Below are positions 1-64,000 of a DNA stretch of 64,000 nt, in pieces. The stretch spans positions 300,506-364,505 of the forward strand of contig NZ_MKVJ01000021.1 of the NCBI RefSeq assembly GCF_001898805.1, written 5' to 3'. Each line of letters opens with the position of its first letter. Position 1 is the stretch's first letter. Below the pieces are notes generated by a model. That model was not told the origin of the DNA, did no database searches, and saw only the letters and a program-made list of their open reading frames with translations. The stretch is from Leifsonia sp. 71-9 (lineage in GTDB: Bacteria > Actinomycetota > Actinomycetes > Actinomycetales > Microbacteriaceae). Both the position numbers and the translations under genes were made by a program.

Positions 1-109
1 CGTCGTTCCGACGCTCTACCCGCGCCTCGACGACTTCCGCACCCTCGCCGAGCGCTTCGACCCCACCGGCCGCTTCCGCAACCCCTTCCTCACCCGCCTC
101 CTCGGCTAG
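1..109 (+). CDS. C-terminal end of an FAD-linked oxidase (partial)
   Basis: Only the last 35 codons are in the window; the reading frame enters at base 2 and stops at TAG 107-109. The tail has a run of the type AERFDPTGRFRNPFL, seen in this shape at the C-terminus of FAD-dependent sugar oxidases of the L-gulonolactone / D-arabinono-lactone / alditol oxidase group. The substrate cannot be told from so short a piece. It is convergent with purD, with a large palindrome between the two. Confidence 0.6.
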   Translation, partial: VVPTLYPRLDDFRTLAERFDPTGRFRNPFLTRLLG

Positions 110-117
110 CCGGCCCG

Positions 118-174
118 CGAGCACAGGAAAAGTGCTCGATTCCGCCCGGCTTTCGAGCACTTTTCCTGTGCTCG
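118..174. repeat. Nested palindromic repeat, family A copy 1
   Basis: Two 22-bp arms are perfect inverted copies around a 13-bp loop, and each arm is itself a small hairpin (GAGCAC, loop AGGAAAA, GTGCTC). A further inverted pair, CCGGCCCGCG at 110-119 and CGCGGGCCGG at 186-195, surrounds it. It lies between convergent genes, so it could act as a two-way terminator, although it has no T-run. The same arm sequence recurs at 56829-56885. Confidence 0.85.
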
Positions 175-199
175 GCGGCTGACTCGCGGGCCGGGTGGG

Positions 200-1453
200 T
201 CAGGAGACGCGGGCCGCGATGTCGGTGCGGTACTGGGAGCCGTCGAGGTGGATGCGGCCGACGGCCTCGTAGGCGCGGTCGCGCGCCTCGGCGAAGGTCG
301 TGCCGCGGGCGACGACCGAGAGCACGCGTCCGCCGGTCGCCAGCAGCGCGCCCGACTCGTCGCGGGCCGTCGCGGCGTGCGCGATGGTGACCTCGGGAAC
401 GCCCGCGGCCTCCTCCAGCCCGGTGATCGGGCGGCCGGTCAGCGGCGCCTCCGGGTAGCCCTCGCTCGCGACCACGACGGTCACGGCCGTGTCGAGCGCG
501 AACTCGGGGCGCGGCATCCCGGCCAGCGCGCCGGTCGCGGCCGCGAACAACAGCGACGACAGCGGCGTGACCAGCCGGGGGAGCACGACCTGGGTCTCCG
601 GGTCGCCGAAGCGGGCGTTGAACTCGATGACGCGAATGCCGCGCTCGGTCATGATGAGCCCGCAGTAGAGGAGGCCGATGAACGGCGTCTGCTCGACGGC
701 CAGCCGGCGGACGGTCGGCAGCGCCACGGTGTCGATGACCTCGTCGACGAACGTCTCCGGCAGCCATGGCAGCGGCGAGTACGCGCCCATGCCGCCGGTG
801 TTGGGGCCGGCGTCGCCGTCGAGGAGGCGCTTGTAGTCCTGCGCCGGGCTGAGGGGGAGGACGGTGTGGCCGTCGCTGACGAGGAAGAGGGAGACCTCCT
901 GGCCGTCGAGGAACTCCTCGATCAGCACCCCGCCCTGGGTGAGGTAGTGCTCCGCGTGGGCGAGCGCGGCGGCGCGGTCCTCGGTGACGAGCACGCCCTT
1001 GCCCGCGGCGAGTCCGTCGGCCTTGATCACATAGGGGGCGCCGAGGTCGTCGAGGGCCGTCTCGACCTCGGCGAGGGTCCCGGCGCGCACGGCACGGCCG
1101 GTGGGCACGCCCGCCGCCTCCATGATGCGCTTCGCGAAGGTCTTGGAACCCTCCAGCTGCGCGGCGGCCTTGCCCGGGCCGAAGACCGGGATGCCGCGGG
1201 TGCGCAGCGGGTCGGCGACGCCGGCGACCAGCGGGGCCTCGGGACCGATGACGACGAGCTCGATGCCGTTCTCGATCGCGTACTCGGCGACGGCGGCGCC
1301 ATCGAGCGGATCGAGCGCGGTGTCCACCGCGACGTCGGCCGCGATCCCCGCGTTGCCGGGGGCGGCGACGATCTCGTGACCCGCCTCCTCCGCGAGGAGC
1401 GCGGTGATGATGGCGTGCTCGCGGGCACCGGAACCGAGGACGAGAATCTTCAC
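200..1453 (-). CDS. purD: Phosphoribosylamine--glycine ligase (GARS)
   Basis: This 417-residue protein catalyses the second step of purine synthesis, joining glycine to phosphoribosylamine with ATP. The N-terminus ([14 protein letters not shown]) is the typical PurD nucleotide-binding start. The ATP-grasp region follows ([14 protein letters not shown], about residue 145; [10 protein letters not shown], about 220), and the C-terminal part has [12 protein letters not shown]. Length matches the family. The start is GTG at 1453, with a -10-like TAGCAT exactly six bases upstream, so the mRNA is probably leaderless. It is divergent from the gene at 1511, and purF and purM lie just beyond. Confidence 0.97.
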
Positions 1454-1459
1454 GCGACC

Positions 1460-1465
1460 ATGCTA
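1460..1465 (-). promoter_or_regulatory. Predicted -10 box of purD (leaderless)
   Basis: On the minus strand TAGCAT, then six bases, then the GTG start. This spacing puts transcription start on the start codon, and no Shine-Dalgarno sequence is visible. It follows the pattern seen at many genes in this window. Confidence 0.5.
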
Positions 1466-1510
1466 GAGGGCCGCGGTGAGTGCCCGCCGCCCCGGTGGGA
1501 GGATGGACGC

Positions 1511-1867
1511 ATGGCCCGAGCGAAGATCCCCGACTCCGAGGGCGGCCCCGCGGTGCGTGCGGCGCTCGCCGAGGGCGCCGACCGCAACACCACCGCGACC
1601 GCCGTGCGCTACCTCCTGCAGCTGCTGGCGGAGCGCGCGCCGGGCAACACCGTGGAGGTGCGCGTGCCGCCGTTCGGGGCGACCCAGTGCATCCCGGGCC
1701 CCCGCCACACGCGCGGCACCCCGCCCAACGTCATCGAGACCGACCCGACGACCTGGCTCGCGCTCGCCTCCGGCGCTCTGACCTGGGACGACGGCCTCGC
1801 CTCCGGCTCCGTGCACGCGTCGGGCCAGCGCGCGTCCCTCGACGGCCTGCTCCCTCTCCGCTACTGA
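1511..1867 (+). CDS. Sterol-carrier-family small protein
   Basis: A 118-residue protein of the actinobacterial 'sterol carrier family' type (resembling Rv0807) that sits beside purF in many actinomycetes. It has the conserved stretch RVPPFGATQCIPGPRHTRGTP near residue 50, and no signal peptide or membrane segment. The biochemical role is unknown; the name comes from weak similarity to SCP-2 folds. The ATG at 1511 was chosen because GGGAGGA lies just upstream. The constant position next to purF hints at a link to nucleotide metabolism, but that is inference. Confidence 0.75.
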   Translation: MARAKIPDSEGGPAVRAALAEGADRNTTATAVRYLLQLLAERAPGNTVEVRVPPFGATQCIPGPRHTRGTPPNVIETDPTTWLALASGALTWDDGLASGSVHASGQRASLDGLLPLRY

Positions 1868-1927
1868 GCGGGGGAAGCCGCTGCCGGGGTGGGCGTCCAC
1901 CCAGGCGGCGTAAGGGACAATGGACGC

Positions 1928-2302
1928 ATGACCGATAATCCGGAGGAGCAGGCGTCCGTCACCGAGGCGGAGGTGCGGGTGCACCGTTCGCCGCGCTACT
2001 TCCGGTTCATGCTCACCGGCGCCATCCTGTTCGCGATCGTCGCGCTGGTGCTGACGTTCGCCTTCCCGGAGAATCCGACGTACGACCGGGGCACGGTCTT
2101 CGGCTTCCTGCTCGCGATCTGCGTCGTCGTGGGCGTCGCACTCGGCTCCCTCGTCGCGCTGCTGATCGACCGGGCGACCTCCCGGCGCGCGCGCAGCGTG
2201 CAGGCCGATAGAATCGACGTGCACATCCCCGCGGAGGAGCCCGGCGACGAGCTGCAGAGCGACGAGCCGAAGAGCGACCGGCCCGCGACCCCCGAGAGCT
2301 GA
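1928..2302 (+). CDS. Small two-TM membrane protein of unknown function
   Basis: A 124-residue protein with two hydrophobic segments, about residues 29-48 and 60-82, separated by a short polar loop (PENPTYDRGT). The N-terminal tail is acidic and the C-terminal tail (from about 90) is charged and Glu/Asp-rich. There is no catalytic motif. It lies between the SCP-like gene and purF on the same strand, as an equivalent gene often does in Microbacteriaceae. The ATG at 1928 has GACAAT six bases upstream, so leaderless translation is likely. Function unknown. Confidence 0.8.
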   Translation: MTDNPEEQASVTEAEVRVHRSPRYFRFMLTGAILFAIVALVLTFAFPENPTYDRGTVFGFLLAICVVVGVALGSLVALLIDRATSRRARSVQADRIDVHIPAEEPGDELQSDEPKSDRPATPES

Positions 2303-2335
2303 ACATCACGACACACCTTGAGAAAGGGGTCCGCT

Positions 2336-3913
2336 GTGGCCGGAGGCGACGGTCTTCTCACCCACGATCTGCTGCCCGGTGAGAAAGGACCCCAGGACGC
2401 GTGCGGCGTCTTCGGCGTCTGGGCTCCCGGTGAAGAGGTCGCGAAACTCAGCTACTTCGGCCTCTACGCCCTGCAGCACCGCGGGCAGGAGTCGGCCGGC
2501 ATCGCGACCAGCGACGGCGACAAGATCCTCATCTACAAAGACATGGGTCTCGTCTCGCAGGTCTTCAACGAGAACGCGCTCAACTCGCTGACCGGCCACA
2601 TCGCCGTCGGCCACACGCGCTACTCGACGACCGGCGCCTCCAGCTGGCAGAACGCGCAGCCGACCCTCGGCCGCACCGCCAGCGGGACCGTCGCTCTCGG
2701 TCACAACGGCAACCTCACCAACACCGCGCAGCTCATGCAGCTCGTGCACGAGCGGTACCCGGAGCTCGACGGCGAGCTGACCCGCGGCAACACCACCGAC
2801 ACCGCGGTCGTCACCGCGCTCCTCACCGGCGACCTCGACCACACCCTCGAGGCGACGGCCCTGGAGGTGCTCCCGCGTCTGCGCGGCGCCTTCTGCCTCG
2901 TCTTCATGGACGAGCACACCCTCTACGCGGCCCGCGACCCGCAGGGCGTGCGCCCGCTGGTGCTCGGCCGCCTCGAGCGCGGCTGGGTCGTCGCGTCCGA
3001 GACCGCGGCGCTCGACATCGTCGGCGCGAGCTTCGTGCGCGAGGTCGAGCCGGGCGAGCTGATCGCCGTCGACGAGAACGGCCTGCGCACCACCCGCTTC
3101 GCGCCCGAAAAGCGCGCCGGCTGCGTCTTCGAGTACGTCTACCTCGCGCGTCCCGACACCACCATCTCCGGTCGCGGTGTGCACGAGGCCCGCGTCGAGA
3201 TGGGCCGCCAGCTGGCCCGCGAGCACGCCGTCGAGGCCGACCTCGTCATCCCGACTCCCGAGTCCGGCACCCCCGCCGCCATCGGTTACGCGCAGGCGTC
3301 CGGCATCCCGTTCGGGCAGGGCCTGGTCAAGAACTCCTACGTGGGCCGCACGTTCATCCAGCCCTCGCAGACCATCCGCCAGCGCGGCATCAAGCTCAAG
3401 CTGAACCCGCTCAAGGAGGTCATCAAGGGCAAGCGTCTCGTGGTGGTCGATGACTCGATCGTGCGCGGCAACACGCAGCGCGCGCTCGTCTCGATGCTGC
3501 GGGAGGCCGGAGCCGCCGAGGTGCACGTGCGCATCTCCAGCCCGCCCATCACCTGGCCGTGCTTCTACGGCATCGACTTCGCCTCGCGGGCCGAGCTCAT
3601 CGCGACCGGCCTCGGCGTCGAGGAGGTGCGCCAGTCCATCGGCGCGGACAGCCTCGGCTACCTGTCGGAGGACGGCATGATCGGCGCCACCGAGCAGCCG
3701 CGCGAACTGCTCTGCACGGCCTGCTTCACGGGCAAGTACCCGATCGAGCTTCCGGATGCGCACCACCTGGGCAAGAACCTGCTCGAGCGCCCGCAGGAGA
3801 CCGTCGCCGACACCGACACCGGTGCGGACGCCGCCTCCGACGGCTGCGAGCCGGGACCGGACTCCGAGTACGAGCGCCTGCTCTCCTTCGGGGACCCGGG
3901 CCGCCAGGAGTAG
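2336..3913 (+). CDS. purF: Amidophosphoribosyltransferase
   Basis: A 525-residue enzyme for the first committed step of purine synthesis (PRPP plus glutamine to phosphoribosylamine). A short propeptide precedes the nucleophile Cys in DACGVFGVWAP, as in the Bacillus-type enzyme that is cleaved to expose Cys. The glutaminase domain is followed by the PRTase loop VVVDDSIVRGNTQR (about 375-390). Cysteines that bind the 4Fe-4S cluster are visible in GCVFEYVY, WPCFYGID and LCTACFTGKYP. GTG 2336 was chosen over the in-frame TTG at 2318 because AGAAAGGGG lies just before it. purM follows 42 bases downstream. Confidence 0.97.
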   Translation: MAGGDGLLTHDLLPGEKGPQDACGVFGVWAPGEEVAKLSYFGLYALQHRGQESAGIATSDGDKILIYKDMGLVSQVFNENALNSLTGHIAVGHTRYSTTGASSWQNAQPTLGRTASGTVALGHNGNLTNTAQLMQLVHERYPELDGELTRGNTTDTAVVTALLTGDLDHTLEATALEVLPRLRGAFCLVFMDEHTLYAARDPQGVRPLVLGRLERGWVVASETAALDIVGASFVREVEPGELIAVDENGLRTTRFAPEKRAGCVFEYVYLARPDTTISGRGVHEARVEMGRQLAREHAVEADLVIPTPESGTPAAIGYAQASGIPFGQGLVKNSYVGRTFIQPSQTIRQRGIKLKLNPLKEVIKGKRLVVVDDSIVRGNTQRALVSMLREAGAAEVHVRISSPPITWPCFYGIDFASRAELIATGLGVEEVRQSIGADSLGYLSEDGMIGATEQPRELLCTACFTGKYPIELPDAHHLGKNLLERPQETVADTDTGADAASDGCEPGPDSEYERLLSFGDPGRQE

Positions 3914-3955
3914 GCCAGGGGGAGGGGCGGCCCCGTCGCCCGGTACGATTGGCGG

Positions 3956-5077
3956 GTGACCGAACCCACCGCATCCTCGTCCTCCTCCTACGCCGCCGCG
4001 GGCGTCGACACGGCCGCCGGGGACCGCGCGGTCGAGCTCATGAAGGCCGCCGTCGCCCGCACCCAGGGCCCCGAGGTCTTCGGGGGAGTGGGCGGCTTCG
4101 CCGGGCTCTTCGACGTCTCGTTCCTGAAGGACTTCCGCCGGCCGTTGCTGGCGACCTCCACCGACGGCGTCGGCACCAAGGTCGCCATCGCCCAGGCGAT
4201 CGACAAGCACGACACCATCGGCCAGGACCTGGTCGGCATGGTGGTCGACGACATCATCGTGGTGGGCGCGCGCCCGCTGTTCATGACCGACTACATCGCC
4301 TGCGGCAAGGTCGTGCCCGAGCGCATCGCCGCGATCGTCGCGGGCATCGCGGGCGCCTGCGAGGCCACCGGCACCGCTCTGGTCGGGGGCGAGACCGCCG
4401 AGCACCCCGGGCTGCTCGGCCCCGACGACTACGACGTGGCGGGAGCCGCCGTGGGCGCGGTCGAGGCCGACGAGCTGCTCGGCGCCGAGCGCGTGCGCGA
4501 CGGGGATGTCGTGCTCGCGATGGCCTCCTCCGGCCTGCACTCCAACGGCTATTCGCTGGTGCGCCACATCCTGGCCCAGCGCGGCATCGGCTTCACCGAC
4601 CACTCCGACGAATTCGGCGGCCAGGTGGGCGAGGCCCTCCTGGAGCCGACCCGTCTTTACACCTCCCCGCTGCTGCGCGTGCTGCGGGAGCCGTCGCTGC
4701 GCGGCGCCGTGCACTCGCTCAGCCACGTGACCGGCGGCGGCATCGCGGCGAACCTCGCCCGCGTGCTCCCGGTCGGCTCCTGGGTCGAGGTGGAGCGCTC
4801 GACGTGGTCGCCGAGCCCCGTCTTCCGCATCCTGAGCGACCTCGCGGGCAGCACGCTCGAGTCGTCCGAAGGCACCTGGAACCTCGGCGTCGGGATGTTC
4901 GCCGTCGTCGCACCGGAGGCCGCCGACGCGGTCGCCGCGGCGATCACGGCCGACGGCATCCCGACCTGGCCGGTGGGCACCGTCTCGACCTCGGCCCGCG
5001 ACCTCACCGGGTTCGAGCAGGGTGCGAAGGGCGTCGACGGAGGCGCGGTGCGCTTGACGGGTTCGTACGCCGGTTAG
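3956..5077 (+). CDS. purM: Phosphoribosylformylglycinamidine cyclo-ligase (AIR synthetase)
   Basis: A 373-residue enzyme that closes the imidazole ring of the purine precursor with ATP. Family signatures are TSTDGVGTKVAIA (about 64), the dimer/active-site stretch DLVGMVVDDIIVVGARPLFMTD (only its pattern is noted here), GGETAEHPG and THVTGGGIAAN-type glycine motifs in the C-terminal half. The start is GTG 3956, with TACGAT at 3944-3949 exactly six bases upstream, so it probably also has its own leaderless promoter despite following purF. Confidence 0.97.
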   Translation: MTEPTASSSSSYAAAGVDTAAGDRAVELMKAAVARTQGPEVFGGVGGFAGLFDVSFLKDFRRPLLATSTDGVGTKVAIAQAIDKHDTIGQDLVGMVVDDIIVVGARPLFMTDYIACGKVVPERIAAIVAGIAGACEATGTALVGGETAEHPGLLGPDDYDVAGAAVGAVEADELLGAERVRDGDVVLAMASSGLHSNGYSLVRHILAQRGIGFTDHSDEFGGQVGEALLEPTRLYTSPLLRVLREPSLRGAVHSLSHVTGGGIAANLARVLPVGSWVEVERSTWSPSPVFRILSDLAGSTLESSEGTWNLGVGMFAVVAPEAADAVAAAITADGIPTWPVGTVSTSARDLTGFEQGAKGVDGGAVRLTGSYAG

Positions 5078-5095
5078 GCGCCCCGCCACGCGCCC

Positions 5096-6067
5096 TCACA
5101 CCGGCGACGCGCCCGCGCCCTCCGCCATCGCGAGGAGGGTGCTCGCCGGCTCCTCCGGATCGTCGAGCGTGATCGCGAACTGGCGGTCGTCGTGCTGGGT
5201 GATCACGAGGCCAGGGCCTCGCCGGAGGATGATCGCCGATCGTCCCGGCATGACCCGGTACCCCCAGCCGCCCCACTGCATCGGTTCGAGCGTCGTGACC
5301 TCGATCGCCGCGATCTCCGCGGGGGCGATGCGCTTCAGCGGGATGCCCAGCAGCCCGGACGTGATGCGGAGGCCTCTCGCGTCGACGGTCACCCGGAAGA
5401 CGCAGAAAGCGGCGACGATCAGCACGACGGCGAGATAGACGACCGCCGTCCACCCCAGCGCGCCGATCCCATCGCGGGCGGCGGAAGGCGCGAAGAGCAC
5501 GACACCGAGGATCAGCAGCAGGGCCGTCGCGCCGAGGAGCAGCCGGGAGGTCACCGTGCGGCTCCACGGACGGGCGGGAAGCGACGCTGCTGCGAGCGGG
5601 CGGTCGGCGTCGGCCGACAGCTCGACCGGCGGAGTCGACCCCCGGGGCAGGAGTGCGAGCTGGACCAGGCCGTAGCAGGGGGCGGCGAGCGTCACCAGGG
5701 CCCAGGCGCCGATGCGGACCGTGAACGGGTCGGGCACATCGAGCGACGGGACGGTGCTCCCGAGCCACATGCCCAGCACGAGCGCGGCGGCGCCGCCGGT
5801 GAACGCGCCGGTCGCCCGGGGTCCCCATTCGCCCAGCCTCCCGGCGAGCACCACGATCGACCCGATGAGCGCGGATGCCGTGCTCACTCCGAGCAGCCAT
5901 CCGAGGAAGACCGGGGCGCTCGTCACCGCGTCGGCCGGTCCGCCGACGCCCCAGTGCGTGGGCAGGTGGGCGGGCAATCGGCCCTTCCACAGCATCCATG
6001 TCCAGAGGATCGTCGCGGCGGGCACCCACAGGGTCAGGATCGCCAAGGCTCTGCGCAGACCGTTCAT
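5096..6067 (-). CDS. DUF1648-type multi-pass membrane protein
   Basis: A 323-residue membrane protein. The first hydrophobic segment is followed by LPAHLPTHWGVGGPADAV, the hallmark of DUF1648 (a short domain in bacterial membrane proteins such as SdpI-like ones). Six or so further hydrophobic stretches follow up to about residue 240, then a soluble PH-like C-terminal part (RVTVDARGLRITSGL...). ATG 6067 is preferred over the ATG at 6100 because GGGAG lies about nine bases before it and a -10-like TAGATT lies upstream. The role is unknown; SdpI-like relatives take part in peptide-toxin immunity, but that is not shown here. Confidence 0.75.
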   Translation of the reverse strand: MNGLRRALAILTLWVPAATILWTWMLWKGRLPAHLPTHWGVGGPADAVTSAPVFLGWLLGVSTASALIGSIVVLAGRLGEWGPRATGAFTGGAAALVLGMWLGSTVPSLDVPDPFTVRIGAWALVTLAAPCYGLVQLALLPRGSTPPVELSADADRPLAAASLPARPWSRTVTSRLLLGATALLLILGVVLFAPSAARDGIGALGWTAVVYLAVVLIVAAFCVFRVTVDARGLRITSGLLGIPLKRIAPAEIAAIEVTTLEPMQWGGWGYRVMPGRSAIILRRGPGLVITQHDDRQFAITLDDPEEPASTLLAMAEGAGASPV

Positions 6068-6234
6068 CCGGAGTCTCCCATCGTCGTTGACAGCATGCAT
6101 AATCTAACATGGCAGCATTGCGAACCGCTCTCGGGCACGGCTGGTCGAGCGACGACGTCGCCGAGCCCCTCCTCGACCGACGCCCCCTGTTCTGGTCGGA
6201 GCGGCGCGCCGCCGTCTCTGGATAGAGTGACGGG

Positions 6235-7506
6235 GTGACCCGCCTGTCTGCCCACCTTCGCGTGGCGAGCGCGGCGGGCATCGCGGCGGTCGCCGCCCTG
6301 TTCGGAGCGGCGCCGGCGGCCCTCGCCCAGCCCGAGCCGGGCGTTCCCGCGGCCGGAACCGTCACTCCGCTCGTCGACTGCGTGCAGGATGCGCCGCTCG
6401 GCGCCGTCACGGCGCGCAGCGTCGTGCTGGGCTACCGTTCGACCGCCTCCGCGCCGGTGACGCTGCCCGCGGGCGGCGGCGAGAACGACCTGACCTCGGG
6501 CGCCGGGGACCGCGGCCAGCCGAGCACGTTCCTCCCGGGCGAGCACCACGGCACCGCCCTGCTGACCTTCGACGCACAGGCCGAGCCCGCCCTCGGCTGG
6601 CGGGTTCAGGGCGCGGTCCCCGCGATCGACGCCACGGCGCCCGCCTGCACGGACGCGACCGTCGTGACCCTGAACGCTCCGTCGAGCGCCGAGGCCGGCC
6701 GATCGTTCGTCACGACCGCCGCGGTCTCCCGGCTCCTGATGGGCGCGGCGGACGGCGGCTCCGTCGGCTTCTCGATCGACGGCGAGGCCGAGACGGTCGT
6801 CCCGGTCGCGGGAGGCTCGGCGCGCGCCGAGCTGACCGCACCGGCCGCCGGCTCCCACACCCTCGTCGCCCGCTACCTCCCCGCGGACGGCTCCGGGCTG
6901 AAGGCGGCGACCGCCTCCACGGTCCTGACGACCGCGGTCGCGAGCGGGCCGCTCTCGGTCGCCGCCAACAGCGTCGTCGCGGGCAGCACCTCCGCGGTCG
7001 TCGTGGTGACGCGGGCCACGGCGAACGGGGAGGCGACCGTCGACTACACGACCGCCGATGGCACGGCGCGGGCCGGAGCGGACTACACCGCGACCTCCGG
7101 GACCGTCGTCCTCGCCGACGGGGTGCGCGAGGCGAAGGTCCGCATCCCCCTGGCGTCCCGAGGCGCCGGCTCGCCCTCCGCGACGTTCTTCGTGCTGCTG
7201 CAGCGCGCGTCGACCTCCGTCGGGTCGGCGTCGGCGACGGTTCTGCTCCCCGCGGTGGCGACGCCGCCCGCGGCCGCGGCAGCCGGACCGGCTGATCCCG
7301 CCGCCGCCTCCCTCGCGATCGCGGGGCCGGGCGACTCCGACGGACCGGCGTCCGCCCTCCCCGTCGCGGACCCGACCGCACGGGCCGCCGGAGCCGCGGG
7401 TCAGGACCTCCTGCTCCTGATCGTCGGAGCCATCCTCACCGTCGGCGGCATCGCCGGGGTGGTGAGCGTCATCCGCGGCGTCACCCTCAGCAACGCGAAC
7501 GCCTGA
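6235..7506 (+). CDS. Secreted, membrane-anchored Calx-beta / Ig-like protein
   Basis: A 423-residue surface protein. Residues 1-31 form a signal peptide ending near ALAQP. A middle part (about 143-235) resembles a bacterial Ig-like repeat, and about 236-340 is a Calx-beta domain with the hallmark VDYTTADGTARAGADYTATSG. An Ala/Pro-rich linker leads to a single membrane helix near 390-415 and a short tail. It probably binds or adheres outside the cell; no enzyme motif is visible. The GTG start has TAGAGT six bases upstream (leaderless type). Confidence 0.75.
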   Translation: MTRLSAHLRVASAAGIAAVAALFGAAPAALAQPEPGVPAAGTVTPLVDCVQDAPLGAVTARSVVLGYRSTASAPVTLPAGGGENDLTSGAGDRGQPSTFLPGEHHGTALLTFDAQAEPALGWRVQGAVPAIDATAPACTDATVVTLNAPSSAEAGRSFVTTAAVSRLLMGAADGGSVGFSIDGEAETVVPVAGGSARAELTAPAAGSHTLVARYLPADGSGLKAATASTVLTTAVASGPLSVAANSVVAGSTSAVVVVTRATANGEATVDYTTADGTARAGADYTATSGTVVLADGVREAKVRIPLASRGAGSPSATFFVLLQRASTSVGSASATVLLPAVATPPAAAAAGPADPAAASLAIAGPGDSDGPASALPVADPTARAAGAAGQDLLLLIVGAILTVGGIAGVVSVIRGVTLSNANA

Positions 7507-7529
7507 CGACGCGCTCGGCGGCCGCCGGG

Positions 7530-8075
7530 TCAGCTGAGCGTCGTCACCACTCCACCGATGAGCAGGGCGACGACGACGGTCCAGCCGACGATCGCGACGC
7601 CCTGCCAGATCAGGATGCGCCCGCGCCCGACTCCCGCGGCGGCGAGCATCGTCGCGGTGAACTGGGTGGGCAGGAGCAGCGGTCCGAGGAGGCTCACTCC
7701 GGGAACGCCGTAGCGCTCGAACGCGCGCTGGAACTTCGCCTTCCGCGGTGAGACCTCCGGCGCCGGGTCGTCACCGACGCCCGGTGCGGGTTCGTGGCCG
7801 GCGGCGACCGCGGCGGCCTGCACCCGGGCCCGGCGGCGCGTGACGACGGCGCGACGTGCGCCCGAGCCGAGGAGGACGAGCACGGCGACGCAGGCGAAGT
7901 TGCCGATGATCGCGGCGATGATCGCGATGGCGGGAGTGATGCCGCCGATGATCCCGATCGTCGCCGCGCCCTCGCCCTCGACGAACGGGATCGCGCCGGC
8001 CGCGGCGACGATCAGCGGCTGGACGAGGTCGGGCACGTGGCCGACGAGGTCTTGGAGGGCGTCGACGAGGTTCAT
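7530..8075 (-). CDS. Small multi-drug export family membrane protein
   Basis: A 181-residue hydrophobic protein resembling the 'small multi-drug export protein' family (PF06695). The N-terminal half carries IPFVEGEGAATIGIIGGITP then a second membrane helix, an arginine-rich cytoplasmic loop (about 80-110), then GVPGVSLLGPLLLPTQFT and a last helix. Start ATG 8075 has GGAG about nine bases upstream. Drug export is only a family label. It is convergent with the gene at 6235 and divergent from the two-component genes at 8220. Confidence 0.7.
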   Translation of the reverse strand: MNLVDALQDLVGHVPDLVQPLIVAAAGAIPFVEGEGAATIGIIGGITPAIAIIAAIIGNFACVAVLVLLGSGARRAVVTRRRARVQAAAVAAGHEPAPGVGDDPAPEVSPRKAKFQRAFERYGVPGVSLLGPLLLPTQFTATMLAAAGVGRGRILIWQGVAIVGWTVVVALLIGGVVTTLS

Positions 8076-8188
8076 GCGGGTGCTCCGATCGGTCGGTGGT
8101 GCGTGCTCCTTCCGAGTCCATCGGTCGCGGGCGGCCGCCGGTAGTGTGCGGGCGTCACCGGTTCCCGGGCGTTCCGCTCGCGCCGCCC

Positions 8189-8202
8189 GTGACATTCGTC
8201 AC
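8189..8202. promoter_or_regulatory. Predicted response-regulator box (GTGACATTCGTCAC)
   Basis: An inverted repeat GTGAC-ATTC-GTCAC lies just before the -10-like TACGAT (8208-8213) of the histidine kinase gene. A close relative, ATGACATTCATCAC, lies upstream of the ABC exporter at 12233, which has its own DesK/DesR-type pair. Both therefore look like target sites of NarL/DesR-type regulators. Confidence 0.45.
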
Positions 8203-8219
8203 GCCCCTACGATGAACGG

Positions 8220-9434
8220 GTGGGATACGGGGCGGATGCGGCGGAGGCCGCCGGTGCTGCCGCCACCGCACGGCTGGCGCCGCGGCTGACCCGGGGAGTG
8301 TCCGCGACCTGGTGGTACACCTTCGGCACCGTCGTCTTCTTCGTCGTCGTGCTCGTGCTGTTCTGGGAGGTGGCCCTCCTCGGAGCGCGCACCGGCACAG
8401 GGTCCGTGGTCGCCGTGGGCATCGCCGGGCTGGTGTGGGTCGCCGCCACGATCCCGATGCTGCTCGACTACCGGCGCAGGGACGAGGGTGCGGCGCCGCT
8501 GCGTCGCCGGTGGGCGCTCGTCCCGCTCCTCGTCGCGCTCGCGTGCTCGGCCCTGCTGGCGTACGCGACAGGGATCTGGGTGATCGCGGCCGTCCCCGTC
8601 GTCGAGGCGATCGTGCTGTTGAACTGGGGGCCGGGCATCCGTCTCCGCGTCGTGCTGGTGCTGACCCTCCTGCTCGGCGCGCTCTGGGCGATCGACGTCC
8701 GGTTCAGCTTCCCGGCCGGCAGTGGGCCGACCTGGTTCCTCGTCGGCGTCTACTCGGCCTCCCTCCCGGCGGTCACCATCCTGTCGCTGTGGTGGTGGGA
8801 TGTGGTCCTCACCCTCGATCGCGCCCGCGCCGCGGAGGCGCGCCTCGCCGCCACCCAGGAGCGGCTGCGGGTCGCGACCGACGTCCACGATCTCCAGGGG
8901 CACCATCTGCAGGTCATCGCGCTCCAGCTGGAACTCGCGGAGCGGTTGATGACGAGCGACCCCGAGGGCGCGCTCGACCAGGTGCGTGCCGCGCGCACCA
9001 GTGTGGACGAGGCGCGTCAGGGGACGAGGGACCTCGCGCTGCGCTTCCGTTCCGTCCCGCTGCGCGACGAGCTCGCGAACGCGGTCGACCTGCTGCGCGC
9101 CGCGGGGGTCGCGGCCGAGTCGACGGTCGACCGCGACGCCGACCACGCACCGGCCGCGATCCTCGGGCCGGTCATCCGGGAGGCGACCACGAATGCGCTG
9201 CGGCACGGCGGCGGCCGGTGGGCGGCCCTCTCCCTCACCAGGGAGGCACGCACGTGGCGCCTCGCGATCGAGAACGACGCGGAGGACCGGGCCTCCTCCG
9301 GAGACGGCGGGGGATCGGGACTGCCGGGGATCGCCCGTCGTGTCTCCGCAGCGGGCGGCGCGCTGGCGGTCGAGCACCGAGCGCAGTCGTTCCGGCTCGT
9401 CGTGACCCTCCCGATCGACGAGGCCCCGGCATGA
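8220..9434 (+). CDS. DesK/NarX-type sensor histidine kinase
   Basis: A 404-residue membrane kinase. About five to six hydrophobic segments occupy residues 25-190. A coiled linker (DRARAAEARLAATQERLRVA) leads to the phospho-acceptor box DVHDLQGHHLQ of the HisKA_3 family, and the ATPase part shows REATTNALRHG and GGGSGLPGIARR. The expected partner is the regulator directly downstream. GTG 8220 was chosen because TACGAT lies six bases upstream. The gene ends ATGA, overlapping a small duplicated start. The signal sensed is unknown. Confidence 0.85.
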   Translation: MGYGADAAEAAGAAATARLAPRLTRGVSATWWYTFGTVVFFVVVLVLFWEVALLGARTGTGSVVAVGIAGLVWVAATIPMLLDYRRRDEGAAPLRRRWALVPLLVALACSALLAYATGIWVIAAVPVVEAIVLLNWGPGIRLRVVLVLTLLLGALWAIDVRFSFPAGSGPTWFLVGVYSASLPAVTILSLWWWDVVLTLDRARAAEARLAATQERLRVATDVHDLQGHHLQVIALQLELAERLMTSDPEGALDQVRAARTSVDEARQGTRDLALRFRSVPLRDELANAVDLLRAAGVAAESTVDRDADHAPAAILGPVIREATTNALRHGGGRWAALSLTREARTWRLAIENDAEDRASSGDGGGSGLPGIARRVSAAGGALAVEHRAQSFRLVVTLPIDEAPA

Positions 9435-9481
9435 TCCGCGTCCTGATCGAGGGGACTCCGGCATGATCCGCGTCCTGATCG
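9426..9481 (+). repeat. 32-bp tandem duplication over a translation start, creating an 11-residue mini-ORF
   Basis: The 24 bases 9426-9449 are repeated exactly at 9458-9481. The first copy makes an ATG at 9431 that overlaps the kinase stop (ATGA) and reads 11 codons (MIRVLIEGTPA) to a TGA that again overlaps the true regulator start at 9463 (ATGA). The duplication also brings GAGGGG in front of the real start. Confidence 0.85.
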
Positions 9482-10065
9482 CCGACGACGAGGCGATGAT
9501 CCGCTCCGCGCTCGCGGCGCTGCTGCGGCTGGAGGCCGACATCGACGTCGTGGCGGAGTGCTCCGACGGCGAGCAGGCGCTCGCCGAGGCGCTCCGCACG
9601 ACGCCCGACGTGTGCCTGCTCGACCTCGAGATGCCGGGCCTCGACGGGGTGGAGGCCGCGGCCCGGCTGACGCGCGCTCTCCCGACCCGCTGCATCGTCA
9701 TCACCCGTCACGCCAGGCCCGGGGTGCTGCGCCGCGCGCTGGCGGCGGGTGTCTCGGGCTTCCTCCCCAAGTCGCGCGATGCCGCGGAGCTCGCCGACGT
9801 GATCCGCTCCGTCGCCGCCGGCCGGCGCTACGTGGATCCGGAGGTCGCGGCCGACGCCCTGAGCGACGAGCGCTCCCCGCTCACCGAGCGGGAGCTGGAC
9901 GTCCTCCGCGCAGGCCGGCGCGGCGAGACGACCGGCCAGATCGCCCGGGCGCTGTCGCTGGCGCCCGGCACGGTGCGCAATCATGCCTCCGCCATCATCG
10001 GCAAGCTCTCCGTCAGCACCCGCCAGCAGGCCGTCCGCCTCGCCGAGGAGCGCGGCTGGATCTGA
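9463..10065 (+). CDS. NarL/LuxR-family response regulator
   Basis: A 200-residue regulator. The receiver domain has the acidic pair IADDEAMI, the phospho-acceptor Asp in LLDLEMPGLDG (about 54), and the conserved Lys in GFLPKSRD (about 104). The LuxR-type helix-turn-helix runs from TERELDVL to the end (GQIARALSLAPGTVRNHAS). It is the partner of the kinase upstream; a duplicated start region links the two by stop-start overlap. Confidence 0.92.
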   Translation: MIRVLIADDEAMIRSALAALLRLEADIDVVAECSDGEQALAEALRTTPDVCLLDLEMPGLDGVEAAARLTRALPTRCIVITRHARPGVLRRALAAGVSGFLPKSRDAAELADVIRSVAAGRRYVDPEVAADALSDERSPLTERELDVLRAGRRGETTGQIARALSLAPGTVRNHASAIIGKLSVSTRQQAVRLAEERGWI

Positions 10066-10074
10066 CGGCCGCCG

Positions 10075-10779
10075 TCAGCCGGCCGCCGGCACGACGATCC
10101 GCCCCGCCGCGGCCGCCTCACGGTACATCCAGACGGAGACCCGAGCCAGCCAGGCCCAGGCGAGGATGACGACGACCGTCAGCACGATCGTGGCGACGGC
10201 CGAGCCTCCCGACGCCGCGATCGCCACGAAGCCGACCAGGAGGAGCGCGCCCACGACGATGCCGGCCGCCGCCGCTCCGGTCGACCCCGCTCCGGCCGAC
10301 CCCGCGCGCAGGCGGCGGGCCATGGCGAACGACCAGACGGCGAAGGCCACGAAGCCGAGCCCGCCGGCGAGCAGGTGCAGCATCCCGTGGACGCTGAAGC
10401 CCGACCCCGCCGCGTCGGGCAGCGCGGCACCGGCAGCGACGAGCAGGACGCCGTAGATCAGCAGGTACGCCCAGGCTGTGCGGCCCGGTCCGCTCGGGAG
10501 GTGGCGGCGGTACCCGATGGCGGCGGCCGCGGTCATCAACCCCGTGAGGACGAAGACGGCGATGTGGATCCAGCCCGCGGCGCCGAGCGACAGGAGACTC
10601 CAGCTGTCCGTCGCGAACGAGAAGCCGGGCGTCAGGAGTCCCTGCACGACCGAGCAGACGACGTAGAAGGGCCCGGCGAGCACGCCGTAGCCCAGGAGCG
10701 ACTTGGTGACCCGCGCCTCGGGGGTGCAGTCGACGCGGGAGGTGGACGAGTCGCCTGGCAGTGTTCGCGACATGAGCAT
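10075..10779 (-). CDS. DUF998-type membrane protein
   Basis: A 234-residue protein with six predicted membrane helices, resembling the DUF998 family: TKSLLGYGVLAGPFYVVCSVVQG at the first helix (shown as a pattern) and later helices at about 75, 110, 135, 165 and 195. There are two close ATG codons, 10779 and 10773, neither with a clear Shine-Dalgarno, and the first was taken. It is divergent from a TetR gene, with a 17-bp palindrome over its promoter, so it is probably that repressor's target. Function unknown. Confidence 0.7.
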   Translation of the reverse strand: MLMSRTLPGDSSTSRVDCTPEARVTKSLLGYGVLAGPFYVVCSVVQGLLTPGFSFATDSWSLLSLGAAGWIHIAVFVLTGLMTAAAAIGYRRHLPSGPGRTAWAYLLIYGVLLVAAGAALPDAAGSGFSVHGMLHLLAGGLGFVAFAVWSFAMARRLRAGSAGAGSTGAAAAGIVVGALLLVGFVAIAASGGSAVATIVLTVVVILAWAWLARVSVWMYREAAAAGRIVVPAAG

Positions 10780-10787
10780 CCAATCTG

Positions 10788-10804
10788 AACTGAACCGTTT
10801 AGTT
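10788..10804. promoter_or_regulatory. TetR-type operator between the DUF998 gene and the TetR gene
   Basis: AACTGAACCGTTTAGTT is a 17-bp inverted repeat with half-sites AACTGAAC and AACTAAAC around one base. It lies a few bases before the DUF998 start and about 50 bases before the TetR start, the usual place for a divergently autoregulating TetR repressor. Confidence 0.65.
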
Positions 10805-10853
10805 TGATCAGGATAGGCTGGCTGCAGCGACCCGGTCAAGGGAGGGGCTCATC

Positions 10854-11462
10854 GTGCGCGAGCGCAAGACGGCGGAGATCATGACGGCCGCCCGCGAACT
10901 GTTCCTCCGCGACGGCTTCGCCGGCACGACCATCGAGGCCATCGCCGCCTCCGCGGGCGTGTCCAAAGCAACGGTCTACAGCAACTTCTCCGACAAGGAC
11001 GCGCTCTTCGTCGAACTGCTGGAGGTCGTCACCGCCGAGGCCGGCGACATCCTGCGCTCGGCGACGGCCGGGCTGGAAGGCGCCGCCCCCGTGCGCGACC
11101 GGTTCCTGACGGTCGCTGGCGTCCTCGTGCGGGGCGTGCTGCGCCCGGAGGTCGTCAGCCTGCGTCGCCTGGCGATCTCGCAGGCGGTCCGCTTCCCCGA
11201 GGCGGCCGCACGGTACTGGCAGGCCGGCCCGGCCGCGACGATCGAGCTCCTCGCCGAGCGGATCCGTTCGTTGGCGGCCGAGGGCGCACTCGCCGCTCCG
11301 GATCCCGCACGCGCCGCCACGCAGTTCGCCTACGCGCTGGTCGGCCCGCTGCAGGACCGCCTGCTCCTCGATCCCGGGCACACGTTCACCGATGCTGAGG
11401 TCGAGGCGCACATTGAGGCGACGGTGGATGCGTTCCTGCGGGGGTTCGCGGTCGAGGGCTGA
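10854..11462 (+). CDS. TetR-family transcriptional repressor
   Basis: A 202-residue regulator. The N-terminal helix-turn-helix is canonical (IMTAARELFLRDGFAGTTIE, then SKATVYSNFSDKDALF at about 40-55). The C-terminal ligand domain resembles the AcrR-like C-terminal type (LRRLAISQAVRFPE). The start is GTG 10854 behind GGGAGGGG. It is divergent from the DUF998 membrane protein, with a shared palindromic operator. The inducer is unknown. Confidence 0.9.
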   Translation: MRERKTAEIMTAARELFLRDGFAGTTIEAIAASAGVSKATVYSNFSDKDALFVELLEVVTAEAGDILRSATAGLEGAAPVRDRFLTVAGVLVRGVLRPEVVSLRRLAISQAVRFPEAAARYWQAGPAATIELLAERIRSLAAEGALAAPDPARAATQFAYALVGPLQDRLLLDPGHTFTDAEVEAHIEATVDAFLRGFAVEG

Positions 11463-11465
11463 CCC

Positions 11466-11493
11466 TTGCTCGAAATTTAGCTCCAGCTATAAT
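11466..11493 (+). promoter_or_regulatory. Promoter of the XRE gene with an internal dyad
   Basis: TTGCTC, 16 bases, TATAAT; the first transcribed base would be the A of ATG 11500, giving a leaderless mRNA. The spacer carries TAGCT-CC-AGCTA (11478-11489), a dyad fit for autorepression by the XRE protein. Confidence 0.6.
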
Positions 11494-11499
11494 TTATCC

Positions 11500-12078
11500 A
11501 TGTCCGATCTGATCCGCAGCACGCGTGCCTCCCTCGGCGTGACCGGCGGCGAGCTCGCCGAGCGGTTGGGGATCACGGTCGGCGCCGTCTCGCAGATGGA
11601 GCGTGCCGAGCGGGAAGGGCGGATACGGCTGGGCACCCTTCGGCGCGCGCTGAATGCGCTCGGTCGTCAGCTGATGCTCGACGAAACGCCGGAATCGGCC
11701 TACTCGCGATTCGGGGCGGAGCGCACGACCGAGGCGATGCAGGCTGCGCTGGACGACGGCGACGAGGCATACGCGCTCCGCCTGCTGACCCAGGCTGCGC
11801 AGGTCGTGCGCGACCACGGCGCTGCCCTGTCGGACAGGGAATTGGAGAGCCGCCCCTCCCGGCTCGCCGATCGTCGGTGGGAGACCCTCTTCCGCGCTGT
11901 GTACGGTCGCGCCCTCCCCGCGAACCGTCGACCCGCGTGGGCGGTTCCGCAGCGCTTGCCGCGCCGTTGGTACGTCTCGCAGTTCGAGTCGTTGAGGAGG
12001 CGCGCGGATCGGTCGACTCCGACCGATCTGCGTGAGCTCAACATCCTCATCGACGAACGAAGCCTGATGCGCGCATGA
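11500..12078 (+). CDS. XRE-type antitoxin-like regulator
   Basis: A 192-residue protein. Residues 7-60 are a helix-turn-helix (GELAERLGITVGAVSQMERA, then LGTLRRALNALGRQLML) like that of 'mobile mystery protein A' and of antitoxins paired with nucleotidyltransferase toxins. The remainder (about 70-192) is a mostly charged helical domain with RWETLFRAVYGRALP. An autoregulatory dyad lies in its promoter. Its stop overlaps the start (ATGA) of what looks like a truncated partner gene, so it is probably an orphaned antitoxin. The surrounding DNA is slightly richer in A/T than its neighbours. Confidence 0.7.
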   Translation: MSDLIRSTRASLGVTGGELAERLGITVGAVSQMERAEREGRIRLGTLRRALNALGRQLMLDETPESAYSRFGAERTTEAMQAALDDGDEAYALRLLTQAAQVVRDHGAALSDRELESRPSRLADRRWETLFRAVYGRALPANRRPAWAVPQRLPRRWYVSQFESLRRRADRSTPTDLRELNILIDERSLMRA

Positions 12079-12164
12079 CCGGCGGCGGCGCAGCGGGCGC
12101 GGCTCGTGTCGAAGAACTCATCGGGCTCCTCCAAGAGCGGCTCCGTGCCAGAGCGCACCCATGA
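12075..12164 (+). pseudogene. 29-codon stub, probable remnant of a nucleotidyltransferase toxin
   Basis: ATG 12075 overlaps the antitoxin stop and reads 29 codons, with the segment ARVEELIGLLQERLRAR. Partner toxins of this antitoxin type (AbiEii-like nucleotidyltransferases) commonly begin with a helix of the kind LLxELGxRLAARG before the catalytic G-G motif. Here the frame ends at TGA 12162 before any catalytic residue. The identification rests on position and a short resemblance only. Confidence 0.35.
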
Positions 12165-12174
12165 CATTCATCAC
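12161..12174. promoter_or_regulatory. Predicted response-regulator box (ATGACATTCATCAC)
   Basis: An inverted repeat TGA-CATTCA-TCA about 60 bases before the ABC exporter gene. It closely matches the box at 8189-8202 ahead of the other DesK-type kinase. It probably binds the regulator encoded at 15064. Confidence 0.4.
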
Positions 12175-12232
12175 CCCCACCTCCTGACACCCGCCCTGCC
12201 CACCCGCCCGCGCACGGCGGCACGCTGAGAGG

Positions 12233-13156
12233 GTGAATCAGACACCCGCCATCCGCCTCGCCGGCCTGCGCAAGTCCTTCGGCTCGCTCACCGCCGTCGA
12301 TGGCGTCGATCTCACCATCCGCCCCGGCGAGGTGGTCGCCCTGCTCGGCCCGAACGGTGCCGGCAAGTCGACGACCATCGACCTCGCCCTCGGTCTCGCG
12401 CGCCCCACCTCGGGGACCGCGGAGCTGTTCGGCGCCGAGCCGATCCGCGCCATCCGGGAGGGGCGGGTCGGCGCCATGCTGCAGGGCGGCGCCCTGCTCC
12501 CCACGCTCACCGTCGCCGAGTGCGTGGCCCTCGTGGCCTCCGCGCACCGGCACCCGCTCAGCGTCGCCGAGGCGCTCGAGCGGGCGCGGTGCACCGAGAT
12601 CGCCAAGCAGCGCGTCGCCAAGCTGTCCGGCGGCCAGATGCAGCGCGCCCGGTTCGCGGTCGCCGTCGTGTCCGACCCCGACCTGCTCTTCCTCGACGAG
12701 CCGACCGCCGCGATGGACGTGGAGGCCCGGCGCACCTTCTGGCAGTCGATGCGCGAGTTCACGGAGGAGGGTCGCACGGTCGTCTTCGCCACGCACTACC
12801 TCGACGAGGCCGACACGTACGCCGACCGGATCGTGATGCTGGCGCGCGGCCGCGTCGTCGCCGACGGAACGCCGGCCGAGGTCAAGGCGGTCGTCTCCGG
12901 CCGCCGCATCCGGGCCACCGCCGGCTTCGCCTGGAGTCCGGCGGTCGAGTCGGCGCTCGCCGCACTGCCCGGTGTGCGCAGCGTCGAGCACCGCGCCGGC
13001 CAGCTCGCCCTCGTCAGCGACGACTCCGACAGCACGTTGCGGGCGCTCCTCGCCGGCTACGACGACATCCACGACATCGAAGTGACCGCGCACACGATGG
13101 ACGAGGCCTTCCTCGCCCTCACCGAGGCGCACGAGACGGAAGGAGCGACGCGATGA
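12233..13156 (+). CDS. ABC exporter ATP-binding protein (drug-type)
   Basis: A 307-residue ATPase with Walker A GPNGAGKSTT (about 42), signature KLSGGQMQRARF (about 130), Walker B LLFLDEPTAAMD (about 152) and switch His in FATHYLDEAD. A C-terminal extension follows, as in DrrA/CcmA-type exporters. The start is GTG 12233 and the stop overlaps the permease start (ATGA). With the permease and the two-component genes downstream, the set resembles a linearmycin/antimicrobial resistance module of the LnrJK-LnrLMN kind. Confidence 0.93.
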   Translation: MNQTPAIRLAGLRKSFGSLTAVDGVDLTIRPGEVVALLGPNGAGKSTTIDLALGLARPTSGTAELFGAEPIRAIREGRVGAMLQGGALLPTLTVAECVALVASAHRHPLSVAEALERARCTEIAKQRVAKLSGGQMQRARFAVAVVSDPDLLFLDEPTAAMDVEARRTFWQSMREFTEEGRTVVFATHYLDEADTYADRIVMLARGRVVADGTPAEVKAVVSGRRIRATAGFAWSPAVESALAALPGVRSVEHRAGQLALVSDDSDSTLRALLAGYDDIHDIEVTAHTMDEAFLALTEAHETEGATR

Positions 13157-13896
13157 GCATCGCCTACCTGGGGCGCGAGTCGCTCCGCCAGCTGAAGAAC
13201 ATGCGCTCGATGGTGTTCACCCTCGCGGTCCCGCTCGTGATGCTGATCGCGTTCGGCGGCACCTTCGGCGGCCACGGCCAGGTGGATGCGGTGACGCACC
13301 TGCCGTGGATCGTGGTCACCACCATCCAGGTCGCCGCGTACGGGGGCATGATGGCGGCCCTCTCGCAGGCGTTCGGGATCGTCACCGAGCGTTCGATCGG
13401 CTGGAACCGCCAGCTGCGGATCACGCCGCTCTCGGGCACCGGGTACCTCGTCTCCAAACTGGTCGCCGCCCTCGCCCTCGCGCTGGTGAGCATCGTCGTC
13501 ATCGTCGGGGTGTCGCTCGTGCTGTACCACCCTCAGCTGTCGGCCGGGAGCTGGCTGCTCGCCGCCCTGGGCATCTGGTGCGGCGTCATCCCGTTCGCCC
13601 TGCTCGGCATCCTGATCGGGCAGTTCGCCAAGCCCGAGTTCGCGCAGCCGCTCTTCATGGCGGTCTTCATGGGGATGGCCGTGCTCGGCGGCCTCTGGAT
13701 CCCCCTCCAGATCTTCCCGCTCTGGGTCGCGAACGTCGCGAAGGCGGTGCCGTCGTACTGGCTGAACCGCGTCGGCCAGCTGGGCGCCCTGCAGAGCGGG
13801 GACGCCCTGACCCCGGCGCTCGTGCTCGCCGCCTGGACCGTCGCCCTCGGAGCCCTGGTCGTGTGGCGCTACCGCCGCGACGCCGCGCGCGGCTGA
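13153..13896 (+). CDS. ABC-2 type exporter permease
   Basis: A 247-residue membrane protein with six hydrophobic segments, beginning near residue 20 (VFTLAVPLVMLIAFG). It shows the ABC-2 features of a large extracytoplasmic loop and the closing helix pattern MAVLGGLWIPLQIFPLWV. It is translationally coupled to the ATPase by ATGA overlap. Only one permease is present, so the exporter is probably a homodimer. The substrate is unknown. Confidence 0.9.
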   Translation: MSIAYLGRESLRQLKNMRSMVFTLAVPLVMLIAFGGTFGGHGQVDAVTHLPWIVVTTIQVAAYGGMMAALSQAFGIVTERSIGWNRQLRITPLSGTGYLVSKLVAALALALVSIVVIVGVSLVLYHPQLSAGSWLLAALGIWCGVIPFALLGILIGQFAKPEFAQPLFMAVFMGMAVLGGLWIPLQIFPLWVANVAKAVPSYWLNRVGQLGALQSGDALTPALVLAAWTVALGALVVWRYRRDAARG

Positions 13897-13921
13897 CCCG
13901 GCCGCTGATTAGGGTAGGGAC

Positions 13922-15067
13922 GTGTTCAGCAACGAGGTCGACGAGCGCCGGCCGGCGGGGTTCCGCGCCCGCCTGACCCACAAGTCCGCCGTGCGCTGGT
14001 ACCCCGGCGCGATCATCGGCCTCGTCTACCAGATCTCGGTCCTGGGCGGCCTCTGGACCTCCGACGAGTCCCTCGCCGAGAAGACGGTCGCGACCGTCAT
14101 CCTCGTGATCGTCTACGCGGGCTTCCTCGCCCTCCCGCCCCTGCTGTGGTGGGAGGGCGAGCGCACGCGGCTGATCGCGATCGCCGGGTACTTCGCGCTG
14201 ACGCTCCTGCTCTTCCCGGCCATCGGCGAATACACCTGCTGGACGTGGGTGTACGTCGCGTGTGTGATCGGGATGGTCGTGGCCCGGCCGGTGCTCTCGA
14301 CCCTCCTCATCGTGGCCCTGGGCGCGCTGCAGCTGGTGGTGTTCGTCGTGGCGGGCGGGTTCGACGACTACTGGTTCATCGCCCTCGTCACCGTCTCGAT
14401 CGGCATCATGATGAGCGCGTTCGCCCGCCAGCTCGACGCGCTCCGCAAGCTGCGCAGCGCGCAGGGCGAGATCGCCCGGCTCGCCGTGGTCGAGGAGCGG
14501 TCGCGATTCTCGCGCGACATGCACGACGTGCTGGGCCACTCCCTCACCGTCGTCACCGTGAAGTCGGAGCTCGCGCGCCGCCTCGTCCCCGTCGACCCCG
14601 CGCGGGCGGAGGCCGAGCTCGCCGACATCGAACGCCTCACCCGCTCCGCGCTCGCCGATCTGCGAGCGGCCGTCGCGGGCTACCGCGAGATGAGCATCTC
14701 CACCGAGCTCGCCGCCGCACAGGCCAGTCTCGCCGCCGCCGACATCACCGCCCACCTGCCGCGCAACGGCGACGAGGTCGTGCCCGACCTGCGCGAGCTC
14801 TTCGGCTGGGTGCTGCGGGAGGGTGTGACCAACGTGATCCGGCACTCCGGCTCCCGCAACTGCTGGGTGACCGTCGGCCCCGACACGCTCGCGATCGAGG
14901 ACGACGGCCTCGGGCCCGCGCCCGTGGGGTCCGTGCCCTCCACAGCGGCCGTGCGCGGCTCGGGACTGGCCGGCCTCGCCGAGCGCGCCCGCACCTCGGG
15001 AGCGACGGTCGAGATCGCCGCCGGCGAGCGAGGAGGCACCCTGCTGACCGTCCGGAGGACCGCATGA
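13922..15067 (+). CDS. DesK-type sensor histidine kinase
   Basis: A 381-residue membrane kinase. About five membrane helices fill residues 35-170, followed by a linker helix (LRKLRSAQGEIARLAVVEER). The phospho-acceptor box is SRDMHDVLGHSLTVV, and ATP-binding motifs are REGVTNVIRHS and GSGLAGLAERA. GTG 13922 is preceded by TAGGGT six bases upstream, so it has its own leaderless promoter although it follows the exporter by 25 bases. It probably controls the ABC exporter genes. Confidence 0.92.
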   Translation: MFSNEVDERRPAGFRARLTHKSAVRWYPGAIIGLVYQISVLGGLWTSDESLAEKTVATVILVIVYAGFLALPPLLWWEGERTRLIAIAGYFALTLLLFPAIGEYTCWTWVYVACVIGMVVARPVLSTLLIVALGALQLVVFVVAGGFDDYWFIALVTVSIGIMMSAFARQLDALRKLRSAQGEIARLAVVEERSRFSRDMHDVLGHSLTVVTVKSELARRLVPVDPARAEAELADIERLTRSALADLRAAVAGYREMSISTELAAAQASLAAADITAHLPRNGDEVVPDLRELFGWVLREGVTNVIRHSGSRNCWVTVGPDTLAIEDDGLGPAPVGSVPSTAAVRGSGLAGLAERARTSGATVEIAAGERGGTLLTVRRTA

Positions 15068-15672
15068 CCATCCGCCTGCTGCTCGCCGACGACCAGGCCC
15101 TCGTGCGCGGCGCGCTCGCCGCCCTGCTCGACCTCGAACCCGACCTGGAGGTCGTGGCTCAGGTGGGCCGCGGCGACGAGGTCGTCGACGCCGCCCGCGA
15201 GTCGGCCGCCGACGTCGCCCTGCTCGACGTCGAGATGCCCGGTCTCGACGGCATCCAGGCGGCGACCGCGCTCCGTCGGGCACTGCCCGGCTGCCGCTCC
15301 CTGATCGTCACGACCTTCGGCCGCCCCGGCTACCTGCGCCGGGCGATGGAGGCCGGAGCCTCCGGATTCATCGTGAAGGACACCCCGTCGGGCCAGCTGG
15401 CGGACGCCGTGCGCCGTGTCGCCTCCGGCCTGCGCGTCGTCGACCCGACCCTCGCCGCCGAGTCCCTCGCCTCAGGGCTCTCGCCGCTGACCTCGCGCGA
15501 GGCGGAAGTCCTGGCTCTCGCGGGCGACGGCGGCACGATCTCCGACATCGCGCGGCGCCTCCACCTCAGCGAGGGGACGGTGCGCAACCATCTGTCGAGC
15601 GCGATCGGAAAGACCGCAGCGCGCAACCGGTCTGACGCCGTGCTGATCGCTACGCGGCAGGGGTGGTTGTGA
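15064..15672 (+). CDS. NarL/DesR-family response regulator
   Basis: A 202-residue regulator overlapping the kinase stop (ATGA). The receiver domain has LLADDQALV, the acceptor Asp in LLDVEMPGLDG (about 54) and Lys in GFIVKDTPSG (about 104). A LuxR-type helix-turn-helix forms the C-terminus (SDIARRLHLSEGTVRNHLSS). It is the likely binder of the box at 12161. Confidence 0.94.
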   Translation: MTIRLLLADDQALVRGALAALLDLEPDLEVVAQVGRGDEVVDAARESAADVALLDVEMPGLDGIQAATALRRALPGCRSLIVTTFGRPGYLRRAMEAGASGFIVKDTPSGQLADAVRRVASGLRVVDPTLAAESLASGLSPLTSREAEVLALAGDGGTISDIARRLHLSEGTVRNHLSSAIGKTAARNRSDAVLIATRQGWL

Positions 15673-15685
15673 CGGACGGGACGCG

Positions 15686-15898
15686 TCAGGCGCGCTTGGG
15701 CGTCTCGGTCTCTTCGTCCTCGTAGCCGTCGCCGGAACCCTCGGGCTCGTAGTCGGCCCACGCGGCGTATTGGTCGTCCTCGTGGTGTGAATGTCCGGTC
15801 AGCTCGCGCTCGAGCGCGTCGTAGTTGACAGTCGGGCTGAACGACTTCAACTCACGTGCGATCTTGGTGTGCTTCGCCTTTTGACGGCCGCGCCCCAT
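15686..15898 (-). CDS. DUF3073 small acidic protein
   Basis: A 70-residue protein of the actinobacterial DUF3073 family (like Rv0810c): basic start MGRGRQKAKHTKIARELK, then SPTVNYDALERELTG, then a strongly acidic tail. In mycobacteria it sits beside purF/purM; here it lies about 10 kb away. The start ATG is preceded by AAAAGGGGG, an excellent ribosome site. No function is known. Confidence 0.92.
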   Translation of the reverse strand: MGRGRQKAKHTKIARELKSFSPTVNYDALERELTGHSHHEDDQYAAWADYEPEGSGDGYEDEETETPKRA

Positions 15899-16039
15899 GC
15901 GTGACCCCCTTTTGGTCCCAGCCCGGGGGCAGGGCTCCCGGGGATCCGAACAGAAACAATAAAAACTAGCATCGAGTTTAGCATGCAGGTCCCTATGGAC
16001 CCGGAGTATGCGCACAGCCGGACATGATGGGATGACAGC

Positions 16040-17113
16040 GTGACCACGAGCAGGACCGAGACCCAGGTCGTCGTGATCGGTGCCGGCCAGGCGGGGCTCG
16101 CGGTGGCCTACTATCTGCGGCGGTTCGAGCTCGTCCCCGGCGAGGATTTCGTCCTGTTCGACCGCGGCCCGCACACGGGCGGCGCGTGGCAGCACCGCTG
16201 GGATGCGCTCAAGCTCGGCAGTGCCCATCACGTCAACGATCTGCCCGGGATGGCCGAGGTCGGACTCAGCTTCGACACCGCCGACCGCTCCCTCCCCGCC
16301 AAGGACATCGTCGCCGGCTACTACCGGCGCTACGAGGAGCACTTCGACCTCCGGGTGCAGCGCCCGGTCGCGGTGTCGAGCGTCTTCAACCGGGGAGCCG
16401 ACCTCGTCGTCGGCCACTCGCAGGGCGAGACCGTCACGCGCGTCGTCGTCAACGCCTCCGGCACCTGGGGCGCGCCCTTCATCCCCTGGTATCCCGGAAT
16501 GAACACATTCTCCGGACGGCATGTGCACACCTCGAACTACGTCTCGGCCGAGGAGTTCGCCGGCCAGTCGGTCGTCGTGGTCGGCGGCGGCACCAGCGCG
16601 ATCGGCTTCCTGCTCGAGCTGGAGGGCATCGCCGGCGAGCTGGCCTGGGCCACGCGGCGCCCGGTCGACTTCCGCGACGAGTCCGAGCTCACGATCGAGG
16701 GAGGTGTCGCCGCCGTGCAGCAGCAGGACGCCGCCGCCCGCGCCGGCGCCGCCCTCCCCAGCATCGTCAGCGGCACCGGCGTGCCGCGCACCCGCCGCAT
16801 CGCCGCCGGCATCGAGCGCGGGCTGCTCGTCGAGCGACCCATGTTCACCGCGATCGAGCCGGACGGCGTCCGCTGGAGCGACGGCACCGTCACCAAGGCG
16901 GACGCCATCGTCTGGGCGACCGGCTTCCGGCCCGAGCTGCGGCACCTCGCGCCGCTGAAGCTGCGCGAGAAGGCCGGAGGGCTGACCGTCGCCTCCGGCG
17001 CCTCCTGGCAGGACAGCCGCATCTTCCTCGCCGGCTACGGCCCTCAGGCGAGCACCATCGGCGCCAACCGCGCCGGCCGCGTCATCGCCCGCCAGATCAT
17101 GGCCCAGCTGTAG
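16040..17113 (+). CDS. FAD/NAD(P)-dependent oxidoreductase (flavin monooxygenase-like)
   Basis: A 357-residue flavoprotein. FAD-binding GAGQAGLAVAYYL lies at about 14, a second dinucleotide fold VVVGGGTSAIGFLLEL at about 173, and the C-terminal ATGFRPELRHLAPL motif follows. The fold matches the pyridine nucleotide-disulfide / FMO-like oxidoreductases (CzcO-type); the substrate is not evident. The GTG start is supported by the GAGQAG motif beginning 13 residues in. It is convergent with the debranching-enzyme gene across the palindrome array. Confidence 0.85.
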   Translation: MTTSRTETQVVVIGAGQAGLAVAYYLRRFELVPGEDFVLFDRGPHTGGAWQHRWDALKLGSAHHVNDLPGMAEVGLSFDTADRSLPAKDIVAGYYRRYEEHFDLRVQRPVAVSSVFNRGADLVVGHSQGETVTRVVVNASGTWGAPFIPWYPGMNTFSGRHVHTSNYVSAEEFAGQSVVVVGGGTSAIGFLLELEGIAGELAWATRRPVDFRDESELTIEGGVAAVQQQDAAARAGAALPSIVSGTGVPRTRRIAAGIERGLLVERPMFTAIEPDGVRWSDGTVTKADAIVWATGFRPELRHLAPLKLREKAGGLTVASGASWQDSRIFLAGYGPQASTIGANRAGRVIARQIMAQL

Positions 17114-17145
17114 CCGCGCCCCGCGCCGTGCCGCGCGCCCCGCTC

Positions 17146-17702
17146 GCGAGGTGCGACTAGTTGCGGCCATCCCGCGCGAATACCCGCAACTACTCACCCT
17201 TCGTGCGCGACGCCCGCGCCCCGGTCCCGCGAGATGTGACTTGTTGCGGGTGCTCGCGCCCGGATACCCGCAACAACTCACCTCTCGCGCGAAACGCGCG
17301 CGCGGCTTCGCGCGAGAGGTGACTTGTTGCGGGTATTTCGCGTGAATACCCGCAACAACTCACCTCTCGGGTGAAGCGCGCGCGCCCGGTTTCGCGAGGG
17401 GTGACTCGTTGCGGGTGTTCGGTGGGGGATATCCGCAACTACTCACCTCTCGCACTAAGCGCGGCTCCGTTGTTCCGCGAGGTGTGAGTTATTGCGGGTA
17501 TTCGGTGGGGGATATCCGCAACTACTCACCTCTCGCGCGAAGCGCGGGACTTTGGTTCGCGAGGGGTGACATGTTGCGGGTGTTCGGTGGGGGATACCCG
17601 CAACTACTCACCTCTCGCGCGAAGCGCGCCTGCTCTGGGGCGCGAGGTGTGAGCTGTTGCGACTGGTGCGCGTGGATACCCGCAACAACTCACCCCTCGG
17701 GA
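17146..17702. repeat. Array of seven long palindromes, 81-84 bp period (family B)
   Basis: Units of about 60 bp start at about 17146, 17229, 17313, 17394, 17478, 17559 and 17642. Each has a left arm like GCGAGAGGTGACTTGTTGCG, a 12-16 base loop and a right arm like CGCAACAACTCACCTCTCGC. Inter-unit spacers of about 20 bases keep a GAAGCGCG core. Loops fall into two sorts (TTCGGTGGGGGAT in units 4-6). Because the period is not a multiple of three, the apparent reading frames in it are not genes. It fills the 17114-17790 gap between convergent genes. A lone eighth copy lies at 40231-40291. Confidence 0.9.
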
Positions 17703-17741
17703 GGGCGGGCGGGAGGGAGGGAGGCCGACCGCCGCACGCAG

Positions 17742-17774
17742 AAGAGGCCGGACGCGGGGAGCGTCCGGCCTCTT
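17742..17774. terminator. Stem-loop terminator of the sugar operon
   Basis: Perfect 14-bp arms AAGAGGCCGGACGC and GCGTCCGGCCTCTT around GGGGA, 16 bases past the stop of the debranching-enzyme gene, which is on the minus strand. Confidence 0.75.
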
Positions 17775-17790
17775 GGGCGTCAGGTGTCGG

Positions 17791-19788
17791 TCAGGGGATG
17801 TCGACGTCGCGGGGCTCGCCCGCGAAGCGGATGCCGCGCACGTGGGTGTTGGCCGCGGCGGAGCCGGGGTCCACGTCGAAGCGGCCGGCGGGGGCGTCTG
17901 CGCTCAGGCCGAGGCGGGCGCTGAGGACGGCGACGGCGGCGGCGGCGGACCATGCCTGGGGGCGGCAGGCGGCCGGGTAGGGGATGGGCGCGGCGGTCTG
18001 CTCGGTGCTGTCACCGGCGTGCAGCTCGGGCATCCGGTAGCCGAAGCCGTCGGCGGCGGCGAGGAGGCCGTCGGAGAGCTGCTCCGCCTCGGCGGCGAAG
18101 CCCTCGCGGGCGAGACCGGTGATGACGATGGCGGTGTCGTGGGCCCAGACGCTGCCGCCGTGGTAGCTGAGCGGCCAGTAGCCGCCGGCGGCGCTGGACA
18201 TCGTGCGGAGGCCGTAGCCGGACGACAGCTCGGGCGACGCAAGGCGGCGGGCGATGAGCTCAGCCTGGCCGGGCTCGAGGATGCCGGTGCCGAGCAGGTG
18301 GCCGATGTTGCTGGTCACGGAGTCGACCTTGCGCTTGGACGCGTCGAGCGCGATCGCCGGGTAGGCGCCGGCGGGGTCGTCGATCCAGAAGGAGGCGGCG
18401 AAGCGGGACTTGAGCGCGGCCGCCCAGTCGCGCCACTCCTCGGCGCCGTCGCGGCCGAAGGCCTCCAGGAGGGCGGCGCCGCCGATGGCGGCCTCGTAGG
18501 CGTACCCCTGCACCTCGCACAGCGCGATGGGGCCGTCGGCGAGGGTGCCGTCGTTCCACTGGATGGAGTCGCCGGAGTCCTTCCAACCCTGGTTCGCGAG
18601 GCCGTGGCCGGTCGTGTCGACGTACTCGAGGAAGCCGTCGCCGTCGCTGTCACCGTGGTCGCGCATCCAGAGCAGCGCAGCCTCGAGCGCGGGCAGGAGG
18701 GCCTCGACCTCGTCGGCCGGCATGCCCCAGCGCCACGCGTCGTGCAGGAGCGTGATCCAGAGCGCGGTGGCGTCGACCGTGCCGTAGTAGAGCGGCGGGA
18801 GCACGACGCCCTCGCCCGGGATGGTCAGGGCGGACGGGCGCAGCTCGTGCATGATCTTGCCCGGCTGCTCGGCCGTCTCGCCCACCGTCTCGGTGCCCTG
18901 GAGGGCGGCGAGCACACGGAGGGTGGAGGCGGCGAGGTCGGTGCCGAGCGGGAGGAGCATCCGGGCGGCCCAGATCGAGTCGCGGCCGAACAGCGTGAAG
19001 AACCACGGAGCACCGGCGGCGAGGAAGACGTCGTCGGGGCGGGCGGTGGTCGTCATGCGCAGCGACTGCAGGTCGGCCAGTGCGCGCTCCAGCCACGAGG
19101 CCAGGCGCGAGTCGCCGGTGGAGGCGCTGAAGGCCGCCCAGTCGGCGGAGGGGCCGGCGCCGGCGACCACGGCGGTCGGGTCGTCGACGGCGATCTCCCA
19201 CGAGAGGGTCGTGGCGCTGTTGCCGGCGACCTCGACATCCCACAGCAGGGTCGCCGCGGTGCCGTCGGACTCGATGCGGGCGCCGTCGGCGCGCAGGACA
19301 GCGCTGACGAGTCCGGAGACGAACGTGAGCGTGGAGCCGTCGACGGACGTCTCGACCGGGTGCTCGGCGCCCGAAAGACCGGCCTTGACGACCTGCATCG
19401 GACTGAAGTCGCCGCGGACGCCGACGGACACCGTGGTGGAGACGGGCTCGCGCAGCGCGTTGCGGACCACCACGGTCTCGCGCAGCACGCCGGCACGCAC
19501 CTCGCGGGTGCGCTCGACGCGGACGCGGGGGTCGGCGGTGGAGTCGTCGAGGCCGCGTGCGAGCGAGGTGAAGACGGCGGTGGCGGCGTCCGGGCCGGCG
19601 GTCGCGATGTGCTCGAGCGTCGATCCGGCGACCGAGAGGCCGATGCGGTCGAGCACGCGCAGGTCGGAGTGGAAGAAGCCGTGGATGCCGACGCCGTCCA
19701 CGTCGCCGTCGGCGGTGGACCAGGCCTGGCTGGGCGCGGTCAGGACCACGACGCTGTCGTGCAGCAGGGGTTGGAGCGGGTGGGTCAT
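17791..19788 (-). CDS. Glycogen debranching-type glycosidase (amylo-alpha-1,6-glucosidase family)
   Basis: A 665-residue cytoplasmic enzyme. The N-terminal domain (about 1-215) matches the 'glycogen debranching N-terminal' beta domain (GIHGFFHSDLRVLDRI). An (alpha/alpha)6 catalytic barrel follows, with FTLFGRDSIWAARMLLPLG, DSIQWNDGTLADGPIALCEVQG and GSVWAHDTAIV patterns typical of the family. It has no signal peptide. As the last gene of a LacI-controlled sugar ABC operon it probably cleaves the imported oligosaccharide. Its start overlaps the pepE stop (ATGA). Confidence 0.88.
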   Translation of the reverse strand: MTHPLQPLLHDSVVVLTAPSQAWSTADGDVDGVGIHGFFHSDLRVLDRIGLSVAGSTLEHIATAGPDAATAVFTSLARGLDDSTADPRVRVERTREVRAGVLRETVVVRNALREPVSTTVSVGVRGDFSPMQVVKAGLSGAEHPVETSVDGSTLTFVSGLVSAVLRADGARIESDGTAATLLWDVEVAGNSATTLSWEIAVDDPTAVVAGAGPSADWAAFSASTGDSRLASWLERALADLQSLRMTTTARPDDVFLAAGAPWFFTLFGRDSIWAARMLLPLGTDLAASTLRVLAALQGTETVGETAEQPGKIMHELRPSALTIPGEGVVLPPLYYGTVDATALWITLLHDAWRWGMPADEVEALLPALEAALLWMRDHGDSDGDGFLEYVDTTGHGLANQGWKDSGDSIQWNDGTLADGPIALCEVQGYAYEAAIGGAALLEAFGRDGAEEWRDWAAALKSRFAASFWIDDPAGAYPAIALDASKRKVDSVTSNIGHLLGTGILEPGQAELIARRLASPELSSGYGLRTMSSAAGGYWPLSYHGGSVWAHDTAIVITGLAREGFAAEAEQLSDGLLAAADGFGYRMPELHAGDSTEQTAAPIPYPAACRPQAWSAAAAVAVLSARLGLSADAPAGRFDVDPGSAAANTHVRGIRFAGEPRDVDIP

Positions 19789-20573
19789 CGTGGCTGTCGC
19801 GCCTCCTCGTTAGGGGGTGTGAATGTGGATCGGTCGGTGGATTCGTGGGGGAGGACGCGCGGCGCCACGCGCGTCTCGGTGACGGAGCCGTCGGTGCGGT
19901 GCAGCTCCCAGGCGGAGGCGCCGTCGCGCTCGGCGACCACGTCGACGAGTTCGCGCCCGCGGTAGACGAGGCCGACGCCCTCCTCGAGGGCGTAGCCGTC
20001 GGCGAGGGTGCCGTCGGCGATGGCCGCGAGGTGCGCGGGCCGCCGCTTCGGGTCGGAGTCCCAGTGCACCCCGAGGGAGCCGGGGAGCAGGCCGAGACCG
20101 TCCGGCACCGCGCTGATGCCGGGGCCGTAGGAGGCGGTCGTGCCGCCTTCGTGCCAGCACAGTGCGCCGGCGGAGCCTCCGGCGAGCACGACCCCCGCCT
20201 GCCACGCCTCGGCGAGCAGACGGTCGAGGCCGTGTGCGCGCCAGACGGCGAGCAGGTTGACGAGGCTCCCCCCGCTGACCCACACGATGTCCTGGCGGAG
20301 CAGGTGCTCCCGCAGGTCGGGGGTGTTGGGGTGCGGGAAGAACCGGACGTGGCTGGCCTCGACCCCGGCGAGGCGGGCGGCCTCGAGCTCGGCGCCCTCG
20401 ACGTGGCGCTGGTCGCCGCCGGCCGTGTTGATGTGCGTGACCCGCGGAGCGCGCCCGGTCACCCGGGCGAGCTCGATGGCGTGCTGGAGCAGCGGGCCGT
20501 AGACCGAATCGGTCCAGTCGCCGCCGTTCAGGCCGCCGCAGGTCGCGACGATCGTGGGCGCGGCGGCGGTCAC
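19785..20573 (-). CDS. Peptidase E-like serine hydrolase (class I glutamine amidotransferase fold)
   Basis: A 262-residue protein of the PepE (S51) family, Asp-dipeptidase/cyanophycinase type. The nucleophile Ser is in GGSAGALCW (about 130), after the WVSGGSLVNLL and LLAEAWQAGVVL elements. The start is GTG 20573, overlapping the permease stop (GTGA); the end overlaps the next gene (ATGA). A peptidase in the middle of a sugar transport operon is unexpected; its substrate here is unknown. Confidence 0.82.
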   Translation of the reverse strand: MTAAAPTIVATCGGLNGGDWTDSVYGPLLQHAIELARVTGRAPRVTHINTAGGDQRHVEGAELEAARLAGVEASHVRFFPHPNTPDLREHLLRQDIVWVSGGSLVNLLAVWRAHGLDRLLAEAWQAGVVLAGGSAGALCWHEGGTTASYGPGISAVPDGLGLLPGSLGVHWDSDPKRRPAHLAAIADGTLADGYALEEGVGLVYRGRELVDVVAERDGASAWELHRTDGSVTETRVAPRVLPHESTDRSTFTPPNEEARQPR

Positions 20574-21481
20574 TCCTTCACCGCTCCCTCGCTCGAGTTC
20601 ATGATGCGGCGCTGGAAGATGAAGAACATCACGGCCACGGGGATGGTCATGAGCGCGGCCGCCGCCAGCTTGATCGGGAACTGGTTGCCCTGGCTGAGCT
20701 GCCCGCTCGCGAGCCCGGCCACGCCCTTGGTCAGGGTGGTGAGAGCCGGATCCTGCGTGGAGACGATGAAGTGCGCGAGCTCGTTCCACGATCCCTGGAA
20801 CGACAGGATGATGATCGTGACGAGGGCGGGACGCGCCATCGGCAGCACGATCGACCAGAACACGCGGAACGTGCTGGCGCCGTCGATCCTGGCCTGCTCC
20901 TCCACGCTGGCGGGGATCGACTCGAAGAAGTTCTTCATGATGAAGACCCCGGCCGCGTCCGTCAGCAGCGGCAGGATCATGCCCGCGTACGAGTCGTAGA
21001 TGCCGAGCTGGTTGATCACCAGGAACTTCGGGATGAGCAGCACGACCATCGGCACCGACATGACCGCGACGAGCGCGGCGAAGATGACGCCCCGGCCGCG
21101 GAAGTGCAGGCGGGCGAGCGCATAGCCGGCGAGCGAGTTGAAGAATACGCGGCCGAGGGTCACGAAGATCGTCACGATCGCCGAGTTCGCGAACCAGGTC
21201 GGGAAGTCGGAGTTGAGGAAGAGCTTCGTGTACGCCGCCGTCGTCCACACCTGGGGGATGAGGGAGACGGGGTGGGCCGTGGCATCCGCGTCGGTCTTGA
21301 ACGACGTCGCGAGTTGGATGAGGAACGGCAGGATGTACACGACCGCGAGCACGACGAGGATCGCGTAGCTGACCGAGGTCGCGGCGACCGTGCCGTTGGA
21401 GCGGCGGCGGGGCGGACGCGCCGCGGGTGCGGCGGCCGGCTTCTCGGCGCCGGACGGCGCGGAGGACAGTGTCGCGGTCAT
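20570..21481 (-). CDS. Sugar ABC transporter permease (MalG type)
   Basis: A 303-residue inner-membrane protein with a long basic N-terminal tail, then six helices. The EAA loop that contacts the ATPase is visible (EEQARIDGASTFRVFWSIVLP, about 200). It partners the MalF-type permease upstream and the binding protein. No ATPase gene is in the operon, so a shared MsiK-like ATPase elsewhere in the genome must drive it (inference). Confidence 0.93.
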   Translation of the reverse strand: MTATLSSAPSGAEKPAAAPAARPPRRRSNGTVAATSVSYAILVVLAVVYILPFLIQLATSFKTDADATAHPVSLIPQVWTTAAYTKLFLNSDFPTWFANSAIVTIFVTLGRVFFNSLAGYALARLHFRGRGVIFAALVAVMSVPMVVLLIPKFLVINQLGIYDSYAGMILPLLTDAAGVFIMKNFFESIPASVEEQARIDGASTFRVFWSIVLPMARPALVTIIILSFQGSWNELAHFIVSTQDPALTTLTKGVAGLASGQLSQGNQFPIKLAAAALMTIPVAVMFFIFQRRIMNSSEGAVKE

Positions 21482-22617
21482 CGCTTCGGCTCCTTCTCCG
21501 CGGCTGCGGCGGTCGTGCCGGCGGGTACGGCGGTGCTCGCCGTGACAGCGGGCTGGTAGAGGCGCATCCGGCGCTTCGAGACCGCGCGCTCGCGCAGCAC
21601 CCAGCGCTGGAAGATCGTGAACAGCACGATGATGACGAACAGGATGAACGCGATCGCCGCGCCCTGCCCCCAGTTCTGGTCGACGAACGACGTCTTGTAC
21701 GACTGATAGGCCGGGGTCAGCGTCGTCTTGCCGGGGGCGCCCTTGGTGCCCGTGTAGATCTGGTCGAAGACCTGCCAGCAGCCGATGAGGCCGAGGGTCA
21801 GCACGGTGAAGAGGGTCGGGCGCAGCTGCGGGAGGGTGATGCGCCAGAAGCGCTGCCAGCCGTTCGCGCCGTCCATCATGGCGGCCTCGGTGATGTCGCC
21901 GCCCAGGTTCTGGAGCGCGGCGATGAAGAGGAGCATGAACGTGCCGCTCGTGGTGAACACGGCCATGATGATGTACGCCGTCATGGCGACGGACGGACCG
22001 CCCAGCCAGTCCCACCAGGAGACGCCGAGCAGGGTGTTCTGAGTGAGGGCGCCGGGGCCCTGCCGCACGCCGAAGATGCCGAGGAAGTTGTGGACGATGC
22101 CGTCGGGGTCGTTGAACCAGTTCGGTCCGTTGATCCCGATCCACGACAGCATCTGGTTGACGGCGCCCGTGGTGCTGAAGAGGAAGAGCCACAGCACGGT
22201 GATGGCCACCGAGCTCGTGACGGAGGGGAAGTAGAAGGCGGTGCGGAAGAAGCCGCGCCCGCGCAGGACGGCCCGGTTGACGAGGACCGCGAGGCCGAGG
22301 GAGACGGCCGTCTGGATCGGCACCACGAGGACGACGTACCAGGCGTTGTTCTTCAGCGACATGCCGAAGTCCTGCTCGGCCAGGCCGCCGCCCGCGAGGA
22401 TCGACGTGTAATTCTTCAGTCCGATGAAGTTGACGTCGGAGGAGAAGGGGCTGCCCCGGCCTCCCCAGTCGGAGAAGCTCACCCACAGTGCCATGAGCAC
22501 GGGGACGACGAGGAACACGCCGAGCAGGATGATGACCGGGGCGGTGAACAACCACCCCGAGGCGGCCTCGCCGCGCCGGATTCCGGAACGGCGAGACCGA
22601 CTCGTGGTTTGCGACAT
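21478..22617 (-). CDS. Sugar ABC transporter permease (MalF type)
   Basis: A 379-residue permease with six core helices from about residue 22. The EAA loop reads ITEAAMMDGANGWQRFWRITLPQL at about 240 (pattern). It has an enlarged loop between helices 1 and 2 and a long C-terminal tail. Its ATG start lies 15 bases past the binding-protein stop, and its own stop overlaps the MalG-type start (ATGA). Confidence 0.93.
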   Translation of the reverse strand: MSQTTSRSRRSGIRRGEAASGWLFTAPVIILLGVFLVVPVLMALWVSFSDWGGRGSPFSSDVNFIGLKNYTSILAGGGLAEQDFGMSLKNNAWYVVLVVPIQTAVSLGLAVLVNRAVLRGRGFFRTAFYFPSVTSSVAITVLWLFLFSTTGAVNQMLSWIGINGPNWFNDPDGIVHNFLGIFGVRQGPGALTQNTLLGVSWWDWLGGPSVAMTAYIIMAVFTTSGTFMLLFIAALQNLGGDITEAAMMDGANGWQRFWRITLPQLRPTLFTVLTLGLIGCWQVFDQIYTGTKGAPGKTTLTPAYQSYKTSFVDQNWGQGAAIAFILFVIIVLFTIFQRWVLRERAVSKRRMRLYQPAVTASTAVPAGTTAAAAEKEPKR

Positions 22618-22631
22618 GGGAGGGTTCGCTC

Positions 22632-23882
22632 CTACTTCAGCAGTGCTTCGAGGTTCTTCTGGGTCGCGTCCAGGATGGCCTTCGGGTCACCCGTGGCCAG
22701 CGACTCCAGCTTGCTGTTGAGGTCGGTGACGACGTCGGCCGAGCCCTTCGCGGTCGGCACGCCCTTGGCGTAGTCGGCGGCGGAGAGGAACGGGACGAGC
22801 GCCGGGTTGGCCGACTTCCACTCGGAGGCGGCCGACTTGATCGACGGCATCGGGCCGAAGGCCTTCGAGAAGGCGAGCTGGTCGTCCTTGCTGGTCAGCT
22901 GCTCGACGAGCTTGAGCGCGGCGGCCTGGTTGGGGCTGTCGGCGGCGATGCCCCAGCAGTTGGTGAACTGCAGGGTGCCCTGGCCGGCCGGGCCGGCGGG
23001 GAGCTCGGCGACGGTGTACTTGACGTCCGGGTAGTCGGCCTTCAGGCCACCGGTGATCCAGTTGCCCTCGATGGTCATCGCTGCGAGGCCCTTGCCGAAC
23101 GCCTCGCCGCCCCAGCCGGCGCCGAGGTCCTTGGCGTACTTCAGCTCGCCGCCGTTGAGCAGCGTCTTGACGTAGTCGAGCGCCTTCACGTTGGCGTCGC
23201 TGTTCGCGGTGGCCTTGGTGGAGTCGTCGTTCATGAGGTTGCCGCCGGCCTGGACCATGAAGGAGCCGATGCGGGCGTACTCACCGGAGATGCCGAGGCC
23301 GACGTGGTCGGCGGTGGTCAGCTTCTTGCTGACGGACTCGAGCTGGTCCCAGGTCTTCGGGATGTCGGCGTCGGTCAGGCCCGCCGCCTTCCACATGTCG
23401 TCGTTGATGATGAGCTGCAGGGTCGAGAAGTCCTTCGGCGCGCAGTAGAACTTGCCGTCGTAGGTGAAGGACTTGACCAGGCTCGGGTAGAAGTCGCTCT
23501 TGTTGCTCAGCTGGTCGCCGTAGGCGAGGAGCGAGCCGTTGGACGCGTAGCCGGCGAGGGCGTCGGTCGACAGGTAGAACACGTCGGCCGGCTTCTTCGC
23601 CGCGAAGCCCTGTGAGAGCTGCTGGTTGAGGTCGGTGGCCGCGACGACGGAGGCCTTGGTGCCCGAGCTCTTCGACCAGTCGGAGACGGCCGACTTGACC
23701 GCGGTGGTCTCGGCGTCGCCCGACGAGCCGATCATGACCGTGAGGGCCTTGTCGGACGACGTGAGCTTGCCCGAGTCGCTGCTGCTGCTGCCGCTGAAGC
23801 CGGACCCGCAGGCCGTCAGCGCCAGGGCGGTCGCGACGGCGACGGCGCCGCTCGCGATCCACCTGTTGGTGTTCTTGCGCAT
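22632..23882 (-). CDS. Sugar-binding lipoprotein of an ABC importer
   Basis: A 416-residue extracellular solute-binding protein (family 1, MalE/UgpB type). Signal peptide with lipobox LTAC at about residues 22-25, then a Ser/Gly-rich linker. The binding fold has the sugar-type signatures EGNWITGGLKADYPDVKY and TFTNCWGIA-like hinge patterns near 270-310. Start ATG 23882 follows AAGGAGAG. It is the first gene of a five-gene operon and lies behind two LacI operators. Confidence 0.93.
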   Translation of the reverse strand: MRKNTNRWIASGAVAVATALALTACGSGFSGSSSSDSGKLTSSDKALTVMIGSSGDAETTAVKSAVSDWSKSSGTKASVVAATDLNQQLSQGFAAKKPADVFYLSTDALAGYASNGSLLAYGDQLSNKSDFYPSLVKSFTYDGKFYCAPKDFSTLQLIINDDMWKAAGLTDADIPKTWDQLESVSKKLTTADHVGLGISGEYARIGSFMVQAGGNLMNDDSTKATANSDANVKALDYVKTLLNGGELKYAKDLGAGWGGEAFGKGLAAMTIEGNWITGGLKADYPDVKYTVAELPAGPAGQGTLQFTNCWGIAADSPNQAAALKLVEQLTSKDDQLAFSKAFGPMPSIKSAASEWKSANPALVPFLSAADYAKGVPTAKGSADVVTDLNSKLESLATGDPKAILDATQKNLEALLK

Positions 23883-24138
23883 GTGTTTCTCTCCTTGGTG
23901 TGAGCGTGCCCGACGGATCGGGCGCGCAGAGGGTGGGGGCGGGAAAGTGTGGAGGGATCAGGTCGGGGCGGACGCTGTGGAGGGGGCTGTGCGCGTTGCC
24001 GCCGCGCCGACTGTAATCGAGCGAACCTGCGAGGAGGCCGCCGGGGGACGACGGAGCGGTGAAGGGACGCTGCGCCTCGGTGCGGGCATCCGACCTCCTC
24101 TGGTCCGTCGTGCTGCGGTTCATGGAACGATCCGTGTC

Positions 24139-24189
24139 TTGAACGATCAAATCGTGACGTGCTAGCGTCCCTTTTGAACGATCAAATCG
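24139..24189. promoter_or_regulatory. Two LacI-family operators between the sugar operon and lacI-type gene
   Basis: TTGAACGATCAAATCG occurs twice, at 24139-24154 and 24174-24189, 35 bases apart. The core TTGAACGATCAA is a 12-bp near-palindrome with the central CG typical of LacI-type operators. The rest of the 23883-24284 gap shows no gene, and a -10-like TAGGGT near 24246 may start the regulator gene. Confidence 0.75.
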
Positions 24190-24284
24190 GATTGCAGTCA
24201 CCATAACCATGGCCTTCCCGGCCTGTCAAGCGGGCGGACGATAGGGTCGAGATCCAGCCACGACCGCGTCGAGAGGAGGCCGCC

Positions 24285-25337
24285 ATGGGTGCCCAGCCCA
24301 CCGTCAGTGACGTCGCCGACGCCGCCGGCGTCTCCCGGCAGACCGTCTCCAACGTGCTCAACGCGCCCGAGCTGGTGCGCCCCGCGACCCGGGAGCGCGT
24401 GCAGGACGCGATCGGGCGCCTCGGCTACCGGCCGCACGCCTCCGCCCGCCGGCTGCGCACCCAGAAGAGCTCCACGATCGGCATCCGGCTCGACCCGATC
24501 ACCCAGGACGGCATCTCGGGCAGCATCCTCGACCGCTTCCTCCACTCCTTCACCGAGCAGGCCGATCGCAAGGGCCTGCGCGTCCTGCTCTTCACGGCCG
24601 ACAGCCCGGACGACGAGATCGCCCAGTTCCGCCGCCTCTCGGACGCGGCCGACGTCGACGGCTTCGTGCTCACCTCCACCTTCCACGGCGATCCGCGCAC
24701 CGAGTGGCTGATCGAGCACGGCCAGTCGTTCGTGACCTTCGGCCGGCCGTGGGGGATCGACGACATGACCGATCCGCAGCACCTCTGGGTCGACGTGGAC
24801 GGACGCTCCGGCCTGCGGGATGCGACGGCCCATCTGCTCGCCCAGGGCGCCCGCCGGATCGCCTTCCTCGGCTGGCCCAGCGGGTCCGGCACGGGCGACG
24901 ATCGGCGCGAAGGATGGCTCGAGGCCATGCGCGCCGCGGGTGCGGTTCCCGAGTCGGACCTCCCGGCGCTGCAGGCGGTCGCGGAAGACGGCGTCACGTT
25001 CGGCGCCGACGCCATGCGCCGGCTGCAGGCCACCGCCGGGCCGGACGGCATCGACGCGGTCGTCTGCACCTCCGACTCGCTCGCTCTCGGCGCGCTGACC
25101 GTCGTCGGGAGCCGCATCCCCGTGATCGGCTACGACAACACCCCCGTGGCCGCCTCGCTCGGCTACTCGAGCGTGGAGCAGCCGCTCGACGCCGTCGCCG
25201 CGGGCGTGCTCGAACTGCTCACCGGCGCCCACGGCGGCCGGGTGCGCGCCGACGACGACCTCACCGACCCGCGACACCGGCTCGTCGCCCCGCGCCTCGT
25301 CGTGCGCGGCGGTCCTGCTCTCATCGCGCCCCGCTGA
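24285..25337 (+). CDS. LacI-family transcriptional repressor
   Basis: A 350-residue regulator. The N-terminal helix-turn-helix (TVSDVADAAGVSRQTVSNVLN) and hinge helix (RRLRTQKS) are canonical. The sugar-binding domain follows, with VVCTSDSLALGAL and VIGYDNTPVAAS motifs near 260-290. Start ATG 24285 lies behind GAGAGGAGG. It is divergent from the sugar import operon, which it most likely represses through the two operators at 24139-24189. Confidence 0.95.
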   Translation: MGAQPTVSDVADAAGVSRQTVSNVLNAPELVRPATRERVQDAIGRLGYRPHASARRLRTQKSSTIGIRLDPITQDGISGSILDRFLHSFTEQADRKGLRVLLFTADSPDDEIAQFRRLSDAADVDGFVLTSTFHGDPRTEWLIEHGQSFVTFGRPWGIDDMTDPQHLWVDVDGRSGLRDATAHLLAQGARRIAFLGWPSGSGTGDDRREGWLEAMRAAGAVPESDLPALQAVAEDGVTFGADAMRRLQATAGPDGIDAVVCTSDSLALGALTVVGSRIPVIGYDNTPVAASLGYSSVEQPLDAVAAGVLELLTGAHGGRVRADDDLTDPRHRLVAPRLVVRGGPALIAPR

Positions 25338-25358
25338 CGCCCGCCCCGGCGCCCGCGG

Positions 25359-26333
25359 TCAGTCCATCAGCGAGCGGACGACCTCCCGCAGCCGGTCACG
25401 CCGCGCGCGTCGCTCGCCGAGCGCCTGCTCCATCGTGACGGGAAGGAACCGCGTCAACGTGCCCGGCGCCGCGCGCGCCAGGACGTCCATGTCGGCGGTG
25501 ATCACCGTTCCGACGGTCGCGTAGCCTCCGCCCGAGACGGCATCGCGATGGAGGACGATCGGTTGCGTGCCTCCCGGGATCTGGATGGATCCGACCGCGT
25601 AGCCGGCATCGACGATGTTCGAGGGGTCGTGGCCCGCTCCGAACGGCTGGGGCCGATCGCGCCATCCCACGCCCGGACCGTTGTAGCGCAGCCCCATGCG
25701 GTCGGCCGTCGGGGTGAGGATCCATTCCTCCTCCACCAGGCGGCGGGCGCCCTCGGCGGTGAGGAGGTGGTGATAGAGGCCGAGCATGACCCGGATCTCC
25801 TGCTCCTTCGCGAAGAGAGGGCGAGCGCTCTCGTGGATCGACGATCCGCGCGGAAGGGGCGCCGTCGGGGATCCGACGGGCAGCCGATCGCCGGCACGGA
25901 GCGCACGGCCCCCGACTCCGCCGATCGAGCCGATCGCGTACGTCGACCGACTCCCGAGCGCTCGGGGCACGTCGATCCCGCCGCGGACGGCGACGTAATA
26001 GCGGGTGCCGCCGCGGATCATCCCGAAGGAGAGCTCGTCGCCCGGCTCGAGCTCGATCCTGGTCCATTGCTCGCGCAGCTCGCCGTTGACGCGGACGTCG
26101 GCGGGCGCGCCGGTCACGGCGATCGTCGCCCCCGTCGCGGCCACGAGCACGGGCCCCACGTAAGTGCACTCGAGGACGGCGCAGTCCGCGGGGTTGCCGA
26201 CGAGCGCGTTGCCCAACCGGGCGGACTCCCGATCCATGGCGCCCCCTTCGGGGAAGCCCAGGCTGTAGTGGCCGGCTCTTCCTTCGTCCTGGATCGAGGT
26301 CGCGAGGCCGGGTTGGATCACGTCAAGCGTCAC
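25359..26333 (-). CDS. pxpC: 5-oxoprolinase subunit C (biotin-dependent carboxyltransferase-like)
   Basis: A 324-residue protein of the PxpC/KipA (AHS2) family: IQPGLATSIQDEGRAGHYSLG start, GGAMDRESARLGN, GMIRGGTRYYVAVRGGID and IVLHRDAVSGGGYATVG. With PxpA and PxpB it forms the ATP-dependent enzyme that opens 5-oxoproline to glutamate; the same fold is found in urea amidolyase. GTG 26333 was chosen, which overlaps the pxpB end by 11 bases. It is the last gene of the five-gene operon. Confidence 0.9.
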   Translation of the reverse strand: MTLDVIQPGLATSIQDEGRAGHYSLGFPEGGAMDRESARLGNALVGNPADCAVLECTYVGPVLVAATGATIAVTGAPADVRVNGELREQWTRIELEPGDELSFGMIRGGTRYYVAVRGGIDVPRALGSRSTYAIGSIGGVGGRALRAGDRLPVGSPTAPLPRGSSIHESARPLFAKEQEIRVMLGLYHHLLTAEGARRLVEEEWILTPTADRMGLRYNGPGVGWRDRPQPFGAGHDPSNIVDAGYAVGSIQIPGGTQPIVLHRDAVSGGGYATVGTVITADMDVLARAAPGTLTRFLPVTMEQALGERRARRDRLREVVRSLMD

Positions 26334-27219
26334 GGAGCTGCTCCTTGATCTTCTCGTTGGACCCCGCCGGGTCGGCGAGCGCGAGGGCGGGGTCGAACAG
26401 CACGGGCGCCTGGCGATAGCGGTAGCTGCCGGCTTCGACCTCGCGCTGGATGTCCTCGTGCTCCTCCCGACCGATCGGACGGAAGGAGACGATGTCGCCC
26501 GGGCGGAAGAGCACGGACGACTCGTGGAAGTCCGGGAGTCGTTGCTCGGGGTCGTAGATCGGCGGGGCGACCACTCCGAACATCTGGTAGCCGCCGGCCC
26601 CGCGGACGGAGTAGATCGCACCGAAGCATCCGCCGTGGCCGACCGTCAACCGCGGAGTGTCCGTGCGCGGGCTGAGGTATTTGGGCACGACCAGTTGCCT
26701 GTCGCGTTCGACGAGTTGGTAGAGGAACGGGAGGCCGGCGACGAACCCCACCATCGAGACGATCCACGGCTGCTCGTGGTGTCGGCGGATGAACTCGGCC
26801 GGTCCGTCGAGCCCGTTGAGCTCCGCGGCGTACTCCAGATCGGTTTGGTGGGGCGCCTGGTGATATCCCTCGCGGAACCGCGCTCCGACCTCGGCGGTGA
26901 ACGGATCGTCGTACCAGACCGGGACCTCGACGACCCGGGTCGCGAGGGGACGCGACGCGCCCGCGGACGATGCCTCGACCTCCCGCACGACCTCTTCGAG
27001 GCGGGCGAACGGGAGCGCGTCGGGATCGAAGCGGACCAGCATCGACGCGTTCGCCGGGCAGATGTCGATGATCCCGGGCAGGTCGCGCTCCTTCAGCCCG
27101 GCGCTCATCGCCATCACCGTGACGTTCGCTCCGAGGCTCATCTCCTCGTCCACCTCGACGAAAAGGAACTCGTCCCCGCCCCAGCTCAGGCGCGCCCGGC
27201 CCGCGCCTGCGTCTCTCAC
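26323..27219 (-). CDS. pxpB: 5-oxoprolinase subunit B (KipI/AHS1 family)
   Basis: A 298-residue protein. The C-terminal two thirds carry the AHS1/KipI signatures YHQAPHQTDLEYAAELNGL, FVAGLPFLYQL, VGHGGCFGAIYS and GGYQMFGVVAPPIYD-type stretches. The GTG start at 27219 overlaps the biotin carboxylase stop (GTGA). It is about 70 residues longer at the N-terminus than many family members; that extension (SWGGDEFLFVEVDEEMSLG) starts early in the frame and appears genuine. Confidence 0.88.
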   Translation of the reverse strand: MRDAGAGRARLSWGGDEFLFVEVDEEMSLGANVTVMAMSAGLKERDLPGIIDICPANASMLVRFDPDALPFARLEEVVREVEASSAGASRPLATRVVEVPVWYDDPFTAEVGARFREGYHQAPHQTDLEYAAELNGLDGPAEFIRRHHEQPWIVSMVGFVAGLPFLYQLVERDRQLVVPKYLSPRTDTPRLTVGHGGCFGAIYSVRGAGGYQMFGVVAPPIYDPEQRLPDFHESSVLFRPGDIVSFRPIGREEHEDIQREVEAGSYRYRQAPVLFDPALALADPAGSNEKIKEQLRDA

Positions 27220-28559
27220 GACGTCTCCAGCACGGCGAGGGATTCGACGAACGTGGTGGTGTGCGTCGCTTCGGCGAACGCGTCCGTCGCGAGCAGCCGT
27301 CGGTGCAGCGGGAGGGTCGTGGCGATGCCGTCGATGCTGGTGCGATCGAGTGCGTCGAGCATCGCGGTGATCGCCTCCGCGCGGGTCGGGGCGTGGACGA
27401 TCAGCTTGGCGACCAGGGAGTCGTAGTAGGGCGTGACGGTGGAGCCGGACGCGTAGCCGGTTTCGACGCGCGCCCCGGCGGGCCAGTCCATCCGCTCGAT
27501 GCGGCCCGGGCTGGGGAAGAATCCGCGCTCGGGATCCTCGGCGTTGATCCGGCATTCGATGGCGTGCCCGCTGAACACGATGTCCTGCTGCTCCATCCCC
27601 AGGGGTTCCCCGTCCGCGATGCGCAGTTGGTGCTGCACCAGGTCGATGCCGGTGATGGCCTCGGTGATCGGGTGCTCCACCTGCAGGCGCGTGTTCATCT
27701 CGATGAAGAAGGCCTCGCGGCTGACGGGATCGTAGAGGAACTCGACGGTTCCGGCGCCGATGTACCGCGTCGACTCGGCCAGGCTCACGGCGGCCCGTGC
27801 GATGCGCTCCCGCACCTCGCCCGGTAGCTCGGGGGCCGGGGCCTCCTCGAGGACCTTCTGCGATCGTCGCTGCATCGTGCAATCGCGGTCGCCCAGGTGC
27901 ACGGCGCGCCGGCCGTCGCCGAGGATCTGGACTTCGACGTGCCGCGCGGAGTCGACGAAGCGCTCGAGGTACACGCCGTCGTCGCCGAAGGAGGCGGCGG
28001 CTTCGGCGCGCGCCGTCGCGAGCGATGACAGCAACGCCTCCTCCTCCCGGACGAGCCGGATCCCGCGTCCCCCGCCTCCGGCGCTGGCTTTGACGAGCAG
28101 CGGGTAGCCGATCGCGCGGGCGATCGCCAGGGCGTCCGAGTCGGAGCCGAGAACGCCGTCCGACCCGGGCAGCACGGGGACGTGCGCGGTGCGGGCGGCG
28201 GCGATGGCGCGGGCCTTGTCCCCCATGAGCTCGATGCTGTCCGGAGCCGGGCCGACCCAGACCCGGCCCGACGCGATCACCCGGCGAGCGAACTCCGCGT
28301 TCTCGCTGAGGAACCCGTAGCCCGGGTGGACCGCGTCCGCTCCCGATGCGTCGGCGGCTCCCAGCACGGCGTCGATATCCAGGTAGGACGCCGGCGCGGC
28401 GGCGGGACCGATCACGACGACCTCGTCGGCCACGGTGGCGGCGAGAGAGTCGCGGTCCGCCTCGGACGCCACCACGACGGTCCGGATCCCGAGGGCGTGC
28501 GCGGACCGGACGATCCGGACGGCGATCTCCCCGCGGTTGGCGACGAGGAGCGTCTTCAT
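27216..28559 (-). CDS. accC: Biotin carboxylase (AccC-type)
   Basis: A 447-residue ATP-grasp enzyme that carboxylates biotin. It shows LLVANRGEIAVRIVRSAHALG at the start, the glycine loop SAGGGGRGIRLV (about 162), DRDCTMQRRSQKV, and EMNTRLQVEHPITE (about 285). Length is normal. It sits between its carrier protein and PxpBC, with overlaps at both ends (ATGA and GTGA), so it works with the PxpABC proteins rather than with a fatty-acid carboxyltransferase, none of which is present. Confidence 0.95.
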   Translation of the reverse strand: MKTLLVANRGEIAVRIVRSAHALGIRTVVVASEADRDSLAATVADEVVVIGPAAAPASYLDIDAVLGAADASGADAVHPGYGFLSENAEFARRVIASGRVWVGPAPDSIELMGDKARAIAAARTAHVPVLPGSDGVLGSDSDALAIARAIGYPLLVKASAGGGGRGIRLVREEEALLSSLATARAEAAASFGDDGVYLERFVDSARHVEVQILGDGRRAVHLGDRDCTMQRRSQKVLEEAPAPELPGEVRERIARAAVSLAESTRYIGAGTVEFLYDPVSREAFFIEMNTRLQVEHPITEAITGIDLVQHQLRIADGEPLGMEQQDIVFSGHAIECRINAEDPERGFFPSPGRIERMDWPAGARVETGYASGSTVTPYYDSLVAKLIVHAPTRAEAITAMLDALDRTSIDGIATTLPLHRRLLATDAFAEATHTTTFVESLAVLETS

Positions 28560-28834
28560 CGGAGGCCGTCCGTCGCGAGTGTGACGATGACGTCACCCGG
28601 GGAGACCGCACCGAAGTCCTCGACCTGGAACGCGCCGACCCGGCCGGCGGTGGTGGCCTGGATCTCGGTGAACTGCTTCATGATCTCCACGATGCCGATC
28701 GTCTGACCGGCGTCGACCAGGTCGCCCTCCTGGACGAAGACGTCCTTGTCGGGTGCCGGTCGGCGGTAGAAGATGCCCGGGAGGGGCGAGATGATGTCGG
28801 ACACGTCGGATGAGACCTTTCGTCGGTTGTTCAC
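28556..28834 (-). CDS. Biotin carboxyl carrier protein
   Basis: A 92-residue biotinyl domain: PLPGIFYRRPAPDKD, VQEGDLVDAGQTIGIVEIMKQF and DFGAVSPGDVIV. The Lys that is biotinylated is in IMKQF, where the usual form is AMKM or VMKL. GTG 28834 was chosen because it overlaps the pxpA stop (GTGA), as at other joints of this operon; GTG 28804 (start of MSDIISPLPG) is an alternative with GAAAGG upstream. Confidence 0.88.
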   Translation of the reverse strand: MNNRRKVSSDVSDIISPLPGIFYRRPAPDKDVFVQEGDLVDAGQTIGIVEIMKQFTEIQATTAGRVGAFQVEDFGAVSPGDVIVTLATDGLR

Positions 28835-29562
28835 GTGGTCAGGGCCGCGCGCACGGCGCGCGCGACGTCGATCGAATTGGGTGCGTCCGAGTGGACGCAG
28901 ACCGTGTCGAAGCGGAGCAGGAGCGGGCTGCCGTCGATCGCCGGGATGGGCAGCCCGGCGATCGCGCGCCGCACCCGGTCCGCTGCGGCATCGGGGTCGG
29001 TCCGATGCGCCGAACGGACCAGGGCGAGAGTGCCGTCGGGGTTGTAGTCCATGTCGACGTACAGCTCCCCGACGAACGGCACGGACTCCTCGGCGCACAC
29101 CCGTTCGTGCGCGGTGCCCGACAGCCCGAAGAACGGGACGTCGAAGACGCGGACCGCACGGGCGGCCGCGCGCATCAGCTCGTCGTCGGCGGCGAGCATC
29201 CCCCAGAGAGCGCCGTGCGGCTTGATATGACTGAGTGCGAGACCGGCCCGATCGAGGAACCCGACGAGAGCTCCGGTCTGATAGACGATGAGGTTCTCGA
29301 CCTCGTCCGGAGACAAGGCCATGGCGCGCCGCCCGAACCCTGTGAGGTCGGGAAGCCCGGGATGAGAGCCGACGGCGACCCCGTGCTCCTTCGCCAGGGC
29401 GACGGTCGACGCCATCACCTGGGGATCGCCGGCGTGGAAACCGCACGCGACGTTCGCGAAATCGAGCACCGGCATCAGCTCGGCGTCGCTTCCGAAGGAG
29501 TGCAGCCCGAACGCCTCGCCCATGTCCGAATTGATGGTGGGGAACCTACGCTGGTCGACCAT
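28831..29562 (-). CDS. pxpA: 5-oxoprolinase subunit A (LamB/YcsF family)
   Basis: A 243-residue protein with the full family pattern: TINSDMGEAFG, DFANVACGFHAGDP, GSHPGLPDLTGFGRR, SHIKPHGALWG, and CVHSDAPNSI near the end. First gene of the operon pxpA - carrier - biotin carboxylase - pxpB - pxpC. Start ATG 29562 has TAGCGT seven bases upstream, suggesting a leaderless mRNA. It is divergent from a PucR regulator, which probably controls it. Confidence 0.92.
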   Translation of the reverse strand: MVDQRRFPTINSDMGEAFGLHSFGSDAELMPVLDFANVACGFHAGDPQVMASTVALAKEHGVAVGSHPGLPDLTGFGRRAMALSPDEVENLIVYQTGALVGFLDRAGLALSHIKPHGALWGMLAADDELMRAAARAVRVFDVPFFGLSGTAHERVCAEESVPFVGELYVDMDYNPDGTLALVRSAHRTDPDAAADRVRRAIAGLPIPAIDGSPLLLRFDTVCVHSDAPNSIDVARAVRAALTT

Positions 29563-29669
29563 GCCGACCACGCTAACGGCGACGCGGAGGGGGCGCGCTG
29601 GTGCATATGCCCAAGTAGGTATGACGATATCGTGCAAGTGCACGAAGCGAGAGGAACGGGGGCGGCGCG

Positions 29670-31118
29670 GTGAGGGTGATGGATCTGCTGGAGGACTCCG
29701 CGCTCGATGTGGAGCTGCGCGCTCCCGTCCCTCCCGACCGGCTGAACCGCACGATCACCGCCTGCGCCCAGACGGAGCTGATGGATCCCACCCCGTTCCT
29801 CAGCCGAGGCGAGTTCGTGCTGACGCTCGGGATGGGCCTGCACTTCGTGGACGCGCGGACGTGGGACGCCTACGTCGAGAGACTGATCGCCGCCGGGGCG
29901 AGCGGTCTCGGGTTCGGTCTCGGCACGATCCACATGACGACGCCGATCGGCCTGGTCGGCGCGTGCGAACGGCAGGGGCTGCCGCTCGTCGAACTCGACG
30001 CGGGGTTTCCCCTGGTCAAGCTGAGCCGGCACATCTGGGAGGGTCTCGCGGCCGAGCGATACCAGGTCGCCCGGCGCGGGTGGGATCTCGCGAACGAGTG
30101 CACGCAGCTGGCCACCGAGGGCGCGGCACCCGCGGTCATCCTCGAGCGGGTGGCCGAGCGGATCGGCGGCAACGCGGCGTTGGTCGACCCGGCCGGGTTC
30201 ACCCTCGCCCGGGCGGGGGACCTCCGATTCGAGCCCGGCGCCGGCTCCCGCACCACCCTCGCCCTTCCCGGCGGTGAGCGCGACGGATTCCACCTGCGGC
30301 TCGAGACTGAGGGCGACGCCGTGCTGCTCCAGCCGCTGCTGGGACCGACGGCGGCCGTTCTGGCGATGCAGCTCTCCTACACGCTCGCCGCCCGGTCCCC
30401 GTTGCACTCCCACTCCGCTGCCCGCTTCATCGAAGCGCTGAGCGACCGGCGAGGCGTCGCGCCCGAGGTGCTGCGGCCGCTGGCCGTCGATGCCGGATTC
30501 GCACCGGACGACACGTGGGACGCCGTCGTCCTCCGCCGCCCGGAGGCGGTCTCGAGTGCGGTGCTGCGGCTGGTGACCTGGCGGTTGCGGGTGCTCCTCG
30601 AGGAGAAGTACCGGTGCGTGCGCTTCTACGACGAGGCGTACCAGGCGACGCTCGTCATGCAGGGCGTCCGGGATTCGGGCGATCTGAGCGATGTGCTGCG
30701 GTCCGCCGTCGATCAGGCGGAGGGGATCGACGCCGGGTACACCCACGGGATCGCGCTCGACGAGCTCAGCATCGTCATCCAGGTGGCGCGACGGGCCGAG
30801 CCGGTCGCCGGTGTGCATCCACTGCCCATCGTCGACCTCGGTGCACTCGTGGGCGCGCTGCCCAACGCGGGACTGACCGCTCTTGCGCGCCGAACGCTGG
30901 GCCCCCTCCTCGACGGAGACGGCGTCCTCTACCGCACGCTGGAGGCCTACCTGGAGCTCGGCGGCTCCGCGAAGCTCGTCTGCCAGCGCCTGTTCATCCA
31001 CCGCAACACACTGAGCTATCGGTTGCAGCGGATCGAGCACCTGCTCGGCGTCGACCTCGGCGACGGCCGTGCGCGGGCGACGCTCCTGTTCGCCCTGGAG
31101 ATCGTCTCCGGGCGATAG
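29670..31118 (+). CDS. PucR-family transcriptional activator
   Basis: A 482-residue regulator. The N-terminal PucR domain (about 5-120) holds DPTPFLSRGEFVLTLGMGL, and a central GGDEF-like CdaR domain follows. The C-terminal helix-turn-helix has LVCQRLFIHRNTLSYRLQRIE. Start GTG 29670 lies behind AACGGGGG. Divergent placement suggests control of the 5-oxoprolinase/carboxylase operon, as PucR relatives control purine or amide nitrogen use. Confidence 0.92.
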   Translation: MRVMDLLEDSALDVELRAPVPPDRLNRTITACAQTELMDPTPFLSRGEFVLTLGMGLHFVDARTWDAYVERLIAAGASGLGFGLGTIHMTTPIGLVGACERQGLPLVELDAGFPLVKLSRHIWEGLAAERYQVARRGWDLANECTQLATEGAAPAVILERVAERIGGNAALVDPAGFTLARAGDLRFEPGAGSRTTLALPGGERDGFHLRLETEGDAVLLQPLLGPTAAVLAMQLSYTLAARSPLHSHSAARFIEALSDRRGVAPEVLRPLAVDAGFAPDDTWDAVVLRRPEAVSSAVLRLVTWRLRVLLEEKYRCVRFYDEAYQATLVMQGVRDSGDLSDVLRSAVDQAEGIDAGYTHGIALDELSIVIQVARRAEPVAGVHPLPIVDLGALVGALPNAGLTALARRTLGPLLDGDGVLYRTLEAYLELGGSAKLVCQRLFIHRNTLSYRLQRIEHLLGVDLGDGRARATLLFALEIVSGR

Positions 31119-31162
31119 GTCACCGAAACACCGTCGTAACGATCGGCGGCGACAATGGAGAC

Positions 31163-31744
31163 ATGTCTCCACAAGAGTCGTTGCAGGATGCGCCACAAGC
31201 GCTCCGCCTTCCGATCACCGTCTCCATCACGCGCCGCGTCGACGGCAGCCGTCTGCCCGAGGTCACCCGCTGGGTCCAGTCCGGCGTCAACCTCGCGAAC
31301 ACCTACGAGGGGTTCCTCGGCTCGGGCTGGGTGCGCGCCCACGCCGATTCCGACGAGTGGCACATGCTCTACCGCTTCGCCGACGCGGGCACGCTCGAGG
31401 CCTGGGAGGCCTCCGACGACCGCGCGACCTGGCTCTACGACGGCCGCGAACTGGTCGAGGTCTCGCGGGTGGAGCGGCGCACCGGCATCGAGGGCTGGTT
31501 CGACGCCCCGCAGCCGGGCGTGCCGGCCGCGCCGCCCCGCTGGAAGCAGGCGGTGACCATCTGGCTCGGGTTCTTTCCGCTGTCGCTCCTTTTCACCTGG
31601 CTGACCGTCACGTTCGTTCCGGGCTGGCACTCGCTGTGGCCGCTGGCGACCGTGCTCATCAGCACGCTCTGCCTCACGCCGACCATGACGTACCTCCTGC
31701 TGCCGTTCGTCACCCGGATGCTGCAGCCCTGGCTGCGCCGCTGA
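31163..31744 (+). CDS. Antibiotic-biosynthesis-monooxygenase (ABM) domain fused to two membrane helices
   Basis: A 193-residue protein. Residues 18-115 resemble an ABM-type dimeric alpha/beta barrel (VSITRRVDGSRLPEVTRWV, SDEWHMLYRFADAGTLEAWEAS). Two C-terminal helices (about 128-150 and 158-180) anchor it in the membrane. Start ATG 31163 lies in a perfect 14-bp palindrome (GGAGACATGTCTCC, 31157-31170), and GACAAT lies six bases upstream, so leaderless initiation is more likely than a Shine-Dalgarno start. Function unknown. Confidence 0.75.
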   Translation: MSPQESLQDAPQALRLPITVSITRRVDGSRLPEVTRWVQSGVNLANTYEGFLGSGWVRAHADSDEWHMLYRFADAGTLEAWEASDDRATWLYDGRELVEVSRVERRTGIEGWFDAPQPGVPAAPPRWKQAVTIWLGFFPLSLLFTWLTVTFVPGWHSLWPLATVLISTLCLTPTMTYLLLPFVTRMLQPWLRR

Positions 31745-31901
31745 GCGCCGCCGTCGCCGACGCCGGCGTTCCTGTCGGGATCCTTGCGCCCTTTGGCGAG
31801 GAATGTCGAATATCGAACTTCTACAGCGCGTAGAATTCGATCGTGCGGTAACCACCGCACGCGACGATGCGGCGGGATTGCCGCCGCCGGAAGGATTCAT
31901 C

Positions 31902-32387
31902 GTGACCGTTGCAACAGAGACGCGATCGGCAACTTCGACCTGGGCCACTCGACTGGTGCGGCCGGTGGGGATCCTCGCCGTCATCGCCGGACTGGTCATG
32001 GTGATCGCGGGCGGCGTGGTCTGGGGCGTGGTGAGCAGCCAGCTGCAGGCGCAGAAGATCACCGTGAGCGAGGACGCGGCCGCGTTCGGCGGGCAGACCG
32101 TCGCCGGACCCTTCACCGCCCTCGCGCAGGCCGACATCATCAACACGCACGCGGAGAAGCTCTCGGGCGGCAAGACCTACGCCGAGCTGGAGCAGGACGA
32201 CCCGCTGCGTCCGATGGTCATGAACGCCTCCTTCCTGCGTGCGTCGCTCTTCACCTCTGTGGTCTCGTTCGGCGTGGCGGCGTTCGCCATGGGTGCGGGC
32301 GTGATCATCGCCCTGCTGGGCTGCGCCATCTCGCTCATCGCTCCGCGCCGCGCGGGCGCCGGCGCCGCAGCAGCGCCGGCGGTGTAG
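31902..32387 (+). CDS. Two/three-TM membrane protein of the actinobacterial 'LigA-like' type
   Basis: A 161-residue membrane protein. The first helix is at about 18-42 (GILAVIAGLVMVIAGGVVWG), followed by an outside loop with ITVSEDAAAFGGQTVAGP and NTHAEKLSGGKTYAELEQDDPLR, then NASFLRASLFTSVVSFGVAAF and a second hydrophobic span. Many actinomycetes carry this protein, often mislabelled 'aromatic ring-opening dioxygenase LigA'; nothing here suggests a dioxygenase. GTG 31902 lies behind GGAAGGA. A bulged inverted repeat at about 31810-31841 precedes it. Confidence 0.8.
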   Translation: MTVATETRSATSTWATRLVRPVGILAVIAGLVMVIAGGVVWGVVSSQLQAQKITVSEDAAAFGGQTVAGPFTALAQADIINTHAEKLSGGKTYAELEQDDPLRPMVMNASFLRASLFTSVVSFGVAAFAMGAGVIIALLGCAISLIAPRRAGAGAAAAPAV

Positions 32388-32430
32388 CACGGGTGGGATC
32401 GGTTCCGCGTCGATCCGGAGGCGGCGCCGC

Positions 32431-32502
32431 GTGACCCACGAGCGGTGGTCGGAGCTCAAGCGTGCGACCAGGCTGCGGCTCGCGGCACGAGCGGCTCACT
32501 AG
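32431..32502 (+). CDS. Possible 23-residue basic small protein
   Basis: GTG 32431 opens 23 codons (MTHERWSELKRATRLRLAARAAH... pattern: one Trp, eight basic residues, Ala/Leu rich). CGGAGG lies eight bases upstream, and a strong terminator begins four bases after its stop. The peptide would form an amphipathic basic helix. Evidence is only the ribosome site and the terminator. Confidence 0.35.
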   Translation: MTHERWSELKRATRLRLAARAAH

Positions 32503-32505
32503 ACC

Positions 32506-32541
32506 GAAGGGGCGGTACGTCGACACACGTACCGCCCCTTC
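32506..32541. terminator. Stem-loop terminator
   Basis: Perfect 15-bp arms GAAGGGGCGGTACGT and ACGTACCGCCCCTTC around CGACAC. It ends transcription from the 31902 gene and the small frame before it. Confidence 0.8.
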
Positions 32542-32601
32542 CGCGTGCCCGGGGCGCACCCTGACCCGACCCTGAGCGCACCCTGATTCCTCTCCGCGGG
32601 G

Positions 32602-32661
32602 GTTGCGATGATCGCAACTCGCGATATATCGTGACTCTGTCAACATCGCGATATATCGCGA
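32602..32661. promoter_or_regulatory. Three stacked palindromes upstream of DUF4097/padR
   Basis: GTTGCGATGATCGCAAC (32602-32618, perfect), TCGCGATATATCGTGA (32619-32634, one mismatch) and TCGCGATATATCGCGA (32646-32661, perfect). The last two are 27 bases apart. They lie 50-110 bases before the DUF4097 gene and are probable binding sites of the PadR regulator encoded downstream. Together with the terminator and small frame they account for the 32388-32713 gap. Confidence 0.65.
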
Positions 32662-32713
32662 GTCACCGTAGCAACAGAGCCGCGTGGCAGCGGCATCAGG
32701 AGAGGTCAAGAAG

Positions 32714-33565
32714 ATGGCACAGGAGAAGTGGCTGGTCCAGCCCGGCGAGAGCCGCACGATCGACGTGGAGCTGGTCCGCACCCTCAAGGTCGGTTTCATC
32801 GGCGGGCAGATCGACGTCATCGCGCACGACGAGCCCGGCGCGCGCGTCGAGGTGCACTCGGTGCAGGGGCGGGATCTGAAGATCACGATCGACGGCGACC
32901 GGCTCGAGATCGATCACCCGCAACTGCGCTGGGACAACTTCATCGAGGTCTTCAAGTCGATGCGGTCCAACGCCAAGGCGGACGTCAGCGTGCTGGTGCC
33001 GCGCGACGTCGCCCTCAAGTTCGGTGTCGTCTCGGCGACGGCGCTGATCTCGGGCCTGCACACCGACGCGCGCCTCAGCACGGTCTCCGGCGATGTCGTC
33101 GCCGACGGGCTGGTGGGGGACATCGAGCTCAACTCGGTCAGCGGCGAACTGTCCGTGCGCGACCACGCCGGGCGGATCAACGCGCACACCGTCTCGGGCG
33201 ACGTGACCGTCAGTGGCTCCATCCGCAAGCTCTCCGTGGACGGCGTCTCCGGCGATGTGATGGCCGACATCTCGGGCACACCTGACGAGATCGCCATCAA
33301 CACGGTCTCGGGCGACTCGACCATCCGCATCCCGGAGGCGATCGGCGCGCGCTACCGGGCGAACACGGTCTCGGGCCGGGTGCAGCTGGACAACGTGGTG
33401 GTCGTCGGCTCCGTCGGAAAGGGGTACACCGGCACCGCCGGCACCCTCGACGGCTCGTGGGTCGACATCAACGTGAACTCCGTCTCCGGCGCCGTCTCCG
33501 TGCTGCGCGGAGCGCGGGCGTCGCAGGAGGGTGCACGCCAGGGCGGCGAGGAGGCGTCGGCGTGA
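32714..33565 (+). CDS. DUF4097 (toast-rack type) beta-helix protein
   Basis: A 283-residue protein with repeated strands carrying the VSGDV/VSGELSV motif at about 115-265 (STVSGDVVADGLVGDIEL, HTVSGDVTVSG, NTVSGDSTIR), the pattern of DUF4097 'putative adhesin' proteins that stack into a beta-helix. It has no signal peptide or membrane helix. Start ATG 32714 lies behind AGGAGAGG. It overlaps the PadR gene (GTGA), so both are one operon, resembling envelope-stress modules. Confidence 0.85.
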   Translation: MAQEKWLVQPGESRTIDVELVRTLKVGFIGGQIDVIAHDEPGARVEVHSVQGRDLKITIDGDRLEIDHPQLRWDNFIEVFKSMRSNAKADVSVLVPRDVALKFGVVSATALISGLHTDARLSTVSGDVVADGLVGDIELNSVSGELSVRDHAGRINAHTVSGDVTVSGSIRKLSVDGVSGDVMADISGTPDEIAINTVSGDSTIRIPEAIGARYRANTVSGRVQLDNVVVVGSVGKGYTGTAGTLDGSWVDINVNSVSGAVSVLRGARASQEGARQGGEEASA

Positions 33566-34203
33566 CCCCCGTCTTCGCCCACGGCAGCCTCCGGCTGTAC
33601 CTCCTCAGCCTGCTCGACGAGTCGCCCCGGCACGGGTACGAGCTCATCCAGGCCCTGAGCGACCGCTTCGGCGGCACGTACACGCCGAGCGCGGGCACCA
33701 TCTACCCGCGGCTCGCCAAGCTGGAGGAGGAGGGCCTCGTCACCAAGCAGGCCGACGGCCGCAAGACGGTCTACGCCATCACCGAGGCTGGCCGCCGCGA
33801 ACTCGCGGAACGCGAGCATGAGCTCGACGCGATCGAGGACGAGGTGACCGACTCGGTGCGGCGGCTCGCCGACGAGGTGCGCGCGGGCGTCGACGACGCC
33901 ATGCGCACCCTGCGCGCCGAGCTGGCCTCGGCCGCCCGCGAGAGCCGACGGGACGCCACACGCTTCGATCCCCGGCGGGAGGCGCGCGACGCGGCCCGAG
34001 AGGCGTCTCGCGACGCGCGGGCGGCGGCCTCCTCGGCGATCCGCGAGGCCGATGTCGCGCTCAACGACTTCCGCCAGCAGCTCCGCACGGAGCTGCGGCT
34101 GCAGGCCTCGCGCGGCACCCTGCCCGACGACATCGTGACGCTGCTCAAGGACGAGCTGGTGCGGGTGCGCCGCTCCGTCCTGGAGGCGCTCGCGCGACGC
34201 TGA
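33562..34203 (+). CDS. PadR-family regulator with a long coiled C-terminus
   Basis: A 213-residue regulator. The winged helix is canonical PadR (LYLLSLLDESPRHGYELIQAL; GTIYPRLAKLEEEGLV; GRKTVYAITEAGRRELAE) in residues 8-85. After it a charged Arg/Ala/Asp-rich helical region (about 95-213) probably forms a coiled coil. The GTG start overlaps the DUF4097 stop. It probably represses this operon through the palindromes at 32602-32661. Confidence 0.92.
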   Translation: MTPVFAHGSLRLYLLSLLDESPRHGYELIQALSDRFGGTYTPSAGTIYPRLAKLEEEGLVTKQADGRKTVYAITEAGRRELAEREHELDAIEDEVTDSVRRLADEVRAGVDDAMRTLRAELASAARESRRDATRFDPRREARDAAREASRDARAAASSAIREADVALNDFRQQLRTELRLQASRGTLPDDIVTLLKDELVRVRRSVLEALARR

Positions 34204-34428
34204 CGGGATGCGCCATGTCGTCGCTGCGGTTCTACCTGCGCACGGCCCCGCCCCGGGAGGAGGTGCCGGACGCGCGATGCACAGCAACTCCCGGCCAACG
34301 TTCTGAGAGATCTCAGAGAGAGGCTCCGACCCCCGTTCCGCCGCGTCATTCCGCGGATGTGGAGGGGTTGCGGATGCGAAGGCCGAGCCTTGCAGAAACG
34401 CAACAGGGCACCCCCTCGACGCGCCGAC

Positions 34429-34456
34429 TTGACAGGGTATTGGCAGCGAGTAGTGT
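34429..34456 (+). promoter_or_regulatory. Promoter of the APC transporter
   Basis: TTGACA (34429-34434), 16 bases, TAGTGT (34451-34456); transcription would start at or within two bases of the GTG at 34465. The 34204-34464 gap also has a small dyad TCTGAGA-GA-TCTCAGA at 34302-34317 but no gene that I can support. Confidence 0.65.
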
Positions 34457-34464
34457 CGTCCCTC

Positions 34465-36630
34465 GTGACAAATGAGGGGAGATCCCCGAAGCGCTGGTTG
34501 ATCGGCGACCCGCTTCCGAGCGAAAAGCTCGAAGGACAGCTGCTCCCGAAGCACCTCGCCCTACCCATCTTCGCCTCCGACGCACTCTCGAGCGTGGCCT
34601 ACGCCCCGCAGGAGCTGCTGATGATCCTGCTGCTCGGCGGGCTCGCCTTCCTGAGCTTCGCGCCGTGGGTCGCGGCGGCGGTCGTCGTCCTGCTCGTCAC
34701 GGTGGTCCTCAGCTACCGCCAGCTCGTCAAGGCATACCCCTCGGGCGGCGGCGACTACGAGGTCGCCCACAAGAACCTCGGCGAGAAGGCCGGCCTCATC
34801 GTGGCCTCGGCCCTGCTCGTGGACTACGTGCTCACGGTCGCCGTGTCCGTCGCGTCCGGCGTCGACAACGTGATCTCGGCGCTGCCGTTCCTGGCTCCGT
34901 GGCGCGTCGAGTTGGCGGTGCTCTGCGTCATCCTCATCGCCGCGGTGAACCTGCGCGGTGTGCGCGAGTCGAGCAAGGCGTTCGCCCTGCCGACCTACAT
35001 CTTCATCGGCAGCGTCTTCCTGATGATCGTCACGGCGCTCATCCGCACGGTCTTCGGCAATGCGCCCGTCGCGGAGTCGGCCGGCTATCAGGTCCACGCC
35101 AGCAGCCTGACGCAGGCGGCGATGGTGCTGCTGCTGCTCCGCGCGTTCTCCAGCGGCTGCTCGGCCCTGACGGGTGTCGAGGCCGTCGCCAACGGCGTCC
35201 CCGCCTTCCGCACCCCGAAGATCCGCAACGCCCGCGTCACGCTCGGCCTGATGGGCGGCATCGCGATCGTCCTGTTCGCCGGCCTCACCGCCACCGCGCT
35301 GATCAGCGGCGTCCACTACGCCGAGAACCCCTGCGACCTCCAGGGCTGGGCCCAGTGCGCGACCTCGCCGCAGCGCAGCCTCATCGCCCAGATCGCCGCG
35401 GCGACCTTCGGCAACAACACGTTCTTCTTCTTCCTCATCCAGGCCGCGACCGCGATCGTCCTGCTGCTGGCGGCGAACACCGCCTTCAACGGCTTCCCGC
35501 TGCTCGGCTCGGTGCTCGCCCGCGACTCCTACGCCCCCAAGGCGCTCAACACCCGCGGCGACCGTCTCGTCTACTCGAACGGCATGATCGTCCTGGCGCT
35601 CGCCGCCACGGCCCTGCTGCTCGTCTACCAGGCGAACCTCACGCAGCTCATCCAGCTCTACATCATCGGCGTCTTCGTCTCGTTCACCCTCGGCCAGTCC
35701 GGGATGGTGAAGCACTGGATCTCGCTGCTCAAGGAGGGCGGCCAGACCGGCCGCGAGCGCAGCAGCATCGTCCGCTCGCTCTGCATCAACGCCTTCGGCG
35801 CCTGCCTGACCGCGATCGTGCTCATCGTCGTGACGATCACGAAGTTCACCCACGGCGCGTACCTCGTCTTCATCTTCATGCCGGTCCTGTGGTTCCTGAT
35901 GCTCGGCGTGAACCGGTACTACCGGGACGTCGAGAAGGAGATCGAGGTCGACCCGATCACGACCTTCGGCTCGGTCGGCGACCACGCCATCGTGCTGGTC
36001 GGCAAGATGCAGAAGCCGGCCCTCAAGGCCCTCGACTACGCGATCGCCGCCCGGCACGACTCGATCGAGGCCATCCACGTCTCCATCGACGAGGAGGCGA
36101 CCGAGGAGCTGCAGAAGCAGTGGATCGAGCAGAACATCCACGTGCCGCTCACGATCATCGAGTCGCCGTACCGCGAGTTCGGCGTCCCGCTGATCAAGTA
36201 CCTCAAGCACCGGCGCGAGGAGCACGGCTCCGAGGTCACGACGGTCTACCTGCCGCAGTACATCGTCGGGCACTGGTGGGAGGGCCTCCTCCACAACCAC
36301 CGCGCCCGCCGCCTCGCCAAGCAGCTGATGCTCTGCCACGGCGTCACCGTCGCGCTCGTGCCGTGGCTGCTCGACTCCTCGTCGCTCATCTACGGCCGCC
36401 GCTCGCGCCCGCTGCCCGGCCAGGACCGCCGCGGCGAGCCCGTGCGCGCCATCGCCCGCCGGCCGCTGGTGCCGGCGTCGAAGCCGCACGCGCGCATCCA
36501 CATCCACTCCACGCCGCTCGCCGTCGGGCAGCCGGACAACTCGGTGCCGGATGTGCCCGAGGTCGTGGGCGAGACGACGGGCGAGACGCTGCCGACGCCT
36601 CCGGAGACCCCCACGCCCACCAAGCGCTGA
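34465..36630 (+). CDS. APC-family amino acid permease with a cytoplasmic C-terminal domain
   Basis: A 721-residue transporter. Twelve membrane helices run from about residue 40 to 475, with the APC features SSVAYAPQELL, SGGGDYEVAHKNLGE and RAFSSGCSALTGVEAVANG. A large soluble domain follows (about 480-680; DHAIVLVGKMQKPALKALDYAIAAR) resembling a universal-stress-type nucleotide-binding fold, then a His/Pro-rich tail. The substrate is unknown; potassium or amino acids are both possible in this subgroup. GTG 34465 was chosen because a strong promoter ends 8 bases upstream. Confidence 0.88.
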   Translation: MTNEGRSPKRWLIGDPLPSEKLEGQLLPKHLALPIFASDALSSVAYAPQELLMILLLGGLAFLSFAPWVAAAVVVLLVTVVLSYRQLVKAYPSGGGDYEVAHKNLGEKAGLIVASALLVDYVLTVAVSVASGVDNVISALPFLAPWRVELAVLCVILIAAVNLRGVRESSKAFALPTYIFIGSVFLMIVTALIRTVFGNAPVAESAGYQVHASSLTQAAMVLLLLRAFSSGCSALTGVEAVANGVPAFRTPKIRNARVTLGLMGGIAIVLFAGLTATALISGVHYAENPCDLQGWAQCATSPQRSLIAQIAAATFGNNTFFFFLIQAATAIVLLLAANTAFNGFPLLGSVLARDSYAPKALNTRGDRLVYSNGMIVLALAATALLLVYQANLTQLIQLYIIGVFVSFTLGQSGMVKHWISLLKEGGQTGRERSSIVRSLCINAFGACLTAIVLIVVTITKFTHGAYLVFIFMPVLWFLMLGVNRYYRDVEKEIEVDPITTFGSVGDHAIVLVGKMQKPALKALDYAIAARHDSIEAIHVSIDEEATEELQKQWIEQNIHVPLTIIESPYREFGVPLIKYLKHRREEHGSEVTTVYLPQYIVGHWWEGLLHNHRARRLAKQLMLCHGVTVALVPWLLDSSSLIYGRRSRPLPGQDRRGEPVRAIARRPLVPASKPHARIHIHSTPLAVGQPDNSVPDVPEVVGETTGETLPTPPETPTPTKR

Positions 36631-36759
36631 GCCTCCTGCGCTCTGTACACTGTGTCGGTCCCGGTCTGAGAACTCGGACGTCGTGTCGAGGCGATCCACA
36701 CGGATGGCGCGTAGGGTCGCAAGAGGGCCTGACGCCATTCATCGCAGAAGAGGAGTGCC

Positions 36760-38124
36760 ATGAGCTACGCCGTGACCAATCCCGCCACCGGCGAGACCGT
36801 GAAGACTTTCGAGCCCATCGGCGACGCCGAGCTCGAGGCCGCGATCACCGCCGCCAGCGACGCCTACCGCGGCTGGTCGAACTCGTCCACCGTCGAGGAG
36901 CGCGCCGCCCTCATCCGCCGCGTCGGAGAGCTGCACGTGGAGCGCCGCCAGGAGCTGGCCGACATCATCGTCCGCGAGATGGGCAAGCCGGTCGAGCAGG
37001 CGCTCGGCGAGGTGGACTTCGCCGGAGCGATCTACGAGTACTACGCCGACCACGCGGCGGAGTTCCTGGAGGACGAGCCGATCACGCTGCTCGACGGCGA
37101 GGGCACCGCGGTCGTGCGGCGCTCGGCGCTGGGCGTGCTGCTCGGCATCATGCCGTGGAACTTCCCGTACTACCAGGTGGCCCGCTTCGCCGGTCCGAAC
37201 CTGGTGATCGGCAACACCATCCTGCTCAAGCACGCGGAGCAGTGCCCGGAGTCGGCCGCGGCGATCGAGAAGATCTTCCTCGACGCGGGCTTCCCCGTCG
37301 GCGCGTACGTCAACATCTACGCCGGTCACGACCAGATCGAGAAGGTCATCGCCGACCGCCGCGTGCAGGGCGTCTCGCTGACCGGTTCGGAGCGGGCGGG
37401 CGCGGCCGTCGCCGAGATCGCCGGCCGCAACCTGAAGAAGGTCGTGCTGGAGCTGGGCGGGTCCGACCCGTTCATCCTGCTGTCCACCGACGACCTCGAC
37501 GGCACCGTGCAGAACGCCGTCGACGCCCGTCTCGACAACAGCGGCCAGTCGTGCAACGCGGCCAAGCGCTTCATCGTCGCCGACGACCTGTACGAGTCGT
37601 TCCTCGAGAAGTTCACCGCCAAGCTCGCCGAGGTGGAGGCCACCGACCCGACCAGCGAGGAGTCGGCCCTCGGCCCGCTCTCGTCGCTGCGCGCGGCGGA
37701 GAACCTCGAGGACCAGGTCAACCGCGCGGTCGAGAACGGCGCCACCCTGGTGCGCGGAGGCGGCCGCAACGGCGCCTTCTTCGAGACCACCGTGCTGACC
37801 GACGTCACCCCGGAGAACCCGGCCTCGCAGGAGGAGTTCTTCGGACCGGTCGCGCAGGTGTTCCGCGCGAAGGACGAGGCCGACGCGGTCCGCATCGCCA
37901 ACGACACCCCGTTCGGGCTGGGCTCGTACCTCTTCACGACCGACGAGGAGCAGGCGCACCGCGTCGCCGACCAGATCGAGGCAGGCATGGTCTTCGTGAA
38001 CCTCGTCCTCGCCGACGGCGCCGAGCTGCCCTTCGGCGGCGTGAAGCGCTCCGGCTCGGGCCGTGAGCTCGGCCGTTTCGGCGCCGACGAGTTCGTCAAC
38101 AAGAAGCTCATCCGCATCGGCTGA
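36760..38124 (+). CDS. Aldehyde dehydrogenase (succinate-semialdehyde type)
   Basis: A 454-residue NAD(P)-dependent dehydrogenase. It shows IMPWNFPYYQVARF (about 127), TGSERAGAAVAEIAG, the general base Glu in LELGGSDPFI (about 230), and the catalytic Cys in NSGQSCNAAKRF (about 264). Its relatives are GabD/YneI-type succinate-semialdehyde dehydrogenases. The start ATG lies behind AGAAGAGGAG. The gene stands alone, with a terminator behind it. Confidence 0.92.
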   Translation: MSYAVTNPATGETVKTFEPIGDAELEAAITAASDAYRGWSNSSTVEERAALIRRVGELHVERRQELADIIVREMGKPVEQALGEVDFAGAIYEYYADHAAEFLEDEPITLLDGEGTAVVRRSALGVLLGIMPWNFPYYQVARFAGPNLVIGNTILLKHAEQCPESAAAIEKIFLDAGFPVGAYVNIYAGHDQIEKVIADRRVQGVSLTGSERAGAAVAEIAGRNLKKVVLELGGSDPFILLSTDDLDGTVQNAVDARLDNSGQSCNAAKRFIVADDLYESFLEKFTAKLAEVEATDPTSEESALGPLSSLRAAENLEDQVNRAVENGATLVRGGGRNGAFFETTVLTDVTPENPASQEEFFGPVAQVFRAKDEADAVRIANDTPFGLGSYLFTTDEEQAHRVADQIEAGMVFVNLVLADGAELPFGGVKRSGSGRELGRFGADEFVNKKLIRIG

Positions 38125-38140
38125 TCCGCCGGATGCACCG

Positions 38141-38176
38141 CGAAGCCCCGCGCACCGCCTGGTGCGCGGGGCTTCG
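38141..38176 (+). terminator. Strong stem-loop terminator of the aldehyde dehydrogenase gene
   Basis: Perfect 16-bp arms CGAAGCCCCGCGCACC and GGTGCGCGGGGCTTCG around GCCT, 16 bases past the stop codon. Confidence 0.85.
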
Positions 38177-38300
38177 TGCGTCCTCGGCGCCCGATGTGAC
38201 ACGGCGTCTATTCGGGACGAGGGGATTCGACAGAGCGTCGAACGCATCCGCGTCGCGGGATACGTACCGTGGGCCTCACACAAGTGCTTGAGGAGGAGCC

Positions 38301-39566
38301 GTGGCCCTGACGTTGGATCGGACGGAAGCGAACCCGCTGGATGAGGCGATCGCCCAATTGGACGGCGCGATCGCGACGCTCGGCTACGACGCGGGGATAC
38401 GCGACATGCTCGCCACCCCGCGTCGCGAGATGACCGTGGCCGTGCCCCTGCGGGCGGATGACGGGACCGTCACGGTCTTCACCGGCCACCGCGTCCAGCA
38501 CAACTTCTCGCGCGGTCCGGCCAAGGGCGGCCTGCGGTTCAGCCCGCACGTCACGCTCGAAGAGGTGCGGGCGCTCGCGATGTGGATGACGTGGAAGTGC
38601 GCCCTCGTGGACATCCCGTACGGCGGCGCCAAGGGCGGCGTGCGGATCGACCCGCGCCTCCACTCCGAGGCGGAGCTGGAGCGGGTGACGCGCCGCTACA
38701 CCAGCGAGATCCTGCCCATCCTCGGGCCGGAGCGCGACATCCCGGCGCCCGACATCGGCACGTCCGAGAAGACCATGGCGTGGATCATGGACACCTACTC
38801 GGTGGTCTCGGGATACACCGTCCCCGGCGTCGTCACCGGCAAGCCGCTCAGCCTGGGCGGTTCGCTCGGCCGTGCGAGTGCCACCTCCCGCGGCGTCGTG
38901 CACATCGCGCTGGCGGCCCTGCGCCACCGCGGCATCGCGCCGGCCGGAGCGACGGCCGTCGTGCAGGGCTTCGGCAAGGTCGGCCGCGACGCGGTCTTCT
39001 TCCTGCACGAGGCCGGCGTGTGCGTCGTGGGCATCGCCGACCAGTACGGGGCCGTCTACAACCCCGCCGGCATCGACCCCGAGCGGCTCGCCGCGCACGT
39101 CGACGCCACCGGCTCGGTCGTCGGCTACATCGGCGCGGAACCGGCCGACAGCGCCCAGGTGCTGGAGCTCGACATCGACCTCCTCATCCCGGCCGCCGTC
39201 GAGGGCGTGCTGACCGAGGAGAACGCGCCGCGCGTCACGGCCCGCGTCATCGTCGAGGGCGCCAACGGGCCGACCACGGCCGCCGCCGACGCGGTGTTCG
39301 CCGCCAACGGCCAGCTCGTGGTGCCGGACATCCTCGCCAACTCCGGCGGCGTGATCGTCTCGTACTTCGAGTGGGTGCAGGCCAACCAGGCCTACTGGTG
39401 GCGGGTGGACGAGGTGGAGGCCAAGCTCGAGGAGCGCATGCTCGCCACCTGGCGCGACGTGCTCGAGTCGGCCCGCGCGCGCGACCTCACGCTGCGGGCG
39501 GCCGCGACGGCCCTCGCCGTGGAGCGGGTCGCGGAGGCGCACCGGCTGCGGGGGCTGTACCCGTAA
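38301..39566 (+). CDS. Glu/Leu/Phe/Val dehydrogenase
   Basis: A 421-residue amino acid dehydrogenase. The N-terminal substrate domain shows SRGPAKGGLRFSPHV with the two substrate lysines (also WKCALVDIPYGGAKGGV), APDIGTSEKTMAWIMDTYS, and the Rossmann loop QGFGKVGRDAVFFLHEAG (about 218). The C-terminal end has NSGGVIVSYFEWVQ. It probably interconverts glutamate and 2-oxoglutarate, with cofactor NAD likely. GTG 38301 follows GGAGGAGCC. Confidence 0.93.
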   Translation: MALTLDRTEANPLDEAIAQLDGAIATLGYDAGIRDMLATPRREMTVAVPLRADDGTVTVFTGHRVQHNFSRGPAKGGLRFSPHVTLEEVRALAMWMTWKCALVDIPYGGAKGGVRIDPRLHSEAELERVTRRYTSEILPILGPERDIPAPDIGTSEKTMAWIMDTYSVVSGYTVPGVVTGKPLSLGGSLGRASATSRGVVHIALAALRHRGIAPAGATAVVQGFGKVGRDAVFFLHEAGVCVVGIADQYGAVYNPAGIDPERLAAHVDATGSVVGYIGAEPADSAQVLELDIDLLIPAAVEGVLTEENAPRVTARVIVEGANGPTTAAADAVFAANGQLVVPDILANSGGVIVSYFEWVQANQAYWWRVDEVEAKLEERMLATWRDVLESARARDLTLRAAATALAVERVAEAHRLRGLYP

Positions 39567-39588
39567 GTCGCGAGCGGTCGGGGTGCCC

Positions 39589-39626
39589 GGGTGCTCCGGC
39601 TCCGGGTGCTCCGGCTCCGGGTGCTC
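39589..39626. repeat. Short tandem repeat, 15-bp unit
   Basis: GGGTGCTCCGGCTCC twice, plus a partial third copy, between the dehydrogenase and GNAT genes. No terminator-like fold is obvious. Confidence 0.8.
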
Positions 39627-40158
39627 AGACCGGCCGCGTGAACAGGTGGACCGTGATCGCCTGGCCGTCGTCGTGGATGTGGATGTCGCGCTCGGGATCG
39701 GCGACGAAGCCCAGGCTGCGATAGAGGGCGTGGGCGCCGGTCATGTGCTCGCCGCTGTTGAGTGCCACGACGCTGTAGCCGCGCCGGCGGGCCTCGTCGA
39801 GGGTGAACGCGGTCAGGCGGGCGCCGATGCCGCGGCGCCGAGCGTCCGGGCTCACCGCGAGCAGGCGGAAGTACAGCTCGCCCTCCCGGAGCGCGCCGCC
39901 GAGGTCGTGGCCGTCGCGCAGGATGGAGACGGTCCCGACGAGCGTGCCGTCCGCGTCGGCCGCGACCCAGACGTCGTACTCCTCGGTGCGGCCGGCGGTG
40001 TCGAGCAGTTGGGCGCGGTAGCCGTCGCTGATCGTGTAGTCGTGCTGGTAGGCGGCGAAGCTGAGCTCGCCGACCGCCGCGTACTCGGCCGGGTCGGCCA
40101 GTCGGATGACGAGACCGTCCTCCGGTGCCGTGGTCGATGCCGTCTCCGTCGCGCTCAT
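39625..40158 (-). CDS. GNAT-family N-acetyltransferase
   Basis: A 177-residue acetyltransferase. The acetyl-CoA site is seen in FRLLAVSPDARRRGIGARLT (about 100-120), with the following helix LDEARRRGYSVVALNSGEHM and the closing LYRSLGFVADPERD. The start ATG lies behind GAGGAGAG. The substrate is unknown. Confidence 0.9.
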   Translation of the reverse strand: MSATETASTTAPEDGLVIRLADPAEYAAVGELSFAAYQHDYTISDGYRAQLLDTAGRTEEYDVWVAADADGTLVGTVSILRDGHDLGGALREGELYFRLLAVSPDARRRGIGARLTAFTLDEARRRGYSVVALNSGEHMTGAHALYRSLGFVADPERDIHIHDDGQAITVHLFTRPV

Positions 40159-40230
40159 CGCTCTCCTCGTGTTTCGCCTGGTGGTCGCATGAAGCGCAAC
40201 GCGCGTCCCCGCCTCCGTCTTCCCGGATAC

Positions 40231-40291
40231 GCGAAAGGTGAGTCGTTGCGGGTCCGCAGGGGCGGACATCCGCGACGACTCACCTCTCGGA
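40231..40291. repeat. Solitary copy of the family B palindrome
   Basis: The left arm GAAAGGTGAGTCGTTGCGGG and right arm CCGCGACGACTCACCTCTCG match the units of the array at 17146-17702, around a GC-rich loop. It lies between two minus-strand genes. Confidence 0.85.
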
Positions 40292-40312
40292 GGCGCTAGC
40301 GGGGCGAGCGGG

Positions 40313-41431
<1,119 letters not shown>

Positions 41432-41572
41432 GTTCGCACGCCTTTCCACGGTTTGCACGGAGGCGCGATCGCCCCCGTGAGTCACGCTAACAGAACGGTG
41501 CCGCGGCACATCCGGGCGGGCACCGACATTCCGCTCCGGGTGGACCGCGGCGGCCGGGCCACGCGGGAGGCG

Positions 41573-42898
41573 TCAGGCCGATCGGAGGATGCGCGCCGTC
41601 GTGCGCACGCTGAACGCGAGGGCGTCGAGCGGGATCCGTTCGTCGACGGCGTGGTAGTGGCCGAAGGCGTCGAAGTCGGCGTCGGTGCGCAGCGGGACGA
41701 AGCCGTACCCGGTGACGCCGATCCGCGCGAGGTGCTTGTTGTCGGTGCTCGCCGGCATCAGGAAGGGGACGAGCACGCCGTCCGGATCCTCCGCCGCCAG
41801 CGCGGACGCGAAGACGTCGAGCAGGGGACCCTCAGAGGCCGCCTCGATCGGCGGGATCCAGCGGTCCCAGCGCAGCTCGACCTCCTCGCCCACGAGCGCC
41901 TCGACCTCGGCGCGCAGCCGCTCCTCCGCGCCGGGCACGACGCGGACGTCGAACTGGGCCGTCGCCTCCGCCGGGATGACGTTCGACTTGTAACCGCCGG
42001 CGATGACCGTCGGGGACACCGTGTTCCGCAGGCCGGCTGCGACCAGCGGGCCGGCGATCCCGAGCCGGTCGAGGGCGGCGGGGAGGTCGTCGACCGTCAG
42101 AGTCTCGCCGAGCAGCTCGGAGACGCGGCGCGCGAAGGCCTCCACGGCGGTGGTCGGCTCGAGGGGGAACCGGTGCTCGCCGATCGCGGCGACCGCTCGG
42201 GCGACCCGGGTGATCGCGTTGTCGGAGGTCGGCCGCGAGCCGTGCCCGGCCGAACCTCGCGCGGTGACGTCGAGTCGGCCCACTCCCTTCTCCGCCGTCG
42301 CGACCAGATACCCCCGGCGGTCGCCGAACGGGACGGAGAAGCCCCCGACCTCGCTCACGGCCTCGGTGGCTCCGGCGAATCACTCGGGCCGGTTGTCGAT
42401 CAGCCAGCGGACGCCCCACACGCCTCCCGCCTCCTCGTCCGAGAAGAAGGCGAAGATCAGGTCGCGCGCCGGGACGACGCCTTCGCGGCGGAAGGCCCGG
42501 GCCGTCGCCACCAGCGCGGCCGCGTGGCTCTTCATGTCGAGGGCGCCGCGGCCGTAGAGGAATCCGTCGTGGAGCTCGGCGGCGAACGGTGGATGCGTCC
42601 AATCGGCGGCCTCGGCCGGGACGACGTCGAGGTGGGCGTGGGCGATCAGCGCGCCCCGCGACGCGTCCGCGCCCGCGAGCCGAGCCACCAGATTGCCGCG
42701 GCCCGGCGTGGACTCGGCGTAGTGCGTCTCGTAGCCGGCCTCCTCCAGCAGCGACTGGACGAGCCGGGCGGCGCGAGCCTCCCCGTCGCCGATGGTGCGC
42801 GGGTCGCCGGTGTTGACGCTCTCGATTCGGATGAGGTCGCGGGCGATGCGGAGGGTCTCGGCCTCGAGCAGGGCGGTGTCGGAGACGGCGGCGGTCAT
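41573..42898 (-). pseudogene. M20-family metallopeptidase interrupted by one in-frame TGA
   Basis: The minus-strand frame from ATG 42898 to 41573 encodes a complete M20/ArgE-DapE-type dimetal peptidase of about 440 codons: metal His/Asp in LIAHAHLDVVP, YGRGALDMKSH, catalytic pair FSDEEAGG, then SAGHGSRPTSDN in the dimerisation domain and HYHAVDERIPLD near the end. A single TGA at 42380-42382 (codon 173) splits it between RPE and FAGATEAVSEVGG. Relatives have a sense codon there. One base change (from TGG or CGA) explains it. Confidence 0.8.
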
Positions 42899-42950
42899 GC
42901 CCGCGATTCAACCCCATGCGGGCCTCGCGTCCAAGGCTCTGTGACACCGC

Positions 42951-42981
42951 TTGACCTTGACGTAACGTCAAGATCTACCGT
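42951..42981 (+). promoter_or_regulatory. MerR-type promoter with 19-bp spacer and operator dyad
   Basis: TTGACC (42951-42956), 19 bases, TACCGT (42976-42981). The overlong spacer is the mark of MerR-controlled promoters, and it holds the perfect 17-bp palindrome CTTGACGTAACGTCAAG (42956-42972). It drives the merR-type gene itself at 43021. Confidence 0.8.
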
Positions 42982-43020
42982 GATCAACGCACACAGCGAC
43001 ACACGAGGGAGGAGCCGCGC

Positions 43021-43782
43021 ATGGACTGGTCCATCCAGGACATCGCCCGCATCGCCGGGACGACGAGCCGGACGCTGCGCCACTACGACGACATCGGCCT
43101 GCTGCGGCCGAGCCGCGTCGGGGGCAACGGCTACCGGTACTACGACCGGGACTCCCTCGTGCGGTTGCAGCGCATCCTGCTGCTGCGCGACCTCGGGCTC
43201 GGCCTGCTGGCCATCGCCCGGGTGCTCGCGGACCGGGAGGAGGCGGTGCCAGCGCTGCGCGACCACCTCGGGTGGCTGCGCGGCGAGCAGGATCGGCTGG
43301 CGCGGCAGATCGCGTCGGTCGAGACGACGATCCACGCTGTGGAGAAAGGAGCGGAGGTCATGGCAGAAGAGATGTTCGACGGGTTCGACCACACGCAGTA
43401 CAAGGAGGAGGTCGAGCAGCGCTGGGGTCGCGAGGCGTACGCGTCGTCCGACCGGTGGTGGCGCGGGTTGACGGCGGAGGAGCGCCAGGGGTGGAAGGAG
43501 CGCCAGGAGCGCCTCGCCGCCGACTGGACCGCGGCCGCCGGCCGCGGCGTCGACCCCGCGTCGGACGAAGCGCAGGAGCTGGCTCGGCGGCACGCCGACT
43601 GGCTGGCCGACATCCCGGGCACCCCCGGCCACGGGGCGGGCGGTCCGCCGGCCGCGTACCTGACCGGCCTCGGCGACATGTACGTCGCCGACCCGCGCTT
43701 CGGCGCGAACTACGGCGGCGCGGAGGGGGCGGAGTTCGTCCGCGACTCCCTCCGCATCTACGCCGCCGCCCACCTCGGGTAG
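43021..43782 (+). CDS. TipA-like MerR regulator with TipAS effector domain
   Basis: A 253-residue activator. Residues 3-75 are the MerR winged helix (IQDIARIAGTTSRTLRHYDDIGLL), and 80-110 are the dimer helix. Residues 114-253 are a TipAS domain (MFDGFDHTQYKEEVEQRWG; GLGDMYVADPRFGANYGG), known in Streptomyces to trap thiopeptides and other compounds. An internal ATG at 43360 (codon 114) has AAAGGAG eight bases upstream, so a free TipAS-like short form is probably also made, as in Streptomyces tipA. Autoregulated through the promoter at 42951. Confidence 0.9.
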   Translation: MDWSIQDIARIAGTTSRTLRHYDDIGLLRPSRVGGNGYRYYDRDSLVRLQRILLLRDLGLGLLAIARVLADREEAVPALRDHLGWLRGEQDRLARQIASVETTIHAVEKGAEVMAEEMFDGFDHTQYKEEVEQRWGREAYASSDRWWRGLTAEERQGWKERQERLAADWTAAAGRGVDPASDEAQELARRHADWLADIPGTPGHGAGGPPAAYLTGLGDMYVADPRFGANYGGAEGAEFVRDSLRIYAAAHLG

Positions 43783-43791
43783 GCCTCGCGA

Positions 43792-43830
43792 GCGCCGAGG
43801 AGGCGGACGATCCGCCTCCTCGGCGCTTTT
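43792..43830 (+). terminator. Intrinsic terminator after the TipA-like gene
   Basis: Perfect 16-bp arms GCGCCGAGGAGGCGGA and TCCGCCTCCTCGGCGC around CGA, followed by TTTT. Confidence 0.9.
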
Positions 43831-43881
43831 CGCGCGAGTTCGTGCCGCCTCGGTGGCGCTGCGAGGGGAGGCTCGCGCCGC

Positions 43882-45051
43882 TCAGCGGGAGAGGCGGCGG
43901 TCGAGCAGGAACGCGGCGATGGTCGCGAGCACGAGCAGCGCGGCGCCGGCGAACAGCGTGGCCGAGCCGAGCGGCAGCAGCACGCCGACGAGGGCGGCGC
44001 CGAGCGACGAGAAGCCGACCTTGATGCCGGCCATCGTGACGAACACCTGCGCCTCGGCGCCGTGCGGCGCGTACGCCGTGCGCGCCGCGAGGCTGGCGGT
44101 GAAGAGCACTCCCGTCGCCGCGCCGAGTGCCGCGTACACGACGACGGCGAGCGGGAACGTGAGGGCCAGGAGGCCGGCGGCGAGCATCCCGAGCACCCCG
44201 AGCGTGCCGCGCAGGACGAGCCGATCGGCTTCGCCGCGGAGCGGGACGGCGATCAGCACGAGCGAGACGGCGAGGTTGCCGAAGCCGTACGCCGCGGTCA
44301 GCGTCGCCGACTGCGCGGGAGGCTGCGCGAGGGAGGCGGCCGTCGCCACCGCGATCAGCGGGACGGCCCCGAGCGGGATGGCCGTGACGGCCGTCGCGAC
44401 CGTCGTCCGCCGGAGGCCGGGCACGCGCACGAGCATCCCGATGGCCTGCAGGATGTTGACGGCGGGGGCGGGGCGGTCGCGGCCCTCCCGATCGGGCCGG
44501 GGGAGGAGCAGCACCAGCGCGGCGCCGACGAGGGCCGCGGCGGCCGCGCCGAGCACCGAGACGGCAGGACCGGCCGTCGCGGCGACGGCTCCGATCGCCG
44601 CGGGGCCGGCCGTGCCCGCGATGCCGTAGGTGGCCGCGTCGACGCTCTGGGCGCGGCGTTGTGCGACCGCATCACCGCCGACGATGCCCGCGAGCTGGCT
44701 GCTCATCCCGCCGGTCAGGAGGGGGCCGGCGGCGCCGGCGACGAGGAGGGCGATCGCGCCGAGCCACGGTGCGGTTCCGATCGCGGGGACGGCGACGGCC
44801 AGCGCCAGTCCGTAGAGGGCGCCCGCCGCGGAGAGCACCGCGCGCTTGGCGTGCGTTCTATCCAACAGTTGCGCGGCCACTGGCCCGAGCAGGTGCGGCA
44901 GCGTGATGCATGCCGCCAGGAGGCCGGTCCCGGCACCGAGGCGGTGCTGCTGCGCGAGCAGGACGACGCCGATGACCGCGGCCGCATCCGCCCCGCGCAG
45001 GAGGCAGGCCGCGACGACGTACACCGCCAGCCCGCTCCGCCTCCCCCGCAC
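43882..45051 (-). CDS. MFS transporter
   Basis: A 389-residue permease with about 12 hydrophobic segments. A basic loop (DRTHAKRAVLSAAGALYG) lies between helices 2 and 3, as in the MFS family, and a charged central loop LLLPRPDREGRDRPAP sits at about 190. Of the possible GTG starts, 45051 was chosen because TACGGT lies seven bases upstream; GTG 45060 is an alternative three codons longer. The substrate is unknown. Confidence 0.8.
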   Translation of the reverse strand: MRGRRSGLAVYVVAACLLRGADAAAVIGVVLLAQQHRLGAGTGLLAACITLPHLLGPVAAQLLDRTHAKRAVLSAAGALYGLALAVAVPAIGTAPWLGAIALLVAGAAGPLLTGGMSSQLAGIVGGDAVAQRRAQSVDAATYGIAGTAGPAAIGAVAATAGPAVSVLGAAAAALVGAALVLLLPRPDREGRDRPAPAVNILQAIGMLVRVPGLRRTTVATAVTAIPLGAVPLIAVATAASLAQPPAQSATLTAAYGFGNLAVSLVLIAVPLRGEADRLVLRGTLGVLGMLAAGLLALTFPLAVVVYAALGAATGVLFTASLAARTAYAPHGAEAQVFVTMAGIKVGFSSLGAALVGVLLPLGSATLFAGAALLVLATIAAFLLDRRLSR

Positions 45052-45107
45052 TCGACGCACCGTACTCCGGTGGCGAAGGGGTGGTGAGGACTCGGGTGGG
45101 GGCGCCG

Positions 45108-46019
45108 CTAGGCGCGGCGGGCGCGGGTGCGGCCGTTGAGGCGGTCGTCGAGCCAGTGCGCGGCGATGAGGCGCGAGGGGCGTGTGGCCTCCTCGGGCGT
45201 CTCGACCGGCTGCGCGGGCGCCCGGTCGGGCTGCGCCCGGCGCACCAGTGGGCCGTGCGCGTGGTCCGCGAAGCGGCTGCGGGCCGCCGCGTCGGACTCG
45301 AGCAGGATGCCGTCGCGCACGTCGACACGCGCGGCATCCTGCTCGTCCCGAAGGCCGGTCCCTTGCACGGCCGTGCCTTCGAGCTCGCCCTCCAGCGGCG
45401 CGGCCGTTGCAGCGAGCCGCGGCAGCCGGATGGCGAAGAACGGGATGGTGATGGCGCAGAGCGGCCCGATCAGCAGCGCCTCGGCGAGGGTGCCGACGCC
45501 GACGTTGCCGCCGAGGAACCAGCCGATGATGAGCACCACGATCTCGATGCCCGTCCGCACGGCCCAGATCGGCCAGCCGGTGCGGGCGTGGAGGCCCGTC
45601 ATCAGGCCGTCGCGGGGGCCCGGCCCGAGCTGGGCGCCGATGTAGAGGCCGGTCGCCACGGCGAGCAGCGCGAGCCCGGCGAGGAACACGAGGATCTGCG
45701 CCCACAGCTCCGTCTGCTGTGGGATGATCCACAGCCCGAACTGCGCGCTCGGCCCGACCAGCAGCACGTTCAGCACGGTGCCGAGGCCCGGGCGCTGGCG
45801 CAGCGGGATCCAGAGCAGCAGCACGGCCAGCCCGACGACGTTGGTGATGAGGCCGAACGCCCACCCGCTGTGGATCGACAGGCCCTGCGCGAGCACATCC
45901 CACGGCGACACCCCGATGGCGGCCCGCACCATCAGCGCGATGGCCATCCCGTAGAGGAAGAGGCCGATCAGCAGCTGGACGAGGCGCCGGGTCAGGAGGA
46001 GTCGAGTGGTCACCTTCAC
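45108..46019 (-). CDS. YczE-like integral membrane protein
   Basis: A 303-residue protein. Five membrane helices in residues 8-205 show the YczE/YitT-like motifs MVRAAIGVSPWDVLAQGLS, GLYIGAQLGPGPRDGLMTGL and a C-terminal LAEALLIGPLCAITIP. A long charged tail (210-303) follows. YczE proteins are typically divergent from a MocR-type regulator, as here. GTG 46019 was chosen because GACGAT lies six bases upstream; an ATG at 46046 would start inside the operator. Confidence 0.85.
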   Translation of the reverse strand: MKVTTRLLLTRRLVQLLIGLFLYGMAIALMVRAAIGVSPWDVLAQGLSIHSGWAFGLITNVVGLAVLLLWIPLRQRPGLGTVLNVLLVGPSAQFGLWIIPQQTELWAQILVFLAGLALLAVATGLYIGAQLGPGPRDGLMTGLHARTGWPIWAVRTGIEIVVLIIGWFLGGNVGVGTLAEALLIGPLCAITIPFFAIRLPRLAATAAPLEGELEGTAVQGTGLRDEQDAARVDVRDGILLESDAAARSRFADHAHGPLVRRAQPDRAPAQPVETPEEATRPSRLIAAHWLDDRLNGRTRARRA

Positions 46020-46022
46020 AAT

Positions 46023-46062
46023 CCAATCGTCCGATTGGCCTTCCATCAAGATGCCAATTCGG
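46023..46062. promoter_or_regulatory. MocR-type operator set between yczE-like and mocR-like genes
   Basis: CCAATCG-TC-CGATTGG (46023-46038) is a perfect 7-bp-arm inverted repeat, and CCAATTCGG (46054-46062) is a third related element. MocR proteins bind direct plus inverted repeats of this type. The set overlaps both predicted leaderless promoters. Confidence 0.6.
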
Positions 46063-46076
46063 TTAAGGTGGCATGC

Positions 46077-47555
46077 ATGTCGGATCCGCATCTCACCGCC
46101 CGCTCGCTGGAGACCCTGCTCGGTCAGTGGCGCGGAGCCGGCTCGCAGTACCAGGAGCTCGCCGACCGCGTGCGCCTCCTGGTACTCGACGGCCGCATCC
46201 CGATCGGCACCCGCCTCCCGGCCGAGCGCGATCTCGCCGGCCGCCTCGGGCTGAGCCGCACCACGGTCGCCGCGGCCTACCGTCAGCTGCGCGAGGGCCG
46301 TTTCGTGGACAGCGTCCGCGGCTCGGGCAGCGTCGCGCGGCTCCCCGGCCCGGCTCTGGCGCTGCCCGCGGGCGGCGGCGACGGGATGCTGGACTTCACC
46401 AAGGCCGCGCTCCCCGCGGCCACCGCCCTCCCGGCCGCCGCGCGCGCCGCCGCCGAGGAGCTGCCGCACTTCCTGCCCGACTCCGGCTACGACCCGGTCG
46501 GCCTCCCGCACCTGCGCGCCGCCATCGCCGCGCGCTACACCGAGCGCGGCCTCCCGACCGAACCGGACCAGGTGCTCGTGACCGTGGGCGCGCAGCAGGC
46601 GATCGCGCTGATCGCCCGCACCTTCCTCGGCCGCGGCGACCGCGCCCTGGTCGAGATGCCGACCTACCCGCACGCGACCGAGGCCATCCGGCTCGCGGGC
46701 GCGCGGCTCGTGCCGATCACGGTGACGCCGCCCGAGGACGGCCCGCACGCGCTCGGCGTCGAGGACGACGGCTGGGACGCGGAGGCGATCGAGCAGACCA
46801 TCCGCCGCGCGAACCCGGCGCTGGCCTACCTCATCCCGGACTTCCAGAACCCGACCGGCGCCTCCATGTCGCCGGCCACCCGGGAGCGCGTGCTCGCGGC
46901 GGCGGCCGCGCAGGGCACGATCGTCGTCGCCGACGAGACCACCGGGGAGCTGGACATCGACCGCGTGGGGGAGCACCTCCCGATGCCCGCCTACGCCGAG
47001 CGTACCGCCGGCGGAGCACCGGTGCTGCTCATCGGCTCGGCGAGCAAGAGCCTCTGGGGCGGCCTGCGGATCGGCTGGATCCGCGCCGACCGCCCGCTCG
47101 TGCAGCGCATGATCGCCGCCAAGCCCGCCACCGACCTCGGCACGCCGATGATCGAGCAGCTCGTCGTCGCGCGCATGCTGCCGCAGATCCCGGAGATCGT
47201 GGAGGAGCGGCGCGTGCAGCTGCGGGAGGGGCGCGACACCGTGCGCCGCCTGATCGCCTCCACCTTCCCCGACTGGACGATGCCGCCCCTGCACGGCGGC
47301 CTCGCGGCCTGGGTCGGCATCGGCGCGCCCGTCAGCTCCGCGCTCACCCTCGCCGCCCGCAACCACGGCCTGCTGATCGCCGCCGGCCCGCGGTTCGGGC
47401 TCGACGGCGCCTTCGAGCGGTTCCTGCGCATCCCGATCACGTATTCGGTGGACGAGTTCGAGCGCGCGTTCGCCGCGCTCGAACGCGCCTGGGCCGTCGC
47501 GGCGAACGAGCCAGCGCCCTACTTCGACGCGGCGGCGCTGCCCAACGTGGTCTGA
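46077..47555 (+). CDS. MocR/PdxR-type regulator (GntR domain fused to aminotransferase)
   Basis: A 492-residue protein. Residues 20-85 are a GntR winged helix (RLPAERDLAGRLGLSRTTVAAAY), and residues 100-480 are a class I aminotransferase fold. The PLP lysine is in IGSASKSLWGGLRIGW (about 320), with FQNPTG-type DFQNPTGASMSP before it. Start ATG 46077 has TAAGGT seven bases upstream. It corresponds to the YczR group that pairs with YczE membrane proteins. The last 37 bases overlap the convergent SDR gene. Confidence 0.93.
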   Translation: MSDPHLTARSLETLLGQWRGAGSQYQELADRVRLLVLDGRIPIGTRLPAERDLAGRLGLSRTTVAAAYRQLREGRFVDSVRGSGSVARLPGPALALPAGGGDGMLDFTKAALPAATALPAAARAAAEELPHFLPDSGYDPVGLPHLRAAIAARYTERGLPTEPDQVLVTVGAQQAIALIARTFLGRGDRALVEMPTYPHATEAIRLAGARLVPITVTPPEDGPHALGVEDDGWDAEAIEQTIRRANPALAYLIPDFQNPTGASMSPATRERVLAAAAAQGTIVVADETTGELDIDRVGEHLPMPAYAERTAGGAPVLLIGSASKSLWGGLRIGWIRADRPLVQRMIAAKPATDLGTPMIEQLVVARMLPQIPEIVEERRVQLREGRDTVRRLIASTFPDWTMPPLHGGLAAWVGIGAPVSSALTLAARNHGLLIAAGPRFGLDGAFERFLRIPITYSVDEFERAFAALERAWAVAANEPAPYFDAAALPNVV

Positions 47556-48457
47556 GCGTCCGCTCCGGTCCGGCTCGCGGCGACCGCCCACAGCGAGGTG
47601 GGCAGGTCGCGCCCGCGGGCGCTGCGCGGCAGGCCGGCGCGATGGGTCGGGCCGGTCAGCGCCCAGCGGTCGGGTCCGTAGTAGGCGCCCTGCGCGGCCT
47701 CCGGGTCGGCGGCGGCGAAGAGCAGCGGTTCCGCACCCTGCTCGACGCCCTGCGACGGGAGCAGGGTGCGATTCGAGGGCCGCAGGGCCTTGCTCTCGCT
47801 CCGCGCGAGGTTGCGGCCCGCCGTCTGCAGGTTCGTCCGGGTGTAGCCGGGGTGCGCCGCGGTGCTGAGGAGTCCCCAGCCGTGCTCCTCCGAGAGCGCG
47901 GCGAGGTGGAGGGCCATCAACAGGTCGGCGAGCTTGGACTGCGCGTAGGCGCGCCCGGCCCGGTAGCGACGCTCCGAGTCGAGGTCCTCGAAGTGGATGC
48001 CGCCGAAGTTCGCCGTGCCGCTCGACATCGTCGCGACGCGCGGCGACGGCGACTCCAGGATGCGCGGCAGGAGCAGGTTCGTCAGCAGGAACGGGCCGAG
48101 GAAGTTGCTCTGCCACTGCAGCTCGTGCCCGTCGACGGTGACCGTGCGCTTCGGCGGGACCATGACGCCCGCGTTGTTGACGAGGGTGTCGATGCGCTCG
48201 CCGTCGGCCAGCATCCCCTCGGCGAAGGCGCGCACGCTCGCGAAGTCGGCCAGGTCGATGCGGCGCAGTTCGAGCTGCGCGCCGGGCACGCGGGCCAGGA
48301 TGTCGCGGCGCGCGGACTCGCCCTTGTCGAGCGAGCGCACGGCCATGGTGACGCGCGCGCCGGCCGCGGCGAGCCGGGCCGTCGCCTCCTTGCCGGTGCC
48401 GCTGTTGGCGCCCGTCACGACGACGGAGCGTCCGGTCTGGTCGGGAACGGTGTACAT
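47519..48457 (-). CDS. Short-chain dehydrogenase/reductase
   Basis: A 312-residue SDR. The cofactor loop is VVVTGANSGTGKEAT (about 13), then NNAGVM (about 91), and the catalytic Tyr-x-x-x-Lys is in YAQSKLADL (about 168), after a Ser in ATMSSGTANF. It resembles the retinol-dehydrogenase-like 'atypical' group. Start ATG 48457 lies behind GGAGGAT. It is divergent from a TetR gene, with operators between, and its end overlaps the MocR gene. Confidence 0.9.
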   Translation of the reverse strand: MYTVPDQTGRSVVVTGANSGTGKEATARLAAAGARVTMAVRSLDKGESARRDILARVPGAQLELRRIDLADFASVRAFAEGMLADGERIDTLVNNAGVMVPPKRTVTVDGHELQWQSNFLGPFLLTNLLLPRILESPSPRVATMSSGTANFGGIHFEDLDSERRYRAGRAYAQSKLADLLMALHLAALSEEHGWGLLSTAAHPGYTRTNLQTAGRNLARSESKALRPSNRTLLPSQGVEQGAEPLLFAAADPEAAQGAYYGPDRWALTGPTHRAGLPRSARGRDLPTSLWAVAASRTGADAQTTLGSAAASK

Positions 48458-48506
48458 GGGATCCTCCGTCGTGCTGTGGATGTCCGGTTCGATCGTGAAA
48501 TAATGA

Positions 48507-48549
48507 ACCGGTGGTCTGTTACGGACAGTAATAGACCGATGGTCTGTTA
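48507..48549. promoter_or_regulatory. TetR-type operators between SDR and TetR genes
   Basis: ACCGGTGGTCTGTTA (48507-48521) and ACCGATGGTCTGTTA (48535-48549) are direct repeats 28 bases apart, and the second contains the dyad AGACC-GAT-GGTCT. An inverted arrangement GTCTGTTAC/GTAATAGAC also bridges them. They probably bind the TetR protein encoded at 48565. Confidence 0.6.
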
Positions 48550-48564
48550 GCAAGGGGGTCCCCG

Positions 48565-49266
48565 ATGTCCCAGCCGACGTCCCAGCCGACGTTCAGCCGG
48601 GCGCGCAGCGTCGAGCAGCGCGCGCAACGCCGGGAGGACATCCTGGGCGCCGCCCGCGCGATGCTCGACGACACCCGCGTCGCCGACCTGAGCCTCAACG
48701 AGCTGGCGAGGCGCGTCGGCCTCGCCAAGTCGAACGTGCTGCGCTACTTCGAGTCGCGGGAGGCCGTGCTGCTCGACCTCTACGATCGCGAGTTCCGCGA
48801 GTGGCTCGACGCCCTGGAGGAGCGGCTCGCGGCGACGCCCGAGCACACCGCGGGCTCCCTCGCCGCGGCGGTGGCCGAGACGGTGGCCGCGCGGCCGGTG
48901 CTGGCCGAGCTCTGCGCGAGCGCCCCGGGCATCCTGGAGCACAACATCTCGGGGGAGGTCGCGCGGGCCTACAAGCGGGGGATGCTCACGTCGGCGGCGC
49001 GGCTCGCGGCACTGGCGGAGCCCTGGATCGGAGGCGAGGAGTCGGACGCCCTGGTGTTCGTCGGGGCGGTCACGCTCGCCATCGGCGGCATCTGGTCGAG
49101 CTGCCGGGTGTCGCCCGGGATGGCCGAGGCCTACGCGCTCGACCCGGAGCTCGCCCGGTACCGGCTCGACTTCGCGTCCAGCCTCCGGACGGGCGTCGCG
49201 GTCGTGATCCGCGGACTGCGCGCCGCCCGGGTGGAGGCCCGGGTGGAGGGCGCAGCCGCGAAGTAG
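48565..49266 (+). CDS. TetR-family regulator
   Basis: A 233-residue regulator. Its helix-turn-helix is standard (ILGAARAMLDDTRVADLSLNELA, then AKSNVLRYFESREAVLLDLY at about 50-70), and the C-terminal domain is of the TetR_C type with a GGIWSSCRVSPGMAEAY segment. The start ATG is followed by a duplicated SQPTSQPT segment. It is divergent from the SDR gene, which it most likely represses. Confidence 0.92.
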   Translation: MSQPTSQPTFSRARSVEQRAQRREDILGAARAMLDDTRVADLSLNELARRVGLAKSNVLRYFESREAVLLDLYDREFREWLDALEERLAATPEHTAGSLAAAVAETVAARPVLAELCASAPGILEHNISGEVARAYKRGMLTSAARLAALAEPWIGGEESDALVFVGAVTLAIGGIWSSCRVSPGMAEAYALDPELARYRLDFASSLRTGVAVVIRGLRAARVEARVEGAAAK

Positions 49267-49302
49267 TACCACGGCATGAGGAACTTGCACCTTCTGCAAT
49301 GA

Positions 49303-49342
49303 GATGCTGGACCTGCGTCATCGATGCCGCACGTCCAGCATC
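49303..49342. repeat. 40-bp near-perfect palindrome before the RND exporter
   Basis: The left half GATGCTGGACCTGCGTCATC and right half GATGCCGCACGTCCAGCATC pair at 18 of 20 positions around CATCGATG. It lies 24 bases before the exporter start, so it is a possible operator or an RNA hairpin in the leader. Confidence 0.75.
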
Positions 49343-49365
49343 CACACCCGCTGAGGGGAACATCC

Positions 49366-52300
49366 GTGCACTTTCTCGCTGTGCTCAGCATGAAGAACCG
49401 CGCGCTGATCGCGCTCGTCACCATCGTGGCGGCCGTGTTCGGCGGTCTCGCGCTCGCCAATCTGAAGCAGGAACTGATCCCCTCGATCTCGTTCCCGCAG
49501 CTCGCCATCGTGTCGACCTACCCCGGCGCGTCGCCCGAGGTCGTCAACAACGACGTGAGCACCCCGGTCGAGGCCGCCATCCAGGGCGTCCCCGACCTCG
49601 AGAGCACCTCGGCGGTGAGCAGCACCAACCAGTCGATCATCACGGCGAAGTTCACCTACGGCACCGACCTGGCGACGGCCGAGCAGAAGATCGACCGCGC
49701 GATCAACCAGATCTCGTCGACCCTCCCCTCGGGCGTCCAGCCCCAGGTCGTCTCCGGCAGCATCGACGACCTCCCCGTCATCCAGCTGGCGGTCAGCAGC
49801 AGCGGCGACCAGCGGACGCTCGCCGACGACATCACGAAGCTCGCCCTCCCCGACATCAAGGACGTCACGGGCGTCAACGACGCGCAGCTCGTCGGCGAGG
49901 TCGGCCGGCGCATCACCATCACCCCGGACGCGGCCAAGCTCGCCGCGGCGGGAGTGAGCAGTTCGGCCGTGAAGGACGCCCTGCAGCAGAACGGCGTGCT
50001 GCTCCCGGGCGGCTCGATCACCGAGGACGGCAAGACCCTCTCCATCCAGTCGGGCAAGCAGCTCGCGTCGGTCGACGACATCGCGGCGCTGCCGCTGGTG
50101 CGCAGCGCGACGGCGGGCGCGGGCGCGTCGGGCTCGGGGGCGTCGGGGTCCGGCGCTTCCGGTGCGACGGGTGCCTCCGGTGCGGCCGGCGCGACGGGTG
50201 CCACGGGCGCGACCGGTGCGACCGGTGCCACGGGATCCGCCGCCGCCGATGCGGCAGCCGCGGCCGCCGAGCCGACCACACCGCCGACCATCGGCGACGT
50301 CGCGACGGTCGCCGAGACCGACGACCCGATCACCTCCATCTCGCGCGTCGACGGCAAGCCGGCGCTCACGATCGCGGTCACGAAGCTCCCCTCCGCCAAC
50401 ACCGTCGAGGTCTCGCACGGCGTGACGGAGCTCATCCCCGACCTCCAGAAGAAGCTCGGCTCGGACGCGAAGATCACCGTCGTGTTCGACCAGGCCCCGT
50501 TCATCACCCAGTCGATCAACTCGCTCACCGAGGAGGGCCTGCTCGGCCTCGTGATGGCGGTCATCGTCATCCTGGTGTTCCTGCTGTCGATCCGCTCCAC
50601 CCTGGTGACGGCGATCTCCATCCCGACCAGCGTGCTCATCACGTTCGTCGTGATGTGGGCGACGGGGTACACCCTCAACATCATCACGCTCGGCGCGCTG
50701 ACGATCGCGATCGGCCGTGTGGTCGACGACTCGATCGTCGTCATCGAGAACATCAAGAGACAACTGGTGCCCGGCGCCGACCGGGCGGTCACGATCGTCC
50801 GCGCGGTCCGGGAGGTCGCGGGCGCGATCACCGCCTCCACCATCACGACCGTCGCGGTGTTCCTGCCGCTGGCGTTCGTCGGCGACGTGACCGGCGAGCT
50901 GTTCCGGCCGTTCGCCCTCACCGTGACCATCGCGCTCCTGTCGTCGTTGCTCGTGGCGCTGACGATCGTCCCGGTGCTCGCCTACTGGTTCCTGCGCGCT
51001 CCGAAGGCCCGCAAGCACGAGGGCGGCGCGGCCGACGACGAGGCGGCGCACCTGACCGTCGAGGAGGCCGCCGCCTCCGGTCACGACGAGCTCGAGCACC
51101 CGTCGCGCCTGCAGAAGGGCTATCTGCCGATCATCCGCTGGACGCTGAAGCACTCGGCGATCACGATGATCATCGCGCTCGTCGTCCTCGTCGGGACCGG
51201 ATTCCTCGCGCCGCTGATGAAGACGAACTTCCTCGGCGCGAGCGGCCAGAACTCGCTCACGATCACCCAGACCCTGGAGCCCGGCGCGAGCCTGCAGGCG
51301 AAGGACGACGCCGCGAAGTCGGTCGAGCAGAAGCTGCTCGACACGAAGGGCGTCGAGACCGTGCAGGTGTCGATCGGCTCCAGCGGCTCCTCCCTGCGCG
51401 ACGCCTTCGCGGGCGGCGGTGGCGGCAGCACGACCTTCTCGATCACGACCGATCCGGACGCCGATCAGGAGAAGCTGCAGAACACCATCGAGAGCGAGCT
51501 CGGCTCCATCAAGGACCAGGGCACCATCCAGGTGTCGTCGCAGAGCGGGTTCGGCGCCTCCAGCGACATCGAGGTGGACGTCACCGCGAGCACGAGCCAG
51601 GAGCTGCAGACGGCGACCGACTCGATCGTCGCCGAGCTGAAGAAGCACTCGTCGCTCAAGCAGGTCACCGACAACCTGAGCGCCTCGCTGCCGTACATCG
51701 CGGTGACCGTCGACCGCACCAAGGCGGCGGAGGCGGGCCTCAGCGAGGTCGCCGTCGGCACCATCGTCTCGCAGGCGATGCAGCCGACCCAGGCCGGCAC
51801 GGTCGCGATCGACAACACGACGCTGACGATCTACATCCAGAACTCGAACGCGCCGACGACCGTCGCCGCGCTCGCGGACCTGCAGATCCCGACCGCGACC
51901 GGTGTGGTGCCGCTCAGCACGCTGGCGACCGTGGAAGAGGCGAAGGGACCGGCCACCGTCACCTCGGAGCGCGGCCTGCGCACCTCCACGGTCACGGCGA
52001 CCCCGGCGACCGACAACCTCTCGGTGGCGAACGGCGACGTGACCAAGGCGCTCGCCAAGGCGAAGCTGCCGGAGGGCGCGACGGCCACGATCGGCGGCGT
52101 CTCGTCGAGCCAGACCGACGCCTTCGCGCAGCTCGGCCTCGCGCTGCTGGCGGCCATCCTGATCGTCTACATCGTGATGGTGGCGACGTTCCGCTCGCTG
52201 CGCCAGCCGCTGCTGCTGCTCGTCTCGGTGCCGTTCGCGGCGACCGGCGCCATCCTGCTGCAGATCGTCTCGGGCATCCCGCTCGGCGTCGCCTCCCTCA

Positions 52301-52794
52301 TCGGCGTGCTGATGCTGATCGGCATCGTGGTGACCAACGCGATCGTGCTCATCGACCTGGTGAACCAGTACCGCAGGCGCGGGCTCTCGGTCTCCGAGGC
52401 CGTCGTGCACGGTGCCTCCCGCCGTCTGCGCCCGATCCTGATGACGGCGCTCGCGACCATCGCGGCGCTCACCCCGATGGCGATCGGCCTCACCGGCCAC
52501 GGCGGGTTCATCTCGCAGCCGCTCGCGATCGTCGTGATCGGCGGCCTGATCTCCTCCACGGTGCTGACGCTGGTCGTGCTCCCGACGCTCTACAACCTCG
52601 TCGAGGGTGCGCGCGAGCGCCGCGAGGCGCGGCGGTCGGCGAAGCGCGGCGACGGTGGCGGCGACGGCTCGACGGGTGGACCCGGCGCGGGCGAGCCCGT
52701 CACGGGAGGCCCGAGTGCGACCGGCGGCGTCGTGCCGGTCTCCGGCCCGCTGCCGCCGGTGTTCACCCCGCCCGCGGGCGGCCAGCAGCTCTGA
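49366..52794 (+). CDS. RND-family efflux permease (AcrB/HAE-like)
   Basis: A 1142-residue transporter with the standard two-repeat layout: first helix near 10-30, a large extracytoplasmic domain, helices near 370-540 with GRVVDDSIVVIENIKRQ (proton-relay Asp pair), a second external domain, and helices from about 915 to 1080 with LIGVLMLIGIVVTNAIVLIDLV. Oddly, the first external domain carries a Gly-Ala-x repeat (about residues 250-290). GTG 49366 behind GAGGGG was chosen over ATG 49324. No membrane-fusion partner is nearby. Substrate unknown. Confidence 0.9.
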   Translation: MHFLAVLSMKNRALIALVTIVAAVFGGLALANLKQELIPSISFPQLAIVSTYPGASPEVVNNDVSTPVEAAIQGVPDLESTSAVSSTNQSIITAKFTYGTDLATAEQKIDRAINQISSTLPSGVQPQVVSGSIDDLPVIQLAVSSSGDQRTLADDITKLALPDIKDVTGVNDAQLVGEVGRRITITPDAAKLAAAGVSSSAVKDALQQNGVLLPGGSITEDGKTLSIQSGKQLASVDDIAALPLVRSATAGAGASGSGASGSGASGATGASGAAGATGATGATGATGATGSAAADAAAAAAEPTTPPTIGDVATVAETDDPITSISRVDGKPALTIAVTKLPSANTVEVSHGVTELIPDLQKKLGSDAKITVVFDQAPFITQSINSLTEEGLLGLVMAVIVILVFLLSIRSTLVTAISIPTSVLITFVVMWATGYTLNIITLGALTIAIGRVVDDSIVVIENIKRQLVPGADRAVTIVRAVREVAGAITASTITTVAVFLPLAFVGDVTGELFRPFALTVTIALLSSLLVALTIVPVLAYWFLRAPKARKHEGGAADDEAAHLTVEEAAASGHDELEHPSRLQKGYLPIIRWTLKHSAITMIIALVVLVGTGFLAPLMKTNFLGASGQNSLTITQTLEPGASLQAKDDAAKSVEQKLLDTKGVETVQVSIGSSGSSLRDAFAGGGGGSTTFSITTDPDADQEKLQNTIESELGSIKDQGTIQVSSQSGFGASSDIEVDVTASTSQELQTATDSIVAELKKHSSLKQVTDNLSASLPYIAVTVDRTKAAEAGLSEVAVGTIVSQAMQPTQAGTVAIDNTTLTIYIQNSNAPTTVAALADLQIPTATGVVPLSTLATVEEAKGPATVTSERGLRTSTVTATPATDNLSVANGDVTKALAKAKLPEGATATIGGVSSSQTDAFAQLGLALLAAILIVYIVMVATFRSLRQPLLLLVSVPFAATGAILLQIVSGIPLGVASLIGVLMLIGIVVTNAIVLIDLVNQYRRRGLSVSEAVVHGASRRLRPILMTALATIAALTPMAIGLTGHGGFISQPLAIVVIGGLISSTVLTLVVLPTLYNLVEGARERREARRSAKRGDGGGDGSTGGPGAGEPVTGGPSATGGVVPVSGPLPPVFTPPAGGQQL

Positions 52795-52820
52795 GAGCGT
52801 CCCGGGCGATCGACACGTCG

Positions 52821-52834
52821 TCCGGGATCCCAGA
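52821..52834. promoter_or_regulatory. Predicted HutR operator upstream of hutG
   Basis: TCCGGGATCCCAGA, a near-palindrome identical to the site at 58502-58515 beside hutH and the IclR gene. It fits the TCTGwwATwCCAGA form reported for the IclR-type HutR of Corynebacterium glutamicum. The identity extends to 18 bases (52820-52837). Confidence 0.65.
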
Positions 52835-52835
52835 C

Positions 52836-52871
52836 GGGGGATGCGCGGGCTCACCGGCCCGCGCATCCCCC
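52836..52871 (+). terminator. Stem-loop terminator of the RND gene
   Basis: 14-bp perfect arms GGGGGATGCGCGGG and CCCGCGCATCCCCC around CTCACCGG, directly before the hutG promoter. Confidence 0.75.
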
Positions 52872-52889
52872 GCTCGGTATCGTCGCGCT

Positions 52890-53804
52890 ATGAGCACCAG
52901 CGCGCTGTCCGTCGACCCCCTGTGGCCCCGGGCGGGTGACTGGCCGGCCCTCGATTCACTGGCCGAGGGCGCGCGGGCGGACCTGACGCTGCTGGGCATC
53001 CCGACCTGGCGCACGTCGCTGTCGGCGACCGGCGCGCACGAGACGCCCGGGGCGGTGCGCGCGGCCCTGCGTCGCTACTCCCAGCAGGCCGCGGGGCTCG
53101 CGGTCGAAGAGCTTCGGCTCGCCGACGCGGGAGACGTGGCCGAGCCGGATGGCGAGGAGGGCGAGGCGCGCGCGACCGCCGCCATGCGGGAGGCCGCCGC
53201 CCGGTCGACCGTGACCGTCGCGGTCGGGGGCGACAACGCGCTCACCGTTCCCGCGGCTCTGGGCGCGTACGGCGCCGACCTCGGAACGGCCGGGCTGATC
53301 ACGCTCGACGCCCACCACGATCTGCGCGACGGGGTCTCGAACGGGTCGCCGGTGCGGCGGCTGGTGGAGGCCGGGCTCGCGGGTGCGCGCGTCGTCCAGA
53401 TCGGCATCGCCGACTTCGCCAACTCGGCCGCGTACACGCGTCGCGCGGCGGACCTGGGCATCACGGTCGTCACGCGCGATGCGCTGCACGGGCGGCCGTG
53501 GGAGGACGTGATGGCGGAGGCGCTCGAGATCGCGGGTGCGGCAGGCGGTCCGGTGCACGTGGACCTCGACGTGGACGTGTGCGACCGCTCCGTGGCCCCG
53601 GGATGCCCGGCGTCGGTGCCCGGTGGGCTCGCCGCGTGGGAGCTGCGCCGCGTCGCGCGGCTGGCGGCGGCCTCCCCGCTGGTGCGGTCGCTCGACATCG
53701 CCGAGGTGGATGCCACGGCCGACGCCGCTGACGAGCGGACGGTGCGGCTCGCAGCGCTGCTGGTGCTGGAGGCCGCTGCGGGAGTGGCGGCGCGCGCCTC
53801 CTGA
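52890..53804 (+). CDS. hutG: Formimidoylglutamase-like ureohydrolase
   Basis: A 304-residue arginase-family protein; by context it is the last step of histidine degradation (formiminoglutamate to glutamate plus formamide). Metal-binding motifs LDAHHDLRDG (about 140) and VDLDVDVCDRSVAPG (about 227) are present. The first motif reads VGGDNALT, with Asn where most arginases have the metal-binding His of GGDH. ATG 52890 has TATCGT exactly six bases upstream (leaderless). It is convergent with hutI. Confidence 0.85.
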   Translation: MSTSALSVDPLWPRAGDWPALDSLAEGARADLTLLGIPTWRTSLSATGAHETPGAVRAALRRYSQQAAGLAVEELRLADAGDVAEPDGEEGEARATAAMREAAARSTVTVAVGGDNALTVPAALGAYGADLGTAGLITLDAHHDLRDGVSNGSPVRRLVEAGLAGARVVQIGIADFANSAAYTRRAADLGITVVTRDALHGRPWEDVMAEALEIAGAAGGPVHVDLDVDVCDRSVAPGCPASVPGGLAAWELRRVARLAAASPLVRSLDIAEVDATADAADERTVRLAALLVLEAAAGVAARAS

Positions 53805-53820
53805 GCCGGCCGGGCGTGCG

Positions 53821-53882
53821 ATCCAGTCGTCACAACACGCCGCATGCCGGCTGAACTGCGCGGCGTGTTGTGACGACTGGAT
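53821..53882. repeat. Long perfect palindrome, family C
   Basis: Perfect 23-bp inverted arms (left begins ATCCAGTCGTCACAACACG) around a 16-base loop, between the convergent hutG and hutI genes. It is likely a two-way terminator and resembles the other long intergenic palindromes here. Confidence 0.85.
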
Positions 53883-53889
53883 GGGCGGC

Positions 53890-55056
53890 CTAGGCGCCGC
53901 CGATGACCGTGCGCGCCACGAGGGGCACCCCGGGCCGGTACGCGAGGTGCACGTACGAGGGCGCGTCGAGGACCACGAGATCCGCGCGGGCGCCGGCACG
54001 CAGGTGTCCGACGTCGTCCCGGCGCAGCGACTCCGCGCCGCCGAGCGTCGCCGCCCGCAGCGCCTCCGGCACCGTCATCCCCATGTCGCGCACGGCGACG
54101 GCGATGCAGAACGCCATCGACGAGGTGAAGGACGAGCCCGGGTTGCAATCGCTCGCGAGCGCGACCCGCACGCCCGCGTCGAGCAGGCGGCGGGCGTCGG
54201 GATACGGGTGCCGGGTCGAGAACTCGACACCGGGGAGCAGGCCGGCGACGGTGCTCGAACCGGCCAGCGCCTCCACATCGCGATCGGTGAGGTAGGTGCA
54301 GTGGTCGACGGCGGCCGCGCCCAGCTCGACCGCGAGGGCGACGCCGTCGCCGGGGCCGAGCTGGCTCGCGTGCACGCGCAGGCCGAGCCCGCGCTCTGCT
54401 CCCGCCGCGAGGATGCGACGGGTCTGCTCGGGGTCGAACGCCCCGGTCTCGCAGAACACGTCGATCCAGCGGGCGTGGGGGGCGCAGGCATCGAGCATCG
54501 GCCCGGTGACCAGGTCGACGTACTTGTCGGGACGGTCGGCGTACTCGGGCGGGACCACATGCGCGCCGAGGAATGTGGTCTCGGCGGTGACCTCCCGTGC
54601 CAGGCGCAGGGCGCGCTCCTCGTCGGCGACGGTGAGCCCGTAGCCGCTCTTCACCTCGAAGGTCGTCGTGCCCTGGGCGCGCAGCTCGCTCGCGAACCGG
54701 CTGAGCTGGTTGCGCAACTCCCCGTCGGAGGCCGCTCGCGTCGCCGCGACGGTGCTGCGTATGCCGCCCGCGGAATACGGCCGTCCCGCCATCCGCGCCT
54801 CGAACTCCGCCGCGCGATCCCCGGCGAACGCGAGGTGCGTGTGACTGTCGACGAAGCCGGGGATCACCGCGGCCCCACGCGCATCGTGCAGCTCGTCGGC
54901 ATCGCCCACGGGGGCGCTCGCGGCAGGCCCGGTCCATTCGACGCGCCCGTCCACGCTGAGGATCGCGGCATCGCGCACCAGGCCGAGGGGTCCGTCATGC
55001 GCCGGGTCGAAGGTGACGAGTTCGCCGATGCCGGTGAGGAGCGTCGCGCGGGGCAT
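53890..55056 (-). CDS. hutI: Imidazolonepropionase
   Basis: A 388-residue amidohydrolase, third step of histidine degradation. Metal His in [17 protein letters not shown] (about 70), the substrate region [13 protein letters not shown], later metal/catalytic residues in [13 protein letters not shown] and [16 protein letters not shown]. Length is normal. Its start overlaps the hutU stop by one base (TGATG), so the two are co-translated. Confidence 0.96.
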
Positions 55057-56795
55057 CAGTTCGCCTCGCGCTCCCGGGCGGCGTGTTCCCGGGCTGCGCG
55101 CACGCGGTCGGCGTGCTCGCGCATCGGGACGCGCAGACCGCGCTCGTCGGCGACCTCCACCGCCCGCTCGTAGCCCGCATCCACGTGCCGCATGACTCCG
55201 GTGCCGGGGTCGTTGGTCAGCACGCGCTCGATCTTCTCGGCCGCCAGCGCGGTGCCGTCGGCGACGATCACCTGGCCGGCGTGGAGGCTGCGGCCGATCC
55301 CGACGCCGCCGCCGTGGTGCAGCGAGACCCAGGTCGCGCCCGAGGCGGTGTTGAGCAGGGCGTTCAGCATCGGCCAGTCGGCGATCGCGTCGGAGCCGTC
55401 GGCCATCGACTCGGTCTCCCGGTACGGCGAGGCGACCGAGCCCGAGTCGAGGTGGTCGCGGCCGATCACGACCGGGGCGCTGAGCTCGCCGGAGGCGACC
55501 ATCTCGTTGAACTTGAGGCCGGCCAGGTGGCGCTCCTTGTAGCCGAGCCAGCAGATCCGGGCGGGGAGGCCCTCGAAGGGGACCTTCTCGCCCGCCTGGG
55601 TGATCCACCGGCGCAGGTGCTCGTCCTCGGGGAACAGCTCGAGGACGGCGCGGTCTGTCGCAGCGATGTCGGCCGGGTCGCCGGAGAGCGCCGCCCAGCG
55701 GAACGGGCCCTTGCCCTCGGCGAAGAGCGGCCGGATGTAGGCCGGGACGAAGCCCGGGAAGGCGAACGCGCGGTCGTACCCGCCGAGCTGGGCCTCCGTG
55801 CGGATCGAGTTGCCGTAGTCGAAGACCTCGGCGCCGGCGTCGAGGAAGCCGACCATGGCCTCCACCTGGGCCGCCATGGAGGCGCGGGCCGCCTCGGTGA
55901 ACGCCTCCGGATCCGCGGCGGCGCGGTCGTGCCACTCCTCGACCGTGACCCCCACCGGCAGGTAGCTGAGCGGGTCGTGGGCGCTGGTCTGGTCGGTCAC
56001 GATGTCGATCGGGACGCCGCGGCGCAGCAGCTCCGGGAACACCTCGGCGGCGTTGCCCACCAGGCCGACGGAGAGCGCGCGGCCCTCGTTCTTCGCCGCG
56101 ACGGCGCGGGTGACGGCGTCGTCGATGTCGTCGGCCAGCTCGTCGAGGTAGCCGTGGTCGACGCGGCGCTGCAATCGGGCCCGGTCGACGTCGACGATGA
56201 GCACGGCACCGCCGTTCAGGGTGACGGCGAGCGGCTGTGCGCCGCCCATCCCGCCGCAGCCGCCGGTCAGGGTCAGGGTGCCGGCGAGCGTGCCGCCGCC
56301 CGGCTCGTCGGAGCCGCCCCGCTGTGCGGCGAGCTTGCGGGCGACCGCGCCGAACGTCTCGTACGTGCCCTGCAGGATGCCCTGCGAGCCGATGTAGATC
56401 CAGGAACCGGCGGTCATCTGGCCGTACATGGTGAGGCCGAGCGCCTCCAGACGACGGAACTCGGGCCACGTCGCCCAGTCGCCGACGAGGTTGGAGTTGG
56501 CGATCAGCACGCGGGGCGCCCACTCGTGGGTGCGGAAGACGCCGACCGGCTTGCCCGACTGCACGAGCAGGGTCTCGTCCGCCTCGAGGTCGCGGAGGGT
56601 CTCGACGATCGCGTCGAACGCCTCCCAGCTGCGGGCGGCCCGGCCGGTGCCGCCGTAGACGACGAGGTCGTCGGGGCGCTCGGCCACCTCCGGGTCGAGG
56701 TTGTTCATGAGCATGCGCAGCGGGGCCTCCGTCTGCCAGCTCTTCGCGCTCAGCTCCGTGCCGCGTGCCGCGCGCACTGCTCTCGCTCCGTCCAT
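55056..56795 (-). CDS. hutU: Urocanate hydratase
   Basis: A 579-residue NAD+-dependent enzyme, second step of histidine degradation. Family blocks: [43 protein letters not shown]-type block, [16 protein letters not shown] at the NAD site, [21 protein letters not shown] (with the conserved Cys), [15 protein letters not shown] and [11 protein letters not shown] near the end. The start ATG lies behind AAGGAGACG. It is separated from hutH by 100 bases holding palindrome A2. Confidence 0.96.
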
Positions 56796-56828
56796 TCTGC
56801 GTCTCCTTCGTCATCGTCTTCTGGCCGC

Positions 56829-56885
56829 CGAGCACAGGAAAAGTGCTCGCGCGAGGCCGTTTTTCGAGCACTTTTCCTGTGCTCG
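56829..56885. repeat. Nested palindromic repeat, family A copy 2
   Basis: CGAGCACAGGAAAAGTGCTC(G) and its inverted copy around a 15-base loop, the same element as at 118-174. Here it lies between two genes of the same strand (hutH and hutU), so it may weaken transcription into hutU. Confidence 0.85.
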
Positions 56886-56895
56886 CGGGCTGGGG

Positions 56896-58446
56896 TCAGG
56901 CGAGGGGGTGGGGGAGGGCGGCGTCGGCGGCGTCGCGGAGGGCGCCCGAGGCGACGAGCGCGACCGCGGCCTCGATCTCGGGGGACAGGTAGCGGTCGGG
57001 GCCGGGGCCCGCGACCTGCTCCCGCAGCGCCGCGGTCACGGCTCCGGTCGCCGGGCCCTGAGCCAGCGGCGCGCGCAGGTCGGCGCCGCGGGAGGCCGTC
57101 AGCACCTCGATCGCGAGCACCCGCGTGAGGCCGTCCACCGCCCGGCGGAGCTTGCGTCCCGCCGCCCAGCCCATCGACACGTGGTCCTCCTGCATGGCGG
57201 ACGACGGGATGGAGTCGACCGATGCCGGAGCAGCGAGGCGCTTGAGCTCCGAGACGATTCCCGCCGCGGTGTACTGCGCGATCATCAGCCCCGAGTCCAC
57301 CCCCACCTCGTGCGCGAGGAACGGCGGCAGCCCCTGATTGCGCGCCGGGTCGAGGAAGCGATCGGTGCGGCGCTCGGACATGCTCGCCACATCCGCCACC
57401 ACGATCGCCAGGAAGTCGAGCACGTACGCGACAGGGGCGCCGTGGAAGTTGCCGTTCGACTCCACCCGGCCGTCGAGCGTCAGCACGGGGTTGTCGACCG
57501 CGGAGGCCAGTTCACGCTCGGCGACCATCGTGGCGTGGGTGACCGTGTCGCGCGCGCCGCCGTGCACCTGCGGCGAGCAGCGGAGCGAGTACGCGTCCTG
57601 CACGCGCGTGCACTCCGGGCCCTTGTGGCTGGCGACCAGCGGCGAACCGGCGAGCATGGCGCGCAGGTTGCCGGCCGACACCGCCTGGCCGGCCTGCGGG
57701 CGCAGACGCTGCAGGTCGTCGGCGAACACCGCGTCCGTGCCGAGGAGCGCCTCGACGCTGAGCGCGGCGGCGATGTCGGCGGTGGTCAGGAGGCGCTGGA
57801 GGTCGTGCAGCGCGAGCGACAGCATCCCGAGCATCCCGTCGGTGCCGTTGATGAGCGCGAGGCCCTCCTTCTCGGCGAGCACGAGTGGCTCGATGCCGGC
57901 CGCGGCCAGGGCGTCCGCAGCGTCGACCAGTTCGCCGTCGACGCGCACCTGGCCCTCGCCCATGGCCGCGAGGGCGCAGTGGGCGAGCGGGGCGAGGTCG
58001 CCCGAGCAGCCGAGCGATCCGTACTCCCGCACGACGGGCGTGATGCCGGCGTTCAGCACGGCGGCGTACGTCTCGACGGTGCGCGGCGTGGCGCCGGTGC
58101 GGCCGGTCGCGAGGGTCGCGAGACGCAGCAGCATCAGGGCGCGGACGACCTCCCGCTCCACCTCCGGCCCGCTGCCCGCGGCGTGCGACCGCACGAGACT
58201 GGCCTGCAGCTGCGCGCGGCGCTCAGCCGGGATGAACGTGGTCGCGAGGGCGCCGAAGCCGGTGGAGATGCCGTAGTGCGGCTCGACGTCGTCGGCGAGG
58301 CCCTCGACGATGGCGCGGGAGGCGCGGACCGCCTCGAGCGCGTTCGGGTCGAGCTCGATGCGGGCGTCGTGGCGGGCGACGGCGACGACGTCCGCGACGG
58401 TGAGCGGGGCGGCGCCGACGATGACGGGGGCGGTAGTCAGGAGCAT
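56896..58446 (-). CDS. hutH: Histidine ammonia-lyase
   Basis: A 516-residue lyase, first step of histidine degradation (histidine to urocanate). Blocks: YGISTGFGALATTFIP (about 62), GSLGCSGDLAPLAHCAL (about 148) holding the self-made MIO cofactor, YSLRCSPQVHGGARDTV, and SSAMQEDHVSMGWAAGRKL. The MIO triad is Cys-Ser-Gly rather than the textbook Ala-Ser-Gly. It is divergent from the IclR regulator, with the operator between. Confidence 0.96.
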   Translation of the reverse strand: MLLTTAPVIVGAAPLTVADVVAVARHDARIELDPNALEAVRASRAIVEGLADDVEPHYGISTGFGALATTFIPAERRAQLQASLVRSHAAGSGPEVEREVVRALMLLRLATLATGRTGATPRTVETYAAVLNAGITPVVREYGSLGCSGDLAPLAHCALAAMGEGQVRVDGELVDAADALAAAGIEPLVLAEKEGLALINGTDGMLGMLSLALHDLQRLLTTADIAAALSVEALLGTDAVFADDLQRLRPQAGQAVSAGNLRAMLAGSPLVASHKGPECTRVQDAYSLRCSPQVHGGARDTVTHATMVAERELASAVDNPVLTLDGRVESNGNFHGAPVAYVLDFLAIVVADVASMSERRTDRFLDPARNQGLPPFLAHEVGVDSGLMIAQYTAAGIVSELKRLAAPASVDSIPSSAMQEDHVSMGWAAGRKLRRAVDGLTRVLAIEVLTASRGADLRAPLAQGPATGAVTAALREQVAGPGPDRYLSPEIEAAVALVASGALRDAADAALPHPLA

Positions 58447-58501
58447 GCTCCGATCCTCGCCGCGCGGCCGCCGTGGCGGGCCGGTTGTACACTCGACTCT
58501 G

Positions 58502-58515
58502 TCCGGGATCCCAGA
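58502..58515. promoter_or_regulatory. Predicted HutR operator between hutH and hutR
   Basis: TCCGGGATCCCAGA, identical to 52821-52834, 24 bases before the IclR-type gene and 56 bases from the hutH start. Confidence 0.7.
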
Positions 58516-58538
58516 CGGTGACCCAGCGAGGAGGCCCG

Positions 58539-59297
58539 ATGAGCAAGGTGCCCGCCGCCGAGAACACGCTGCTCATCCTCGGTCACCTCGCCACGCAGCG
58601 CGGACCCGTGCCCGCCGCGAGCATCGCGACCGCCCTGGGCCTGCCGCGCTCCACCGTCTACCACCTGCTCTCGGTGCTCGGCGATCACGGGTTCGTCCTG
58701 CACTTCCCCGAAGCCCGGCGCTACGGACTCGGCGTCGCGGCGTACGAGCTGTCGAGCGCCTTCTCGCGCCAGCAGCCCCTCAGCCGGCTGGGCCGCCCGA
58801 TCGTCGCCGGGCTCGTCGACGCCATCGGGGAATCCGGGCACGTCGCCGTGCTGCACGGCCGCGACGTCGTCTACATCGTCGAGGAGCGCGCGCCCCGCCG
58901 CCCGCGTCTCGTCACCGACGTGGGCGTGCGCCTACCGGCCCACCTGACCGCGAGCGGGCGTGCGCTGCTGGCGACGTTGCCGGCCGGTCAGCTGCGCGCC
59001 CTCTACCCCGATCGCGACGCCTTCGAGGAGCGCACCGGCGCCGGACCGCACTCCTACGCCGAGCTGCGCCGGGTGCTCGCCGACGTGCGCACCCGCGGCT
59101 ACGCGACGGAGGACGGCGAGGTCACGCCCGGCTTCGCGTCCGTCGCCGTGTCGGTGCGGGATCACGCCGGGTGGCCCGCCGCGGGGATCGCGGTGACCTT
59201 CCCGCGCGAGAACGTGCCGCCGGAGGAGTGGGAGGCGCTCGCCGCGCGGGTGCGGGACGCGGCGGCGGAGCTGTCGCGGCGCATCCGCGGGGCGTGA
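58539..59297 (+). CDS. hutR: IclR-family regulator of histidine use
   Basis: A 252-residue regulator. N-terminal winged helix (PAASIATALGLPRSTVYHLLSVL, residues 24-46) and C-terminal effector domain with GHVAVLHGRDVVYIVEE, LPAHLTASGRALLATL and GYATEDGEVTPGFASVAV. Start ATG 58539 lies behind GCGAGGAGG. Divergent from hutH and adjacent to an operator shared with hutG, so it most likely controls the hut genes in response to histidine or urocanate. Confidence 0.88.
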   Translation: MSKVPAAENTLLILGHLATQRGPVPAASIATALGLPRSTVYHLLSVLGDHGFVLHFPEARRYGLGVAAYELSSAFSRQQPLSRLGRPIVAGLVDAIGESGHVAVLHGRDVVYIVEERAPRRPRLVTDVGVRLPAHLTASGRALLATLPAGQLRALYPDRDAFEERTGAGPHSYAELRRVLADVRTRGYATEDGEVTPGFASVAVSVRDHAGWPAAGIAVTFPRENVPPEEWEALAARVRDAAAELSRRIRGA

Positions 59298-59660
59298 GGC
59301 GTGCGGGCGCGAGAGCGCCGCGTGGGGTGTGACGTCCTGCGGACATCCACCTTGCCGTGTGAGCGACCGGAATGCATTGCTTCCCCCTCGACAACGCTCG
59401 CCATACGCCGGCCGCGCGGAGTGAGGCGATCCTGGCAGCGGAGGCCCCGCGCGGCGCCCTCGTGCACGGCCCATGGGGAGTCTCAGCGTGGTGAACGCCC
59501 GAGGATGCATAGTACATTCACAAATGAAGAATGGATAGAGCTGGTATTTATCAGAGCGAAAGTCTAGATTATGTGTATCCAATGACGGACACCCCGGCTT
59601 ATAACCCGCTCTGTGCTCCGTACACGGACGAACGAGCGACTTAGTCCATCGGGAGGCACC
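59298..59660. other. Intergenic boundary before the TOMM operon
   Basis: The first about 200 bases are GC-rich like the rest of the window; from about 59505 the sequence is much richer in A and T, which marks the edge of the following cluster. Two 20-codon frames are present: 59507-59569 (start MHSTFTNEEW) and 59582-59644 (start MTDTPAYNPLC), the latter 11 bases after a -10-like TAGATT (59565-59570). Neither has a Shine-Dalgarno. I see no other feature. Confidence 0.5.
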
Positions 59661-60569
59661 ATGAAGACGGCCGTGGAATTCGATCACGTCGACAAGTTCT
59701 TCAGAGATGTGCGTGCGCTCTCGAATGTGGACATCGCAGTTCATCGCGGTGAGGTGCTCGGTCTCTTGGGTGCCAACGGCGCAGGCAAATCCACTTTGCT
59801 CCGGATCATTCAGGGTGTGACGCAACCGACTCGGGGGTCGGTCCGACTGTGGGGGCGCTCGCCCGCGGATCCGCTCGTTCGATTTCAGATCGGGAGTACA
59901 CCGCAGGATGATGCCATCCCTCTGTCGCTGACGACGACCGAGGTGATCGACTACGTGGGCGCCCACTATCCGCGATCACGCCCGACCCGAGAGGTCATCG
60001 CCGAGTTCGGACTGCACGCGCTGGCCAGGCGACGCGTGTCCAGGCTCTCAGGGGGCCAACGGCGGCGCGTAGCCGTCGCCTTGGCATGTGTTGGTCGGCC
60101 TGACCTCCTTCTTCTGGATGAACCGACGACCGGGCTCGACGTGGACGCGCGACACGAAGTGCTCGATCTGATCAAAGCGCAGCGCGCTCCGGATCGAACG
60201 GTGATCGTCACAAGCCACTACCTCGAGGACATCGAAATGCTCGCGTCGAGGATCGTCGTCCTCTCCAACGGGCGCGTGCGATCAGCTGGTCCTCTCTCCG
60301 AATTCATAGGAGAGAGGGCCGGCGCCCGGGTCACGCTGCAGAGTTCCGAACGACACCGCATCGCTGCCCTCCCGGGCGCTGATCGCGTCGTCGAGAAAGG
60401 CCGTCTGTTGGAGATATCCACGCCAACGCCCGATGCATTCCTGGAGGCTCTCTATTCTTCTGGCATTTCGTTTGCGGGATTGACCGTCGAGCGCGGACAT
60501 CTCGAGGACTACATGCTCGAAGTGATACGCGCCGATCGGGGTGCCACGAGCGAGAGGCCGCTTCGATGA
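59661..60569 (+). CDS. ABC transporter ATP-binding protein of the TOMM cluster
   Basis: A 302-residue ATPase with Walker A GANGAGKSTL (about 36), signature RLSGGQRRRVAVAL (about 131), Walker B LLLLDEPTTGLDVD (about 151) and switch His in VTSHYLED. ATG 59661 follows GGGAGG. Its stop overlaps the permease start (ATGA). First gene of a five-gene overlapping operon; it probably drives export of, or immunity to, the modified peptide. Confidence 0.93.
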   Translation: MKTAVEFDHVDKFFRDVRALSNVDIAVHRGEVLGLLGANGAGKSTLLRIIQGVTQPTRGSVRLWGRSPADPLVRFQIGSTPQDDAIPLSLTTTEVIDYVGAHYPRSRPTREVIAEFGLHALARRRVSRLSGGQRRRVAVALACVGRPDLLLLDEPTTGLDVDARHEVLDLIKAQRAPDRTVIVTSHYLEDIEMLASRIVVLSNGRVRSAGPLSEFIGERAGARVTLQSSERHRIAALPGADRVVEKGRLLEISTPTPDAFLEALYSSGISFAGLTVERGHLEDYMLEVIRADRGATSERPLR

Positions 60570-61327
60570 GCCTCGCACATACGGCTCGGCTGAGTTTCGT
60601 CCACGCTCGATTCCAGCTGATCGACCTCCTTCGATCGCCTGCGAGCGTCGGCTTGGGTCTCGGGATGCCGGTCGTCGCCTTCGCCTTCTTCATCGTTCCC
60701 CAGCGGTCGATCGCCGATAACCCGGTCTTTGCAACATCCGCGATGGTCGCCCTGGTTGTTTTCGGAGTGATGGCGAACAGTCTTTTCGGCTTCGCACTCG
60801 AGATCTCACAAACGCGGGAGCGGACGTGGGGCGCCTACCTCAAAGGCCTGCCAGGACCTGTTGCATCGCGGATGGCCGGATACGCGATGTCGACGGGAAT
60901 TCTCGCGCTGCTCTCGGCGGTGCCCGTCGTGTTGCTGGCGTTGGTAGCGACGGCAGCGCACATCGCGTCCGAACGATGGTGGATATTCGTCGCGGTTGTC
61001 GTAGCGACTGCGGCGCCGTTCATGTTCCTCAGTATGGTCATCGGCCATCTCATGTCGTCGCGCACGTCTATCGCCGTCGTGCAAGTGCTGATGCTCGGTC
61101 TCGCCTTCGGCGGTGGGTTGTTTTTGCCTCCCGCTGCATTCCCCCCGTGGCTGGACGTGGTGTCGACGTTCCTTCCTACTCGTCACGCACTCGATCTATC
61201 GATTTGGGCGGCAGAAGGCGGTGGGTTCCCGGTGGCTGCTGCGCTGGGCTGGGGTGTATGGACATTTGCCACGGCAGCGGCAGCTCTGGCCGCCGCACGC
61301 TGGGACCGGACGCATCGGGAGGGGTGA
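60566..61327 (+). CDS. ABC-2 type permease of the TOMM cluster
   Basis: A 253-residue membrane protein with six hydrophobic segments starting near 28 (VGLGLGMPVVAFAFFI) and the ABC-2 pattern of paired helices around residues 100-180 (GGGLFLPPAAFPPWLDVVS). Coupled to the ATPase by ATGA, and followed directly by the next gene's GTG. Confidence 0.9.
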   Translation: MSLAHTARLSFVHARFQLIDLLRSPASVGLGLGMPVVAFAFFIVPQRSIADNPVFATSAMVALVVFGVMANSLFGFALEISQTRERTWGAYLKGLPGPVASRMAGYAMSTGILALLSAVPVVLLALVATAAHIASERWWIFVAVVVATAAPFMFLSMVIGHLMSSRTSIAVVQVLMLGLAFGGGLFLPPAAFPPWLDVVSTFLPTRHALDLSIWAAEGGGFPVAAALGWGVWTFATAAAALAAARWDRTHREG

Positions 61328-62035
61328 GTGAAGTTGAGTTATTGGGGCTCGAGGCTCGAGTTGTTCTCGGATGCTCTGACGAGTGTCCGACTGCAAGACG
61401 CGCAGATTGTCGATCTAGTAGTGCCCGGCAGTGAGCGACCGGTCGAATCGCCTCCGCCGGGTGCTGCGCGAGACGCGCCCACCGTGATCTTGTCGGCACG
61501 ACGGTTCGACATCGCAGACACACGAGGAAGCATCGAGGCGACGATGCTTGGGCATTTCGTCAACAGCATCCTGCTCAGGTGCTCTCCGGTGGATCGGAGC
61601 CTCGAAATCTACCGGTCGTGGGCGGCGCAATCCGGAGTTCTGATGACTGCATTCGATCCGAAAGGCGTCGCATGGCTAGCTGTCGCGGATCTCGTTGAAG
61701 CGATACCTCTCGTAGCCGCCCAGACCGAGTCCCGTCGCGGACAGGCGTTCGACGTCACCGGACCCGAACGTGTGCCAATGGACGTGCTGGCCGAGTCTCT
61801 CTCCTGCGAGCTGGGTTCTCCGGTTGTTGCCGAGACGCTGGACGCGCAGCTATTGCGTGGGCTCCTTGTACGCGGAGGCCTTGAGCAGGCGGTGGCGAAG
61901 TGGCTCGTCTCCCACCAGTTGGAGTCCTCCGACTCCCGACTTCCCGCGACATCTCCGGTGCTCGCCAGCATCCTTGGACGTCAACCGAGCTCGGTCCTTT
62001 CTCGAGACACATCAAAAGGGGTGAAACATGCGTGA
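61328..62035 (+). CDS. NmrA-like protein lacking the dinucleotide loop
   Basis: A 235-residue protein. The C-terminal two thirds resemble NmrA-type NAD(P)-binding proteins: WLAVADLVEAIPLVAAQ, then GQAFDVTGPERVPMDVLAESLSCELGSPV as in FELTGPEALT-type blocks. The N-terminal part (about 1-75) is short and has no GxxGxxG nucleotide loop, so it may be non-catalytic or may serve as a partner protein. The GTG follows the permease stop directly; its end overlaps the next gene by 8 bases. Recognition is tentative. Confidence 0.5.
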   Translation: MKLSYWGSRLELFSDALTSVRLQDAQIVDLVVPGSERPVESPPPGAARDAPTVILSARRFDIADTRGSIEATMLGHFVNSILLRCSPVDRSLEIYRSWAAQSGVLMTAFDPKGVAWLAVADLVEAIPLVAAQTESRRGQAFDVTGPERVPMDVLAESLSCELGSPVVAETLDAQLLRGLLVRGGLEQAVAKWLVSHQLESSDSRLPATSPVLASILGRQPSSVLSRDTSKGVKHA

Positions 62036-63026
62036 ACAGTTGCGTTATTCGATAGCGCCGCAGATCCATCTCGGCGTCGCACCCGACGTTGTCTTCGCTT
62101 TCGATTCTGAATCGGCCACACGCGTGGCTGCGCCAGGGATTGTGCCCTTCGTGTCGGGGCTGAACGAATCCCTGACGAGTGCGTCCGAAGGACTCGAACT
62201 ACACGAAATCGCCAGCCGCCTCGGTGCGTCCGTGGATCAGGTGGAACCGATACTCGATCGCCTGGTGGACTTGAAGATGCTGGTGCGCCACACGGCGAAG
62301 GTCTCCACATTCGCCAAGCTCGCTGAGGCCAGTGCCGGCGGACAGCTCGCGGCGCACGAAATTCAGGCGAACATCGACACTTGCCGCGTGGGGATGAAAG
62401 CACCCGAAGGTTCGCTGTTGTCCCAAGCTATCGCCACGTCGCTCGTAGGATTAGGAATCGCCGTCGGTGAGCCTGACGATGCGGACTTCGTCATCGTCAT
62501 CGGTGAGTCGCTGATCGATCCGACTCTGTTCGACTTCAACCGAAGGGCGCTGGAAGCCGAGGGCGCGCCGTGGCTCGCTGTGGCCCCATTCGACGGCGGA
62601 AATGCGTGGGTGGGTCCTTTTCATATTCCGAAGCGCTCAGCGTGTTACACCTGCTTTCGGTTGAGGCGATCCGCGAACTTCCCGGACGAGAAGGTTCGCG
62701 ATGAACTTCTCGAACTCAGGGGGCTGACCACCGGTCCCACTGTCGTGGCCGAGCACCCGATTTCGCTTGTCCAAGCGGGAGTGGCTGCGAACCTCGTGAG
62801 CGAATGGGTAGCGCTGCGACAGTATGCGCCGTCTGCCGCGCCCGGAGCCTTGACGACCATCAGCTTGGATGGCTCGGGCATTTCCATGCGGTGGCATCGA
62901 ACACTTCGAGTTCCTCGCTGCCCGGATTGCTCAACAGCAGCCGAGGTGGGCATGCCACAGACCTGGTTCCACGACGAGGCCGGAATTTCGAGCGCTGAGA
63001 GATCAGCCGAGGTGCCTGATGAATAG
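62028..63026 (+). CDS. TOMM precursor leader-peptide-binding protein (ThiF-like, Ocin type)
   Basis: A 332-residue protein like the 'Ocin-ThiF-like' / C-subunit of azoline cyclodehydratases, which holds the precursor's leader peptide. An N-terminal RRE-like winged helix (about 40-90; LHEIASRLGASVDQVEPILDRL) is followed by a ThiF-like fold. Four zinc cysteines are visible as ACYTCFRLRR (about 206) and PRCPDCST (about 303). It uses rare codons for this genome (TTA at 62451, ATA at 62049). It overlaps the genes on both sides. Confidence 0.85.
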   Translation: MREQLRYSIAPQIHLGVAPDVVFAFDSESATRVAAPGIVPFVSGLNESLTSASEGLELHEIASRLGASVDQVEPILDRLVDLKMLVRHTAKVSTFAKLAEASAGGQLAAHEIQANIDTCRVGMKAPEGSLLSQAIATSLVGLGIAVGEPDDADFVIVIGESLIDPTLFDFNRRALEAEGAPWLAVAPFDGGNAWVGPFHIPKRSACYTCFRLRRSANFPDEKVRDELLELRGLTTGPTVVAEHPISLVQAGVAANLVSEWVALRQYAPSAAPGALTTISLDGSGISMRWHRTLRVPRCPDCSTAAEVGMPQTWFHDEAGISSAERSAEVPDE

Positions 63027-64000
63027 CTGGACCAGCGAGGCCGATGCGGCGCGAATCCTGGAGCAATTCGTCAGTCCGTTCGTCGGCGTCGTGGGACGGG
63101 AATATGAACGCTTGAACGATGTCGATGACGTTCGCGGCTTTTCGTACGGCTGTCACTCCACCGATGCGCGACGACTCCTCGGCTCGCAAGCGAATCTCTA
63201 CAACGGGGGAGGGAGCAGGAGCCGCCAGGCAGCCCGACTCGCAGGCATTGGCGAGACTGTCGAACGGTACAGTGCCGCGTATCTTCCCCCCGCTGCCGCT
63301 GCCGCTGCCGCTGCCGATGACCACATGTCGATTCGTGCAAGCCGTCGCGAGATGTTGGAGGCGGATCGCCTGGTGTGGGGTCCCGAGGAGTTGGAGCTCT
63401 TCGCTGAGCAGCAATACGAGGACGCGAGTTTCCCCTTTCATCGACTCACCCACGACGTCTCGATCCGGTGGAGACGAGGGAGGGAGGTCGCGAGCGATCA
63501 GGAGATCTGGGTCCCAGCACAACTGCTTCACTTCGTCGATGCATGGCCGGACGAGCCGCGCATCGGCTACGTGACGAGCAACGGCCTCGCCTGCGGCATC
63601 CAATTCGTTGAGGCCCAATTGTCGGGACTCTTCGAAGCCATCGAGCGTGACGCCTTCATGCTCGTCTGGTACAACCGGCTGAGCCTGCCCCACCTTGATA
63701 TCGAAAGCGATCCGCGGTTGGCGCGACTCGTGGAACGTCACATCGGACCGACTGGACTTGATCTGCATCTCATTGATCTATCCGGACTCTCTGGGGTGCC
63801 CACCGTGCTGGCTGTCGTCCGCAATCTGCACTCCGACGTGGCACCGTTGGCGCTGGGCGCGGCCTCCGCGGCGACCGCCGAACGGGCGGCGGAGAAGGCC
63901 GCCTTCGAGGGCCTTCATACTCGAACATGGATGAATCCGAGCAGCGCGCAGGCAACACGCTCCATAGCGAAGACTGGAACGTCGACATTCGGTCATTTGA
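63019..64000 (+). CDS. YcaO-domain cyclodehydratase (partial, runs off window)
   Basis: The frame is open from ATG 63019 to the window end (327 codons, no stop). YcaO ATP-binding signatures: GGGSRSRQAARLAGIGETVERYSAA (shown as pattern; Gly-rich entry and E..ER Mg ligands, about 75-95), GLACGIQFVEAQLSGLFEAIERDAF (about 195) and AERAAEKAAFEGLH (about 295). YcaO enzymes turn Cys/Ser/Thr of a precursor into azolines using ATP, working with the leader-binding protein encoded upstream. A poly-Ala stretch (about 98-105) from a 6-bp repeat is unusual. Confidence 0.9.
   Translation, partial: MNSWTSEADAARILEQFVSPFVGVVGREYERLNDVDDVRGFSYGCHSTDARRLLGSQANLYNGGGSRSRQAARLAGIGETVERYSAAYLPPAAAAAAAADDHMSIRASRREMLEADRLVWGPEELELFAEQQYEDASFPFHRLTHDVSIRWRRGREVASDQEIWVPAQLLHFVDAWPDEPRIGYVTSNGLACGIQFVEAQLSGLFEAIERDAFMLVWYNRLSLPHLDIESDPRLARLVERHIGPTGLDLHLIDLSGLSGVPTVLAVVRNLHSDVAPLALGAASAATAERAAEKAAFEGLHTRTWMNPSSAQATRSIAKTGTSTFGHL
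63292..63315 (+). repeat. (GCTGCC)x4 repeat in the YcaO gene
   Basis: Four exact hexamers encode eight alanines inside the YcaO frame; changes in copy number would keep the frame. Confidence 0.85.

Follow-up and report, generated by a model that had tools for sequence, protein, structure and literature searches.

The plantazolicin cluster of Bacillus is listed in PMC7617318 with ABC transporters, a maturation protein, C, the synthase D, a dehydrogenase, a protease and a methyltransferase, and the same list includes a regulator and a DUF3800 immunity gene. The Bacillus precursor is described as having 41 amino acids with a core of 14 (PMC5100339). In 10 of the 13 clusters treated in section 13 of PMC4603692, the core consists of Arg, five heterocyclisable residues, two non-polar residues and another five to six heterocyclisable residues; this paper also gives a plantazolicin cluster from Clavibacter. 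For Leifsonia, no report of a plantazolicin-type cluster was found in the open-licence literature. The operon described here is almost certainly a member of the plantazolicin family, with a linear azol(in)e-containing peptide as its product, that an actinobacterium of the Leifsonia group has gained as an island. It adds Leifsonia to a known family of clusters, and its version of the peptide is rich in cysteine.

Gene content of the operon

The operon has nine genes and extends 2.9 kb beyond the end of the window, that is, the whole stretch of 64,000 nucleotides that was analysed. Features outside the window lie on the same contig (C21) and are given in L003 numbering, in which window position equals L003 position + 58994.

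59541..59570, + strand: candidate promoter-like element 5' of the operon, CTGGTA-18 bp-TAGATT (by eye, from sequence and alignments)
59661..60569, + strand: ABC transporter ATPase, predicted exporter (PF00005, 107 bits)
60566..61327, + strand: ABC-2 permease, predicted exporter (PF01061, 34.9 bits, cut-off 26.9)
61328..62035, + strand: J, NmrA-like in its second half (profile match); no nucleotide-binding half is recognisable
62028..63026, + strand: C, TOMM leader-peptide-binding protein (TIGR03882, 64.3 bits, cut-off 36.9)
63019..64000 and past the window end, + strand: D, YcaO cyclodehydratase (PF02624, 177.5 bits); its C-terminal part ends at L003:5385
L003:5407-6225 (outside the window): B, SagB-type dehydrogenase (TIGR03605, 120 bits, cut-off 78.4)
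L003:6222-6872 (outside the window): E, Rce1-type protease (PF02517, 23.7 bits, cut-off 22.4)
L003:6869-7756 (outside the window): L, putative plantazolicin-type methyltransferase (BamL match, 5.1e-29)
L003:7731-7862, equal to C21:367230-367361 (outside the window): A, precursor of 43 amino acids (TIGR04218, 61.5 bits, cut-off 45)
L003:7877-7912: terminator-like hairpin without a T-run (the 63-base stretch 3' of the precursor folds at -32.8 kcal/mol)

Domain and model matches bear out the five genes that the initial annotation had placed at the end of the window (ATPase, permease, J, C and YcaO). It had described them as joined by overlaps, which is correct for ATPase/permease (4 bases), J/C and C/YcaO (8 bases each), whereas the permease and J genes only abut. 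Its reading of a single operon, in which an ABC exporter accompanies a YcaO and a leader-binding C partner of the type known from azol(in)e-peptide clusters, stands, and the precursor, the SagB dehydrogenase and the peptidase that it proposed to look for past position 64000 were all found just beyond. Its name ThiF-like for C is supported by the TOMM C-protein models TIGR03882 and TIGR03603, but the ThiF Pfam domain itself was not hit. C and B exceed their TOMM cut-offs; D hits the TOMM model as two parts in different frames. Both parts match TIGR03604 (TOMM SagD) best and the protein ends in PHPFP, so that the YcaO is not of the RimO type, which would have spoken against the annotation. The leader protease and the ABC exporter are predicted from PF02517, PF00005 and PF01061, E being only just over its cut-off and with no match in NCBIfam.

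The protein J had no Pfam match, and no curated family of Pfam or NCBIfam was over cut-off. Across profile positions 101-228, a profile of three J sequences matched NmrA-type oxidoreductases: YtfG at an E value of 1.2e-7 and triphenylmethane reductase at 2.3e-5. The earlier label NmrA-like is thus justified for the second half of J but not for the first, the expected nucleotide-binding part, which is unmatched. An AlphaFold2 prediction from two sequences gave a mean pLDDT of 41.9, and a literature search on plantazolicin and 'pznJ' found nothing. A conserved accessory protein, J is 39-41% identical to the J proteins of Arthrobacter and of a second genome of the same bacterial family, G350.

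Precursor, methyltransferase and related clusters

The precursor matches NCBIfam TIGR04218, the plantazolicin family TOMM peptide, with an E value of 5.1e-17. Its core, RCSCTTIACCCCSWG, reads R-CSCTT-IA-CCCCS-WG, i.e. Arg, five heterocyclisable residues, two non-polar residues and five heterocyclisable residues, and fits the core pattern published in PMC4603692. Among the up to 17 scored candidates per genome shown in the search tables, where copies may be missed, TIGR04218 was over cut-off in at least 2 of 398 genomes of the family sample (this genome and G350; G314 fell below) and in at least 1 of 396 of the phylum sample (this genome; G650 gave a weak match).

The nearest solved relatives of L are the plantazolicin enzymes BamL (5.1e-29, aligned over residues 18-270) and BpumL (2.8e-25); the next other PDB sequence is at 3.4e-9. 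The six PDB entries above this drop are plantazolicin enzymes, save that two of them bear only the title 'Methyltransferase domain family'. By sequence, L is a putative plantazolicin-type N-terminal Arg methyltransferase. Matches to L occurred in 177 of the 398 genomes of the family, the best beyond its own genome being that of G350 (1.9e-30), followed by matches at 2.2e-13 and weaker that were taken for general methyltransferases. A search of L against plasmids gave no match.

Chemistry, export and antibacterial action would all follow the model of plantazolicin. C would bind the leader of the 43-residue precursor, and together with the YcaO (D) it would convert the Cys, Ser and Thr residues in the core to azolines; the FMN dehydrogenase B would oxidise these to azoles, with ten rings at most. 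Cleavage before the core Arg would fall to the membrane protease E and dimethylation of the Arg so exposed to L, after which the ABC pair would export the product. With ten rings, nine of them oxidised, and dimethylation, the calculated [M+H]+ is 1426.34. The same formula applied to plantazolicin A yields 1336.48. The mass reported for plantazolicin A is 1,336 Da (PMC7617318).

The pzn clusters of Bacillus velezensis/amyloliquefaciens FZB42 and B. safensis resemble this operon in the listed parts and in the ten heterocyclisable residues of the core. We take the listing sequence in the source as the pzn gene order, which puts the precursor after the transporters, whereas here it lies at the 3' end, after L. 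The second half of the core (Cys4-Ser-Trp-Gly) is unlike that of Bacillus, and the operon has neither the regulator nor the DUF3800 immunity gene. At the protein level, the comparison with Bacillus is that of L with the PDB methyltransferases.

Closer relatives were found in Arthrobacter sp. H35-MC1 (L031) and in G350 (L028), both with the same order ATPase-permease-J-C-D-B-E-L. Arthrobacter shares 68% identity with the window operon in B, 60% in D (N-part) and 50% in C, and its precursor genes also lie directly 3' of L; it differs in having two precursors with Ser/Thr-rich cores, RCTTTTLISTTCTWA and RCTTTTLISTTSCWG, and a YcaO in one frame. G350 (B 62% identical) has a precursor over the TIGR04218 cut-off, but the precursor gene is divergent and upstream, its core is RCTCSTVISTTCTWG and its YcaO is broken elsewhere. 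In these two relatives the ATPase is 44%, the permease 49-59% and L only 34-39% identical to the equivalents here. The core of the window operon is tetra-cysteine (Cys4) while its closest enzyme relatives have Ser/Thr-rich cores, which offers a way to test how far one enzyme set tolerates different cores.

A scan of the named genome collection with two peptide patterns took 5 loci from 32 stretches. The clusters of Brevibacterium aurantiacum ATCC 9175, Rhodococcus (two) and a Corynebacterium tuberculostearicum plasmid share C, D, B, L and the precursor, and the Brevibacterium core, RCSCTTLPCCCCSGG, is identical to the window core at 12 of 15 positions. However, their gene order is different, C, D, B and L are only 28-46% identical, and J was not found in the stretches compared (E up to 1e-3). 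The precursor scan of these loci and of Arthrobacter covered frames of up to 200 codons, so that a precursor inside a longer frame could escape. PMC6579920 reports 'corynazolicin' genes from further strains of B. aurantiacum; these are taken to be of the same kind as the ATCC 9175 cluster.

The initial annotation had left the cluster unassigned and proposed a new product class. J, outside every curated family at cut-off, and the Cys4 patch with its Trp-Gly end would suit a class unrelated to known TOMMs, but Cys4 cores are present in the Brevibacterium and Rhodococcus relatives too. The extended locus closely matches a known TOMM family in its TIGR04218 precursor, its BamL/BpumL-type methyltransferase, the Bacillus gene set, the published core pattern and a gene order common to G350 and Arthrobacter. 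We therefore rejected the new class, which is hardly credible; the cluster had seemed unknown because the window ends inside it. What the sequence itself shows is the content and order of the genes, the families of their proteins and the conserved core pattern.

The broken YcaO frame

The YcaO frame is broken near positions 63,933-63,939 (about 63,935), the out-of-frame reading running on to 64056. Its C-terminal part lies in another frame, and the two frames cover positions 1-240 and 242-377 of TIGR03604 with 200.2 and 84.8 bits, the cut-off of 219.25 applying to the whole protein. Because of this break, due to a recent mutation or a sequencing error, it is uncertain whether the pathway functions at present: a working pathway requires the break to be a sequencing error; if it is not, the loss would be very recent.

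That the mutation is real, in a decaying island whose strain no longer makes the product, is a serious possibility that falls somewhat short of an even chance. An intact YcaO is missing from all three copies or remnants found in the bacterial family (window, G350 and Leifsonia aquatica H1aii); the G350 frame is broken elsewhere, in a stretch of seven C, and H1aii keeps the C gene alone, at the same site as the window island, with no YcaO match in its genome. Yet the break in G350 is in a homopolymer, a usual site of errors, and in the window operon the YcaO is conserved 3' of the break to the final residue and the precursor, B and L frames are open. Moreover, the neighbouring htrA is likewise split, so that a local sequencing problem is equally possible. 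In a control, the 89.8-kb H1aii contig was read as stop-to-stop frames, and those of 150 codons or more were compared, at 60% identity or more, with those parts of the about 99-kb stretch around the operon that have an H1aii counterpart. Of the nine rows that matched in two frames, only htrA was judged by eye to be a split real gene; the other eight were put down to antisense frames, overlapping frames or separate pieces. A YcaO produced through programmed -1 frameshifting, or reassembled from two separate chains, would account for the conserved sequence of both parts up to the terminal PHPFP and for an ATG at the junction in the second frame. It is nevertheless very improbable: by eye, the sequence around the break shows no slippery heptamer, and this ATG has no ribosome-binding site before it, the YcaO is a single frame in the Arthrobacter, Brevibacterium, Rhodococcus and Corynebacterium relatives, and the G350 break is elsewhere.

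Genomic site, gain and loss

The operon forms an insertion of low GC content, flanked by hutH-iclR and htrA. This site is empty in 13 congeners, and at the same site L. aquatica H1aii keeps only the C gene and the 5' end of the operon, including a counterpart of the promoter-like element (TTGGCA-18 bp-TACATT, by eye from alignments). These three states of one locus in one genus (empty, full and C alone) record the gain and loss of a RiPP cluster.

A further-reaching reading, which we consider unlikely, joins a natural core exchange to a retained C. An operon of the Ser/Thr-core lineage, with enzymes and leader of the Arthrobacter/G350 type and the Trp-Gly end, would now carry a Cys4 core like that of the more distant Brevibacterium/Rhodococcus type, and the lone C of H1aii would have been kept under constraint after the loss of all enzymes. 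Such an exchange would mean that one enzyme set was re-targeted by swapping some fifteen codons, and constraint on the H1aii gene would mean that C has another function as well, such as self-protection by binding. In the genus, matches to the C protein were found in 3 of 28 genomes (its own, G002 and G016), that of G016 being weak (29% identity, one stop inside), and further YcaO matches in G010, G022 and G026.

Gene content and family of the operon

The five genes of the initial annotation, encoding an ABC ATPase, an ABC-2 permease, an NmrA-like protein (J), a TOMM leader-binding protein (C) and a YcaO protein (D), were found by domain and profile matches in the place and arrangement described. 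Their joining by overlaps was confirmed for ATPase/permease (4 bases), J/C (8 bases) and C/YcaO (8 bases), but the permease and J genes merely abut. The window covers bases 300506-364505 of contig C21 in a 4.48 Mb genome of 24 contigs, and examination of the sequence past it (stretch L003; adding 58994 converts its coordinates to window positions) revealed a SagB-type dehydrogenase (B; TIGR03605, 120 bits), a CAAX/Rce1-type membrane protein (E; PF02517, barely above cut-off), a SAM methyltransferase (L) and a precursor gene. The latter has 43 codons, overlaps the end of L, shows a purine-rich stretch before its ATG and is followed by a strong hairpin on its 3' side.

The encoded precursor, MTVTIPPVEKLTVSVHGEGSFLFEPTAARCSCTTIACCCCSWG, matched the NCBIfam model TIGR04218, 'plantazolicin family TOMM peptide', with 61.5 bits (cut-off 45). 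In the PDB, L came closest to BamL (5.1e-29) and BpumL (2.8e-25), both plantazolicin methyltransferases, with 3.4e-9 for the best match outside these two. The core is laid out as R-CSCTT-IA-CCCCS-WG, an arrangement reported for 10 of the 13 plantazolicin clusters in PMC4603692. Based on the precursor match and on L, the new product class proposed earlier was not borne out: the cluster is a further member of the plantazolicin family, with a core unusual for its enzyme lineage.

For comparison with the Bacillus plantazolicin cluster, we take the sequence in which its genes are listed in the literature to be their actual order. PMC7617318 lists a DUF3800 protein, a regulator, ABC transporters, the precursor, a maturation protein, a leader-binding protein and synthase D, followed by dehydrogenase, metalloprotease and methyltransferase. 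From the transporters onward, the window operon has the same parts in the sequence of that list, except that its precursor stands last whereas the list places the Bacillus precursor after the transporters. According to PMC5100339, PznBCD form the rings, PznE removes the leader and PznL performs the dimethylation; by homology, B, C and D of the window would form rings, E would remove the leader and L would dimethylate.

Relatives and the core peptide

Searching the named genomes with an alignment of the C protein yielded five loci. Arthrobacter sp. H35-MC1 carries a complete operon ordered as in the window, with two precursors after L. The order is also the same in G350, a genome of the same family (Microbacteriaceae), but there the precursor is divergent and upstream. 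More distant versions, without J in the stretches compared, occur in Brevibacterium aurantiacum, two Rhodococcus and a Corynebacterium tuberculostearicum plasmid. In trees of B and C, built from only six and seven rows without Bacillus, the window grouped with Arthrobacter and G350 (support 96/99 and 99/98).

The B protein of the window is 62-68% identical to those of G350 and Arthrobacter versus 45% to that of Brevibacterium. Counted by eye, the core of the window precursor is identical to the Brevibacterium core at 12 of 15 positions, to that of G350 at 7 and to each Arthrobacter core at 6. Thus, the enzymes are nearer to G350 and Arthrobacter, and the core is nearer to Brevibacterium. The leader motif [HY]G-x(4)-LFEP is common to window, G350 and Arthrobacter, as is the Trp-Gly core end (Trp-Ala in one Arthrobacter copy). 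Both the exchange of the core, with a Cys4 core swapped onto the present enzyme lineage, and the retention of an old Cys4 core fit these observations.

Precursors of this family are uncommon among the genomes sampled: with the own genome included, the cut-off was exceeded in 2 of 398 from the same bacterial family and in 1 of 396 representing the phylum. Plantazolicin clusters have already been published for Clavibacter, Brevibacterium and Corynebacterium (PMC4603692). No report of such a cluster was found in the literature on plantazolicin and Microbacteriaceae or Leifsonia, mostly without subscription journals and judged by title and abstract start; what was retrieved concerned Bacillus velezensis in tilapia and the microbiomes of root-knot nematodes. 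The Corynebacterium plasmid with the plantazolicin-like cluster, NZ_CP073097.1, was typed as mobilizable; a precursor-like frame on it, absent from its (incomplete) gene table, ends RCSCSSSTCCVLCVKK.

An island varying within the genus

The cluster sits on an island, variable across the genus, between hutH-iclR and htrA, the latter split:

C21 of the own genome, 367483-368707 (7984-9208 of L003, the stretch reaching past the window), minus strand: htrA adjoining the cluster, in two frames.

Cluster genes have 59-63% GC (third positions 66-75%) in a window of 71% overall; values are 71-72% (96%) for the neighbouring GH92 and UvrA-like genes, 78% (96%) for the iclR part and 74% (84%) for the frame-broken htrA. 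A 2355-aa open frame past the window (L003:9556-16623) combines GH92, three CBM6, fn3 and PAP2-superfamily domains.

Among the 27 congeneric genomes, 13 carry iclR and htrA side by side, with 10-248 bp separating the matches and hutH lying beyond. Thirteen further genomes are uninformative, their best htrA match having no iclR within about 1.5 kb, and the remaining one, Leifsonia aquatica H1aii, has only an intact C gene at the site (333 aa, 68-69% identical to the window C):

L005 (H1aii stretch; G002, contig C24), 1495-2496: lone C gene, four paired cysteines kept.

Upstream of it, the 5' end of the operon together with roughly 19 initial ATPase codons is still alignable with a score of 37, reached by 0 of 989 control pieces (best 31); at the protein level this ATPase remnant is weak (E 0.04). 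A search of the H1aii genome gave no YcaO match. The lone C follows what looks like the promoter region of the operon.

Pairwise dN/dS between window and H1aii was 0.23 for C, 0.07 for iclR and 0.15 for the htrA part, and the H1aii branch was twice as long as that of the window (0.31 vs 0.15). We read this as constraint weakened yet present in the H1aii C, part of the pairwise constraint belonging to the window's lineage. Since the dS of C (1.0) exceeds that of its flanks (0.55 and 0.47) and the two C genes differ in GC (69% in H1aii vs 61% in the window), adjustment to the host at different rates and separate arrivals are both possible.

Frame breaks in YcaO and htrA

The window YcaO matches TIGR03604 positions 1-240 in one frame and 242-377 in another, with the junction near window position 63,935. 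The Arthrobacter, Brevibacterium, Rhodococcus and Corynebacterium proteins are read in a single frame. The YcaO of G350 has its own break at a different place, a run of seven C (stretch L028, minus strand, about 10,920). Programmed frameshifting is unlikely in the window YcaO because no slippery site was visible by eye. As the protein is conserved 3' of the break through to its end, the break is either a recent mutation or a sequencing error. The htrA break lies near window-equivalent 67,760, 3.8 kb from that of YcaO, and htrA gave one uninterrupted match in each of 13 empty-site congeners. No other split real gene was judged by eye in the matching parts of a stretch of about 99 kb compared with H1aii (stop-to-stop frames of at least 150 codons, matches of at least 60% identity). 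At window 63292-63315, four GCTGCC repeats encode an Ala8 stretch of YcaO that is absent in the four relatives aligned there.
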